Shown one piece after another: positions 1-46,174 of a stretch of 46,174 bases of DNA. Made by a program: the position numbers and the translations under genes. Source of the DNA: a bacterium (lineage in GTDB: Bacteria; CAIWAD01); NCBI GenBank assembly GCA_030685015.1, contig JAUXWS010000021.1, positions 1-46,174 of the forward strand. The letters run 5' to 3'. The notes below the pieces were generated by a model. It saw only the letters and a program-made list of their open reading frames with translations. It was not told where the DNA came from and ran no database searches. How positions within the stretch are numbered: the first letter of the stretch is position 1; each line of letters starts with the position of its first letter.

Positions 1-1
1 C

Positions 2-46
2 GCCGTGCCGGCGGGCGCCGTGCCGGCGGGCGCCGTCCCGGCGGGC
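2..46 (+). repeat. 15-bp tandem repeat, three copies
   Basis: The unit gccgtgccggcgggc occurs at 2-16 and 17-31, and once more with one change (g to c) at 32-46. The period is a multiple of three and encodes AVPAG in the frame of the partial gene. More copies may lie outside the left edge. Confidence 0.9.
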
Positions 47-157
47 GGGGTGGTCCGCCAGGGCGAGACGCGGCTGCAGCTGAAGGCGCGGGGACGGGGC
101 GACGCGGCGCGGGCAATGAAGCGCCTCCAGGCGCGCCGCCGCGAAAGCGGCCAATGA
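2..157 (+). CDS. C-terminal fragment of an unidentified protein with Ala-Val-Pro-Ala-Gly repeats
   Basis: An open frame enters from the left edge and stops at TGA 155-157. It reads three copies of a five-residue unit (AVPAG) and then a basic, Arg-rich tail ending RRRESGQ. The frame is supported by the clean in-phase repeat and by a good Shine-Dalgarno site for the next gene beginning shortly after the stop. Only about 51 residues are visible, so no family can be named. The repeat resembles a flexible linker in a longer protein whose N-terminal part lies outside the window. It could also be a chance open frame in GC-rich DNA. Confidence 0.5.
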   Translation, partial: AVPAGAVPAGAVPAGGVVRQGETRLQLKARGRGDAARAMKRLQARRRESGQ

Positions 158-194
158 GCACGGACATACGATTCGAAAGGGGAGGACGAACCAG

Positions 195-878
195 ATGATG
201 CTGACCGCAACGGATGCCGCCCAGAAGGGCTGGTGGACCTGGGCGCTCAAGCACGGCAAGCCCGAGCACCCCGACACCGCCGAGATGAAGAAGCGGCTGG
301 CGCTGTGGGAGAAGCAGGCGGGACCGGCCCTGGAGGCGCGGGCGCTCAAGGAGAAGCCTTCCGTTGTGCAGAAGGACCTGGAACCCTACCGGGATCTGAA
401 GGACCATTGGCAGGTCTGCCTGATCGAGTTGATCCTGGCGGAGCGCAAGGGCATGTACGAGGCGGCGCGCGAGGCCTTTTTCCGCCCCTTCAAGGTGGAC
501 GACTCCACCCGCACCCGCCGGGACTGGCGCACCATGAAGCACACGACTGTGCTTTATCTGCAGATGCTGCTCAAGCGGACGGCCACCAACGAGGCGAAGC
601 GCATCCTTGATTTCATGGACCGCCGCTACAGCCTGGAGCCCCACGTCCTCGCCTTCGAGCGGGGCATGATCCATGACGCCCTCGAGGAAATGCGCGACGC
701 CTACATCTGGCTGGCACGCGCCATGCAGAAAAACCGGAAGGCGCGGGCCTGGCTGGACGAGGGGGTCGAGATCCTGGCCGGCAAGGACCTCTATCCCCGC
801 CTGCGCCAGCACGAGGATTGGGAGAGCTTCCTCGCCTCGCCCGCCCGCTACTTCAAAAAGCAGGGATGGGAAGCCTGA
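195..878 (+). CDS. Hypothetical helical protein, 227 aa
   Basis: I do not recognise a family. The protein is soluble, highly charged and predicted largely helical. It has no signal peptide or membrane segment. The spacing of helices in the second half (roughly residues 95-200, alternating aliphatic, aromatic and charged positions) resembles TPR-like helical hairpins, but no consensus repeat is clear. The start at ATG 195 is chosen because GGAGG at 181-185 lies 9 bases upstream; a second ATG follows at 198. The stop is 2 bases before purD, so the two may be co-transcribed, which does not by itself indicate a purine-related role. Confidence 0.8.
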   Translation: MMLTATDAAQKGWWTWALKHGKPEHPDTAEMKKRLALWEKQAGPALEARALKEKPSVVQKDLEPYRDLKDHWQVCLIELILAERKGMYEAAREAFFRPFKVDDSTRTRRDWRTMKHTTVLYLQMLLKRTATNEAKRILDFMDRRYSLEPHVLAFERGMIHDALEEMRDAYIWLARAMQKNRKARAWLDEGVEILAGKDLYPRLRQHEDWESFLASPARYFKKQGWEA

Positions 879-880
879 TC

Positions 881-2155
881 ATGGCCAGGCGCGTCCTGCT
901 CCTGGGCGGCGGCGGGCGGGAGGCGGCGCTGGCTTGGGCCTTCGCCCGCAGTCCACTTCTAGCGAAACTGTTCGCCGCGCCCGGCAATCCCGGCATGGGA
1001 CCCAGGGTCGAGTGCGTGCCCGGGCTGGACATGCTGGACGCCGAGGCAGTCATCGCCTTTTGTCGGGCGCGCCAGGTGGATCTGGTCTTCATCGGCCCCG
1101 AGCAGCCCCTGGTCGCCGGGGTGGGCGACGCATTGAGCGCGGCCGGCGTGCCTGTCTTCGGCCCCTCCCGCGCCGCCGCCGAGCTGGAGGGTTCCAAAGC
1201 CTGGGCCAAGGCCTTCATGGCCCGCCATCAGGTGCCCACCGCCGCCCATGCCTCCTTCACCGACCTGGCGGAGGCGCTGGCCTTCCTTGAGCAGGCACCC
1301 TGGCCGGTGGTGATCAAGGCCAGCGGTCTGGCGGCGGGCAAAGGCGTGGTGCTGCCCACCAGCGACGAAGAGGCCCGTGCCGCCCTGCGCGCCATGCTGG
1401 GGGAGGGGGCCTTCGGCGAGGCCGGCGCCACGGTGGTGATCGAGCAACGCATGAGCGGGCCCGAACTGTCCGTCTTCGCCCTCTGCGACGGGCAGAGGGC
1501 TTGGATCCTGGGCAGCGCCCGTGACCACAAGCGGCTGGGCGAGGGCGACACGGGGCCCAATACGGGTGGGATGGGCGCCATTGCCCCCAGCCCCCTGGCC
1601 ACACCGGCCTTGCTCGATCGCGTGCGGCGAGAGATCCTGGATCCTGTCCTGGCCGGCATGGCCGGCGAAGGCCGAGCCTATCGCGGCATCCTCTACCTGG
1701 GCCTCATGCTGACGGAGGGCGGCCCGTGCGTGATTGAATTCAACTGCCGCCTGGGCGACCCCGAGACCCAGGCCCTGTTGCCCCTGCTCGAAATCGACCT
1801 GCTGCAGTTGGCCTGGGACCTCGCATGCGGCGGACGTCTGCCGGCACGTGAGCCCCCCATGGTCGGAACCTTGAGGGCCGCCTGCGTGGTGCTGGCGGCC
1901 GAGGGCTACCCGGGGCCAGCGCGCCGCGGCGATCTCATCACGGGTCTTGAGAACCTGTGCGGCGAGTGGGACCTGCTTGTCTTTCACGCGGGCACGGCCC
2001 TGGACGAGGCGGGACGGCTGGTCAGCGCCGGCGGGCGGGTGCTGGGCCTGACCGCCCTGGGGCGCGACGCCGCCACCGCCCGCCAACGGGCACTGGCCGC
2101 TGCGGCCTGTGTTCGCTTCGCGGGCTGCCACTATCGAAAGGACATCGGCGCGTGA
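881..2155 (+). CDS. purD: Phosphoribosylamine-glycine ligase (GARS)
   Basis: Catalyses ATP-dependent ligation of glycine to 5-phosphoribosylamine, the second step of de novo purine synthesis, in the cytoplasm. The 424-residue length matches monofunctional bacterial PurD. Visible signatures are the N-terminal GGGGRE loop, an ATP-grasp core with KASGLAAGKG, the PNTGGMGA motif, and the GARS signature FNCRLGDPETQ at residues 287-297. The start at ATG 881 is preferred over an in-frame start at 818, which would overlap the upstream gene and add 21 unconserved residues before the first beta strand. Its stop overlaps the GTG of the epimerase gene (GTGA), making it the first gene of a compact run to 5711. 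No other pur gene is in view. Confidence 0.96.
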   Translation: MARRVLLLGGGGREAALAWAFARSPLLAKLFAAPGNPGMGPRVECVPGLDMLDAEAVIAFCRARQVDLVFIGPEQPLVAGVGDALSAAGVPVFGPSRAAAELEGSKAWAKAFMARHQVPTAAHASFTDLAEALAFLEQAPWPVVIKASGLAAGKGVVLPTSDEEARAALRAMLGEGAFGEAGATVVIEQRMSGPELSVFALCDGQRAWILGSARDHKRLGEGDTGPNTGGMGAIAPSPLATPALLDRVRREILDPVLAGMAGEGRAYRGILYLGLMLTEGGPCVIEFNCRLGDPETQALLPLLEIDLLQLAWDLACGGRLPAREPPMVGTLRAACVVLAAEGYPGPARRGDLITGLENLCGEWDLLVFHAGTALDEAGRLVSAGGRVLGLTALGRDAATARQRALAAAACVRFAGCHYRKDIGA

Positions 2156-3093
2156 GAATCCTGGTGACGGGCGGGGCCGGTTTCATCGGCTCGACCACAG
2201 TGGACCTGCTGCTGGCCGACGGCCACCAGGTCGTGGTGCTGGACGACTTCAGCACCGGACGCGAGGAGAACCTCAACCCGGAGGCCGAGGTCCTGCGCCT
2301 GGGCATCACCGACGAGGCCGTGCTGCAAGCCATGGCCGAATGGCGCTTCGAGGCCATCCTGCATTGCGCGGCCCAGATCGACGTGCGCAAGAGCGTGGAG
2401 AACCCCGTCTTCGACGCCGGCGTCAACATCCTGGGGACGCTCAACCTGCTGGAGGCCGCGCGGCGCACGGGGGTGCGGCGCTTTGTCTTCAGCTCCACGG
2501 GCGGCGCCATCTACGGCGACACCGACCACCGTCCCACCCCGGTGGGGGCGGAATGCAAGCCGATCAGCCCCTACGGCATCACCAAGTTCGCCGTGGAGAA
2601 GTACCTCTACTATTACCGGGAGGTACAGGGCCTCTCCACCTTCGCCCTGCGCTATGGCAACGTCTACGGTCCGCGCCAGAATCCCAACGGGGAGGCGGGC
2701 GTCGTCGCCATCTTCGCCCGCCGCCTGCTCAAGCACCTGCCGCTGCACATCAACGGGGACGGCACCCAGACCCGCGACTATGTCTTCGTGGAGGACGTGG
2801 CGCGGGCCAACGTGCTGGCCCTGGGCGCCGATTGCGGCGGCGCGGCCAATGTGGGCACCGGCGTGGAGACGGACGTCAACCGGCTCTATGAGCGGCTGGC
2901 CGAGGCCCTGGGCAGCCGCCACGAGGCGCCCCATGGCCCCGCCCTGGCGGGCGAGCAGCGCACCAGCTGCCTGGAATGGCAGGCCACACGCGAGCTGCTG
3001 GGCTGGGAGCCGCGGGTGGACTTCGCCGAGGGCATCGCCCGCACGGCGGCCTGGTTCCGTGTGCGATCCGAAGTGGCCGGACGGCATGCTTGA
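2152..3093 (+). CDS. NAD-dependent sugar-nucleotide epimerase (UDP-glucose 4-epimerase-like)
   Basis: A 313-residue extended short-chain dehydrogenase of the GalE/epimerase family, expected to interconvert UDP-sugars for envelope polysaccharide synthesis. The N-terminal Rossmann loop GGAGFIGS lies at residues 7-14, and the catalytic Tyr-x3-Lys pair is Y141/K145 in SPYGITK. The GTG start at 2152 overlaps the purD stop and begins directly at the first beta strand; the longer upstream frame is a shadow of purD. It overlaps the following sigma-54 activator by 8 bases. Substrate (UDP-Glc, UDP-GlcNAc or another sugar) cannot be told from sequence, so no symbol is assigned. The many glycosyltransferases in the window fit an envelope role. 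Confidence 0.92.
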
Positions 3094-4177
3094 GGGATTG
3101 GCCAGCGTGGGCATGGCGGGCAGCGGGCCGGCCATGCAGCAGGTGGCGGCACTCATCCGCCAGGTGGCCCCCACCGAGCTCTCCGTCCTGGTGACGGGAG
3201 AGTCCGGCACCGGCAAGGAGCTGGTGGCGCGGGCCATCCACGAGAACAGCCGGCGCGCCGCCGGACCGCTCATCACGGTCAATTGCGGCGCCATTCCCGA
3301 GGGCATCTTCGAGTCCGAGATCTTCGGCCATGAGAAGGGCTCCTTCACGGGAGCCGACCGGCAGCGCAAGGGCATGTTCGAGCTGGCCGACGGCGGCACC
3401 ATCTTCCTTGACGAGATCGGCGAGATGCCCCTCTTCACCCAGGTCAAGATCCTGCGCGTGCTGGAGACGGGGGAGTTCATGCGGGTGGGGGGCCAGGCCG
3501 TCATCCGCGTCAATGTGCGGGTGGTGGCGGCCACCAATCGCGACCTGGCCCGCGAGTCGACCCGCGGCCGCTTCCGTCAGGACCTCTTCTTCCGCCTGAA
3601 GGCGATCACCGTTCAGTTGCCCCCGCTGCGGGAGCGCCGCGAGGACATCCCCGAGCTGGCCCGCCACTTCGCCGACCGCTTCTGCCGGGCCAATGGCCTG
3701 CCCACGGCGGAGTTCTCCGAGGAGGCGATGGACCTGCTCAGCGGGCACTACTGGCAGGGCAACGTCCGCGAACTGAAGAACCTGGTGGAGTCCCTCGTCA
3801 TCCTGGCGGGCGGCCGCACCATCGCGGCGGGGCTGCTGCGCTCCCGCCTGCTTGAGGAGGGGAGCAGTCCCCACCTGCCCGTGTTGCGGCCGGTCGAGGA
3901 GGAGCGTCCGCAGATCAGCCTGGAGCTGCTGCAGCAGATGTTCTTCTACCTGCAGAGGGAGCTGGCCGAGATCAAGGCCCTCCAGCGCGAACAGCTGGAG
4001 CAGCAACGCCAGGTGGGGGAGCAGTTCAACCTGGCGGCCATGAGCGTGGACGAGCTGGAGCGCGACCACATCCGCGAGGTGCTGGCCGAACACGGCGGCA
4101 ATCGGCTGCGGGCCGCCCACAGCCTGGGCATCAGCGAACGGACCCTATACCGCAAGATCAGGAAGCACGGCCTGTGA
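3086..4177 (+). CDS. Sigma-54-dependent activator lacking a receiver or sensor domain
   Basis: Encodes a 363-residue bacterial enhancer-binding protein: an AAA+ domain at once from the N-terminus, then a Gln/Glu-rich probable coiled coil (about 265-315), then a Fis-type helix-turn-helix at the C-terminus. Walker A GESGTGKE starts at residue 38. The sigma-54 contact loop reads GSFTGA at 85-90 (usual GAFTGA). Walker B is in [10 protein letters not shown]. There is no phospho-receiver, GAF or PAS domain, so activity must be set by expression level or a partner protein, as in PspF-type activators. The ATG at 3086 is the natural start; the longer open frame back to 2483 runs antiphase through the epimerase gene. 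Sits inside the purD-lptE run, so it may be expressed constitutively with envelope genes. Confidence 0.93.
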
Positions 4178-4665
4178 GAGGGAAGGCCCCACGCGCGGCG
4201 GCGCTGATCCTGCTGCTGCTGGTTTGCTCGTGCAGCTATTCCTTCAAGGGGACGCTGCCGCCCCACTTGCGCACGGTGGCCATCCCCCCCATCGCCAACC
4301 AGACGGCGGAGTTCGGCGTGGCCGAGGAACTGAACGAGCTGGTGCTGGCCCGCTTCCTGCGCGACGGCTTGCTCAAGGTGACGGACGAGGCCAACGCCGA
4401 CAGCCGCCTGGACCTCGTCTTCATGCAGATCGGCGAGTCCGCCTTCGCCTACAGCCAGGACGAGCAGACCTCCCTCGTGCGGCTGACCATCCGCCTCCAG
4501 GCCGAGTTCTGGGATCGCGTCGAGGATCGCTCCCTGTGGCGCAAGGATTTTTCCGAGTGGGCCACTTACGATCCCAGCGGCACGCCCACCCGCGCCGAGG
4601 CCATTGCCGAGGCGGCCAAACGCCTGGTCGAGGCGATCAACCAGCAGCTGGTGGCGGACTGGTGA
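4174..4665 (+). CDS. lptE: LptE-like LPS-assembly lipoprotein
   Basis: A 163-residue lipoprotein resembling the LptE family, the outer-membrane partner of LptD in delivering lipopolysaccharide to the cell surface. A basic N-terminus and hydrophobic core end in a lipobox with acylated Cys predicted at residue 20 (VCSC). The following [11 protein letters not shown] and the segment on fixed names such as IANQTAEFG match the pattern of LptE-type proteins in FCB bacteria. GTG start at 4174 overlaps the preceding TGA (GTGA). The next gene starts the same way. Sequence identity in this family is low, so the assignment rests on length, lipobox and the conserved N-terminal third. Confidence 0.82.
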
Positions 4666-5711
4666 CGGAGCGCCGCCGCCATCTGGAGGCGCAGGTGCGC
4701 CAGCTGCGGCGGGAGCTGCCGCGCCATCCCTGGCTGCATGCCCGCCTGGCCGATCTGATGCTGGCCGCGGGCCGTTCGCGGGAGGCCGCCGCCCTGCTCC
4801 GCAAAGGCACGGCCGACCTGGCGGGCTATTCCAGCGCCCAGCTGGTGGCGGCCGAGTTGGCCGCCCAGGGCGGTGAGGAGCGGCGCGCCGAGGAGCTGCG
4901 CGAGCAGGTCTGCCGCTCGGCGCCAGGCATCCACGCCGGCTGGACCCAGCGTCTGGCGGCGGCGCGGGAGGACTCCCTGCGCTACCTCGAGCTGCTGCAG
5001 CAGGTCTGGGAGCTGGACCAGTTCAGCCCCCGGCTCAACCTGGAGCTGGAGCAGGCCGGCTTGCGCCGCGTCCCCGAGTACGAGCAGGCCTTGCGTCCCA
5101 CGGCCACGGAGGCCGCCCGGCGCGAGGCCATGTTCCGCCGCCTGCTGGACGACCACGAAAGGAGACAGGGCCAGTCGGCGGAGGGTTCGGCGCTGGACCC
5201 CGAGGCGGAGAGCGCTGAAGCGTCGGCGGAGCCGGTCGTCCCGGTGGCAGCGACGGCGGCCGGGGCGGAAGTGCCGGTTGAAGCGGCTAGTTCGGAAACG
5301 GTGGCGGGGGAGGAGGGCGAGTCCCCGGCCGACGAGGATGACGGGGAGGACCTGGAGCAGGGGGAGCCGCCCCCCGTCCCGGCCGGCCGCGAGCGGGCGC
5401 TACAGGAGCAGGCCGAACGCCTCGAGAGCCTGGGCCGGCCCTTGACCCTGCCCCGCGGCCTGCCCGATGATCCCGGCCGGCGGGTGGGCGCCCGCGCCGG
5501 GGACCTCTTCGATCCGCGCAGCATGATGACCCGTCGCCTCATCCGCCTTTATCTGGAGCAGGGCTATCCGACCCAGGCCGCCGCCGCCCTCAAGGCCCTG
5601 CTCGCCCGCGAAGCCGCCGCCCCCGACCTGGCCGCCCTCCAGGAGGAGGTCCGCGAGGCGGAGCGTCGCCAAGCGGAGCAGCCCGCGCCCGGCCGGCGCA
5701 GGCGCGGCTGA
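4662..5711 (+). CDS. TPR-like protein with acidic Pro/Ala/Glu-rich middle
   Basis: A 349-residue protein with helical, TPR-like repeats in residues 10-140 (for example the segment with HPWLHARLADLMLAAG), then a low-complexity acidic stretch from about 170 to 245 rich in Glu, Ala, Pro and Val, then a helical C-terminal domain of about 100 residues. There is no signal peptide. GTG 4662 overlaps the lptE stop and is the only sensible start, since the upstream part of the open frame is antiphase to lptE. Function is unknown. As the last gene of the purD-lptE run it may be a scaffold or cytoplasmic adaptor, but nothing in the sequence names a partner. Confidence 0.8.
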   Translation: MTERRRHLEAQVRQLRRELPRHPWLHARLADLMLAAGRSREAAALLRKGTADLAGYSSAQLVAAELAAQGGEERRAEELREQVCRSAPGIHAGWTQRLAAAREDSLRYLELLQQVWELDQFSPRLNLELEQAGLRRVPEYEQALRPTATEAARREAMFRRLLDDHERRQGQSAEGSALDPEAESAEASAEPVVPVAATAAGAEVPVEAASSETVAGEEGESPADEDDGEDLEQGEPPPVPAGRERALQEQAERLESLGRPLTLPRGLPDDPGRRVGARAGDLFDPRSMMTRRLIRLYLEQGYPTQAAAALKALLAREAAAPDLAALQEEVREAERRQAEQPAPGRRRRG

Positions 5712-5768
5712 TCCTTCCTTCCACCTGCTGTTCCAGAACCGATCCTCGCCCGGCCACCCCGTCTTGGC

Positions 5769-6511
5769 TCAAGCCTCCCGCTGCCGCGGGGGCGAGCCCA
5801 GGGAGTCCATCGCCTCGTCAAGGGGACGGCACATGCCGTCGATCTGCTCACGGTAACGGTCCTGGATCACCCGGCGACGCAGCTTGAGGGTGGGCGTGAT
5901 CTCGCCGGCCGCCTCGCTGAAGAGGTCGGGGAGCAGGGCGAAGCGCCACACCATTTCGTGGCGGGCCAGCTCGCCGGTTTGCTCTTCGATGCTGCGGCGC
6001 AACAGGTCGAGGATCTCGGGCAGGCGCAGCAGGTGCTCGCGACTCTCCCGGGCGAGGCCATGCTCGCGGGCGAAGGCCTCCAGCCGGGCGAAGACCGGCA
6101 CGATGAGGGCCGTCACGCACTTGCGCCCGTCGCCCACGGTGGCCGCCTGCTCGATGAAGGCGTCGCGGGCGAGGATGGACTCGATGCGCTGGGGGGCGAT
6201 GTTCTTCCCCTGGCTGGTGATGATGAGATCCTTGATGCGGTCGGTGATGAGCAGGTAGCCGTCCTCGTCCAGCCGGCCCACATCCCCGTGCGGAATTCGC
6301 CGGGACGGTTGCAGGTGACGATGGGGCTGGTCGCGGTCAGGCCGTAGCCCTGGCAGATGGGCAGGCCGGCCGCCAGGATGAAATCCTCGATGACGGGATC
6401 GAGCGGCGCTCCCCCCGAGACGAGCAGTTTCTTGGGGCCGCCCGCCGCCATCCGCAGCTTGCGCAGGACCAGCCGCTCGGCCAGGGCGCGGCGCAGGGCG
6501 AGCCCCGGCGA
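5769..6511 (-). pseudogene. Remnant of a long-chain acyl-CoA synthetase (AMP-binding family), truncated and frameshifted
   Basis: On the minus strand, one frame carries SGGAPLDP and the adenylate-binding motif YGLTATSP (in the ANL family usually YGLTETSP). A second frame carries GDVGRLDEDGYL and DRIKDLIITSQGKNIAP, the hinge and C-terminal subdomain, and runs to TGA at 5769. The two frames meet near 6285-6300 just after RPGEF. Compared with the family, about 45 residues between these motifs are missing and the phase is off by one base. The first roughly 300 residues, including the AMP-binding P-loop region, are absent: recognisable homology stops near 6511, close to the typA promoter region. 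The gene therefore looks like a decayed remnant, although an assembly error at the junction could mimic the frameshift. Confidence 0.85.
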
Positions 6512-6599
6512 CAGGCGGTGTCCTGCCAGGTGCCGTCGCGCCGGATGGCCTCCCTCGGGCCGGCTGTCCATGTACCCCCGATGCCGCCCCCGTCTTTTC

Positions 6600-6607
6600 T
6601 ACCTTGG
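6600..6607 (+). promoter_or_regulatory. Putative promoter element TACCTTGG upstream of typA
   Basis: The T-rich stretch gtcttttctaccttgg ends 25 bases before the typA ATG. The same layout (run of T, then TAnCTT) recurs upstream of 10937 and 31885. It resembles the TAnnTTTG -7 element of Bacteroidetes-type promoters. No convincing -35 box is present. Confidence 0.4.
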
Positions 6608-6632
6608 CACGGAAAACACCCGAAAGGACTCC

Positions 6633-8450
<1,818 letters not shown>

Positions 8451-8451
8451 G

Positions 8452-9249
8452 GTGGCCGGTTCCGGAACCGCGCGGCCGCCCCTGAGCGGCATCGTCATCG
8501 CCCGCGACGAGGAGGAGCGCCTGACCGCCTGCCTGGCCAGCCTGCGTCCCCATTGCGCCGAGTTGCTCGTCGTGCTGGATGCGCGCCACACGGAGGGGAC
8601 GCGCCGCGCGGCGGAGGCGGCCGGTGCCCGTCTCCTCGTCCATGAGTTTGAATCCCATGTCCGGCAGAAGAACGTGGCCGTGGCGGCCGCCGCCCATGAC
8701 TGGCTCCTCTCCCTGGACGCCGACGAGGCGCTGGCGGAGGGCCTGGCGGAGGAGCTGGCGGCCTGGGACTGGTCGCGGCCGGAGCGGGCGGGTCGGTTGC
8801 GCCGCCGCAACTGGCACCTGGGCGCTTGGGTGGACTGGACGGGCTGGCGGCGGGATGGCGCCACGCGGCTCTTCAACCGCACGCGGGCCCGCTTCGCCGG
8901 CAGCTGGGTCCACGACGCGGTGGCGGGCGAGGAGCTGGTGGTCGTGTCCCTGCGCACGCGGCTGCTGCATTGGCCTTATCGCGACCTCGAGCACCACCTG
9001 GAGAAGATCAACCGCTACACCAGCCAGCTGGCCCGCGAGCAGCGGCAGGCAGGGCGACGGCCCTCGCTGCTCAAGCTGGTGCTTGATCCTCCCTGGAAGT
9101 TCTGCCGCATGTATCTGTGGGAAGGCGGCTTCCTCATGGGCCGGCGTGGCTTCGTGCTGAGCGCCGTGGCGGCCGTCTACGTCCTGCTCAAACAGGCCAA
9201 GTTGTGGGAAGCCTGGCTGGACGGGCGCTCCGGACGGGCCGATGGCTGA
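8452..9249 (+). CDS. Family 2 glycosyltransferase, WaaE/KdtX-like
   Basis: A 265-residue GT-A fold glycosyltransferase that probably adds a sugar to the lipopolysaccharide core at the cytoplasmic face of the inner membrane. The N-terminal SGIVIARDEEERL and the metal-binding SLDADE motif are typical of family 2. The arrangement with H-rich HWPYRDLEHHLEKINRYT and a C-terminal hydrophobic segment resembles WaaE/KdtX beta-1,4-glucosyltransferases. GTG 8452 is the start, 1 base after the typA stop. It overlaps the next glycosyltransferase gene by 8 bases. Donor and acceptor are inferred from family only. Confidence 0.9.
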   Translation: MAGSGTARPPLSGIVIARDEEERLTACLASLRPHCAELLVVLDARHTEGTRRAAEAAGARLLVHEFESHVRQKNVAVAAAAHDWLLSLDADEALAEGLAEELAAWDWSRPERAGRLRRRNWHLGAWVDWTGWRRDGATRLFNRTRARFAGSWVHDAVAGEELVVVSLRTRLLHWPYRDLEHHLEKINRYTSQLAREQRQAGRRPSLLKLVLDPPWKFCRMYLWEGGFLMGRRGFVLSAVAAVYVLLKQAKLWEAWLDGRSGRADG

Positions 9250-10294
9250 GCCGCGCATCCTCCACGTCAACGACCAGAGCCGCTGGGGTGGCGGCGAGGG
9301 GCAGACCTGGCTGCTCATCCGGGAGCTGGAGCGGCTGGGCGTCGAGAACCACGCCCTCGTCTGCGCAGGCAGTCCCCTCGCCGAGCGCCTCGCCACCCTG
9401 CTGCCGCCCGCGCGGCTGCGCCTCCTGCCGCGCGCCCTCTGGGGCCTGCTGCCTCTTCTCCTGCCCGCTCTCCGCCCATCCTGCAATGTGCTCCATGCCC
9501 ACACCGGACGCTCCACCCTGGCCTTCCTCGCCGCCGGCCCGGCCCGCCGGGTGGCCCACCGCCGCATTCCCGACCAGCCCGCTCCGGCCGGACTGAACCG
9601 CCTGAAGCGCGCCGACGCCGTCATCTGCGTCTCGGAGGAGATTCGTCGCCGTCTGGCGCAGGCCGGTCTGGGCGCGGGCGGCCGGCCCCGCCTGGCCTGC
9701 GTCCACAGCAGCGCCGACTGGCCGGAATTCCCCGCCGTGCAGGCGCGCCTGGAGGGCCGACCCGCCCTGGGCTTCCTGGGGCATTTCCGCCGCCACAAGG
9801 GGCTTGATCTGCTGCTGGCCGCCCTGCCGGCGGTGCTGCCGGTCCATCCCGGCCTGGTCCTGCATCTGGCGGGCGATGGCACCGAGGAGGCGGAACTGCG
9901 CGCCATGGTCCACCGCCTGGGTCTGGGGGCCGTGGTCCGCTTCCATCCGCTGCCGGCGCGGCCAGCCGAGTGGCTGGGCGGCCTCGACCTCTTCACCATG
10001 CCCTCGCGCGAGGAGGGGCTGGGCAGCGTGGCCCTGCTCGCCCAGGCCCTGGGCCTGCCCGTCCTGGCCACGAGGGCGGGGGGGATCCCCGAGGGCGTGC
10101 TGCACGGCCGCACGGGCTGGCTGGTGGCGCCCGATGACGGACCAGCCCTGGCCGAAGGCCTGGCGCGGCTGCTGGACGACGGGGAGCTGCGCCTGTCACT
10201 GGGCGCGGCGGGTCCGCCCTGGGTGCGGGAGAACTTCAGCCCGCGCGGCATGGCGCAGCGGACCCTGGCCATCTATCGGGAGCTGCTGGCATGA
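9242..10294 (+). CDS. Family 4 (GT-B) glycosyltransferase
   Basis: A 350-residue retaining glycosyltransferase of the GT4 type. The N-terminal half has a GGGEGQ loop for acceptor binding. The C-terminal half has the donor-binding part: GFLGHFRRHKGLDLL, the SREEGLGSVALLAQALG segment holding an E-x7-E motif, and GGIPEGVLHGRTGWLV. It overlaps the WaaE-like gene by 8 bases and the next small gene by 4, forming a glycosyltransferase pair likely serving LPS core or another envelope glycan. The precise sugar is not visible. Confidence 0.93.
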   Translation: MAEPRILHVNDQSRWGGGEGQTWLLIRELERLGVENHALVCAGSPLAERLATLLPPARLRLLPRALWGLLPLLLPALRPSCNVLHAHTGRSTLAFLAAGPARRVAHRRIPDQPAPAGLNRLKRADAVICVSEEIRRRLAQAGLGAGGRPRLACVHSSADWPEFPAVQARLEGRPALGFLGHFRRHKGLDLLLAALPAVLPVHPGLVLHLAGDGTEEAELRAMVHRLGLGAVVRFHPLPARPAEWLGGLDLFTMPSREEGLGSVALLAQALGLPVLATRAGGIPEGVLHGRTGWLVAPDDGPALAEGLARLLDDGELRLSLGAAGPPWVRENFSPRGMAQRTLAIYRELLA

Positions 10295-10695
10295 GCCGTT
10301 CCATGGTCATCCTCTACGTGCCGGAACAGGAGGCGGCACGCCGTTTCTACGAGGCCCTGCTGGCAGCGCCGCCCGTGTTGCACGTGCCGGGCATGACGGA
10401 GTTCGAACTGCCCGGCGGCCTGCTCCTGGGGCTGATGCCGGAAGCAGGCATCCGCCGCCTCTTGCCGGCGCTGGCCGTCTGCTTCCGGGGCGATGCCCCG
10501 CAAGCGCCCCCCGCCCCCCTCCGCGCCGAGCTTTATCTGGCCGTGGATGACGCCGAGGCCTGGCTTACCCGCGCCCTGGCGGCGGGCGCCCGCCTGCTCG
10601 ATCCCGTGGCCGCGCGGCCCTGGGGCGACCGGGCCGGTTATGCGCTGGACCCCTGGGGCCACGTCCTGGCCCTGGCCGAAACATCTTCCCCATGA
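10291..10695 (+). CDS. VOC/glyoxalase-fold protein
   Basis: A 134-residue single-domain protein of the vicinal oxygen chelate fold, which includes glyoxalases, dioxygenases and antibiotic-binding proteins. It shows the expected pattern of two beta-alpha-beta3 modules: YVPEQEAARRFYEALL near the start and DDAEAWLTRALAAGARLL followed by GYALDPWGHVLALAE near the end. Several usual metal ligands are hard to place, so catalytic activity is uncertain. The ATG at 10291 overlaps the stop of the GT4 gene (ATGA), so it is translated from the same message. Confidence 0.82.
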   Translation: MSRSMVILYVPEQEAARRFYEALLAAPPVLHVPGMTEFELPGGLLLGLMPEAGIRRLLPALAVCFRGDAPQAPPAPLRAELYLAVDDAEAWLTRALAAGARLLDPVAARPWGDRAGYALDPWGHVLALAETSSP

Positions 10696-10830
10696 ACCGC
10701 CCCGCTTGACTCCATGCCTGTTGATATGAGTTTAGACTGATTAAAATTTGTATGAACATCGGGCAAAACAGGCGAAAGCTCATTCAATCACTGTCATGAG
10801 CTGAACAATCGGCTTGATCGGCGGAAGGAC
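10696..10830. other. AT-rich intergenic island
   Basis: The segment after the VOC gene is strikingly AT-rich against its GC-rich surroundings, for example gattaaaatttgtatgaac around 10738-10756. It carries the hairpin at 10777-10802. I see no open frame with coding character, no tRNA-like fold and no convincing promoter with paired -35 and -10 boxes. It may be a terminator/promoter region or an insertion scar. Confidence 0.5.
10777..10802 (+). repeat. Inverted repeat, 7-bp arms
   Basis: AGCTCAT (10777-10783) and ATGAGCT (10796-10802) are perfect inverted arms around a 12-nt loop. No T-tract follows, so an intrinsic terminator is unlikely; an operator or RNA hairpin is possible. Confidence 0.5.
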
Positions 10831-10892
10831 TCGCGGTGCCGCCAGTCTGGCCTCAGGGGAGGGCCAGTGGGGCGGGGGGCGGACGCTTTTCC

Positions 10893-10900
10893 TATCTTCG
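10893..10900 (+). promoter_or_regulatory. Putative promoter element TATCTTCG
   Basis: Found in cgcttttcctatcttcg, 36 bases before the ATG of the DUF6305-like gene. It shares the T-run plus TAnCTT layout with the sites at 6600 and 31814. No -35 box at 17 bases. Confidence 0.4.
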
Positions 10901-10936
10901 CAAGCCTTTGACAACTCTCACAAGCACGGAATCCCC

Positions 10937-11500
10937 ATGCGCCTGTTGATCATCGCCCTCATGTGCTGGATGCTGGGCGCGCCCATCGCAGCCCCGGCCG
11001 CCCCGCCACCCTTCCGCGAGCCCGTGCTCATCACCTGCGCCGGCCAGAGCAGCGATCTGCTCCTGGCCCGCCAGCTCTTCACCAAGGCCGGCGTGAGCCA
11101 GGCCCGCGCCAGCTCCACCCTTACGGCGGATTCCCTCGCCGGCGCCCAATCCCTCGTCCTGGTGGTGGGCGGCAGCTCAAAAGGCTTGGGCCAGGCCAAG
11201 AACGCCACCGACGTGGAGCTGGCCCGCATCAAGGGGCTGATCGCCCGGGCCCGCGCCGCGAAATTGCCCATCCTTTGCCTGCATGTGGGGCGGGAAGCCC
11301 GCCGCGGCCCCCTCTCCGATCCCTTCATCACGCCGGTTGTGCCGCAGTCCACCCAGGTGCTCGTCCTGGCGGGCGGCAACAAGGACCAGTTCTTCACCAA
11401 GCTGACCGCCCCCGCCAAGGTGCCGTTGGTCGAGGCGGCGGATTACCGGGAACTGACCTCCCGCATTGCCGAGGCCTACGGCCGTCCGGCGCCCAAATAA
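10937..11500 (+). CDS. Secreted DUF6305-like protein
   Basis: A 187-residue protein with a cleavable signal peptide (hydrophobic segment about residues 3-20, then APAAPP). The mature part begins with PVLITCAGQSSD and contains VVGGSSKGLGQA and HVGREARRGPLSD, the pattern I associate with DUF6305, a family of unknown function with an alpha/beta fold. The ATG at 10937 gives a proper signal peptide; the longer upstream frame from 10814 has none and runs through the promoter-like site. It is separated from smpB by only 17 bases. Function is unknown; export to the periplasm is the one clear inference. Confidence 0.8.
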   Translation: MRLLIIALMCWMLGAPIAAPAAPPPFREPVLITCAGQSSDLLLARQLFTKAGVSQARASSTLTADSLAGAQSLVLVVGGSSKGLGQAKNATDVELARIKGLIARARAAKLPILCLHVGREARRGPLSDPFITPVVPQSTQVLVLAGGNKDQFFTKLTAPAKVPLVEAADYRELTSRIAEAYGRPAPK

Positions 11501-11517
11501 GAGAAGCCGCCCGCCCC

Positions 11518-11997
11518 ATGACCAAGAAGAAGCCCGCGGAGGAGCCCCGGTACATCGCCCAGAACCGCAAGGCCCGGCATGACTACCAGATCCTGCAGAC
11601 CTGGGAGGCGGGCATCGCCCTCTGCGGCACGGAGGTGAAGTCCTGCCGGGAAGGCCACGCCAGCCTCAAGGAAGCCTGGGCCCGGGTCGTGGATGGAGAG
11701 ATCTTTGTGATGGGCATGCACATCTCTCCCTATGCCAAGGGGACGGTGGGCGCCCATGACGAGACGCGCATGCGCAAGCTGCTGCTGCACGCCTCCGAGA
11801 TCCGCAAGATCGCCCGCGAGGTGGAGGGCGAGGGCCGCACCCTGGTGCCCCTGGCCCTCTACTGGAAGAAGCACCTGGTCAAGTGCCGCCTGGCCCTGGT
11901 GGCGGGCAAGCGGCAGGCCGACAAGCGCACGGACATCGCCAAGCGGGAAGTGGAACGTGACCTGAAGCGCATCATGAAGGAAAGGAACCAGCGGTGA
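11518..11997 (+). CDS. smpB: SsrA-binding protein SmpB
   Basis: A 159-residue partner of tmRNA in trans-translation, which rescues stalled ribosomes and tags nascent chains. Diagnostic parts are [12 protein letters not shown] near the start, [18 protein letters not shown], and the basic C-terminal tail with [19 protein letters not shown] that folds in the ribosomal A site. The start at ATG 11518 matches the family length; the upstream open frame is antiphase to the DUF6305-like gene. Its stop overlaps the GTG of tyrS. No tmRNA gene is in the window. Confidence 0.97.
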
Positions 11998-13211
11998 GCA
12001 CAGCCTTCCCCCCCGTCGCCACGCAACTTGAGGAGATCCGCAGCGGCGCCGCGGAGATCCTGCCCGAGGCGGAGCTGGAGCGGAAGCTGGAGCGCTCGCA
12101 GGCCAGCGGGCGGCCACTGATCATCAAGTTCGGGGCCGACCCCTCGGCGCCGGATCTCCACATCGGCCACGCCGTGGTCATCAACAAGCTGCGCACCTTC
12201 CAACGCCTGGGCCACACCGTCGTCTTCCTCATCGGGGATTTCACCGGCATGATCGGCGACCCCAGCGGCAAGTCCAAGACGCGCAAGGCCCTCTCCCGCG
12301 AGGAGGTGCTGGCCAACGCCGAGACCTACAAGACCCAGATCTTCAAGCTGTTGGACCCGGAGCGCACCGTCATCCGCTTCAACAGCGAGTGGTTCGCCCC
12401 CATGGCCATCGACGATTTCCTGCGCCTGACCAGCCGCTACACGGTGGCCCGGCTGCTGGAGCGGGAGGACTTCCGCCGCCGCTACACGGAGCAGAGTCCC
12501 ATCACCATGATGGAGATGCTCTATCCGCTGATCCAGGGATACGACAGCGTGGCCCTGGCCGCCGACGTGGAACTGGGCGGCACCGACCAGACCTTCAACC
12601 TGCTGGTGGGCCGCTCCCTGCAGGAGGCTTATGGCCAGGAGGCGCAGGTCATCCTCACCATGCCCATCCTCGAGGGGACGGACGGCCAGCAGAAGATGTC
12701 CAAGTCGCTGGGCAACTACGTGGGCGTCTGCGACAGCCCGCGCGACATCTTCGGCCGCACCATGAGCATCCCCGACGAGTTGATCCTGCGCTGGTTCCGC
12801 CTGGCCACCGACCTGCCCGTCGCCGAGCTGGACGCCATCGGGGCGGCGCTCCTGGCGGGAGAGAATCCCAGCCGGCACAAGCGGCGGCTGGGCCGGGAGC
12901 TGGTCCGCCTCTACCACGACGAGGAGCAGGCCCGCGCCGCCGAAGCGGAGTTCGACGCCATGTTCCGCCAGGGCGGCCTGCCCGACGACTTGGCGGAGCG
13001 CCCCCTGGCGGCGGCCACACCCCTGATCGATCTGATGGTGGAGGCCGGACTGGCGGCGAGCAAGGGCGAGGCGCGCAAACTGGTGCGGCAGGGGGCGGTC
13101 TGCCTGGACGGTGTGCGGGTGGTCGATGAGGGCCTGGTCCTGGCGCCGGCGGCGGACCTGGTCCTGAAAGTGGGCAAGCGGCGCTTTCTCAAGTTGACGG
13201 CGCCGGCATGA
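11994..13211 (+). CDS. tyrS: Tyrosyl-tRNA synthetase
   Basis: A class I aminoacyl-tRNA synthetase of 405 residues that charges tRNA-Tyr. The class signatures are HIGH (in DLHIGHAVV) and KMSKS (in QQKMSKSLG). The C-terminal 70 residues form an S4-like RNA-binding domain (about 335-400, with [15 protein letters not shown]). The shape, with [14 protein letters not shown] near the start and the GTDQTFNLL segment, fits the TyrZ-like subgroup rather than the E. coli type. GTG 11994 overlaps the smpB stop. Its own stop overlaps the following polyprenyl synthase start. Confidence 0.97.
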
Positions 13212-14182
13212 TCCGCCTTGACCAGGTGCAGGAGCTGGTCCAGCCCGAATTGGCCGAGTTCCGTCGCCGCTACGACGAGTGGATCAAAACGGGCAAGACG
13301 CCCATCGTCGACCAGGTCATCCGCTTTCTCACGCCGCGGCGCGGCAAGCTGCTGCGCCCCACCCTCACCTACCTGTCGGCCCGGCTCCTGGGCGAGAGCA
13401 ACGAACGCACCCATTTCGCCGCGGTGGTGGTGGAGCTGCTGCACAACGCCACCCTGCTCCACGACGACGTGGTGGACAACAGCGACAAGCGGCGGGGCAT
13501 GCCCAGCCTCAACGCCATTTTCGGGAACAAGGTCAGCGTGCTCTTTGGCGACTACCTGCTGGCCAGCAGCCTGCTCGCCATGCTGGAGTGCGGCGACGCG
13601 CGCGTCTTCGAGGTCCTGGCCCGCACCGCCCGCCGGCTGGCCAAGGGGGAACTGGACCAGGCCGCCCGCTCGAAAAACCTGGACATGGACGAGGAGACCT
13701 ACTACCGCATGGTCGCCAACAAGACCGGGGCCCTGGTGGCGGCCTCCTGCGTGCTGGGCGGCCTGTCCAACGAGGCCGGGGAGGAGCAGACGGCGGCCCT
13801 GCGCGCCTTCGGCGAGGCGCTGGGCGTGGCCTTCCAGATCCAGGACGACCTGCTCGACTACACGGGCAAGGAGGCGCTCATCGGCAAACCGGTGGGGGGA
13901 GACCTCAAGGAGCGCAAGATCACCCTGCCTCTCATCCACGCCTTCTCCCGCAGCGAGGCCTCCGAGGTGCGCGAAATGAAGCGCCTGGTGGCCCGGCCCC
14001 GTCTGGGGGATCTCAAGCGCGTGGTGCGTTTCGCCGTGGAGCGGGGCGGCGTGGATTATGCCCGTGGGCAGGCCCTCACCTACAGCCGCCAGGCCCTGGC
14101 CGCCCTCGCCCTCTTCCCGGAAAGTCCGGTCAAGGCGCGGCTGCACGACTTCAGCGTCTTCGCCGTGGAGCGCAGCCATTGA
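13208..14182 (+). CDS. Polyprenyl diphosphate synthase (trans-isoprenyl chain elongation)
   Basis: A 324-residue all-helical enzyme that extends allylic diphosphates with isopentenyl diphosphate to make the quinone side chain or another long prenyl chain. The first Asp-rich motif is DDVVD in [15 protein letters not shown]; the second is in [19 protein letters not shown] upstream is the usual diphosphate-binding lead. The residues before the first motif that set chain length are not small enough for me to name a product, so octaprenyl or heptaprenyl is left open. ATG 13208 overlaps the tyrS stop (ATGA), so smpB, tyrS and this gene form one translational unit. Confidence 0.94.
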
Positions 14183-14228
14183 CTGTTCCGGCGCCTGAGG
14201 GCGGCGGAAGCCATGATGGGAGGTGCCC

Positions 14229-15353
14229 ATGTATCGATTGTTCCTGCCAGTTGTCATGTCCTTTCTGTTGCTGCTGCGCCCGACAGGCGCGGCGGATTCC
14301 CCCGCGGCGGAGACCTGCGTCTTGCCGCTCGCTCTCCATCACAGCGTCGGTGACTGGGAACTGGCCATCGCGCACCCGGCCGCCGGTCGCGACTGTGGCC
14401 GGGATCTGATCGCGACGCGGGCGATGCTGGAGCGAGCCGCCGCCCTCCTGGCCTGCGGCGATCCCCGCTCGGAGATTGCGTCGGTCAACCGCTTGGCGGG
14501 CAGCCGTTCCGGCCGCCTGGGCCGCCCCACCTATGATCTGGTGCTGCGCAGCCTGGTCTGGAAGGACCGCACCAAGGGCGCGGTGGATCCCCTGGCCGGC
14601 CCGCTCAAGCGGATCTGGCTCGGGCACGATCCCTTGCCCATCGTGGAGAGGGACCCCGGCCCCGAGTCCGGCGCGGCGACCAGCGCATGCCGCCTGGCCT
14701 GCCGGGCACATCGGGTCGTGACGGATCGGCCCGGGCCCTGGCCCACCTCGGCGCAGGTGGACTCGGCCCTGGCCCTCGTCCATCAAGGCGGCACTTATTT
14801 CGTGGACCTGGGGGTCCTCCTGCGCGATCCGGGCATGGAGCTGGACCTCGATCCAGTGCTGGACGGCGTTCTCGTCGATCGGGCCCTGGACAGCCTGACG
14901 GCCGCTGGACACGGCGGACTGCGCCTGCGTGTCGGCGGAGTCTGGCGCTGCGACAACCAGGGCGGGGTTTGGAGCCTGCCCCTGGCGGGGCCGGATGGAT
15001 CCTTGCTGGGCAACGTCGCCCTGTCCGGGCAGGCCCTGGCCGCGGTGGAGCCCCAACCCTGCCTGCGCCTGGCGGGACAAGCGCTCAACGGATTGCTTGA
15101 TCCCCGCGACGGCCGACCCCTGGAGGCCCTTGCCAGTTGGGCCCTGGCCCCCAGCGGCGAGGAGGCGCGGGTCTGGGCCCTGGCCCTGGCCGTGCTGGGG
15201 CCGGAGGAGGGGTTGGCCTTGCTGGCGGCGGAAGCACGCGTCGAAGGAGCCTGTTGCCGGCCGGACGGGGCGGGCGGCTTCGAGCTGTGGACGACGCCGG
15301 GTTTCCCCGTCCCGGGCATCGTCGCGCTCCCGCGGGAACCGGCGACCCGGTGA
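14229..15353 (+). CDS. ApbE-like (FAD:protein FMN transferase family) protein with altered active-site motifs
   Basis: A 374-residue exported protein (signal peptide about residues 1-22) showing an ApbE-type outline: SEIASVNRLAG, VDPLAGPLKRIW (family DPxxGPLxxLW), DRALDSL, LLDPRDGRPLEA (family IDPRTGRP) and LALAVLGPEEGLALL. The central GGIAKG motif is replaced by DPVLDG, so its Lys is lost, and the metal-site ADALAT is replaced by ARVWAL, so its Asp and Thr are lost. The protein thus probably lacks flavin transferase activity or does something else. ATG 14229 is preferred because GGGAGG at 14218-14223 is 5 bases upstream; GTG 14223 overlaps that site. GTGA overlap with the next gene. Confidence 0.75.
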   Translation: MYRLFLPVVMSFLLLLRPTGAADSPAAETCVLPLALHHSVGDWELAIAHPAAGRDCGRDLIATRAMLERAAALLACGDPRSEIASVNRLAGSRSGRLGRPTYDLVLRSLVWKDRTKGAVDPLAGPLKRIWLGHDPLPIVERDPGPESGAATSACRLACRAHRVVTDRPGPWPTSAQVDSALALVHQGGTYFVDLGVLLRDPGMELDLDPVLDGVLVDRALDSLTAAGHGGLRLRVGGVWRCDNQGGVWSLPLAGPDGSLLGNVALSGQALAAVEPQPCLRLAGQALNGLLDPRDGRPLEALASWALAPSGEEARVWALALAVLGPEEGLALLAAEARVEGACCRPDGAGGFELWTTPGFPVPGIVALPREPATR

Positions 15354-16336
15354 GCGCCACCGCCCTTCTGCGCCTCTCCGCGTTGGGGGACATCCTGCTG
15401 ACGGAGCCGGTGGCGCGCGTGCTCAAGGAGCGGGAGCCGGGGCGGCCCGTCGTCTACGTGACCAAGGAGCGCTTTGCCGCCATTCCGCGAGGCTGGCCGC
15501 CCGTGGACGAGGTGCTGGCCCTGCCCGAGCCGGTGCGCGGCCACGACCTGCGGCAGCTGGCCGCCCGCCTGCGGGACCTGGAGGTGGACCGCCGCATCGA
15601 CCTCCACAACACCTGGCGCTCCCACCGCATCTGGCCCCGCTGCGAGGCGCGCCTGCCCAAGCACCGCCGGCAGAAGTGGCTGCTGGTGCATGGGCGCGCC
15701 CTGCCCGCCGCCTGGCGTGGCGATCCCGGGCCGGTCTGGCGCCGCTATCTGCGGCTGATCGGCGTGCAGGATCCCGGACCGGAGCTGCGCCCCCGGCTGG
15801 TGGTGGCGGGCGAGACCCTGCGCCACGGCGCCGGACGCCGGCTGGCCCTGGTGCCGGGCGCCGGTTTCGCCACCAAAGCCTGGCCCGAGACCCGCTGGGC
15901 GGAGCTGCTGACGCTCGTCCTGGCGCGGACGGACTGGCCCGTTGTCCTCCTGGGCGGCCCGGCCGAGCAGGATCTGGGTCGGTGTCTGGCCGGGCTGGAT
16001 CCCCACCGCGTGGAGAACCTCTGCGGCGCGCTGGACCTGGAGGACACGGCCCGCGCCGTGGCCGCGGCCCGCTGCCTGGTCACCGGGGACACCGGCCTGC
16101 TGCACATGGCCGACGCGGCCGGGGTGCCGGGCGTGGCCCTCTTCGGTTCCACCACCCGCGAGCTGGGTTTCTACCCCGTGGGGGACAGCCTGCGCGTCCT
16201 GGAACGGGAGCTGCCCTGCCGCCCATGCAGCCACGTGGGACGTTCCCGCTGTCCCCTCGGGCACCTGGACTGCCTGGCCGGCATCGGCGCGCCGGAGGTG
16301 CTGGCGGCCCTCCTTGAGCGGGAGGGGGCATGTTGA
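15350..16336 (+). CDS. Family 9 glycosyltransferase (heptosyltransferase-like)
   Basis: A 328-residue GT-B enzyme of the family that transfers heptose to the LPS inner core. Recognisable parts are LLRLSALGDILLTEP at the start, LVPGAGFATKAWPETRW, LLGGPAEQDLG, and VTGDTGLLHMADAAGVP with FGSTTRELGF near the end. The Cys-rich stretch CRPCSHVGRSRCP before the C-terminus is common in WaaF/WaaQ-type proteins. The GTG start at 15350 overlaps the ApbE-like stop; the open frame further upstream is a shadow. It overlaps waaA by 7 bases, tying it to Kdo-core assembly. The sugar could be heptose or another aldose. Confidence 0.92.
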   Translation: MSATALLRLSALGDILLTEPVARVLKEREPGRPVVYVTKERFAAIPRGWPPVDEVLALPEPVRGHDLRQLAARLRDLEVDRRIDLHNTWRSHRIWPRCEARLPKHRRQKWLLVHGRALPAAWRGDPGPVWRRYLRLIGVQDPGPELRPRLVVAGETLRHGAGRRLALVPGAGFATKAWPETRWAELLTLVLARTDWPVVLLGGPAEQDLGRCLAGLDPHRVENLCGALDLEDTARAVAAARCLVTGDTGLLHMADAAGVPGVALFGSTTRELGFYPVGDSLRVLERELPCRPCSHVGRSRCPLGHLDCLAGIGAPEVLAALLEREGAC

Positions 16337-17661
16337 CCCTGTATCGCTGGCTGACGGTGCCGGCCTGGCTTCTTCTGATGACAGTGGGCCGGCTGCTGCC
16401 GCGCGTCCGGGTGAACATCGCGGCGCGGCGGGGCTGGGCCGCCCGCCTGGCGCGGGAGCTGGCCGCCCTGCCGCCGGCCCCCGCCGTCATCTGGATCCAC
16501 TGCGCCAGCATGGGCGAGTTCGAGGCGATCCGTCCCCTGGCCCGACGCTTGCGCACACGAGGGCTGCGCGTGGTCATCAGCTTCTTTTCCACCTCCGGAC
16601 CGCGCCATTTGCCGGCCGAGGTGGAGGCGGACCTCGTCTGCTATCTCCCCTTCGACACTCCCTGGTCCGCCCGCCGCTTCGTGGATCTGATCGCGCCGGA
16701 CCTGGCCGTGGTGACCAAGCACGACCTGTGGCCCAATCTGCTGCTGGCGGCCCGTCGCCGGGGCGCCCGCCTGGCCTTCGTCAACGCCAATTTCCACGAC
16801 CGCTCCCGACTGGCCCTGCCCTGGCTGCGGTCTTTCCACCGGGACTTGCTGGCCGGCTTCGATTGGATCGCGGCGGTTGGCCCGCTCATGGCCGACCGCT
16901 TCCAGCAGCTGCTGACGGGCTGCTCCGTGCCGGTGGAGGCCACGGGCGATTCCCGCTTCGACCGGGTCTTGGAGCGGGCCCAGGGCAACCGCTCCGCCGA
17001 GCTGCTGCCCGCCGGCTTCCGTGCGGCCACCCTGTTGGTGGCCGGATCCACCTGGGAGCCCGACGAGGAGGCCTTCCTGCCGGCCGTGGCCCGCCTGCGC
17101 CCCCTCGTCCCCGGCGGACTCCACCTGCTGCTGGTGCCCCATGAGCCCCACGCCGCCCGGCTCGAGCAATTGGAGCGTCGCCTGGCCGCCCTGGATCTGC
17201 CCGCTTGCCGCTTGAGCACACTGGAACAGGATACCTGGCGGGGGCAACCGGTCATTGTCGTCGATCGCGTGGGTCTGCTCGCCGGCTTGTACGCGGGGGC
17301 GGACCTGGCCTGGGTGGGGGGCGGCTTCACCACCGGCGTGCACAGCGTGATCGAACCCGCCGCCAGTGGCCTGCCGGTGCTCTTCGGACCCCGCCATCAT
17401 GTCTCCCAGGAAGCCCAGGACCTGCTGGCCTGCGGGGGCGCCGCCGAAGTGACGGCGGCCGACGCCGACCGCCTGCTGGAGGGTCTTCTGCTGGAGGATG
17501 GAAAGCGGCGGGGGATGGCGCGGGCGGCCCTGGGATTGGTGCAGGCTCGCGCCGGCGTCACCAGCCGCCTGGAGGAGGGGCTCCTGGCCCTGCTCGGACC
17601 TGGCGGGGCGGGGCCGGACCGGGAGCGATCCGATCCGCCGGAGGCCTGGGCATCGTACTGA
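16330..17661 (+). CDS. waaA: 3-deoxy-D-manno-octulosonic acid (Kdo) transferase
   Basis: A 443-residue inner-membrane-anchored GT30 enzyme that moves Kdo from CMP-Kdo to lipid IVA, starting the LPS inner core. An N-terminal hydrophobic anchor (about residues 5-22) precedes HCASMGEFEA, whose Glu63 corresponds to the conserved catalytic Glu of WaaA. SFFSTSG, KHDLWPNLL, GSTWEPDEE, VPHEPHA, and GGGFTTGVHSVIEPA with FGPRHHV follow in family order. Presence of WaaA supports a Kdo-containing LPS. ATG 16330 overlaps the upstream glycosyltransferase. A hairpin follows the stop. Confidence 0.96.
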   Translation: MLTLYRWLTVPAWLLLMTVGRLLPRVRVNIAARRGWAARLARELAALPPAPAVIWIHCASMGEFEAIRPLARRLRTRGLRVVISFFSTSGPRHLPAEVEADLVCYLPFDTPWSARRFVDLIAPDLAVVTKHDLWPNLLLAARRRGARLAFVNANFHDRSRLALPWLRSFHRDLLAGFDWIAAVGPLMADRFQQLLTGCSVPVEATGDSRFDRVLERAQGNRSAELLPAGFRAATLLVAGSTWEPDEEAFLPAVARLRPLVPGGLHLLLVPHEPHAARLEQLERRLAALDLPACRLSTLEQDTWRGQPVIVVDRVGLLAGLYAGADLAWVGGGFTTGVHSVIEPAASGLPVLFGPRHHVSQEAQDLLACGGAAEVTAADADRLLEGLLLEDGKRRGMARAALGLVQARAGVTSRLEEGLLALLGPGGAGPDRERSDPPEAWASY

Positions 17662-17667
17662 AGCATC

Positions 17668-17697
17668 AGGGCAATGGACAGATCGCAGCTTTGCCCT
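17668..17697 (+). terminator. Possible terminator hairpin after waaA
   Basis: AGGGCAA (17668-17674) and TTGCCCT (17691-17697) form a perfect 7-bp stem around a 16-nt loop starting 6 bases after the waaA stop. There is no real T-tract, so termination is uncertain. The rest of the 126-bp gap to 17788 holds no clear promoter. Confidence 0.4.
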
Positions 17698-17787
17698 TGT
17701 GGATTCGCCGCGGCAGCCTGACCTTTGGCTTTGTTTGACGGGAACAGGTTGACAGGTCCAGACGCACCAGGATGGAGCACGAGCCGC

Positions 17788-20706
17788 ATGCCGTACATCC
17801 GCCGCATCCTGTGCATCGATGATGATCCCGACGCCTTGCGCGTGTTGACCGAGTATCTCGCCCTCGAGGGTTACGAGGTGCTGGCGGCCCCCGATGGCGC
17901 CTCGGGCATCCAGATGCTGGCCCAGGAAGAGGTCCAGCTCGTCATCACCGATCTCAACATGCCCGGATTGACGGGCATGGATGTCATCGAGATCGTCCGC
18001 AAGAACTACCCCCGGCTGCAGATCATGGTGGTGACCGGCTACGGCACGATCGAAAGCGTGCTGGACGCCCTGCATCGCGGAGCCGTGGACTACCTCGTCA
18101 AGCCCTACCTGCTCGAGATCCTCAAGCTGAGCCTGGGCAAGGCCGAGCGGCAGATGGAGATCGAGCAGCACCTGCGGGCGGTCCAGGAGGCGGGTGGCGC
18201 CTTGGAGGGCCGCAACCTGCTGGAGGCCCTCAACACCCCCGTGGCCCTCTTCGACGCGCAGCTGCAACCGGTTTCCGTCAACGGGCGCTTCCAGGCCCTC
18301 TTCGGCCCTTGGGGCGTGGACGGCCCCGAAGGCCTGCCGGCCAAGCAGCGTCGCCGCATCTTGGAATTCCTGCAGGCCGGCGGCGGCGAGGAAAGCCTGC
18401 TGCTCCGCGTGAAACGGGCAGGCGGGCCGGAACGGGTGCTCGAGCTGGGACTCAGCCCGGTGAGCGTCGCCGGGCAAATCCTGCTGCAGGCGAGCGAAGT
18501 GGAGCTGCGCGAGGAGAGCGAGAGCGGCCTGGAGGAGGCCTTGCTGGTCGTCTCCCCCAGCGGTGCGCTGTTGTGGGCCAATGGCGTGGCGACGGACTGG
18601 TTCGAGCTGGGCGACGGAGACCTCCCTTCGCTGGCGGATTTGCTGGGGAATGCGACCAAGCCCGCACCCCTCGCTCTCCTGAACGATGCCCTGCCGGCCA
18701 CCGCCTCCTGGACTTGGCGCTGCCAGCTGTCGGATCATCCCACCGCGCCCGCCGAGGTGGAGCTGCAGGCCACGCCCCTCCTGGACGAGCAGCTGCGACG
18801 GCGCGGCACCGTGCTTTGCTTGCGGCCCATCGGTGGCTTCGCCGATGGCGCGCCCTGGGATCGCCGCCACCAGGCCGAGGAGTGCCTGCCCCTGGTCAAG
18901 CTGGGGGAGCAGGGCCAGATCCGCTGGGTCAGCGCCGGCTTCACCCGACTGACCGGCCTGCCGGGCGAGGCCATGCTGCAACGGCCGATGGAGGAGGCCC
19001 TCGCCACCTGCCCGACCCAGCTGGAGGAGATGTCCCGCGTCGGCCAAAGGGACGGCGTGCTTGTCCAGTTGCGGCCGATCGATCCAGGACCGGTCGCCCT
19101 GGACATCGAGGAGCAGAAGGCCAAGCTCTTCCGTGCCACGTCCTTCCTGACCCATCTGCTCCGGGACGGCGACCTCGACGAGCACGCCCGGGTGCGCGAG
19201 CGGCTGGAGGAGGTGGCGCAGACCCTGGTCCGCTCGGGCTATTTCCGGCGGGCGGCCCTCTACCTGCGGGACGGCGAGACGATCCTGGGCTGGGGCTTCG
19301 CCGGCTACGAGGCGGCGGCGGAGGAGGAGATCCGCCAGAGCACCCAGTGGCGCCGGGAGTGCGAAGCGGTGGAGAACTGCCGTCTGCGCATCGGGACGGC
19401 CTGCATGGTCGTGCCCGACCTGCCCGAAGGGATGGAACTGCTTCGCTGGGAGGCGGGGGCCTTCCTCACCCTGCCCATCCTGGATCGCATGCAGCGGGAG
19501 GTGGGGCGCCTGCGCCTGGACGACTCCATCTCGGGCACCCTGCCCAACGAGGCGCAGGTCCACATCGTCGAGTTGCTGCTGCGCCATGTCGCCCTCTCCC
19601 TGGACGAGCTGGAGCTGGAACGCCAGGTGGCGCGCAGCGAGGCCCGCTACCAGGACCTCTACGAGAACGCCAAGTACTCGATCTTCGTGGTGGACGCGGA
19701 AAGCGCCCGCATCGTGGACGTCAACCGCGAGGCGGAGAAGCTGACGGGCTTCGAGCGCGGGGAGCTGATCGGCCGCCGCATCTGGGAGACCCACTCCAGC
19801 GAGTACCAGGAGGTGGCGCGGCGCAACTGGCTGCGCACCCTGCAGCGGGAGGCCACCTCCTACGAGAACGTGCCCCTGCAGCGCAAGGACGGCTCCACCA
19901 TCTTCGTCGATTACAACTGCATGTTCACCGAATTCAACGGCCGGCCGGTGGTGCAAAGCTTCTACCGGGACGTGACGGAGAAGCAGGCCCTTGAGTTCTC
20001 CCTGATCCAAAGCCAGAAACTGGCCGGCCTGGGGCAACTATCGGCGGGCGTGGCCCATGAGCTGCGCAACCCGCTCGGCATCATCAACTCCTCGCTTTAC
20101 TACATCAGCTCGGTGATCGAGCGCGAGGATCTGCGCCTGCCCGACCAGGTGAAGAAGCACATGGGCATCATCAAGAACGAGGTGGACCGCTCGCGCAAGA
20201 TCATCGAGAACCTGCTCAACTTCGCGCGGACAAGCAGCCACGAGCGGGAACGCGTGGACCTGGCGGATTTGCTGCGTGTCACCCTCGATCTGATGAAGAA
20301 GGAATTGCTGGTCAACAATATCCGCTTGGTGATGGAGATGGAGGATCTGCCCACCGTTCATCTCAACCTGGACGAGCTGAAGCAGGCCTTCCTCAACATC
20401 ATCCTGAACGCCACGCAGGCCATGCCGGGTGGCGGCATGCTGCGCATCCGCGGCCGGCGCGAGGGGGGACGTGTCCAGATCAGTTTCGAGGACACGGGCC
20501 AGGGCATCAGCCAGGAGAACCTGCCCAACGTGCTCAATCCCTTTTTCACGACGAAGGAGCCCGGCACGGGCACGGGCTTGGGCCTCTCCCTGACCCATTC
20601 CTTCATCCGGCGGGCGGGGGGGGACCTGACCCTGGAGAGCGAACTGGGCATCGGCACCACCGTCCGCATCTACCTGCCGGCCGGCGTAGTCGAGGAGACA
20701 CCATGA
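17788..20706 (+). CDS. Receiver-PAS-GAF-like sensor histidine kinase
   Basis: A 972-residue cytoplasmic protein. A receiver domain leads (acidic pair near residues 10-13, phospho-acceptor D55 in VITDLNMPG, Lys in YLVKPY). Two or three weakly conserved PAS-like segments (about 142-420) and a GAF-like region (about 440-610) follow, then a clear PAS domain (about 615-735, IFVVDAESARIVDVN). The kinase core has phospho-acceptor H757 in GVAHELRNPLG, N-box N874 in LNIILNATQAMPGGG, and G-boxes DTGQGI and GTGTGLGLS. ATG 17788 is chosen as it directly precedes the receiver; a TTG at 17725 is unlikely. ATGA overlap with the NtrC-type regulator makes the two a probable cognate pair. No membrane segment is seen, so the signal is cytoplasmic or comes via the receiver. 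Confidence 0.95.
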   Translation: MPYIRRILCIDDDPDALRVLTEYLALEGYEVLAAPDGASGIQMLAQEEVQLVITDLNMPGLTGMDVIEIVRKNYPRLQIMVVTGYGTIESVLDALHRGAVDYLVKPYLLEILKLSLGKAERQMEIEQHLRAVQEAGGALEGRNLLEALNTPVALFDAQLQPVSVNGRFQALFGPWGVDGPEGLPAKQRRRILEFLQAGGGEESLLLRVKRAGGPERVLELGLSPVSVAGQILLQASEVELREESESGLEEALLVVSPSGALLWANGVATDWFELGDGDLPSLADLLGNATKPAPLALLNDALPATASWTWRCQLSDHPTAPAEVELQATPLLDEQLRRRGTVLCLRPIGGFADGAPWDRRHQAEECLPLVKLGEQGQIRWVSAGFTRLTGLPGEAMLQRPMEEALATCPTQLEEMSRVGQRDGVLVQLRPIDPGPVALDIEEQKAKLFRATSFLTHLLRDGDLDEHARVRERLEEVAQTLVRSGYFRRAALYLRDGETILGWGFAGYEAAAEEEIRQSTQWRRECEAVENCRLRIGTACMVVPDLPEGMELLRWEAGAFLTLPILDRMQREVGRLRLDDSISGTLPNEAQVHIVELLLRHVALSLDELELERQVARSEARYQDLYENAKYSIFVVDAESARIVDVNREAEKLTGFERGELIGRRIWETHSSEYQEVARRNWLRTLQREATSYENVPLQRKDGSTIFVDYNCMFTEFNGRPVVQSFYRDVTEKQALEFSLIQSQKLAGLGQLSAGVAHELRNPLGIINSSLYYISSVIEREDLRLPDQVKKHMGIIKNEVDRSRKIIENLLNFARTSSHERERVDLADLLRVTLDLMKKELLVNNIRLVMEMEDLPTVHLNLDELKQAFLNIILNATQAMPGGGMLRIRGRREGGRVQISFEDTGQGISQENLPNVLNPFFTTKEPGTGTGLGLSLTHSFIRRAGGDLTLESELGIGTTVRIYLPAGVVEETP

Positions 20707-22091
20707 GTCAACGCTTGAAGATTTTGCTCGTCGACGACGAGATCAACATGCTGGAATCGCTGGGGGACGTCCTGCGCGGCGAGAAGTACCAGGTCGCCAC
20801 CGCCTCGGGTGGCGAGGAGGCGTTGGCCAGGCTGGAGAAGGAGAGTTCCTTCGACCTGATGATCACCGACCTCAAGATGCCCCGCATGAACGGCCTCGAC
20901 CTCCTCGACCGGGTGGTCAAGTCCTACCCCTCCCTCGACGTGATCGTCCTCACCGGGCACGGCAGTGTCGAGAGCGCCGTCCAAGCCATGCGCCGGGGCG
21001 CCTTTGACTTCCTGCTCAAGCCCTTCCAGCCGGAGGAGGCCCTGCAGATCATCGCCCGGCTGGATGAGAAGAAGAACGGCCTGGTGCAGAACAACGCCTT
21101 CCTGGCCGAACTCTCCCGGACCTACGGCTTCGACTCCATCATCGGCAACAGCCCGGCCATCATGGACGTGTTCAAGAAGGTGGCGACGGCGGCCAAGTCC
21201 AACGCCTCCATCCTCATCACGGGGGAGTCGGGCACGGGCAAGGAGCTGGTGGCCCACGTCGTCCACTACTTCAGCAACCGGGCCAACCGCCCCTTCATCA
21301 AGACCAGTTGCGCCTCCTTCGGCGAAGGCGTGCTGGAGAGCGAGCTCTTCGGCCACGAGCGGGGCGCTTTCACCCATGCCGTGGAGCAACGCAAGGGCCG
21401 CTTCGAGCTGGCCGATCGCGGCACCCTCTTCCTGGACGAGGTGGGCGACATCCCCATGCGCACGCAAACCAAACTGGTGCGCGTGCTGCAGACCAAGGAG
21501 TTCGAACGGGTGGGCGGCACGGAGACGCTCAAGGTGGACGTGCGGGTGATCGCCGCCACCCATCGCAACATCCGCCAAATGATCCAGGAGGGGCGCTTCC
21601 GCGAGGACCTCTTCTACCGGCTCAATGTCATCCCCATCCAGTTGCCCGCCCTGCGCGACAGGCAGGAGGACATCCCCCTTCTCGTCAACCACTTCCTGGG
21701 CCAGCTGACGCGGGAAATGGGCAAGAAGATCGACAAGGTGGCGGACAGTGCCATGGACGAGCTGATGAGCTACGCCTGGCCTGGCAACATCCGCGAGCTG
21801 CGCAATGTGGTGGAGCGCGCCGTGGTGTTCTGCGAAGGGCGCCTGCTGAAAGTGGACGACATCCACGCCGACCGCATGGCCGAGCCCCAGGAGGACGGCC
21901 ACTCCCTCAAGCTGAAAAGCCTGAGCCTGCAGGAGGCGGAGTCGGCCCTCATCACGCACTGCCTCAACCAGACCAAATGGAACCTGTCGAAGACGGCCAA
22001 ACTGCTGGAGATCAGCCGCGGCACGCTTTACTCGAAGATGGTCAAGCTGGGGCTGCGCGACACGGAGGAGGAGGAGGTCGAAGAGGAGTGA
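20703..22091 (+). CDS. NtrC-family sigma-54 response regulator with GAFTHA loop
   Basis: A 462-residue response regulator: receiver (phospho-acceptor D56 in MITDLKMPRMNG), AAA+ domain and C-terminal Fis-type helix-turn-helix (LLEISRGTLYSKMVKLGL) with an acidic tail. Walker A GESGTGKE and Walker B TLFLDEVGD are intact. The loop that contacts sigma-54 reads GAFTHA at residues 221-226 instead of GAFTGA. The Gly-to-His change sits in the tip of the L1 loop, where most substitutions harm activation, so the protein may be altered in sigma-54 coupling. Translationally coupled to the upstream kinase by ATGA. The target genes are unknown. Confidence 0.94.
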   Translation: MSQRLKILLVDDEINMLESLGDVLRGEKYQVATASGGEEALARLEKESSFDLMITDLKMPRMNGLDLLDRVVKSYPSLDVIVLTGHGSVESAVQAMRRGAFDFLLKPFQPEEALQIIARLDEKKNGLVQNNAFLAELSRTYGFDSIIGNSPAIMDVFKKVATAAKSNASILITGESGTGKELVAHVVHYFSNRANRPFIKTSCASFGEGVLESELFGHERGAFTHAVEQRKGRFELADRGTLFLDEVGDIPMRTQTKLVRVLQTKEFERVGGTETLKVDVRVIAATHRNIRQMIQEGRFREDLFYRLNVIPIQLPALRDRQEDIPLLVNHFLGQLTREMGKKIDKVADSAMDELMSYAWPGNIRELRNVVERAVVFCEGRLLKVDDIHADRMAEPQEDGHSLKLKSLSLQEAESALITHCLNQTKWNLSKTAKLLEISRGTLYSKMVKLGLRDTEEEEVEEE

Positions 22092-22203
22092 ATCCACCCA
22101 CGGGTCCACCGCGCCGCCCTGGGCGGCGTGGCGGCGGTCGGAGAGGCGGCGCGCGCTCCTCGAGGCACGATGTCGTTTGAAGTGAGGTTGCGGCGGAGGG
22201 GGG
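22092..22203. other. Gap with GC-rich hairpin
   Basis: Between the regulator and the next sensor gene there is a perfect CGCCGCC/GGCGGCG hairpin around 22107-22125, with a 3-nt centre. No T-tract and no clear promoter. The run of G ahead of ATG 22204 acts as ribosome-binding site. Confidence 0.35.
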
Positions 22204-24897
22204 ATGGACCCAAGATCCGCGGACAGCCGGCACGAGCAAGGCGAGCTGCATTCCCATGTCAGGCAGTTGATGGGCAGCTTGCTGGACACGGCCCTGCAAC
22301 TGGTGGAAGGCCGTCACGGCTCCCTCATGCTGCTCGACGGCCAGAAGCGCCTGCGGCTGCGGGAGGCGCGCGGTCTTGATCCCGCCTGGCTGGAGCCGGA
22401 CCGCGACCACCGCTCCGGGCCGGCCGGCCGGGCCCTGCGCGAGATGCGCCCGCTCCATCTGGTGGGAAGCCTGGCCGCCGGCGTGCCCGTGGACGAATCC
22501 CTCATCCTCCCCCTCTCCACCAGCCAGGGGGCGGCCGGCACCCTCAACTTGAGCCGGCGGGGCGGGACTCCCTGGCCGGCGCAGCTGCGCGACCAGGTCA
22601 TCCGCTTCTCGGACGGCGTCTCCCAGACCCTGGAAGTGGTCCGCCTCTCGCGCGACCGGGATCGCCGCATGGCGGAGCTGGATCGCGTGCTGGCCTTCTC
22701 GCGCATCTTCGGCTCCACGCGCGAGTTGTCCAAGATCCTCGAGCTGCTCCTCTCCTGCGCCCGCGAGCTGAGCGCCTGCCAGGCCTCCTTCGCCACCCTC
22801 TATACGCCGGCCGGCGAGCGCCACGAGGCCTGGGCCGGGCACTGTCTGGCGGAGCCCGTGCTGCACCGGGTCATCCAGGGGCTGCGCGAGCGGTTCGGGC
22901 ACCGCTTCTTCGCCCGCGCCCGGCCGGAGCATCATGCCCGCCTCGATCTGCTGGACGACGACCACCCGCTCAAGCTCCTGGCGCGGGAAGGTCTGGCCCG
23001 CAGCGCCGTGGTGGTGCCCCTCGTCTTCGGCTACCGCATCCTGGGCCGGCTCTACCTGCTGGACGCCGACGAGCAGGTGCTGCACCGCGACACCCTGCGC
23101 CTGCTCATGCTCCTGGCCCACGAGGCCTCCATCGCCATCGACCAGGGGCGGGCCATCCGCGAGCTGCAGGAGATGGCTTTCGTCGATCCGCTCACCCGGG
23201 TCTACAACCGCAACTACTGGATCCAGCGCTTCGAGGAGGAGCTGGTGCGCGGCGAGCGGCGCGGGCAGCCGCTCTCGCTCATCATGCTCGACATCGACCA
23301 CTTCAAGGCCTACAACGACACCTACGGCCATCTGGTGGGCGACGAGGTGCTGCGCATGGTGGCCCAGGTGGTCCGCGCCTGCTTGCGGGAGGTGGACGTG
23401 ACGGGCCGTTTCGGCGGCGAGGAATTCGGCATCCTGCTGCCGGACACCGACGAGCACGGCGCCAATTTCGTGGCCGAGCGCATCCGCCTGATGGTGGAGC
23501 GCCTGGATCTGGGCCGGCCGCGCTCGGCGGCGGGCGGGCTGACCATCTCCCTGGGCGTGGCCTGCGCCGGTGGCCGGCGCTTGTCGGTGGACGAGCTGAT
23601 CCGGCAAGCGGACACGGCGCTCTTCGTCTCCAAGGAGCAGGGGCGCAACCGGGTGAGCATCTATGCCACCAATGGTGTGCAGCCCGCCGCGGGCCTGCCC
23701 ATGGTGCAGGCGCTGGACGAGGCCGACACCCGCCGCCTGACCGGCACCAGCGACTTCCTCTTCCAGATGGCGGACAGCCTGGGCGGCGTCCGTGAATGTC
23801 GCCCGCTGGGTGGGCAACTGGGCTTCCAGATTCTCGTCCTGGGCGGCGCGGCCGAGGAGCACCTGCCCCTGGTCCACCTCTTCGATTCGCTGGGCTATCA
23901 GACGCTGCTGGAGCAGCCCGACACGCCACGGATCCGCAGCGCGGTGCCGCTGGGCCAGGCGCTGCCCGACCTCGCCGTGCTCGATCTGGAGGTGCCGCCC
24001 GCCGGTGTGGATGGACTGACCCAGCTGCGCGACCTGAAGACCCACGATCCGCTCCTCCCGGTCATCGTCCTCACAGGGCGCGACGGCATCGAGCGGGCGG
24101 TGGAGGCCATCCGCCTGGGGGCCGATGACTATCTGCTGAAGCCATTTGGCGCCAAGGAGATCCGCCTGTGCGTGGAAAAGGCCTTCAGCAAGCGCTTCCG
24201 CTTGCTGCAGGGGGATCGGCAGGGGGCGGCGCGCAGTTCGGACCTCAGCGCCGACCTGACGGGCGTCTCCGACGAGATCCGGCGCGAGTTCGTGCGCAGC
24301 GCCCAGGAGCTGCGCATCATGCAGGAATTCAACAGACGCAGCCTGGAGCATCCCACCAAGGGCGCCCTCATGCTGGATGCCCAGCGACGGGTGCTGCAGC
24401 TCAACCGTCTTGCCGCCGAGATGCTGGGCATCGACGAGGCGGCCGGGGTCGGCCGCAGCCTGTTCGGCGCCGCCCCCAGCCTGGACAATCCACGCGTGGG
24501 CCATGCCCTCATCCACGTGGAGCAGACCGGCGAGGAGGCGACCATCAACGACTTCTGGTTGAAGTCGCCGGGGGGCGAGACCAGCGCCCTGCACAAGCTG
24601 CGCTTCATTCCCGTCGTGCTGGACGGCGGCGACGCCCTCCTGCTCATCCTGCTCGAGAACATGCTGGACCGCCAGTTGATCCAGGAGGAGGGACGCCGCC
24701 TGCGCATGCGCATCGCCCGCGAGATCCACGGACGCATCGCCCAGCATCTGCAAGTCATCTCGGGGCGGGCCGAACTGCTGTCCCTTGACGGGGAAGGCGG
24801 CGACGCCTCGGTGGAGCAGATCCTGGCCGCCGCCCGCCGCGTCAGCCAGATCCTGGGGGAACTGGGGGCGGACCTGCCCGGCGACGGCCTGCCTTGA
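22204..24897 (+). CDS. GAF-GAF-GGDEF-receiver-like-PAS protein with terminal kinase dimerisation-like helix
   Basis: An 897-residue soluble protein. Two GAF-like domains (about 22-150 and 159-319) lead to a GGDEF domain (about 325-488) with active-site GGEEF at 404-408 and an inhibitory-site RxxD at 395-398, so c-di-GMP synthesis with product feedback is likely. A receiver-like domain follows (about 539-662) that keeps D594 (VLDLEV) and Lys in YLLKPFG but lacks the usual N-terminal acidic pair (ILVLGG). Then come a PAS-like segment (about 714-822) and a helix with H842 in AREIHGRIAQHL, resembling a kinase dimerisation helix, but the protein ends 55 residues later with no ATPase domain. Its stop overlaps the -35 box of the tRNA-Ala promoter. 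Confidence 0.9.
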   Translation: MDPRSADSRHEQGELHSHVRQLMGSLLDTALQLVEGRHGSLMLLDGQKRLRLREARGLDPAWLEPDRDHRSGPAGRALREMRPLHLVGSLAAGVPVDESLILPLSTSQGAAGTLNLSRRGGTPWPAQLRDQVIRFSDGVSQTLEVVRLSRDRDRRMAELDRVLAFSRIFGSTRELSKILELLLSCARELSACQASFATLYTPAGERHEAWAGHCLAEPVLHRVIQGLRERFGHRFFARARPEHHARLDLLDDDHPLKLLAREGLARSAVVVPLVFGYRILGRLYLLDADEQVLHRDTLRLLMLLAHEASIAIDQGRAIRELQEMAFVDPLTRVYNRNYWIQRFEEELVRGERRGQPLSLIMLDIDHFKAYNDTYGHLVGDEVLRMVAQVVRACLREVDVTGRFGGEEFGILLPDTDEHGANFVAERIRLMVERLDLGRPRSAAGGLTISLGVACAGGRRLSVDELIRQADTALFVSKEQGRNRVSIYATNGVQPAAGLPMVQALDEADTRRLTGTSDFLFQMADSLGGVRECRPLGGQLGFQILVLGGAAEEHLPLVHLFDSLGYQTLLEQPDTPRIRSAVPLGQALPDLAVLDLEVPPAGVDGLTQLRDLKTHDPLLPVIVLTGRDGIERAVEAIRLGADDYLLKPFGAKEIRLCVEKAFSKRFRLLQGDRQGAARSSDLSADLTGVSDEIRREFVRSAQELRIMQEFNRRSLEHPTKGALMLDAQRRVLQLNRLAAEMLGIDEAAGVGRSLFGAAPSLDNPRVGHALIHVEQTGEEATINDFWLKSPGGETSALHKLRFIPVVLDGGDALLLILLENMLDRQLIQEEGRRLRMRIAREIHGRIAQHLQVISGRAELLSLDGEGGDASVEQILAAARRVSQILGELGADLPGDGLP

Positions 24898-24922
24898 CAA
24901 GCAGGCCATCATCCGATAGATT
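24894..24922 (+). promoter_or_regulatory. Sigma-70-type promoter for tRNA-Ala
   Basis: TTGACA at 24894-24899, a 17-base spacer, and TAGATT at 24917-24922. The start would fall close to 24930, shortly before the tRNA at 24942. The -35 box overlaps the stop codon of the GGDEF gene. Confidence 0.85.
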
Positions 24923-24941
24923 CATGGCCTTTGAAATCGCT

Positions 24942-25015
24942 GGGGCATTAGCTCAGTTTGGTAGAGCGCTTGACTGGCAGTCAAGAGGTCAGCGGTTCGA
25001 CCCCGCTATGCTCCA
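24942..25015 (+). tRNA. tRNA-Ala (anticodon GGC)
   Basis: A full cloverleaf can be drawn: 7-bp acceptor with the G3-U70 wobble that marks alanine tRNAs, D-stem GCTC/GAGC, anticodon stem CTTGA/TCAAG with loop CTGGCAG (anticodon GGC), and a T-arm with GGTTCGACC. The discriminator is A. The 3' CCA is not encoded. Confidence 0.97.
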
Positions 25016-25024
25016 TGCGGCGCC

Positions 25025-25053
25025 TTGATTGTAATGCCCAGGCGCATTAGATT
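25025..25053 (+). promoter_or_regulatory. Sigma-70-type promoter for tRNA-Gly
   Basis: TTGATT at 25025-25030, a 17-base spacer, TAGATT at 25048-25053. The tRNA begins at 25069. The -10 box and the bases after it (tagattcacggcct) repeat those of the tRNA-Ala promoter almost exactly. Confidence 0.8.
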
Positions 25054-25068
25054 CACGGCCTGACAGAC

Positions 25069-25141
25069 GCGAGAGTAACTCAGCTGGTAGAGTACCACGT
25101 TGCCAATGTGGTTGTCGCGGGTTCGAACCCCGTCTCTCGCT
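25069..25141 (+). tRNA. tRNA-Gly (anticodon GCC)
   Basis: Acceptor GCGAGAG/CTCTCGC, D-stem ACTC/GAGT, anticodon stem CCACG/TGTGG with loop TTGCCAA (anticodon GCC), T-loop TTCGAAC. Discriminator U, as in bacterial glycine tRNAs. CCA is not encoded. Confidence 0.97.
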
Positions 25142-25149
25142 TGTGAGCA

Positions 25150-25177
25150 GCGTCCGCCTCGGCGGACGCTTTCGTTT
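25150..25177 (+). terminator. Intrinsic terminator-like hairpin between tRNA-Gly and tRNA-Cys
   Basis: GCGTCCGCC and GGCGGACGC are perfect arms (25150-25158 and 25161-25169) followed by TTTCGTTT up to the base before tRNA-Cys. It should end the tRNA-Gly transcript, or act as a processing signal if the tRNAs are co-transcribed. Confidence 0.75.
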
Positions 25178-25248
25178 GGCGGCGTAGCCAAGTGGTAAGG
25201 CAGAGCTCTGCAAAAGCTCGATCACCAGTTCAAATCTGGTCGCCGCCT
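25178..25248 (+). tRNA. tRNA-Cys (anticodon GCA)
   Basis: Acceptor GGCGGCG/CGCCGCC, short D-stem GCC/GGC, anticodon stem GAGCT/AGCTC with loop CTGCAAA (anticodon GCA), T-stem ACCAG/CTGGT. Discriminator U, a cysteine identity element. CCA is not encoded. No promoter of its own is evident; a terminator-like hairpin lies directly upstream. Confidence 0.97.
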
Positions 25249-25631
25249 TCTTCCGCTTCAATCAGTTCTTCGCGGCCATGCCGCCGGGGTCGGGTGCTTC
25301 CCCCGCGTCTGTTCCATCATCGGTCCACGGCGCCCGTGGGGCGCTCCCCTTCCAGCTTTGTCGTGATGGATCAACGGCTTTGCCCCGCTGCTCAAGTGGG
25401 CTGTTCCGACTGCTGATAATGATTGTTGCGGCCCCGGGAATCCTCCATATTTTCCGGCGCCCTGGAAGCGGCGGGAGGCGGCGCGGTGCGACAACCGGCC
25501 CTTCCGGCCGCCTCGCGACCTGTCCGCCTGCTTTCAGACCAACCCTTGCCGGTCGATGCGCGGGTGCGACCATGTCACATTGACGGTGCGGTCGGCGGTG
25601 GACGCGGCCGACAAATGGCGGCTGATCAGGC
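25249..25631. other. Intergenic region of 383 bases after the tRNA genes
   Basis: I see no gene with coding character here. Candidate promoter parts are TTGTTG at 25423 with CATATT 17 bases on, and a GATAAT at 25415-25420 without a good -35 box. The segment ccatattttccgg (25445-25457) also loosely fits the TAnnTT layout seen elsewhere. No terminator with a T-tract follows tRNA-Cys. It probably holds the promoter of the gene at 25632. Confidence 0.4.
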
Positions 25632-26351
25632 ATGACGATCAGATGCGTGATGGACCTTCTCCTGCGCCCCGGTCTGGGGATGACGCACGCGGCTGCCCTG
25701 CGCGACCGTCTCGCCGCCTCGCCCGCCGACGCCCTGCCCGCTCTCGTCGAGGATCATCCCGTGCTGCTTCTTGCCTTGTTGCGGCGGGCCGGATCGTGGC
25801 CACGGGCCGGGCGCGACCTGCCCCAGGATGCGCGCGAGGCCTGTCAGATCCTGGGCGAGGAGGCCGTCCGCAGCCATCTGCGCACCACCCTGCTCATCCT
25901 CCCCTCCCCGGCCGGGCAGGCCGCGGCCGACCAGCGGGCCCGCATCCTGCGGGAGGCGGGGGAGCGTCTGCTGCGCCTGCTCGAGGAGGCCCGGACAACC
26001 GAGGCCACGCCCCCCGGCCGGGTGGAGCGCACCCTCCTGCGGCTTCTGGAGCTGCCGGTCCGTCTTGCTGATCCCGCCATCGCGCCCGCCAACCCGCCCG
26101 CCCAGTGGGGCCGTCGCCTGTTGGAGGTGATGGGCGGCCAGCGCTGGTACAACCCGGAGATCATCCAGGCCCTGGCCGCGATGGAGGATCCCGTCGCCGT
26201 GGGCGGCGCGGCCGGTCGACGGGGGGCCCTGCTGCGAGCGGTGGCGGACCTGGGCGTCCCCGGCGGCCTCTCCGATCCAGGTCTGGCGCTCCATCTGGGT
26301 TTGATGCCCTGGCAGCTGCCCGACCTGGGCATGGGCAAGCAGCGTGGCTGA
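25632..26351 (+). CDS. HDOD-like helical protein (weak match)
   Basis: A 239-residue soluble, Leu/Ala/Arg-rich protein. Residues about 30-90 follow the spacing of an HDOD domain (LPALVEDHPVLLLALLRRAG, then EACQILGEEAVRSHLRTTLL), a helical, catalytically inert relative of HD phosphohydrolases found in signalling proteins. The HD-type metal residues are not expected in HDOD and are not seen. The remaining part is not recognised. A start at ATG 25632 is used; ATG 25650 is also possible, and neither has a strong ribosome-binding site. It overlaps the next sensor gene by 8 bases, which suggests that both serve one pathway. Confidence 0.6.
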   Translation: MTIRCVMDLLLRPGLGMTHAAALRDRLAASPADALPALVEDHPVLLLALLRRAGSWPRAGRDLPQDAREACQILGEEAVRSHLRTTLLILPSPAGQAAADQRARILREAGERLLRLLEEARTTEATPPGRVERTLLRLLELPVRLADPAIAPANPPAQWGRRLLEVMGGQRWYNPEIIQALAAMEDPVAVGGAAGRRGALLRAVADLGVPGGLSDPGLALHLGLMPWQLPDLGMGKQRG

Positions 26352-29196
26352 GCGCGCCCCCGAATTGCGCCGCCAGCTGCGGCGGGTGCTCGACGCCCTG
26401 CTGGAGGGAGATCCGCCCTCCGCCGAGCTGGAACTCATCCTGCTGCGGGCCGACCATGTCCTGCGCACCCAGGATGATGCCGTGCAGGAGATGCGGCAGT
26501 CGCTCCTGGAGCAGGTGGACGACTTGCAACTGCGCCTGGACCACCTGTCCGTCCTGCGCGAAGTGGGAGAACTGCTGTCTGCCAACCTGGAGGGCGACGC
26601 GCTGCTGGACAGGCTGCCCGCCATGTTGCGTGAAGCCTTCGGCGCCGAGAGCGCCTCGCTCTGGCTGCTCGATCCAGGGCACGAGCGCCTCGAGATCGTG
26701 GCGGCCGACCCCACCCGCCCCGGCCCCGACGAGCGCACCCTGCCCCTGGACAGGGGCGTGGCGGGTTGGGTGGCGCGCCAGGGCCGCTCACGGCTGGTGC
26801 CCGACACCGACCTCGATCCCGTTTTCCTGCCCCATCCGCGCAACGGCGACGGCGAGGGCGGCGCGCCACGCACCCTGCTCTGCGCCCCCCTCAAGCTGGG
26901 CGACCGAGTGCTGGGCGTGGTCCACCTTTCGCACCGGGAACCGGGCCGGCTGGACGAGAGCGACGAGGCCCTGCTCGAGCTGGCCTGCCCCTCCATCGCC
27001 CTGGCCGTCTCCCGCACCCGCCTGCATGAGGGCTTCCGCCAGCGGCTGGAGGACCAGACGCGCGAGCTGCAGGACGTGCGCGAGTTCTTCCGCAGCATCG
27101 TCAACAGCAGCGACGATCTCATTGTCGTGCTCAGCCCCGACCAGGAGATGATCCTGGTCTCCACCGTGGCGGAGAGCCTGCTCGGATTGCCCGTCGACGA
27201 GCTGCTCAACCGGCCGGCCGAGGGCCGACTGCTCGATGCCGCCGCCGTGGCGGAACTGAGCACCTTGACGGAACGGGGGGACAGCCTGCGCGACCAGGAC
27301 GTCTTGCTGCGCCGCGCCGACGGGCGGGAAATCCACGCCTCGCTCAACGCCAGCCCCATCCGCGGCGCCTCGGGCGAGCTGCTCGGTTCCCTCTGCATCT
27401 TCCGCATCATCGAACGCCGGATGCGCAGCCATCACGAGCTGACGCGCCTCAACCAGAGGCTCAACGCCCTCTTCGAGGCCGCTGTCGACCTGGGATCGAG
27501 CCTGGACCTGGGGCAGGTGCTGGAACGCTGCCTGGCCTGGATCCGCCGCCTGACCGAGGCGGACGAGGCCAGCCTCCTCCTGCTCAGTCCCGACGGCCGC
27601 CATCTGGCCCGCTTGCGGCGCGACCAGGAGGACCAGGCACCGCCCCTGCCGGTGGGCGAATGCCCGGAGGGGATCGTCGTGCGGCAGCAGAAACCCCTCC
27701 TGCTCTCCGAGCCGGTCTCCGTCCGCCAATTCCTGCCCGAGGACGCGGGACACGTGCAGAGCTGCATCATGGTGCCGCTCAAGATCCTCGACAATGTGCT
27801 GGGCGTCCTGCGGGTGGACAGCCACTCGCCCGCGCGCCTCTTCACCCACCAGGATCTGCGCATGTGCACGACCTTCGCCTCGCAGGCGGCGATGGCCATC
27901 GACAACAGCCGGCTCTACGCCGCCACCCGGCGCGAAAGTTCGCGCCTGCGCGGACTGCTGGACCTCTCCCGGCGCATCCGGGACCTGCGCAATGGACAGG
28001 CCATCCTCGCCCAGTTCGCCCAGACCGCCCTGGACCTGGAGGGCGTGCAGGCGGTGGTGGCCTGGGAGTACCGCAAGAACGAGCACCAGTTGCGCCGCGC
28101 CTGCGCCCTGGCCAAGGGCCTGACCCTGGAGCCGGGGGAGAGCCTGCTGCCCGCCGGCATGCCCGGCGACGACCCCCTGCCCTACCTGCTGGCCAATCGG
28201 GAACGCCGCCTGCGCTTCCGGCCCCTGCCCGAGCAACTGCCCCCCTGGGCCCCTGCCGTGCGCGACCGGGAACGCGCCATCTCCCTCCTCGCCGTGCCCG
28301 TGGTGGATGGAGGCGAGGTCTACGGGCTGATGCTTTTCTATGGTGACGAAGCCCTCGCCTCCCTCGAGGACGAGGAGAGCTTCATCAGCGTGCTGGCCCT
28401 GCAGGCGGCGGCGGCCATCCACAGCCAGCGCTTGCTGCAGGAGAACCAGGCAGCGCGGGAGTTCCTCACCAGCGTCGTCTCCTCGGCCACCGACGCCATC
28501 GTCGTGACGGACCGGCTGGGGCGCATCACCCTCTTCAACCCCGGGGCCGAGGCCATGCTCGGCCTCTCGGCCCGGGAGATGGTGGGCCTCCACGCCCCCG
28601 GCCTCTACCCGGACGCCACCCGCGTCCTGACCGATCTGCGCCGCGCCCTGCGCCGCGGGCAGGACCATCTCACGGTGGAGACCACCCTCCACGCCCGGGA
28701 GCGGGACGTGCCGGTCCAGCTGTCCCTGAGCTGGATGCGCGACGCCCGCAACCGCATCATGGGCGTCCTGGGCGTGGCCAAGGACATCAGCGAGCTGAAG
28801 AAGCTGGAGCAGGCCCGCCTGGAGGCGGAGCGCCTGAGCGGCATCGAGCGGATGGCCGTCACCGTCTCCGACCGCATCAACACGCCGCTCTCGGTGGTCC
28901 TGGCCCAGGTCGAGCTGGTGCGCTTCCTGCAGCCGGCGCTGGGGCCGGAAGCCCTCGCCGCCCTGCAGTCCATCGAGGACCAGGTGGGGGCGATCCAGGG
29001 CATCCTCGACCAGTTGAACCACCTGAAGGATCCGCGCATCAAGGACTACGCCTTGCCCAACGTGCACATGTACGACCTGGAGGCGGGCGGGGGAAAGGCC
29101 GGCGCGGTCCCGCCCGGCGGCAAGGACCCGACGCGTGAGGGGAGCGGCGGGGCGGCCGCCGTCCGACGAAGGGGCAAGTCGTCGACCCCGTCTTGA
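26344..29196 (+). CDS. GAF-PAS-GAF-GAF-PAS multisensor protein with non-phosphorylatable kinase-like end
   Basis: A 950-residue cytoplasmic protein. In order: a helical lead with coiled coil (about 40-70), GAF (70-225), PAS (250-365), GAF (370-520), GAF (538-700), PAS (704-816), and a region like a histidine kinase dimerisation domain (830-900). In that region the usual AHEINxPL motif reads VSDRINTPL, so the phospho-acceptor His is replaced by D843, and no ATPase domain follows: the protein ends in a Gly/Pro-rich tail. It can hardly autophosphorylate. It may work as a partner or regulator of another kinase, for instance through dimer exchange with the REC-PAS-kinase at 17788. GTG 26344 overlaps the HDOD-like gene. 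Two receivers follow. Confidence 0.92.
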   Translation: MAERAPELRRQLRRVLDALLEGDPPSAELELILLRADHVLRTQDDAVQEMRQSLLEQVDDLQLRLDHLSVLREVGELLSANLEGDALLDRLPAMLREAFGAESASLWLLDPGHERLEIVAADPTRPGPDERTLPLDRGVAGWVARQGRSRLVPDTDLDPVFLPHPRNGDGEGGAPRTLLCAPLKLGDRVLGVVHLSHREPGRLDESDEALLELACPSIALAVSRTRLHEGFRQRLEDQTRELQDVREFFRSIVNSSDDLIVVLSPDQEMILVSTVAESLLGLPVDELLNRPAEGRLLDAAAVAELSTLTERGDSLRDQDVLLRRADGREIHASLNASPIRGASGELLGSLCIFRIIERRMRSHHELTRLNQRLNALFEAAVDLGSSLDLGQVLERCLAWIRRLTEADEASLLLLSPDGRHLARLRRDQEDQAPPLPVGECPEGIVVRQQKPLLLSEPVSVRQFLPEDAGHVQSCIMVPLKILDNVLGVLRVDSHSPARLFTHQDLRMCTTFASQAAMAIDNSRLYAATRRESSRLRGLLDLSRRIRDLRNGQAILAQFAQTALDLEGVQAVVAWEYRKNEHQLRRACALAKGLTLEPGESLLPAGMPGDDPLPYLLANRERRLRFRPLPEQLPPWAPAVRDRERAISLLAVPVVDGGEVYGLMLFYGDEALASLEDEESFISVLALQAAAAIHSQRLLQENQAAREFLTSVVSSATDAIVVTDRLGRITLFNPGAEAMLGLSAREMVGLHAPGLYPDATRVLTDLRRALRRGQDHLTVETTLHARERDVPVQLSLSWMRDARNRIMGVLGVAKDISELKKLEQARLEAERLSGIERMAVTVSDRINTPLSVVLAQVELVRFLQPALGPEALAALQSIEDQVGAIQGILDQLNHLKDPRIKDYALPNVHMYDLEAGGGKAGAVPPGGKDPTREGSGGAAAVRRRGKSSTPS

Positions 29197-29215
29197 GATT
29201 GGCCGGACGCCGGCG

Positions 29216-29223
29216 TATGTTGA
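29216..29223 (+). promoter_or_regulatory. Weak promoter-like element TATGTTGA
   Basis: Lies 28 bases before ATG 29252 and fits a loose TAnnTT pattern. It lacks the preceding T-run of the sites at 6600, 10893 and 31814. Support is slight. Confidence 0.25.
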
Positions 29224-29251
29224 TGGGAGCTTTGGGAGAGACCCTCGCGTG

Positions 29252-29638
29252 ATGAAGTTGGAAGCAGCGCGCTCCGTCCTGGTGGTCGAGGACAACGACG
29301 ACTTCCGCCGGGTCCTGGCGCAATTCCTGGCGATCTACGGCTTCGAGCCCGTGCGGGCCGCCGCCGACGGCGAGGAAGCCTGGGGCCTGCTCGCCGACTG
29401 GCGTCCCGACCTGCTCATCACCGACCTCAACATGCCGCGCATCAGCGGCATTGAATTGATGCGCCTGGTTCGTGAGAAATGGAAAGACCTGCCCATCATC
29501 GTCATCACCGGCTACGAGCACGAGTTGCACCATCTGAGCGCCTTCCAGGTGCAGGCCACGCTGATCAAGCCTTTCAAGATGCCCCTGCTGGCTGCCGAAA
29601 TAGCTCGTATCCTGGGTCAAGGACGGCGGACTTCATGA
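29252..29638 (+). CDS. Stand-alone receiver-domain protein
   Basis: A 128-residue single-domain response regulator (CheY-like): acidic pair in VLVVEDNDD, phospho-acceptor D58 in LITDLNMPRISG, Thr in VITGY, Lys in LIKPFKMP. It has no output domain, so it signals by protein contact or as a phosphate sink. GTG 29249 and ATG 29252 are both in frame; ATG is preferred. ATGA overlap with the next receiver gene shows they are co-translated. It follows the phosphorylation-deficient sensor, so a separate kinase must supply the phosphate. Confidence 0.93.
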   Translation: MKLEAARSVLVVEDNDDFRRVLAQFLAIYGFEPVRAAADGEEAWGLLADWRPDLLITDLNMPRISGIELMRLVREKWKDLPIIVITGYEHELHHLSAFQVQATLIKPFKMPLLAAEIARILGQGRRTS

Positions 29639-30015
29639 ACCGGATCCTCATCATCGACGATTATCCGGCGGCCCGGGAAACCCTGGGCGCGTTCCTGGTG
29701 GGCCTGGGCTACGAGGTCCTGCAAGCCCCGGACGGCCCCACCGGCCTGGATCTGCTCGCCCGGGAACATCCCCATCTGCTCTTCCTGGACATCCTCATGC
29801 CGGGCATGAACGGCCTGGAAGTGATCAAGCGCATCCGCGGCATCGATCCGACGGTGCCGGTGGTGATGGTCACGGGCCATGATTCAGCCCAGATCGCGCG
29901 GGAACTGCTGCTCGCCGGCGCCACCGACTTCATCCGCAAGCCCCTCAACCTCGAATACATCCAGCGCGTGGTGGAGGCCTGTCTGGCCAAGCAGCCGCGG
30001 CCCCGCCTGGCCTGA
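29635..30015 (+). CDS. Second stand-alone receiver-domain protein
   Basis: A 126-residue CheY-like protein: ILIIDDYPAARETL with acidic pair, phospho-acceptor D52 in LFLDILMPGMNG, TGHDS, and Lys in FIRKPLNLEYI. No output domain. The ATG at 29635 overlaps the stop of the first receiver. The pair is only modestly similar to each other, so it is not a recent duplication. Likely part of a phosphorelay or a protein-interaction switch with the neighbouring sensors. Confidence 0.93.
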   Translation: MNRILIIDDYPAARETLGAFLVGLGYEVLQAPDGPTGLDLLAREHPHLLFLDILMPGMNGLEVIKRIRGIDPTVPVVMVTGHDSAQIARELLLAGATDFIRKPLNLEYIQRVVEACLAKQPRPRLA

Positions 30016-30029
30016 TTCCCGGGAGACCC

Positions 30030-31727
30030 ATGATCGACCCGTCAAGCTGCCCGTCCGGCGAGCATCAGCGCATCCGTGTCACCCGGGAGGATGGACAGCT
30101 GCTTGATCTTCCCGTCGGGACCCTGGTCAGGGCCCTGCCGGGCATCGACAGGGGGCGGGACGGCCTGCCCTTCATCGCCGCCCTGGTCAACCACGACCTG
30201 GCCTCGCTCAGCTATCCCCTGGAGATCAACAGCGAGGTCCGCCTGCTCACCCTGGCCGATGGGAACGGCTGGCGCGTCTACCAGCGCTCCCTCGCCTTCC
30301 TGGTCGCCAAGGCCATGCGCGAGCTCTTCCCCCAGGCTGTCTTCTCCCTCCAGCACTCCCTGGGCAGCGGCCTCTTCTGGAGCTTCCGCAACAACGCCCA
30401 CGACGGCATCAGCCAGGAACTGCTGGACCGGCTGGCCGAGCGCATGAGGGAGCTGGTCCACCTCAACCTGCCCATTGAGCGGCGCAAGGTCTCCTTCACC
30501 GACGCCCTGGCCCGCTTCGAGGCGGACGGCGAGCGCGACAAGCTGGACCTGCTGCGCTTCCGCAACCCGCCCCATGTCGTGCTGCACGTCTGCGACGGCT
30601 TCTCCGACCTCGCCCACGGTCCGCTGGCCGACTGCACGGGCGTGCTCGGCCGCTTCGAGCTGGTCAACTACGAGCGGGGCTTCGTGCTCAACCTGCCGCG
30701 GCGCGAGCCGCCCTACGCCGTGGGCGAGCTGGAGCGGCAGCCCCACCTCTTCCACATCTACCAGGAGCACAAGGAATGGGGCCGCATCCTGGGGGTGGAC
30801 ACGGTGGGCCGCCTCAACGAGACGATCGACACGGGGGAGATCGAGGCCTTCATGCGGACGGCGGAGGCCCTGCACGAGCAGAAGCTGGGGCGCATCGCCC
30901 AGCAGATCGTCGCCCACCGGGACCGCCTGCGCGTCATCCTCATCGCCGGTCCTTCATCCGCGGGCAAGACCACCTTCGCCAAGCGGCTGGTGACGCATCT
31001 CACCGTCCACGGCCTGCGCCCGCTCATCCTGGGCACGGACGACTACTTCGTCGGCCCCGAGCAGACGCCCCGCGACGCGAGTGGCAAACCGGACTTCGAA
31101 CACGTGGAGGCGGTGGACCTGCCCTTCTTCAACGAGAGCCTGTCCCGCCTGAGCGAGGGCCAGGAGATCGAGGTGCCCTTCTTCAACTTCCAAACCAAGC
31201 AGCGGGAGTTCCACGGCCGCCGCATGCGCCTGGCCGCCGACCAGCTCCTCGTCGTGGAGGGCATCCACGGCCTCAATCCGCTGCTGACCGAGCAGGTGCC
31301 GGCCGAGCGCAAGTTCCGCATCTTCATCAGCGCCTTGACCCAGCTCAACCTGGACCGCCACAACCGCATTTCGACGACGGACAACCGCCTGATGCGGCGC
31401 ATGGTGCGCGACCACCGCTACCGCGGCCACTCGGCCCTGGCCACCCTGGGCAGCTGGGCCTCCGTGCGGCGGGGCGAGGAGCGCTGGATCTTCCCCTTCC
31501 AGCGCGAGGCGGACGAGACCTTCAACTCCGCCCTGGACTATGAGCTGGCCGTGCTCAAGCCCAAAGTTGAGCCACTGCTCATGCAGATCAAGCCGCATCA
31601 TCCTGAATACGCCGAGGCGCGCCGCCTGGCCCAGTTCCTCTACAATTTCCTGGGGGTGGACGACCGCAGCGTGCCGCGCACCTCCATCCTGCGCGAGTAC
31701 ATCGGCGGCAGCGCCTTCCGCTATTGA
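30030..31727 (+). CDS. Nucleoside (uridine) kinase with threonyl-tRNA-synthetase-like N-terminal region
   Basis: A 565-residue protein. Residues 1-60 resemble a TGS domain, and residues about 60-230 resemble the second additional domain of threonyl-tRNA synthetase, including HSLGSGLFWSF. The C-terminal half is a uridine kinase/phosphoribulokinase P-loop domain with Walker A GPSSAGKTT from residue 307, then DDYFVG and DLPFFN. Such fusions are known as nucleoside kinases in several anaerobic lineages; the substrate is probably uridine/cytidine, but it is not proven by sequence. It starts 14 bases after the second receiver and may share its message. The following 157-bp gap holds a promoter-like site for the BMC genes. 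Confidence 0.9.
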   Translation: MIDPSSCPSGEHQRIRVTREDGQLLDLPVGTLVRALPGIDRGRDGLPFIAALVNHDLASLSYPLEINSEVRLLTLADGNGWRVYQRSLAFLVAKAMRELFPQAVFSLQHSLGSGLFWSFRNNAHDGISQELLDRLAERMRELVHLNLPIERRKVSFTDALARFEADGERDKLDLLRFRNPPHVVLHVCDGFSDLAHGPLADCTGVLGRFELVNYERGFVLNLPRREPPYAVGELERQPHLFHIYQEHKEWGRILGVDTVGRLNETIDTGEIEAFMRTAEALHEQKLGRIAQQIVAHRDRLRVILIAGPSSAGKTTFAKRLVTHLTVHGLRPLILGTDDYFVGPEQTPRDASGKPDFEHVEAVDLPFFNESLSRLSEGQEIEVPFFNFQTKQREFHGRRMRLAADQLLVVEGIHGLNPLLTEQVPAERKFRIFISALTQLNLDRHNRISTTDNRLMRRMVRDHRYRGHSALATLGSWASVRRGEERWIFPFQREADETFNSALDYELAVLKPKVEPLLMQIKPHHPEYAEARRLAQFLYNFLGVDDRSVPRTSILREYIGGSAFRY

Positions 31728-31813
31728 GATCCCCTCATCCAACCGATGGATGACCCACGCCAGACGAGGGCGCATCCTCGCACCGGCCGATGGCGCCGCC
31801 TGCGGCACTTTCC

Positions 31814-31821
31814 TACCTTGA
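31814..31821 (+). promoter_or_regulatory. Putative promoter element TACCTTGA upstream of the BMC genes
   Basis: Found in cactttcctaccttga, 63 bases before ATG 31885, with the same T-run plus TAnCTT layout as at 6600 and 10893. It would leave a leader of about 55 bases. Confidence 0.4.
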
Positions 31822-31884
31822 GTCCTGCCGCGGGAATGGCTGCCCGAATCGGCCGGCGGCGCAACTCGACTGGAGGATCACGGA

Positions 31885-32163
<279 letters not shown>

Positions 32164-32224
32164 GTGTCCAACCGGCCGGGCGGACCGTCCCCCCGGGGCG
32201 GCGCGTCCGGCAGGGTCCGACCCC

Positions 32225-32731
32225 ATGAAGGACGAGGCACTCGGCTTTGTGGAGACGCGCGGCCTGGTGGCCGCGATCGAAGCCTGCGACGCCATGTTGA
32301 AGGCCGCCCGCGTGCGGCTTCTGACGCGGCAGGTGACCCATCCCGCCCTGGTCACGATCTGCGTGGAAGGGGAGACGGCCGCCGTGCAGGCCGCCGTGGA
32401 TGCCGGTTCGCGTGCCGCCGCCCGGGTCGGGCGGGTGGCCTCCACCCTGGTCATCCCCCGTCCGGCGCCCGGCATCCCCGAACTGGCCCGCCACTTGGCC
32501 CGCGAGGCCTGGCGGCCGTCGCCGCCCGCGCCGCCACCGGTCCCGGCCGATGAGGGGGAGTCGCCGCCGGACAGCCCGGAGGCCCTGGCCGCCCTGCCTG
32601 TCCGCCGCCTGAGGGCCCTGGCCCGCCGCCAGCCGGAATTCCCGCTGGGCGGCCGTCGCATATCACAGGCCACGCGCGAGGAGTTGCTGCGCCTGCTGGG
32701 AGGCCTCTTCTTCCCCCCCTCCTCCCGCTGA
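32225..32731 (+). CDS. BMC-domain shell protein with C-terminal extension
   Basis: A 168-residue protein. Residues 1-92 are a BMC domain (ALGFVETRGLVAAIEACD, VIPRPAPGIPEL); the pore loop reads THPAL, unlike the neighbour, so it would differ in pore chemistry. A Pro-rich linker (about 95-120) leads to a basic helical tail of about 45 residues containing LRALARRQ and ISQATREELLRLL. This tail resembles a SAP-like or other small helix-extended-loop-helix fold, perhaps for contacting cargo or nucleic acid; this is inference. ATG 32225 has only a weak ribosome-binding site. It lies 61 bases after the first BMC gene and is likely co-transcribed. Confidence 0.92.
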   Translation: MKDEALGFVETRGLVAAIEACDAMLKAARVRLLTRQVTHPALVTICVEGETAAVQAAVDAGSRAAARVGRVASTLVIPRPAPGIPELARHLAREAWRPSPPAPPPVPADEGESPPDSPEALAALPVRRLRALARRQPEFPLGGRRISQATREELLRLLGGLFFPPSSR

Positions 32732-32758
32732 CCAGTCCCCTGCTGGAGGGTGGATTCC

Positions 32759-35557
32759 ATGCCCCTGCCTGTCCGTCGAGGGAAGTCCGCGTCCGGTGGG
32801 CCTGTCCGCGGGCCTGGACGGGATCGGCATTCCGCAGGGCCCCCACGGCTCCGGACGCCGGTTTTCCTGCCCCTTATCCTTTGCCTGCTCCTGTCCCTCC
32901 CTGTGAAGGGCCGCGCCGCGGGCGACCCGCCCCCTACCGCCGAGCTGCTCTTCCGCTGTGCGGACCGGGCGACGGCCCGCGCCCTGCTGGCCGATCCTCG
33001 TGTCGCCGGACTGCCCGCCGCCGCCCGCCTGGAAGCGGCCCTGCCCGGCAGCGCCGGCGCCCCGCGCGAGCTGGAGGCCATCCTGCGCCTGCGCTGCCCG
33101 CCCCATGAGCTGCCCCTGGCGCGCAAGGCCCTGGCCGCCCTGCGTCCCGTCTGGATCGAGGAGCCCCCCCGGCGCCACAGCGACCGCCTGCCCAACGACC
33201 CCCGCTACGGCGAGTTGTGGGCCCTGCCCCTCATCCAGGCGCCGCAGGCCTGGGACATCCAGGTGGGGGAGGGCGAGATCATCCTGGCCGTGGTGGACAC
33301 GGGCTGCGATCTCACTCATCCCGACCTCTCCGGCGCGCTGTGGATCAACCAGGCCGAGGCGCAGGGCCTGCCCGGGGTCGACGACGACGGCAACGGCGTG
33401 GTGGACGACCTGCATGGCGCCGACCTGCTGGACGGCGACGGCGATCCCTCCCCCGCCCCCGGCGACGCCAGCCACGGCACCCACACCGCCGGCACGGCGG
33501 CCTGCGTCACCGACAACGCCACCGGACTGGCCTGCGCCGCCTGGCGGGCCGCCCTCATGCCAGTGCGGGCCGGCCACCTCAGCTCCATCAGCCGGGGCGT
33601 GGAGGGCGTCTGGTACGCCGCCGCCAACGGGGCGTGCGTGATCAGCTGCTCATGGGGTGGGGACAGTTTCTCCGCCTACGAGTACGATGTGATCCAGGCC
33701 GTGCGCGCCTTGGGCTGCCTGGTGGTGGCCAGCGCCGGCAACAACGGCACGGAGCGCCTGCACTACCCCGGCGCCTATGAGGGCGTGCTCTGCGTGGCCG
33801 CCACCACGCCCCAGGACACGCGCATGCCGGGCAGCCAGATCGGCTGGTGGGTGGACGTCAGCGCCCCCGGACAGGACATCCTCTCCAGCATGATCGGCGG
33901 CGGCTATGCCCTGCGCAGCGGCACCTCCATGGCCACGCCTCTGGTCGCCAGCCTGGCCGCCCTGGCCTGGAGCCGCCATCCGACGGAGAACGGCGACCAG
34001 ATCCGGGAGCGCGTGAAGGCGGGCTGCGACAACATCGACGCGCTCAATCCGGGGCTGGCCGGCAAGCTGGGGCGGGGGCGGATCAATGCCTGGCGGACCC
34101 TGGAGCAGACGGTGCGGGCCGTGCAGGTGAACGGCTCAAGCTTGACCGACAGTGACGGGGACGGTATTCCCGAGCCGGGGGAGACCATCCAGCTGCGTCT
34201 CCAGGTGGAGGCCCTGCTCGGCTCCTTCACCGGCCTGCAGGCGCAGTGCCAGGCGCAGCCGGGCGAGGCGACGGTCGTGGACGGCGCCATCGACTTCGGC
34301 AGCCTGGCCCAGGGCCAAAGCGTCCAGCCGGCCGATCACTTCACCCTCACCCTGGCCGGCGATCTCGAGCCCGGCCGGGAGATCCGCCTGCGCCTGCTCT
34401 TCACGGCGGCGGGCGGCTTCAGCCAGGAGGAGAACCTGCTCATCCTGGTGGCGCCCACCTACGCCGACCATGACAACGGGCAGCTTCAGATAAGTCTGGG
34501 CGGTCACGGTGTCCAGGGCTACTACGATTTCGAGGCGGGCCAGGCGGTGGGGGGCGGCCTGCGCTGGCCGCCCGGATCCCCCAGCCACCTCTACCACGGC
34601 AGCCTGCTCCTGGCCAGCGACGGGGTGCAGGTCGCCCACGCCGCCAGCTATCTGACCGGGATGCCGGCCGAGTTGGCCGTCCTGCCCGGGGGCGAGATCC
34701 GGCGGGTCGCCTTCGGCGGCGAGCTGTCCAGCGAAGCGGAATTCGGGGCGGCGGGCCTTGCCGGCCTGCGTGTACGCCAGCTGGGCCTCAGCCTGGAGGG
34801 CGAGGACTGGATCCTGCTGCGCTTCCAGTTGCACAACACGGGTGGCGGCACCATCGCGGGGCTGCAGCCCGGCCTCTGGCTGGACCTGGACGTGGGCGGC
34901 ACCTGGGCCAACGACACGGGCGGCTGGGATCCGTCCAGCGGGACCGGCTGGCAATCCCAGGTGGGCGGTCCCATGCTGGGTCTCAGGCTGGTCTCGGAGG
35001 AGGCCGCCTCCTTCCGGCTCTGTCATTGGGGTGAATGGAGCTTCGGCGGTCTCGAGGACGCCGAACTCTTCAGCTGGCTGCGCGGCGGCTTCCAGCAGAC
35101 CCAGTCCGACGCGGCGCGGGATTGGCAGTGCCTGCTGGGGGCCCCCGCCCTTGACCTGGCTCCCGGCCAGGAGCGCGAGGTGGCCTTCGCCCTGGTGGCG
35201 GGGGCCCAGTTGGCCGGGCTCCAGGCGGCGGGGGCGGCGGCGCGGCAGACCTGGATGAGCCTGGAGGTGGGGGGAGGAGCGTCGCCCGCGCGGCCTGGGG
35301 GACTGGATCTGAAGGTCTGGCCCAACCCCTTCAATCCAGGCGCCCATTTCAGCGTCACGCTGGCGTGGCCGGGCCAGCTGGCCTGGCAGGTGGTGGGCCT
35401 GGATGGCCGCCGCGTGGCGGCGGGGCGGCGGGAGGCGCTGCCGGCCGGCCTCCACCAGGAATGGCTGGACCTGTCGGGGCTGGCAAGCGGTCTGTATCTT
35501 CTTCGGGCGGACGTGGGAGAGCGGCGGGAGATGACACGTCTGCTTCTGCTTCGATGA
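32759..35557 (+). CDS. Secreted S8 (subtilisin-like) protease with type IX secretion sorting domain
   Basis: A 932-residue exported protease. After a long basic N-region and a hydrophobic signal segment (about 35-52) comes a pro-region, then the catalytic domain with Asp180 (VVDTGCD), His239 (SHGTHTAGT) and Ser390 (SGTSMATP), and oxyanion Asn in SAGNNGTE. The middle (about 460-840) is beta-rich and unrecognised, with a DSDGDGIPEPGE calcium-binding-like loop. The last 80 residues start WPNPFNPG and end in a LYLLRADVG-type strand, the C-terminal sorting domain typical of type IX secretion cargo. ATG 32759 is chosen with GGAGGG 8 bases upstream; GTG 32750 overlaps that site. It is probably a surface or extracellular protein-degrading enzyme. 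Confidence 0.94.
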   Translation: MPLPVRRGKSASGGPVRGPGRDRHSAGPPRLRTPVFLPLILCLLLSLPVKGRAAGDPPPTAELLFRCADRATARALLADPRVAGLPAAARLEAALPGSAGAPRELEAILRLRCPPHELPLARKALAALRPVWIEEPPRRHSDRLPNDPRYGELWALPLIQAPQAWDIQVGEGEIILAVVDTGCDLTHPDLSGALWINQAEAQGLPGVDDDGNGVVDDLHGADLLDGDGDPSPAPGDASHGTHTAGTAACVTDNATGLACAAWRAALMPVRAGHLSSISRGVEGVWYAAANGACVISCSWGGDSFSAYEYDVIQAVRALGCLVVASAGNNGTERLHYPGAYEGVLCVAATTPQDTRMPGSQIGWWVDVSAPGQDILSSMIGGGYALRSGTSMATPLVASLAALAWSRHPTENGDQIRERVKAGCDNIDALNPGLAGKLGRGRINAWRTLEQTVRAVQVNGSSLTDSDGDGIPEPGETIQLRLQVEALLGSFTGLQAQCQAQPGEATVVDGAIDFGSLAQGQSVQPADHFTLTLAGDLEPGREIRLRLLFTAAGGFSQEENLLILVAPTYADHDNGQLQISLGGHGVQGYYDFEAGQAVGGGLRWPPGSPSHLYHGSLLLASDGVQVAHAASYLTGMPAELAVLPGGEIRRVAFGGELSSEAEFGAAGLAGLRVRQLGLSLEGEDWILLRFQLHNTGGGTIAGLQPGLWLDLDVGGTWANDTGGWDPSSGTGWQSQVGGPMLGLRLVSEEAASFRLCHWGEWSFGGLEDAELFSWLRGGFQQTQSDAARDWQCLLGAPALDLAPGQEREVAFALVAGAQLAGLQAAGAAARQTWMSLEVGGGASPARPGGLDLKVWPNPFNPGAHFSVTLAWPGQLAWQVVGLDGRRVAAGRREALPAGLHQEWLDLSGLASGLYLLRADVGERREMTRLLLLR

Positions 35558-35585
35558 GCGAGCACGGCGGGACGAGGGGGGTGCG

Positions 35586-38500
35586 ATGTTCTGGCTGAGA
35601 TGGATGCTGATGTCAGGCCTGCTGCTGGCCGGATGGGCCGGTGCCGGCGAGCTGAGGGGAATCGTGCATGGGCAGCGCACGATCACCGCGGCGGAATCGC
35701 CCCTTGTCCTGCCCGCCACCGTGACCGTGGCCAAAGGGGCCAGCTTGGTCATCGAGGCCGGCGTGACCCTGCGCCTGGGGGAGGGCGCCTGCCTGATCGT
35801 CGAAGGCCAGGTGCACGCCCTGGGGGAGAAGCGGCTCCCCGTGCGCTTCGAACCGTTGATCGAGGGGCGGCGCTGGGGCAATGTCAAGATCCTGGGCGAC
35901 AAGGATCCGCCCTCCTACGACGCCGAGCGGCGCTACATCGAGGGCAGCGGCGGCAGCCGCCTGATCCAGTGCGAGTTCACGGGCGGCGGGGCCGTGGCGG
36001 ACGACCAGTACGACGGCGGCGCCCTCTACCTGAAGGGCAGCGCGCCCATCGTCCGCGACTGCCTCTTCCTGGAGAACGAGGCGGACCGGGGCGGCGCCCT
36101 CGTCTGCTACAACTTCGCCACGCCGCTGATCGAGGCCTGCACCTTCGAGCGCAACGTTTCGCTGCTGGACGATGGCGGGGCGCTCTACTGCTTCTTCTAC
36201 AGCGACGCCGTCATCGTGCGCAATTTCTTCGTGCTCAACCGCTCGGCCCGCCACGCGGGCGGCCTGTACATCTCCGTCTCCAACGCCCATGTGGAGGAGA
36301 ACGCCTTCATCGACAACACCTCCGCCGGCTGGGGCGGGGCCATCTACGTCTCCTCGTCCAGCCCGCGCCTCCTGGGCAACGCCCTCTATGAGGCCACCGG
36401 CGAGGACCGCAGCACGGGCATCGTCTTCCAGGCCGACTGCCGGCCCGAGGTGCGGGACAACAGCCTCATGTCGGGCGGGGTCGAGGTCTACGGCTTGAAC
36501 CTGGGCGAGGACCTGGACCTGAGCGGCAACTGGTGGGGCACGACGGAGGAGTACTACATCCAGGGCAAGGTCCAGCAGCTGGGCCGCGGGCAGGATCGAC
36601 GGCTGGTGGTGGCCCCCTGGCGCGAGCGCCCCTCCGCCAACCTGCTCACCCAGCCGGTGGAGATCCTCAGCCTGCATGCCATGGCCGACCAGGAGTGGGC
36701 CGACACCCTCGCCTTCGATCTCTGCGACCGGGCCCTCGCCCGCATCCAGGTCCGCGCCGTGGACCGCAACAAATACGCCGTGGACCAGACCGGCATCGAG
36801 GTGCGCATCCTCGAGCGGCCGGACCAGGTGCAGACCGTCTACCTGGCCGAGACGGAAAAAGCCTCGGGCGTCTTCCAGGGCCGCGTGGCCATCAACCGGC
36901 GCGGCGAGGACCTGCCCAGCGTGTCGGTGGCGGTGGGCGAGCACCTGCTGTTCAGCTCGACGACCAATCCCGACATCCGCCGCCTCTACCGCGTGGACGA
37001 GGCCCGGCCCGTGGTGCACGGGCTGGTCCTGCTCTCCGACCCCGACCCCACCCACGCCATCGAGGAGGCGCCCCGCCTGGGCTGGGAGTACTTCAGCCTG
37101 CTGGGGGATCCCCAGGAAGCCTGGCACCTGCAGGTGGCCTCCGACTCCTCCTTCCGGCGCGCGGACCTGTGGGATTCGGGGCCGCGCCCGCTGGGGCCGG
37201 CGGGCCGCGTTCTCACCTACGAGGGCTTGCCCCTGGCGGACGGGGAACGCTACTTCCTGCGCCTGCGCGGCCAGGGCGGCGGCGCCTGGAGCGACTGGAA
37301 ACGCTTCGTCGTGCGCACCGACGGTCCGCTCAACACCCTCCGCATGAATTCCCTGCCACCCCTGCCCGACCAACTGGAACCAGCCCCCGAGGCCTTGCTC
37401 GGCCAGGCGCGGCCCACCTTCAAGGTGCGCTCCGTCGTCGACCGCGAGGGGGATCCCGTCTTCTACGAGATCCAGCTGTCCGCCGACGAGTACGGCCAGC
37501 AGATCCTGGCCGGCAGCGGCGAGGACTGGTCCGAGGCGGCCTGGACCTCGCCGCGCGACTTGCCGGACAACAGCGCCTGCTGGTGGCGCATCCGCGTCCA
37601 TGACGGCTTCGAGAGCGGGGACTGGAGCCAGCCCCGTCGCTTCCATGTCAACACGGTGGAGGAAGCGCCCCTCCCCTTCGATCTGATCGGCCCCAGCGGC
37701 GTCATCGCCGTGCTCGATCCCGAGTTCTCCTGGACGGCCAGCAGCGATCCCGATCCCCTGGCCACCATCCAGTACACGCTGTTGATCGGCCGCCAGGAAT
37801 CCCTCCAGGACGCCACGCGCCTGGCCGGGCTGGAGCAGACCAGCCACCGCCCGCGCCAGCCCCTGGTCAACCAGCAGCCTCTCTGGTGGGCGGTGGAGGC
37901 GGTGGACAACACAGGCCGCGTCACGCGCAGTCGCCAGGTCCTGCGCCTGGAGCCGGACACCACGCCCAGCACGCCGGAGCCGCTGGCCCCGGCCGGCGGC
38001 GAGGATGCGCTGGCCGGCCGCACCCTGCGCTTCACGCCGGCCCAGGACCCCTGTCCCGACGACATCCTCCTCTATGAATTGCAGGTGGCCCCCGCCAGGG
38101 CAGACTTCAGCCGGCCCCTCATCCATATGAAGGGTCTGGCCCAGCAGGAGCTGGCCGCCCTCAGCCTGGACGCCCTGCCCGACAGCCGCCTGCTCCAGGA
38201 GGACCAGTCCTACGCCTGGCGCCTGCGGGCGGTGGACAACCATGGCGCCGCCTCGCCCTGGTCCGATGCGGCCGTCTGCTGGATGAACCGCGCCAACCAG
38301 CCGCCCTCCCGCCCCGAGCCGCTCCTTCCGGAGGAGGGCCTCGTGCTGCGGCAGGGCCCCCTGCTCAGCTGGACCGCCGCCAGCGATCCCGACCAGAGCG
38401 ATCCTCCCTCCACCCTCAGTTACGTGATCCAGCTCTGCCAGGAGGCGGATTTCAAGGGGCGGGTCGTGGAGGAGCGGCTCCTGGCGCAAACGCAGGTGGA

Positions 38501-40481
38501 CTTCGAAGGCCGCCTGGGCGACAACACCCGCTGGCACTGGCGCGTCCAGGCCATGGATGACGAGAACACGGGCAGCGGCTGGGGGCCGGTCCGGTCCTTC
38601 ATCCTCAACCGCGTGGAGGAGGCGCCCACCGGCCTGGCCTGGGTGGAGCCGGCGGAGGGGGCCAGTCTGGCCGCCCTCGACCGCATGGACCTGGGCTGGA
38701 CCGCCGCCACCGATCCGGACTGGCAGGCGCGCCTCAGCTATACTTGGCGCCTCAGCCCTGCCGGCGACGCGGCGCGGACCCTGGCCGAGGGAAGCACGGC
38801 GGAGACGAAAGCGACGGTGCGCTTGCCCCTGACCAGCGGCGAGGACTACCTGCTCCACCTCAAGGTGGTCGACGAGACCGGCCTGGAGCAGGTCCTGCCC
38901 GCCCGCCGGGTGCGCGTGGACAGCCATCCCACGCCTCCCCGGCCCCAGGCCCACGCCGAAGAACTGGGGCCGGGCGACCAGCTGGCCTGGTCGGCGGCGC
39001 AGGATCCCGACCCGGCCGACCGGCTCAGCTATCGCCTGGAGATCCGCGACGAGGGTGGCCGCGTCCTCGTCACGACGACCCAAACCGCGCTCCAGGTCGC
39101 GCTGGGCCGCCTGCCGGGCGCCGCCCAGCTGCCCGAGGACCAGGTGCTCAGCTGGACGGTGACGGCGGTCGATCCCCACGGCTTGGAGGCGGCCTCCAGC
39201 GCCAGTACCTTCTGGTACAACAAGGCCAACGATCCGCCCGGCGCGCCCTCCTTCGCTCCGGAACTGGCCGCTTCCCCCGTCCTGCGCACGGACCGCCCCA
39301 CCCTGCCCTTCATCCCGGGCGTGGACCGCGACCGCAGCGATCCGCCCTCCACTCTCTGGCACGAGGTGCAGGTCGCCTCCCATCCCTCCTTCCAGAACGC
39401 CGTCACCCATCGCGTGCCGGCCGGTGAGAAGACGGTCGGCGGCCTGCTGCTGGACGACAACTCCGTGTGGCATCTGCGCCTGCGCTGCCTGGACGACGAG
39501 GGCGCGGCCAGCCCCTGGAGCGACCCCATCCAGGTAACAGTGAACCAGCGGGAGGATGCCCCCAGCGCGCCCCAATTGCGCGAGCCGGCCCCCGGCCAGC
39601 GCTCCACCGATCTGAGCGGCATCTCCCTCTCGTGGAGCGCGTCGACCGATCCCGACCCCGGGGCGCGCCTGCGCTACCGGGTCACGGTGGAGGAAGGGGC
39701 GGGCGCTTGGCGCGAGGTGCTGGAGACGGAGCAGACCAGCCTGCGCGTAAGCCGGGCCATCCCCAACGACAGCGAACTGAGGTTGACGGTGACCGCCGTC
39801 GATGATACGGGCCTGGAGACAGCCTCCCAGCCACTGCGCATCACGGTGGACAGCCGGCCGGGCGGCACCAGCCTCAGTGGCCGCCCCGGACAGGTGCTGG
39901 GTACGGGCGACGAGCTGGCCTGGACGGAGGCGACGGATCCCGATCCGGCGGATCGCCTGCAGTATGAGGTGGCCTGGAGCAGCTCCCGCGCCTTCACGGA
40001 CGGATCGTCACGCCTGGTGGCGGCCTTGCGCCTACCTCTGTCCGAGTGGCCGGAGCTGCCCGAGAACAGCGACCTGTGGTTCCGCGTGCGCGCCCGTGAC
40101 CCGCACGGGCTGGAGGGAACCTGGTCGGAGCCATGGCCGGCCCAGGTGGATCGCCGCAACGATCCGCCCGCATGGAAGGGCGGCCTGCGTCCCGCCTCGG
40201 GCCGCTTGGCGGCCGGGGAGCAGCGCCTCGAATGGGAGGCCCCCACTGATCCGGATCGCCGACCCCAGCAGGTGGAGGTGGAGGTGCAAGCCGCCGCCGA
40301 CAGCGAGTTCCGTTCCGTGCTGTGGACGCGGAGGGCCGGCACCGCCACCTTCCTGCCCCTCACCTTGGAGCCTGGCCGCCTCTGGCTGCGGGCCCGCGCC
40401 GTGGACCAGGATGGAGCCACCAGCGCCTGGTCGCCGGTGGTGGCCTGGACGGTGGACGCTCCCGCCCCGCCCGCCCCTTGA
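35586..40481 (+). CDS. Giant secreted beta-helix and fibronectin-like repeat protein
   Basis: A 1631-residue exported protein (signal peptide about 1-20). Residues about 60-340 look like a right-handed parallel beta-helix of the NosD/pectate-lyase type, with repeating turns such as GGALYLKGSAPIVRDC and GGAIYVSSSSPRLLGN. From about 490 to the end there are roughly eleven fibronectin type III-like units. Their recurring marks are SDPDP or TDPDP, W-R-(V/A)-x-A-V-D and a closing N-x-x-x-x-P-P-x-x-P linker. Unlike the upstream protease it ends in DAPAPPAP with no visible sorting domain. It may be a surface adhesin or glycan-binding protein. The preceding ribosome site is a G-rich run at 35575-35582. 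An intrinsic terminator follows. Confidence 0.9.
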   Translation: MFWLRWMLMSGLLLAGWAGAGELRGIVHGQRTITAAESPLVLPATVTVAKGASLVIEAGVTLRLGEGACLIVEGQVHALGEKRLPVRFEPLIEGRRWGNVKILGDKDPPSYDAERRYIEGSGGSRLIQCEFTGGGAVADDQYDGGALYLKGSAPIVRDCLFLENEADRGGALVCYNFATPLIEACTFERNVSLLDDGGALYCFFYSDAVIVRNFFVLNRSARHAGGLYISVSNAHVEENAFIDNTSAGWGGAIYVSSSSPRLLGNALYEATGEDRSTGIVFQADCRPEVRDNSLMSGGVEVYGLNLGEDLDLSGNWWGTTEEYYIQGKVQQLGRGQDRRLVVAPWRERPSANLLTQPVEILSLHAMADQEWADTLAFDLCDRALARIQVRAVDRNKYAVDQTGIEVRILERPDQVQTVYLAETEKASGVFQGRVAINRRGEDLPSVSVAVGEHLLFSSTTNPDIRRLYRVDEARPVVHGLVLLSDPDPTHAIEEAPRLGWEYFSLLGDPQEAWHLQVASDSSFRRADLWDSGPRPLGPAGRVLTYEGLPLADGERYFLRLRGQGGGAWSDWKRFVVRTDGPLNTLRMNSLPPLPDQLEPAPEALLGQARPTFKVRSVVDREGDPVFYEIQLSADEYGQQILAGSGEDWSEAAWTSPRDLPDNSACWWRIRVHDGFESGDWSQPRRFHVNTVEEAPLPFDLIGPSGVIAVLDPEFSWTASSDPDPLATIQYTLLIGRQESLQDATRLAGLEQTSHRPRQPLVNQQPLWWAVEAVDNTGRVTRSRQVLRLEPDTTPSTPEPLAPAGGEDALAGRTLRFTPAQDPCPDDILLYELQVAPARADFSRPLIHMKGLAQQELAALSLDALPDSRLLQEDQSYAWRLRAVDNHGAASPWSDAAVCWMNRANQPPSRPEPLLPEEGLVLRQGPLLSWTAASDPDQSDPPSTLSYVIQLCQEADFKGRVVEERLLAQTQVDFEGRLGDNTRWHWRVQAMDDENTGSGWGPVRSFILNRVEEAPTGLAWVEPAEGASLAALDRMDLGWTAATDPDWQARLSYTWRLSPAGDAARTLAEGSTAETKATVRLPLTSGEDYLLHLKVVDETGLEQVLPARRVRVDSHPTPPRPQAHAEELGPGDQLAWSAAQDPDPADRLSYRLEIRDEGGRVLVTTTQTALQVALGRLPGAAQLPEDQVLSWTVTAVDPHGLEAASSASTFWYNKANDPPGAPSFAPELAASPVLRTDRPTLPFIPGVDRDRSDPPSTLWHEVQVASHPSFQNAVTHRVPAGEKTVGGLLLDDNSVWHLRLRCLDDEGAASPWSDPIQVTVNQREDAPSAPQLREPAPGQRSTDLSGISLSWSASTDPDPGARLRYRVTVEEGAGAWREVLETEQTSLRVSRAIPNDSELRLTVTAVDDTGLETASQPLRITVDSRPGGTSLSGRPGQVLGTGDELAWTEATDPDPADRLQYEVAWSSSRAFTDGSSRLVAALRLPLSEWPELPENSDLWFRVRARDPHGLEGTWSEPWPAQVDRRNDPPAWKGGLRPASGRLAAGEQRLEWEAPTDPDRRPQQVEVEVQAAADSEFRSVLWTRRAGTATFLPLTLEPGRLWLRARAVDQDGATSAWSPVVAWTVDAPAPPAP

Positions 40482-40508
40482 GGCGACCTGTTGTCCTGCC
40501 CGCTTGAC

Positions 40509-40543
40509 GGGGCCGACCGATGGAGGCCGGCCCCTTTCTTTTT
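40509..40543 (+). terminator. Intrinsic terminator
   Basis: GGGGCCG (40509-40515) pairs with CGGCCCC (40528-40534), followed by TTTCTTTTT. It ends the transcription unit of the protease and the giant secreted protein and isolates yraN. Confidence 0.9.
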
Positions 40544-40596
40544 GTGCAACACGGCGTCCCCGCCCGCGGTTGGCCGAGCCTTCCGGAGGAGGGCTT

Positions 40597-41061
40597 ATGG
40601 CGAAGAAGGGAGCGGAGCGGGGACGGCCGGGCGGTCGGGGGCCGGATCGGCAGGAGATCCTGCCCGGGATCGAGCGCTGCCGGGTGCGGGGCCGGCGGGG
40701 CGAGGACCTCGCGCTGGACTGGCTGACCACGCACGGCTATGAGGTGCTCGAGCAGAACCTGCGGCGCCGCCAGGCGGGCGAAGTGGACCTGGTTGCCCGG
40801 CGCGGCGACACCCTGCACGTGGTTGAGGTCAAGTGCGGCCGGGGTCCGCTCGACCTGCTGCTCGAGCGGGTGGACGAGCGCAAGATCCGCCTCCTGCTCA
40901 AGACGCTGGTCAAGGCCGGCTGGCTGGACGAGGCCCAGCGCTACCGCGCCGTGCAGGTCGACCTGCTCCTCGTCGAACTGAGGGAGCCGGCTCCCCGCCT
41001 CACCCTGGTGGCGGATGTCTGTCCGCCGGAACTGCAGTGGGCCGGGGGCGCCGATGGCTGA
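40597..41061 (+). CDS. yraN: UPF0102 (YraN) endonuclease-like protein
   Basis: A 154-residue protein with a basic N-terminal lead of about 30 residues and then the YraN core: GEDLALDWLTTHGYEVLEQN, GEVDLVARRGD and VVEVKCG, the last two holding the Glu, Asp and Glu-x-Lys of a restriction-endonuclease-like fold. Function in cells is poorly known; a role in DNA processing is assumed from fold. GGAGGAGGG precedes ATG 40597. The open frame upstream of it is a shadow of the giant protein and terminator. The stop overlaps comEC by 8 bases, and pairing of these two in DNA uptake is plausible. Confidence 0.92.
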   Translation: MAKKGAERGRPGGRGPDRQEILPGIERCRVRGRRGEDLALDWLTTHGYEVLEQNLRRRQAGEVDLVARRGDTLHVVEVKCGRGPLDLLLERVDERKIRLLLKTLVKAGWLDEAQRYRAVQVDLLLVELREPAPRLTLVADVCPPELQWAGGADG

Positions 41062-43561
41062 GGCGGGGCGCCGGACCATCGCCCCCGTCCACCTGTGGCT
41101 GCTGGGCGTGACGGTGGGGGGCGCCCTCCTCTGGCGCCTGCTGCCCCCGGTGCCACCCACGGCCCTGTTCGCCCTGCCCCTGTTGCTGCTCTGGCCCAAC
41201 GCGCGAGGCGGCCTTGGCCTGGTCCGCCTCAGCGCCGCCGCCCTCCTCCTTTTGCCCGTGCTCCACGGTGCCGCGGTCCGCCCGCCGGGTCCCGCGGCCG
41301 CGGCGGACCTCGCCCGCGCCTCCCGCGCCCTCTTGTTGCGTCCCCTGGCCGACCCGGCGACCGAACTGGCCTTTCTGTCCATTGCCGACGAGGAGGGTCC
41401 GGACCGCGGCTTCCAGCTCCCGCCGGCGGAGCGTCCCCTGCTGGCCGGCGGCTGGTACAACGACGGCCGGGCCTGGCGGAGTCTGCCCGGCAAGCTCCAG
41501 CTCTGGCCCCACGCCCGGCGGGCGCCGGCCCTGCCCGTGGGCGAGTGGTGGCTGCTGCAGCCAAGGGCGGGGGCCGCGGCGGATGGCATGTGGACGGTCG
41601 GACGCGGCCCCATCGGTCCCTTCGCGGCCGATCCTTCCGCCTGGTTGCGCGCCCAGGGTCGCCTGGGCCGCTTGGTGCTGGACACGGCCCAGGTGGAGCT
41701 GCGGGCGGCGGGTCCCCTTCCCCCGGCGGCGGCGGGCCCTATTCCCTGGGTGGCCAGCCTGCGCCGCCGCTGCGCCGCCCGTCTCGCCCGGGGGACGGGG
41801 GAGGCGGGCCCCTGGCTGGAGGCCATGTTGCTGGGGGAGCGCTCCCGGCTTCCCGCCGCCGATGTCCAGGTCTGGCGCAGCACGGGGCTGGCGCACCTGC
41901 TGGCCGTCTCCGGCCTCCACGTGGGAGTGTTGGCCCTCGCCCTCTGGCATCTGCTGGCGCTGGTCCCGACCGGCCGGGGCGGCCGCGAGCTGCTGTTGGG
42001 GAGCCTGCTCCTGCTCTACGCGCCGCTGGCCGGCGGCCAGGTCTCCGTCCGCCGCGCCGTGACGATGGCCCTCTTTCTGCTGGCGGGCCGGCGCCTCGAG
42101 CGGCCGCAGGCGGGCCTGGGCCTGCTCGCCCTCGCCGCCGTCTGGATTCTCTGGCGCCACCCGGCCGAGCTGGCGCAGCCGGGATTCCAGATGTCCTTCG
42201 GCGCGGTGGCCGCCCTGATGCTGGGCATGCCGGGGAAGGGGGGCGAAGCGGCGCGGGAGCAGGCCCGGCCTGGCGGCCGGGAGCAGGCGCGACCTGGCGG
42301 CCGGGGGAGGAGGGCGGTCCACGCCGTCCGCGGCCGAGTCCTCCAGGCCCTTCGCCTGACCACCCTGGCCCAGGCCGGATCCGCCCTGGCCCAGTTGGGC
42401 ACCTTCGCCGCCCTGCCCCTGGGAGGCGTCCTGCTCAACCTCGCGGCCGTGCCCCTGGCCTCCCTCTTCACCGTGGCGGGCTTCCTTCATCTCCTCCTGC
42501 CATTGCCCGGGGAGCCGCTGGGCGCCCTCTGCGCCGGACTGGCCCGGGCCCTCTGCCATCTGGCCCGCGCCGCGCCCACCGCCACCCTTGCCTGGTCGCC
42601 CCACCCCGGGCAGCTGGCCCTGCTCGGGCTGGCGACCGGCCTGCTGCTGCTGCCGTGGGGGCGCTGGCGGCGGCGCCTCCTGCTGGCCATCCCGCTCCTC
42701 ATCCTCGCCGCCGATCTGCTGCCGCGCCTCTCCCGACCACGGGCCGCCTGTTGTCTCTTCGACGTGGGCCAGGGCGACGCCCTCCTCCTCACCAGCCCCA
42801 GTGGCCGCACCGTGCTGGTCGATGCAGGCTGGGAGGATCCCCGCGGCACCGGTGGGCGCGGCGCGCAACTGGCCCAGGCCGTCCATCGGCTGCACGACGG
42901 AGCCATCGATTGGCTGGTCCTGACCCATCCGGACCAGGACCACCTGGGCGGAGCCGCGGGCCTGCTCCGCACCACGGAGGTCGGGGCGGTGCTCTGGAAT
43001 GGCGAGTGGAAGGTCAACCCGCCCCAGGATCGCTTGCGCCGCCTGCTGGACAGCCTGGGCACGCCCCTCGTGGAGGCCCGGCCCGGTCAGCTGCTGCAGG
43101 CCGAGCCGGGCTGGCGCGTGCGTGTCCTGGGTCCACCCCCGGCCGGCGGCGGGCGTGAGGGCAACGAGCGCAGCATTGTCCTGCGCGTGGAAGCCCCGGC
43201 CGGCACCCTGCTGCTCACAGGGGACGCCGGACACGACGAGGAGGCCTGGCTGGCCGCCTGGGACGCCTGGCTGGAAGCCGACTGGCTGAAGCTGGGGCAC
43301 CACGGCTCGCGCGGCTCCACCTCCCCGGCCTTCCTGGCGGCCGTCGGAGCGCGGGAGGCCTGGATCTCCTGCGGCCGCGGCAACCGCTACGGCCACCCCC
43401 ATCGCGACGTCCTGCAGCGTCTGGAGCAGAACCACATCCGGATCCACCGCAGTGACCGCGAGGGCTGGCGCTGGCTCCCGCTGGACGGCGCGGACCGGCC
43501 GCGGCGCGCCCTGACCCGCCCGCGCCTCCTGTTCGCCCAGGCCGAGCGGCCTCCCCCCTGA
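41054..43561 (+). CDS. comEC: ComEC/Rec2 DNA uptake channel protein
   Basis: An 835-residue polytopic inner-membrane protein that carries single-stranded DNA into the cytoplasm during transformation. An N-terminal soluble part (about 60-230, DUF4131-like) is followed by the competence domain with LLGERSRLP and LAVSGLHVGVLALAL, many hydrophobic helices (about 275-560), and a C-terminal metallo-beta-lactamase domain: FDVGQGDALL, THPDQDH at 624-630, GDAGHDEEAW and GHHGSRGSTSP. The metal-ligand set looks complete. ATG 41054 overlaps the yraN stop. A 24-bp tandem repeat in a loop at residues about 401-416 is described separately. Confidence 0.95.
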   Translation: MAEAGRRTIAPVHLWLLGVTVGGALLWRLLPPVPPTALFALPLLLLWPNARGGLGLVRLSAAALLLLPVLHGAAVRPPGPAAAADLARASRALLLRPLADPATELAFLSIADEEGPDRGFQLPPAERPLLAGGWYNDGRAWRSLPGKLQLWPHARRAPALPVGEWWLLQPRAGAAADGMWTVGRGPIGPFAADPSAWLRAQGRLGRLVLDTAQVELRAAGPLPPAAAGPIPWVASLRRRCAARLARGTGEAGPWLEAMLLGERSRLPAADVQVWRSTGLAHLLAVSGLHVGVLALALWHLLALVPTGRGGRELLLGSLLLLYAPLAGGQVSVRRAVTMALFLLAGRRLERPQAGLGLLALAAVWILWRHPAELAQPGFQMSFGAVAALMLGMPGKGGEAAREQARPGGREQARPGGRGRRAVHAVRGRVLQALRLTTLAQAGSALAQLGTFAALPLGGVLLNLAAVPLASLFTVAGFLHLLLPLPGEPLGALCAGLARALCHLARAAPTATLAWSPHPGQLALLGLATGLLLLPWGRWRRRLLLAIPLLILAADLLPRLSRPRAACCLFDVGQGDALLLTSPSGRTVLVDAGWEDPRGTGGRGAQLAQAVHRLHDGAIDWLVLTHPDQDHLGGAAGLLRTTEVGAVLWNGEWKVNPPQDRLRRLLDSLGTPLVEARPGQLLQAEPGWRVRVLGPPPAGGGREGNERSIVLRVEAPAGTLLLTGDAGHDEEAWLAAWDAWLEADWLKLGHHGSRGSTSPAFLAAVGAREAWISCGRGNRYGHPHRDVLQRLEQNHIRIHRSDREGWRWLPLDGADRPRRALTRPRLLFAQAERPPP
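42255..42302 (+). repeat. 24-bp tandem repeat within comEC
   Basis: Two copies, 42255-42278 and 42279-42302, differ at two bases and each encode EQARPGGR in phase. They insert an Arg-rich loop between two hydrophobic parts of ComEC. Confidence 0.85.
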
Positions 43562-43613
43562 GCAGCGGCCTTCCCTCCTCCGCTCCCCTCACCCATCAAC
43601 CAAGGAGGACCGC

Positions 43614-45587
43614 ATGAGACGCATGGTGTGGCTGCTCGCCCTGGCCTGCGCGGCCTGGGGCGGGCCGGTGTTCCATGAGCCCTGGCTGGGCGCCATGGAG
43701 TTGGAGGAGGGCTGGGCGGCCTGGGGCCGGACCCATGTCTGGTGGAGCGGCGGCGTGGAGGGGCGCGAAAACGAGCAAGGCCTTCCGGCGGGCGTGGTGG
43801 CCCTGCTGCCGGATGGGGCTGGGCTGTGGGCGGCCCAGGCCGATGGCTGCCTGCGTCGGCTGGAGCCGGGGCCCTCGCTGGTCTGGCAGGCCGGCCGCAG
43901 CTGCCGGGCGGGCTTGGCGGAGGGGGCCGGCATTGCCTGGCAACTACTTGATGGAGAGATCTGGCGCATCGCCCTGCGGGGGGGGGCTTCGCCCGAGGGC
44001 CTTGGCCATTGGCCGCTGCCCGCGGCCGGACCTCCCTGGGAACTGAAGCGCCTGGACGGAAGCACATGGATGAGGACGGGCAGCGCCTTATGCCGTTTGT
44101 CGGCGGAAGGGCCGCTGCCCGTGGCGCACCTTCCCCTCAAATGGCGGGACTGGCTGGTCTGGGCGGATGCCCTGCTGGTCCTGGACGAAGAGGGTGGGCT
44201 GCATTGGCTCGATTCCTGGCAAGGAAGGGCCCGACCCCATTGCCGCGTGGAGGCGCCGCCCCCGGGCGGCCGCTGGCGCGCCCTGGCGGCGGGGCGGGAC
44301 CTGCTCTGGCTGCAGGCGGAGGACTCCTCCTGGTGGCGCTGGACACCCGGCACGGCGCCCGCTCTCGTGGAGATGACGCTGCCCGGCGCCAGCGCTGGCT
44401 GGTGGCTGCCGGCGGGCGACGATCTGCTGCTCCACCAGGACAGCCGACGGCGCAGCTGGTGGGCGCTGGATGAGGCGGTCTGGCAGGTCCGCCGCGAACA
44501 GGTGCGGCCCCCCGCCCTGGCCGATCGTCTGCTGCGCTGGAGTGGGGAATGGCGCCTGGCGCGCGACGGACGCCTCAGTCTCCATGGCCCGGCCGGCGAA
44601 CAGGAGTTGGAACGCTTCCCCGGAGCCCACCGACTCGCCCCGGCCGGCGCCGGACCCGTGCTGCTCACCGAGGCGGGGCTGGTGGCCTTCGGCGAGGACG
44701 GACGGCGCCTGGGCGACTGGACGGGTGGCCCCTGTCTGGCTGCGGCGGCATTGGAGGACCATCTGCTGGTGGCGGGCGACCATCGCCTCCGCGTGTTCTG
44801 GACCGGGGAGGAGACGCCCCTGCTTCAGGGCGAGCTGGAGCTGCCCGAGGCCGCGCAGGTGAGCGCCTCCTCCTCCTGGGCCGCCGTGCACGGGGAGGGA
44901 TTGCTCTGGCTGGTGGAACTCGATCCGCCCTGGGCGCCGCGCCGGGTGGGGGCGCGCCCCCTGCCGCCAGGCACGCGGGATTTCCTCCTGGTGGAGGACC
45001 GGCTCCTGATCGGTGGTGACGAAGGCCTGGCCGCCTGGCAGGCCTCGGAGGCCGGCTGGACGACCCTGCCGCCCTTGCCCATCGCCGGCCCGGTCTCCGC
45101 GCTCTGCCGGCGGGGCGCCGATCGGCTGCTGGTGGGAGACGACGCTGGTCGCCTGGGTCAATGGCGCCTGGTGGCCAATCTGCCCCTTGCCCTGGAGTGG
45201 GAGGAGAGCCTCCCGCTGGCCGGGCGGATGGCGGTGGCGCGGGATTCCCTGCGCGTGCTGGGCGAGACGGGATGGCTCGATCATCCCCTCCCCGCCCTGG
45301 CCGCCGACGCGCCAGCCTGTCCCGCTCCCGGCCACCCCGCGCAGACCTTCCCTTTCACCGTTCGGCGGCAGGGCGAAGCATTGCTCGTGAGCTGGGAGGC
45401 GTCCGGCGGGCCAGTGGCCCGCGTCAGGCTCTATGACCTGCTGGGGCGGCTGGTGCGGGAGGGGGCGGCGCTCACGGGCGCTTCCCGCCTGGAGCTGCCG
45501 GGACTGCCGGCCGGCTGCTATCTGCTGGAGGCCGTGGACGCGGAGGGTCGGCGGGGCGTCCAGATCCTGGCTTGGCGACCGCGTTGA
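43614..45587 (+). CDS. Secreted Trp-rich, propeller-like protein with weak sorting domain
   Basis: A 657-residue exported protein (signal peptide about 1-16). The body (about 25-570) is rich in Trp, Gly and Leu, with many short hydrophobic strands separated by turns such as LLVLDEEGGLHWLD and LLIGGDEGLAAWQ, as expected for beta-propeller blades of WD40 or PQQ-like type, but no strict repeat is visible. The last 65 residues (ARVRLYDLLGRLVREG and PAGCYLLEAVDAEGRRG) match a degenerate type IX C-terminal sorting domain; the typical N-P-F-N start is missing. AAGGAGG lies just before ATG 43614. Function unknown; likely surface-exposed. Confidence 0.85.
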   Translation: MRRMVWLLALACAAWGGPVFHEPWLGAMELEEGWAAWGRTHVWWSGGVEGRENEQGLPAGVVALLPDGAGLWAAQADGCLRRLEPGPSLVWQAGRSCRAGLAEGAGIAWQLLDGEIWRIALRGGASPEGLGHWPLPAAGPPWELKRLDGSTWMRTGSALCRLSAEGPLPVAHLPLKWRDWLVWADALLVLDEEGGLHWLDSWQGRARPHCRVEAPPPGGRWRALAAGRDLLWLQAEDSSWWRWTPGTAPALVEMTLPGASAGWWLPAGDDLLLHQDSRRRSWWALDEAVWQVRREQVRPPALADRLLRWSGEWRLARDGRLSLHGPAGEQELERFPGAHRLAPAGAGPVLLTEAGLVAFGEDGRRLGDWTGGPCLAAAALEDHLLVAGDHRLRVFWTGEETPLLQGELELPEAAQVSASSSWAAVHGEGLLWLVELDPPWAPRRVGARPLPPGTRDFLLVEDRLLIGGDEGLAAWQASEAGWTTLPPLPIAGPVSALCRRGADRLLVGDDAGRLGQWRLVANLPLALEWEESLPLAGRMAVARDSLRVLGETGWLDHPLPALAADAPACPAPGHPAQTFPFTVRRQGEALLVSWEASGGPVARVRLYDLLGRLVREGAALTGASRLELPGLPAGCYLLEAVDAEGRRGVQILAWRPR

Positions 45588-45638
45588 GTGCCACTGACCC
45601 GCTTGCCACAGTGTGCCTGGCCCTCAGATCCGACATCC

Positions 45639-45650
45639 GGGGATATCCCC
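45639..45650. promoter_or_regulatory. 12-bp perfect palindrome, candidate enhancer site
   Basis: GGGGATATCCCC is self-complementary. Its centre is about 115 bases before the predicted start at 45760, a usual distance for an enhancer-binding protein at a sigma-54 promoter. Confidence 0.5.
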
Positions 45651-45683
45651 CAGGGTGGACCATATGACCCGATGCGGGGCAGC

Positions 45684-45696
45684 TCACCTGGGGTGA
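45684..45696. promoter_or_regulatory. Interrupted palindrome TCACC-n3-GGTGA
   Basis: Five-base inverted arms around TGG, centred about 70 bases before the predicted start. Overlaps a second interrupted palindrome TGATC-GCT-GATCA at 45694-45706. Confidence 0.4.
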
Positions 45697-45703
45697 TCGC
45701 TGA

Positions 45704-45715
45704 TCAAGCGCTTGA
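45704..45715. promoter_or_regulatory. 12-bp perfect palindrome TCAAGCGCTTGA
   Basis: Self-complementary, centred about 50 bases before the predicted start at 45760. It could be a protein-binding site near the sigma-54 promoter. Confidence 0.45.
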
Positions 45716-45733
45716 AGATCAACGGATACATTT

Positions 45734-45749
45734 TGGCACGAGGGGTGCA
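45734..45749 (+). promoter_or_regulatory. Sigma-54 (-24/-12) promoter
   Basis: TGGCACGAGGGGTGCA matches the consensus TGGCACRNNNNTTGCW at all but one defined position. GG (45735-45736) and GC (45747-45748) are exactly 10 bases apart. The start is predicted at about 45760. Confidence 0.75.
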
Positions 45750-45759
45750 ATTCTTCACT

Positions 45760-45894
45760 GTGCCGGAAGGCAGGCCGGCATGATCGCTGCTGGAGCGGCT
45801 TGCGGCGATCGAGCGCGTCCGACTGGACGCTACACCACCGCGTGGTGTTGAGCTTTGTGGGGATGAGTCAGGGCGCGGCAACGCGCCCTCACTC
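45760..45894 (+). ncRNA. Candidate structured RNA of about 135 nt from the sigma-54 promoter
   Basis: Five hairpins in series, beginning at the predicted start: TGCCGG/CCGGCA (45761-45780); GATCGC/GCGATC (45782-45810) with inner pairs; GCGTCC/GGACGC (45815-45830); ACACCAC/GTGGTGT (45832-45848); and GAGT-C-AGGGCGCG with GCAA loop and CGCGCCCT-C-ACTC (45865-45894). There is no convincing coding sequence; the longest in-frame ATG (45780) gives 23 residues. No known RNA family is recognised by eye. It could be a regulatory small RNA or the leader of a gene beyond the intron. Confidence 0.5.
45865..45894 (+). terminator. Strong terminator-like hairpin with GCAA tetraloop
   Basis: An 8-bp perfect GC-rich stem closed by GCAA, extended by four more pairs after one C-C mismatch. 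Only TGT separates it from the intron. A T-tract, if any, would lie in the 3' exon beyond the window, since the intron may split stem and T-tract. Confidence 0.6.
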
Positions 45895-45897
45895 TGT

Positions 45898-46174
45898 GTG
45901 CGCCCAGCATGGGCGCCGTCCTGGAGGTGCAAGTCCTCCCGTGAGCAGACCAACGTGAGCGAAGTGAAGCGCAACTGCGGAAGGGCGACCGACCGTGGGA
46001 AGGACGCGTGGAGCGTAAACCGCGGGTGGATGGACAAGAACCGGATAGGAGGCGACGCCGGACAGGGCGAGCGGGCACAGGATCGCAAAGCTCCGATGGT
46101 CAAGGTCCAGGCGGCGTAGATCCGGCCATCGTGCGGTGAAGGACGGTGTTCTTGGCTGGGGAGATCCCGCCTTG
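45898..46174 (+). mobile_element. Group II intron, 5' ribozyme part (cut by window edge)
   Basis: Starts with GTGCG, the usual 5' end of bacterial group II introns, and continues with the pattern of a domain I core: GTGCGCCCAGCATGGGCG, ctggaggtgcaagtcctcc, cgtgagcgaagtgaagcg, gaagggcgaccgaccgtggg, aggatcgcaaagc and ggctggggagatc. These match my knowledge of intron RNAs that carry a reverse transcriptase/maturase gene farther downstream. The remaining domains and any maturase gene would be to the right of 46174. The 73-codon open frame within it is not a gene. The upstream hairpin resembles class IIC insertion preference, but class is not assigned. Confidence 0.88.

Follow-up and report, generated by a model that had tools for sequence, protein, structure and literature searches.

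HK-like proteins with a HisKA domain and no HATPase domain have been described in archaea by Galperin et al. (2018, PMC5847659), where they are presented as non-enzymatic proteins with a conserved His; a phosphatase role is suggested there and not characterised. The set also has REC-(PAS)-HisKA forms, and HisKA proteins without HATPase are stated, for archaea, to be mostly annotated as histidine kinases (PMC5847659). The pseudo-kinase DivL of Caulobacter carries Tyr in place of the phospho-accepting His and binds the stand-alone receiver DivK~P at the face where receivers normally dock (PMC4211667). In the account given in PMC4211667 DivL shows neither kinase nor phosphatase activity, stabilises DivK~P and requires its PAS domains for phospho-specificity. 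RocA, a membrane protein and pseudokinase, has a degenerate CA domain and a retained, dispensable His; it is reported to bind CovS and to modulate a two-component system (PMC7028121).

For CrdS the acid directly behind the His (+1) is reported to be required for the kinase and dispensable for the phosphatase, and the Asn at +4 to be required for the phosphatase and dispensable for the kinase; the results for HK853 and two more kinases agree (PMC3510030). Replacement of the His by Ala modestly reduced the phosphatase activity of CrdS (PMC3510030). The His of HisKA is described as boosting the phosphatase through water placement or activation, and a version of HK853 without CA domain had phosphatase activity at pH 8 according to work discussed in PMC7005713.

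Architecture of the multisensor protein and its locus

The window, by which we mean the whole 46,174-nt stretch of DNA that was analysed, contains the following features:

17788..20706, + strand: hybrid kinase REC-PAS-HisKA-HATPase, a possible phosphoryl source (Pfam, H-box)
20703..22091, + strand: NtrC-type sigma-54 activator, REC-AAA-Fis (Pfam)
22204..24897, + strand: GAF-GGDEF-REC-PAS protein with an ATPase-less DHp end, HisKA_3-like with the His kept (Pfam, H-box)
25632..26351, + strand: 239-aa protein without a Pfam match above the cut-off; its last 8 nt are the first 8 of the multisensor gene (ORF, Pfam)
26344..29196, + strand: multisensor protein GAF-PAS-GAF-GAF-PAS-DHp(Asp), 950 aa, without ATPase domain (ORF, Pfam, local profiles)
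26596..27009, + strand: first GAF domain, aa 85-222 (Pfam GAF_2)
28465..28788, + strand: last PAS domain, aa 708-815, adjoining the DHp (Pfam PAS)
28789..29091, + strand: DHp-like two-helix domain and conserved tail (profile hits, AlphaFold model, PDB matches)
28870..28872, + strand: Asp843 codon, in the place of the phospho-acceptor, followed by R-I-N-T-P-L (conserved in 35/35)
29047..29082, + strand: C-terminal tail motif YALPNVHMYDLE (conserved in the Asp clade and in His-type rows)
29252..29638, + strand: stand-alone receiver REC1, separated from the multisensor gene by 55 nt and proposed as its cognate partner (Pfam, receiver comparison)
29635..30015, + strand: another stand-alone receiver, REC2, which shares 4 nt with REC1 (Pfam, receiver comparison)

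According to Pfam the sensor part of the multisensor protein consists of three GAF and two PAS stretches, which confirms the five sensor domains named in the first-pass annotation. Local profiles gave the following order: GAF 87-222, PAS 249-355, GAF 392-519, GAF 615-692 and PAS 708-816, the third GAF being weak with its local profile. Residue 843 stands in the context TVSDRINTPLS and is Asp where HisKA sensor kinases have their phospho-acceptor His, and Pfam found no HATPase domain across the 950 aa. The substitution within the I-N-T-P-L motif and the missing ATPase domain had both been noticed in the first reading of the sequence and hold. As the His and the ATPase domain are both required and both missing, the protein is probably unable to autophosphorylate, as had been proposed; the further proposal of a pseudokinase regulator agrees with its look of a non-kinase regulator.

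The C-terminal domain is a DHp hairpin homologous to HisKA, closed after helix 2 by the conserved tail. Its Pfam HisKA match is sub-threshold (aa 837-894, 18.0 bits vs a cut-off of 26.9, E 0.003); the Asp relatives L055, L057 and L072 score above the threshold and L062 slightly under it. An AlphaFold model of the DHp (112 residues, two sequences) has two long helices with a mean pLDDT of 70.2 and a tail below 50, and a single-sequence model of PAS-DHp reached a mean pLDDT of 41.7. The top eight Foldseek matches in the PDB were all DHp structures, none with E <0.1. The model and these matches are weak, but in line with a HisKA-like hairpin. A PDB sequence search listed 31 sequences with E values up to 1, headed by ordinary histidine kinases, e.g. 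LvrB and HK853; lower down came helical proteins that are unrelated.

With the archaeal proteins the Asp protein shares PAS/GAF sensors, a C-terminal HisKA and the lack of an ATPase; the Asp clade differs from them, as they are described in PMC5847659, by its fixed Asp for His, the lost +1 acid and the linked receiver. It resembles DivL as a pseudo-kinase with PAS domains, a replaced phospho-His and a stand-alone receiver, whereas DivL has Tyr instead of Asp and keeps its CA domain (PMC4211667). The DHp-CA arrangement with Tyr at the His site, by which a DivL orthologue would be recognised, is absent. EnvZ, CrdS and HK853 in phosphatase mode share the DHp fold and the polar residue at His+4, but the Asp protein has no His, +1 acid or CA domain (PMC3510030, PMC7005713, PMC5727384). 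CheZ and the HisKA_3 kinases NarX and DesK combine an acid with a polar residue four positions on (DxxxQ), as here; the likeness is one of spacing only, since the acid here stands at the His position itself and its partner is Thr, not Gln (PMC3510030, PMC5231405). RocA is likewise a kinase-inactive relative of sensor kinases, from which the Asp protein differs in the membrane location, degenerate CA domain and kept His (PMC7028121).

Conservation of Asp843 and the wider family

Asp is present in all four examined members of the window protein's family, down to 41% identity (G001 68% identical to the window protein, G002 and G003 41%). The cross-phylum Asp clade comprises 35 distinct sequences from three phyla and all of them carry Asp. 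The +1 residue is never acidic (Q 26, R 4, H 4, K 1) and the +4 residue is always polar (T 33, S 1, N 1), polar Thr or Asn at His+4 being a mark of HisKA-type phosphatases. N+3, P+5 and L+6 are found in 35/35 each, positions -5 and -4 are likewise invariant, and in the tail Y and M occur in 35/35 and D in 33/35 rows. A single Asp clade spanning the phyla was not rejected and scored better than the free tree. Judged from these alignments, Asp843 is conserved beyond chance. Sequencing error as its source is ruled out because the residue occurs in independent assemblies.

The clade belongs to a broad group of DHp proteins that lack the ATPase and have in common the C-terminal tail Y..G..M-I/L-D-L/I. 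Among the 70 tail relatives outside the clade 69 keep the His. The Asp proteins combine the sensors and ATPase-less HisKA of the 'HisKA, no HATPase' class with the loss of its conserved His. Tail conservation in these His-type rows is Y 62, M 60 and D 63 of 70. HATPase was found in one of 66 tail relatives; this Pfam count covers 66 of 70 tail hits and leaves out L020 (cut by the contig end), L098 and L094 (long) and the second L083 ORF, and outside it L094 and the second L083 ORF carry HATPase. The trees omit 10 rows in which neither tail nor ATPase occurs within the stretch examined. Since the His-type relatives, too, have a polar residue at +4, the INxPL frame and positions of docking type (a small residue at +11, a hydrophobic one at +15), the retention of these features is no proof of phosphatase use.

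The genome scans scored at most 8, 17 or 12 candidates per genome, depending on the scan, and weaker family members may therefore be missed. Scanning the genome contigs gave one relative, L013, whose length of 5549 equals that of the G002 contig carrying the end of the gene, and tblastn against plasmids gave partial matches only, with none of 120 records covering >80% of the query. Among named NCBIfam families the window protein, L057 and L062 passed the curated cut-off for the generic PAS S-box only; the same was true for L055 among the best 25 of 50 rows.

Receivers and kinases beside the Asp genes

The two stand-alone receivers which the first reading had placed behind the multisensor gene were confirmed, and both have intact phosphorylation residues. 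We counted downstream genes where 600 nt or more of sequence follow on the 3' side, which holds for 21 of 24 Asp and 59 of 61 His-type loci. At 19/21 Asp loci the Asp domain is immediately followed by a receiver, encoded by a stand-alone gene of its own (11) or fused to it (8), vs 7/59 His-type loci. For stand-alone receivers alone the counts are 11/21 vs 2/59, and for any receiver-bearing next gene 16/21 (11 stand-alone receivers and 5 kinases) vs 4/59. Fisher tests gave 9e-11 for all receivers directly behind and 2e-6 for the stand-alone ones, on rows that are related to each other. In two of the three phyla the Asp-linked receivers are each other's relatives, and their acidic pair, Asp, Thr/Ser and Lys are conserved; the one departure is the fused receiver of L153, with Asn in place of one acid. 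In the third phylum no receiver gene adjoins the Asp gene in L157 and L159, and the other contigs end too soon. The recurrent partner of the Asp domain is thus a receiver right behind it or fused to it, and the pairing with the kinase at 17788 which had been suggested earlier is less supported.

That kinase is complete, with the H-box AHELRNPL. In the second phylum kinases also occur near the Asp genes, but with other H-box types (HEMKQPL, HNINTPL), and in operon B the next gene is mostly a kinase with the box AHNINTPL, which is similar to NDQINTPL and, like it, has no acid at +1. Both second-phylum operon types, like the window, have an active-looking kinase in the cluster of the Asp gene; there is none on the 7.3-kb contig of G004. 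Counterparts of the 239-aa protein were found in G001 (42%) and G002 (42% over 154 aa).

FliD lies within about 6 kb of the Asp gene in G004 and in six second-phylum f154 genomes (G159, G315, G316, G317, G323, G324), and on other contigs in the window protein's family. G313, G314, G322 and all seven third-phylum Asp genomes have no FliD match, which rules out a flagellar function as the general role.

Possible functions of the Asp domain

We regard the Asp protein as a probable off-switch or reader, under sensor control, of its own receiver and not as a broken kinase. The best reading, which we put forward tentatively, is that of a kinase-dead sensor whose DHp dimer has become a dedicated receiver effector, a sensor-gated phosphatase. 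GAF/PAS signals would travel via a coiled coil into the DHp four-helix bundle, which would dock the phosphorylated cognate receiver (REC1, perhaps REC2) at the usual kinase position and remove its phosphoryl group. Thr847 (+4) would position the attacking water and Asp843 would replace the His as base or orienting group, giving a DxxxT pair spaced like DxxxQ in CheZ and the HisKA_3 kinases. The phosphoryl groups may be supplied by a separate kinase, e.g. that at 17788, or by acetyl phosphate. As the +1 acid is lost and the +4 polar residue kept, kinase function would, by the published dissection of HisKA, have been removed and the phosphatase spared. Against the phosphatase reading stand the lack of phosphatase in DivL, PleC H610A, which is reported to lose phosphatase and kinase alike (PMC3510030), and the stimulation of HisKA phosphatase by ADP via the CA domain (PMC7005713), which is missing here. 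The third-phylum loci L157 and L159, with no receiver gene beside the Asp gene, also speak against it.

The main rival, to our mind rather unlikely, is a DivL-like reader that would bind the phosphorylated receiver without hydrolysis and relay this with the GAF/PAS signals to a kinase or other partner. Many PAS/GAF domains, a dead DHp and a stand-alone receiver are found here as in DivL, and the kinases in the same clusters would suit such a relay. However, the CA domain retained by DivL is absent, and the Tyr of DivL is not strictly fixed (Ala in Magnetospirillum, PMC4211667), in contrast to the invariant Asp. A carboxylate opposite the aspartyl phosphate would also not obviously favour stable binding. 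It is improbable that the Asp-DHp instead forms a heterodimer with an active kinase, e.g. that at 17788, through the DHp of the latter and alters its activity in the manner of RocA-CovS or RetS-GacS. The kinase as close neighbour and the similar box in operon B agree with such a heterodimer, but the H-box types differ between neighbour kinases, G004 has no kinase on its contig and the recurrent partner is a receiver. That the DHp merely holds the sensor dimer, with Asp as neutral drift and the output elsewhere, fits the absent catalytic domain and is nevertheless very unlikely, as a drifting surface position would not stay Asp in every row across three phyla with its neighbouring positions invariant. 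We give next to no credence to a recent pseudogene-like decay of a kinase, for which no supporting evidence was found. Homologues with His and an ATPase domain had been named as the sign of such a degenerate copy; every orthologue examined carries Asp, and the His-type proteins that share the tail are, apart from a few, likewise devoid of the ATPase. To the extent that conservation can show it, kinase decay is refuted, and recent degeneration is ruled out by the fixed Asp together with the cross-phylum clade test.

Our literature searches found no report of the Asp clade or of its receiver pairing and none of the His-to-Asp site, which is no proof of absence from print. The surrounding family, DHp proteins that share the conserved tail and lack the ATPase, is widespread, and we found no characterised member. 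It is conceivable, though we hold this with some reserve, that the Asp proteins are ancient dedicated receiver phosphatases derived from a kinase DHp, with a catalytic Asp (DxxxT), the ATPase shed, the tail fixed (perhaps touching the receiver) and their own receiver adjacent or fused in at least two phyla. The fixed Asp offers a single-residue test, and the receiver partner is named. If the phosphatase reading is true, a whole clade of 'HisKA, no HATPase' proteins would perform the opposite job to histidine kinases, and the roles of His, His+1 and His+4 known by mutagenesis would have been sorted apart by evolution.

The multisensor gene and its surroundings

The signalling genes and other features around the multisensor gene are arranged as follows.

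17788-20706, full kinase, upstream of the multisensor gene
20703-22091, NtrC-type activator, upstream of the multisensor gene
22204-24897, GAF-GGDEF-REC-PAS protein ending in an ATPase-less, HisKA_3-like DHp (EIHGRIAQH)
24941-25248, tRNA-Ala(ggc), tRNA-Gly(gcc) and tRNA-Cys(gca), between two signalling genes
26344-29196, plus strand, multisensor gene
29252-29638, REC1, complete receiver 3' of the multisensor gene
29635-30015, REC2, complete receiver 3' of REC1
30030-31727, protein resembling a uridine kinase, its N-terminus weakly matching TGS (Pfam), directly 3' of the receivers
45979-46151, Group II intron D1-D4 RNA match near the contig end

The ORF at 26344-29196 codes for 950 aa. As the first-pass annotation had proposed, Asp843 occupies the His site in TVSDRINTPLS, and the five sensor domains (three GAF and two PAS stretches in Pfam) are accompanied by no HATPase domain; the HisKA match lies below the Pfam cut-off. 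We modelled the fold of the DHp, the two-helix kinase-type dimerisation hairpin, with L013, apparently the same contig as one of G002, as second row. The model displays two long helices with a mean pLDDT of 70.2, dropping below 50 in the tail, the conserved C-terminal stretch behind helix 2. The top eight Foldseek matches were DHp-bearing histidine kinases or ethylene-receptor DHp, at weak E values of 0.14-0.84, and the ninth was unrelated.

We searched 98 draft genomes for orthologues, scoring at most eight candidates per genome at E 1e-60 or better, and relatives of the multisensor were confined to the window's own family: G001 (68%), G002 and G003 (41%). The G002 orthologue is split across two contig ends (67% and 77% identity). 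The alignment of homologues suggested in the first-pass annotation found the Asp fixed, with VSD-[RKQ]-INTPL in 4/4 members, window included. The order multisensor, REC, REC is conserved in G001 and G003, and also in G002 on the contig bearing the gene's end. Between the NtrC-type activator and the multisensor gene the window carries the GAF-GGDEF-REC-PAS-DHp protein, the tRNA genes listed above and a small gene with no Pfam match over the cut-off. For the first of these, the G003 counterpart reads RQIFGQVAQH at the DHp site, Phe replacing His, and G001 showed no similar gene in this interval. A gene like that at 30030-31727 occurs at the same place in G001 and G002 and not in G003.

The Asp clade and the wider tail family

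The window DHp and ~25 tail residues could be aligned with two more proteins of the same genome (L018, contig C43, 7010-7960 and 9308-10711), which keep the His in NHEINNPLT, have no ATPase and carry MLDLE or MLDIE at the C-terminus. One of these two genes lies directly 3' of an HDOD gene, and HDOD is again found beside a tail-DHp gene in L053, L054, L056 and L084. Profile A1, built from six sequences (window-type Asp proteins and the two C43 proteins), gave matches in 110/290 genomes with an E cut-off of 1e-9, and these include ordinary kinases; its strongest places extend to the tail end. Pfam assigned HisKA to 61, Response_reg to 29 and HATPase_c to 1 of 66 tail-bearing proteins, a count that leaves out four tail-bearing rows. 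The usual forms are REC-DHp of ~230 aa, GAF/PAS-DHp and REC-DHp-REC.

Profile A2, built from eight Asp sequences, split 386 genomes cleanly, with Asp-type places at 126-150 bits and the next places at ≤69 bits. Asp types were present in seven genomes (G000-G004, G084 and G159). Within the phylum of G159, 14/39 genomes had an Asp-type place of at least 100 bits, as did 7/13 in the phylum of G084, and the Asp was seen in each. G084 and G159 are labelled as sharing no more than the domain with the window genome, and the phylum list of each omits the other, so the clade spans three phyla.

Of the 35 distinct Asp rows, the window's class supplied 5, the second phylum (that of G159) 23 and the third 7. 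They were selected with an Asp-seeded profile at a score of 90 bits, and the following counts are therefore those of a discrete clade rather than of an unbiased sample: D35 at position 0 (the phospho-His site), Q26 R4 H4 K1 at +1, N35 at +3, T33 S1 N1 at +4, P35 at +5 and L35 at +6. For 70 tail-bearing His-type rows we observed H69 Q1 at position 0, E62 at +1 and N54 Q13 T2 S1 at +4, and for 28 HATPase-bearing kinases of the same loci H28 and, at +1, E21 N6 D1. The tail motif (Y..G..M-I/L-D-L/I) showed Y 35, M 35 and D 33 in the Asp clade and Y 62, M 60 and D 63 in the His-type rows. The sole non-His among the 70 is L095 2614-4179, with Gln at the site (AAAQEINNPL).

With all columns the 35 Asp rows form one group (FastTree, support 0.939). 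After removal of columns 27-32, which hold the H-box core, the quick tree requires two changes, and the best tree constrained to keep the 35 together was 13.6 log units better and not rejected (p-AU 0.674). With 93 columns, this agrees with a single origin of the clade without proving it.

Receivers behind the Asp domain

A receiver directly follows the Asp domain in 19/21 loci (11 stand-alone, 8 fused), whereas the same is true for only 7/59 His-type loci (2 stand-alone, 5 fused); the Fisher value of 9e-11 is overstated because the rows are related. The exceptions, L157 and L159, both belong to the third phylum and have 16S rRNA downstream; a CCA-adding-type enzyme lies upstream in L157 and L161. 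His-type members more often carry a receiver in front, and 29/61 have their own REC anywhere.

Two kinds of cluster recur in the second phylum. Type A runs REC gene, REC-REC-PAS-DHp(Asp), REC of ~130 aa and kinase, a series that further genes interrupt in some genomes. Type B consists of REC-DHp(Asp)-REC, and the next gene is mostly a REC-PAS-HisKA-HATPase kinase whose H-box reads AHNINTPL. G004, from the window's class, has PAS-DHp(Asp), then REC, then FliD and FliS. The REC gene 5' of the type A Asp gene was seen in L147, L149, L151, L155, L163 and L165; in L147 and L149, the two covered by the Pfam scan, it is REC-HATPase_c_2, another ATPase kind beside the ATPase-less DHp. The AHNINTPL kinases (L148, L150, L152, L156, L164, L166) have Asn for the +1 acid and an ATPase domain.

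We compared 140 receiver domains by BLAST. Outside its own family, REC1 matched best the receiver behind the G004 Asp gene (41%); next came type A receivers, interspersed with the N-terminal receivers of window-family kinases. For the G004 receiver, the first matches were those fused behind Asp domains (39-41%) and the next were type A receivers, and the type A receiver of G159, outside its own kind, matched fused receivers (38-44%). One receiver lineage thus appears, from these similarities, to stand behind the Asp-DHp in two phyla, either as its own gene or fused, which is a usual sign of a working pair. The Asp-linked receivers retain the acidic pair, Asp, Thr/Ser and Lys, the fused L153 receiver having Asn for one acid. 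The first matches of REC2 outside its own kind were receivers of hybrid kinases, so its link is local.

Possible roles: phosphatase or reader

In CrdS, Willett and Kirby (PMC3510030) found kinase activity to depend on the +1 acid and phosphatase activity on the +4 Asn/Thr, and HK853 and two further kinases gave corresponding results. In the Asp clade the residues for kinase activity are gone and the +4 residue remains. The Asp could assume the role of the His, which in HisKA helps to place or activate water (PMC7005713), and the Asp and the +4 residue are spaced like the DxxxQ pair in CheZ and HisKA_3 (PMC3510030; DesK, PMC5231405). From this combination we infer that the window multisensor would be a sensor-gated phosphatase. 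The same papers report that phosphatase activity was only modestly reduced in CrdS H371A and lost in PleC H610A (PMC3510030), that ADP stimulates HisKA phosphatase (PMC7005713) and, as cited there, that a version without CA dephosphorylates at pH 8.

The main rival is that the non-His DHp reads the phosphorylated receiver without hydrolysis, as the DHp of DivL can do with DivK~P (PMC4211667). The DivL docking residues Gly561 and Leu565 correspond to +11 and +15, which stay small and hydrophobic in the Asp clade and equally in its His-type relatives. The tail may touch the receiver; WalK has a C-terminal tail that makes such contact through a different motif (PMC9087282).

Galperin et al. (PMC5847659) described 'HisKA, no HATPase' proteins with conserved His in archaea along with REC-HisKA forms, suggested phosphatase or phosphotransfer roles and called the REC-HisKA class wholly unstudied. 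By its architecture the window protein falls within this broad class but departs from it at the conserved His. Within the accessible text of the literature searched we found no report of this Asp clade, of its missing +1 acid, of the conserved tail or of the pairing with a receiver.

Follow-up and report, generated by a model that had tools for sequence, protein, structure and literature searches.

A group IIC intron behind a GC-rich hairpin without a T-tract in a bacterial draft genome

Introduction

Class C group II introns insert behind terminators and, in some cases, behind attC sites (PMC4424553); their targeting of terminators has also been described elsewhere (PMC7161350, PMC3898094). 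They recognise short IBS1 and IBS3 sequences together with a hairpin (PMC3898094), and it has been proposed that they are transcribed mainly by read-through (PMC3522654).

The bacterial class C introns B.h.I1, Ta.it.I1 and GsI-IIC have a reverse transcriptase (RT) of class C type with RT and maturase domains, sit behind a stem-loop, pair EBS1 with IBS1, begin with GTGYG and contain domains V-VI, and resemble the intron described here in all these respects. They differ from it in that its target hairpin has no T-tract and its own RT is broken. With the integron-associated group IIC-attC introns it shares the class and a hairpin target, but a casual look around its site showed neither an integron integrase nor an attC array. 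The feature fits the published behaviour of class C introns.

Results and discussion

The stretch of DNA analysed, here called the window, is the entire contig C21 (46,174 bases) of a 3.6-Mb draft genome in 105 contigs. Its right end lies inside an intron, and this end and seven other contig ends fall within the same repeated element. The features at this end are:

45865..45894, + strand: GC-rich hairpin taken as the insertion target, with 13-nt arms and a GCAA loop, without a T-tract
45898..46174, + strand: group IIC intron, 5' part (277 nt), from an RF02001 match and the other copies in the genome

The 5' boundary at 45898 follows from five further copies in the genome, whose similarity to the window copy starts at or beside that base. 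The Rfam family RF02001 (group-II-D1D4-3) scores 93.4 bits over 45979-46151, its gathering score being 32. The class was assigned from the RTs of two sister copies, on contigs C31 and C25, by comparison of bit scores and not from an RT phylogeny. Against PDB entries, the C31 RT scored 370 bits with GsI-IIC, 211-267 bits with other maturases that we take to be of IIC type, 121 bits with LtrA (presumably IIA) and 107 bits with the 6me0 maturase; GsI-IIC leads the next entry by about 100 bits. Pfam gave only RVT_1 and GIIM, and no endonuclease domain, in the C31 and C25 RTs, the N-terminus of the former lying beyond the contig end and the latter being 5'-truncated. TIGR04416 was above its cut-off. 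Judged from these sequences, the window intron belongs to the bacterial group IIC (class C); the genome has several copies of it, and the class given in a preliminary description of this DNA is borne out.

The copy on C25 (L046, 2218-3494) starts within the RT gene, has both RT and maturase domains and retains its 3' end. A copy at the left end of C30 (L010, 1-490) is ORF-less: its domain IV is very short, and domains I-III and V are not separated by an RT gene. At L107 (around 435) one copy is inserted a single base beyond the 3' end of a second copy and may have used the domain VI hairpin of the latter as its target. Two further elements were noted: an 892-aa ORF on C82 (L048, 181-2859), which reads as a putative RT-Cas1-like fusion, and the genome's only RF00029 match (G000, C63:8862-8964), which apparently belongs to another type of group II intron and not to one of these copies.

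The arms of the window hairpin (45865-45877 and 45882-45894, 13 nt each) are 92% complementary, and the hairpin is present in both the MFE and the centroid folds. It is followed by TGT and then by the intron start GTGCGCCCAGC at 45898, a stem-to-intron distance of 3. The chance rate for a hairpin that equals or exceeds its score of 30 and ends within 9 nt of a given point is about 0.15% of window positions. The folds and the other copies in the genome place hairpin, spacer and intron start where they had been reported. The hairpin had also been called terminator-like: the stem is there, but no T-run follows it and a terminator scan of the window found nothing at this site, so that one half of an intrinsic terminator, the stem-loop, is present without the other. 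Matches of 29 nt to the hairpin occur on C20, C13 and C6; they lie in a repeated element whose hairpin resembles that of the window, seen at three places in the genome (L039, L040 and L041, near 1501), and were judged to be due to chance or unrelated.

The rule behind this placement was examined in 70 non-redundant 5' junctions drawn from 80 related loci. A hairpin with a score of at least 24 was found within 20 nt of the intron at 90% of them, against 2.8% of 1050 control positions, with a median stem-to-intron distance of 5 nt. All six 5' junctions in the window's own genome and one from the same genus are preceded by a strong hairpin; the same-genus copy on contig C52 of genome G002 sits behind a GGGGCCCC stem-loop and TTTCTTTG. 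The window, all 5' junctions of its genome and most relatives thus have the intron directly 3' of a stem-loop, and the earlier proposal of hairpin-guided insertion holds.

The position of the T-tract is another matter. In the 70 junctions the T fraction is 0.54-0.86 at positions -9 to -4 upstream of the intron. The first base of the 3' exon is T in 62%, and beyond it the T fraction is 0.14-0.38; a run of four T occurs within 15 nt upstream in 71%, versus 7% in the 3' exon. As T is enriched upstream and not in the 3' exon, the usual order is stem, T-tract, intron. This speaks against the suggestion that insertion occurs between stem and T-tract and, since both normally lie upstream of the intron in this family, insertion does not abolish termination. 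The window copy departs from the usual site: the stem is kept and the T-tract is missing, with none on either side of the junction (5' exon, and the 3' exon assigned to it on contig C15, see below).

The exact insertion point is matched by a short pairing between intron and 5' exon:

45892..45897, + strand: IBS1, CTCTGT, end of the 5' exon, pairing with EBS1 ACAGG(A)
46077..46082, + strand: EBS1, ACAGGA, exon-binding loop, tracking the 5' exon across 72 copies

A search through the first 420 nt of the aligned copies, for five bases that pair with each copy's own 5' exon, located EBS1. The 420 nt of the window copy were joined via a 141-nt overlap with C15, EBS1 itself being within the window. 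The sole clear site was intron position 180, where the mean pairing was 0.86, compared with about 0.58 with the exons of other copies (+0.28); pairing was 0.85 in register and 0.41-0.53 in shifted registers. In the window copy five of the six positions of ACAGGA and CTCTGT are paired (ACAGG with TCTGT), four of them as Watson-Crick pairs.

In the same genome four readable copies, whose identity to the window copy is about 93-95%, bear four different EBS1 hexamers; EBS1 differs at two to four of its six positions, as against 3.5-6% elsewhere in the intron. EBS1 is constant in four other multi-copy genomes. The EBS1 of the C21 and C20 copies fits their own insertion sites at the boundary, and that of C15L has no good fit to its own site. 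Closely related copies in one genome might have switched their target-recognition loop, perhaps in a process of retargeting between hairpin sites that still continues, but we hold this reading only tentatively and consider it rather unlikely; the main alternative is that these are assembly chimeras in a repeated element. In the copy L003 on C92, EBS1 (CATGGA) pairs at one of six positions with the bases adjoining the intron and at all six with TTCATG five bases upstream, as if the 5' end of the copy were five bases (GATGG) too long.

We are highly confident that the window holds the 5' part of a group IIC intron retroelement whose insertion into an intergenic stretch took place at a DNA hairpin, through reverse splicing and a short EBS1-IBS1 pairing. 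By analogy with known class C introns, the intron would have reverse spliced into intergenic DNA directly behind the GC-rich stem-loop, with the pairing setting the exact point. Its target would be the sequence just behind the stem-loop, upstream of a pair of genes for a TetR regulator and a DAHP synthase. The intron lies behind the hairpin and does not part it from a T-tract. Splicing or movement of this copy would depend on protein from a sister copy. The hairpin, the boundaries, the class (through the sister copies), the pairing, domains V-VI in the 3' half and the missing T-tract can all be read from the DNA itself. Against this explanation stand the splitting of the window copy over contigs, with a C30 end that shares the same 141-mer, a domain V-VI score under the RF00029 cut-off and a hairpin without the T-tract usual at such sites. 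The element is a new copy of a known kind, an ordinary hairpin-targeting group IIC intron.

This explanation may be refined: the hairpin might still terminate or attenuate transcription without a T-tract, leaving the intron silent behind it as a self-limiting class C strategy. The GC-rich stem is intact upstream of the intron and the read-through proposal mentioned above agrees with such silence, but the window copy has no U-run, which counts against it. The refinement is plausible, falling just short of an even balance.

The 141 bases with which C21 ends recur without a difference at one end of C15, in the manner of an assembly k-mer overlap. From there C15 runs on through RT fragments to domains V-VI; the intron ends at CTATGCCGAT, and the 3' exon assigned to the window copy is TGGTCCTCCGCTCCC. 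Domains V and VI, with a bulged A near the 3' end, are found on this half, outside the window (fold z = -5.9), where the generic domain V-VI family RF00029 scored below its cut-off. Extension to the right, as the preliminary description had advised, thus yielded RT fragments, domains V-VI and an exon; neither another intron class nor a missing domain V, which it had named as refuting outcomes, was encountered, but the T-tract it expected in the 3' exon is absent from TGGTCCTCCGCTCCC.

Directly behind the intron on C15 lie a TetR gene, identified by TetR hits, and a gene whose sequence reads as a DAHP synthase. In G001, a genome of the same genus, ComEC, an ortholog of P0001 (the last gene of the window), TetR and DAHP synthase are contiguous, with a short gap without an intron between the P0001 ortholog and TetR. 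In the window's own genome the right end of C21 carries ComEC and P0001, and C15 carries TetR and DAHP synthase. The right end of C30 stops at the same 141-mer as C21, so the assembly graph is ambiguous as to which copy C15 continues. The 3' half on C15 could accordingly be part of the C30 copy, with the remainder of the window copy unassembled, in keeping with the halt of both contigs at the same intron point. The G001 gene order and the EBS1-IBS1 match favour C21 over C30, however, and make this improbable: in the family register EBS1 of the shared segment pairs at five of six positions with the C21 exon and at three of six with the C30 exon, which attains five of six one base out of register. 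The C15 end is very probably the 3' half of the window copy, as we infer from the 141-nt overlap, the G001 gene order and the EBS1-IBS1 pairing.

The RT in the C15 half is broken. It has an internal deletion that includes the first catalytic region, YADD is changed to CADD, there is an in-frame stop, the N-terminal frame is disrupted and the C-terminal part is lost. With such an RT/maturase the window copy would need a sister-copy protein for splicing or movement; on its sequence it is not autonomous, and any present ability to splice is likewise inferred.

Upstream of the hairpin lies one further feature:

45733..45749, + strand: sigma-54-like -24/-12 motif TTGGCACGAGGGGTGCA, an exact match to TTGGCACGNNNNNTGCW, of putative function

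The preliminary description had proposed that insertion between the stem and the T-tract of a terminator could have ended termination of a sigma-54-dependent small RNA, making intron transcription and splicing follow sigma-54. The motif is a good one, 116 nt upstream of the hairpin, the genome encodes RpoN, and the segment between motif and hairpin is structured (fold z = -3.0). TTGGCACGNNNNNTGCW occurred in none of 100 window shuffles, the pattern having been chosen after the site was seen, and was found once in this genome; the site departs from the -12 TTGC at its first T. A small RNA upstream of the intron is possible as a candidate only. A DNA-level search of 59 other genomes, of which three share its genus or family, gave no match to the 310-nt segment 45588-45897; plasmids gave none either, and the segment is absent from the syntenic gap in G001. 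Rfam returned the intron matches and no other family, and sigma-70 promoter scans upstream of TetR in the window's genome and in G001 found none. In the relatives the T-tract lies 5' of the intron, and in this copy the assigned 3' exon lacks one. Loss of small-RNA termination through the insertion is therefore unsupported. Sigma-54-coupled splicing is unsupported as well, although motif and rpoN are present; with no T-tract before the intron or in the assigned 3' exon, the coupling is speculative, and the split-terminator proposal as a whole is very unlikely indeed.

That the element is not a group II intron, or is one of another class, is ruled out by the RT comparison.

Conclusions

The hairpin rule of class C introns is confirmed here in a lineage that appears sparsely sampled, and the geometry first proposed for the site is corrected: the T-tract normally lies upstream of the intron. 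The copies within this one genome could serve to study changes of EBS1 during the spread of class C introns to new hairpins.
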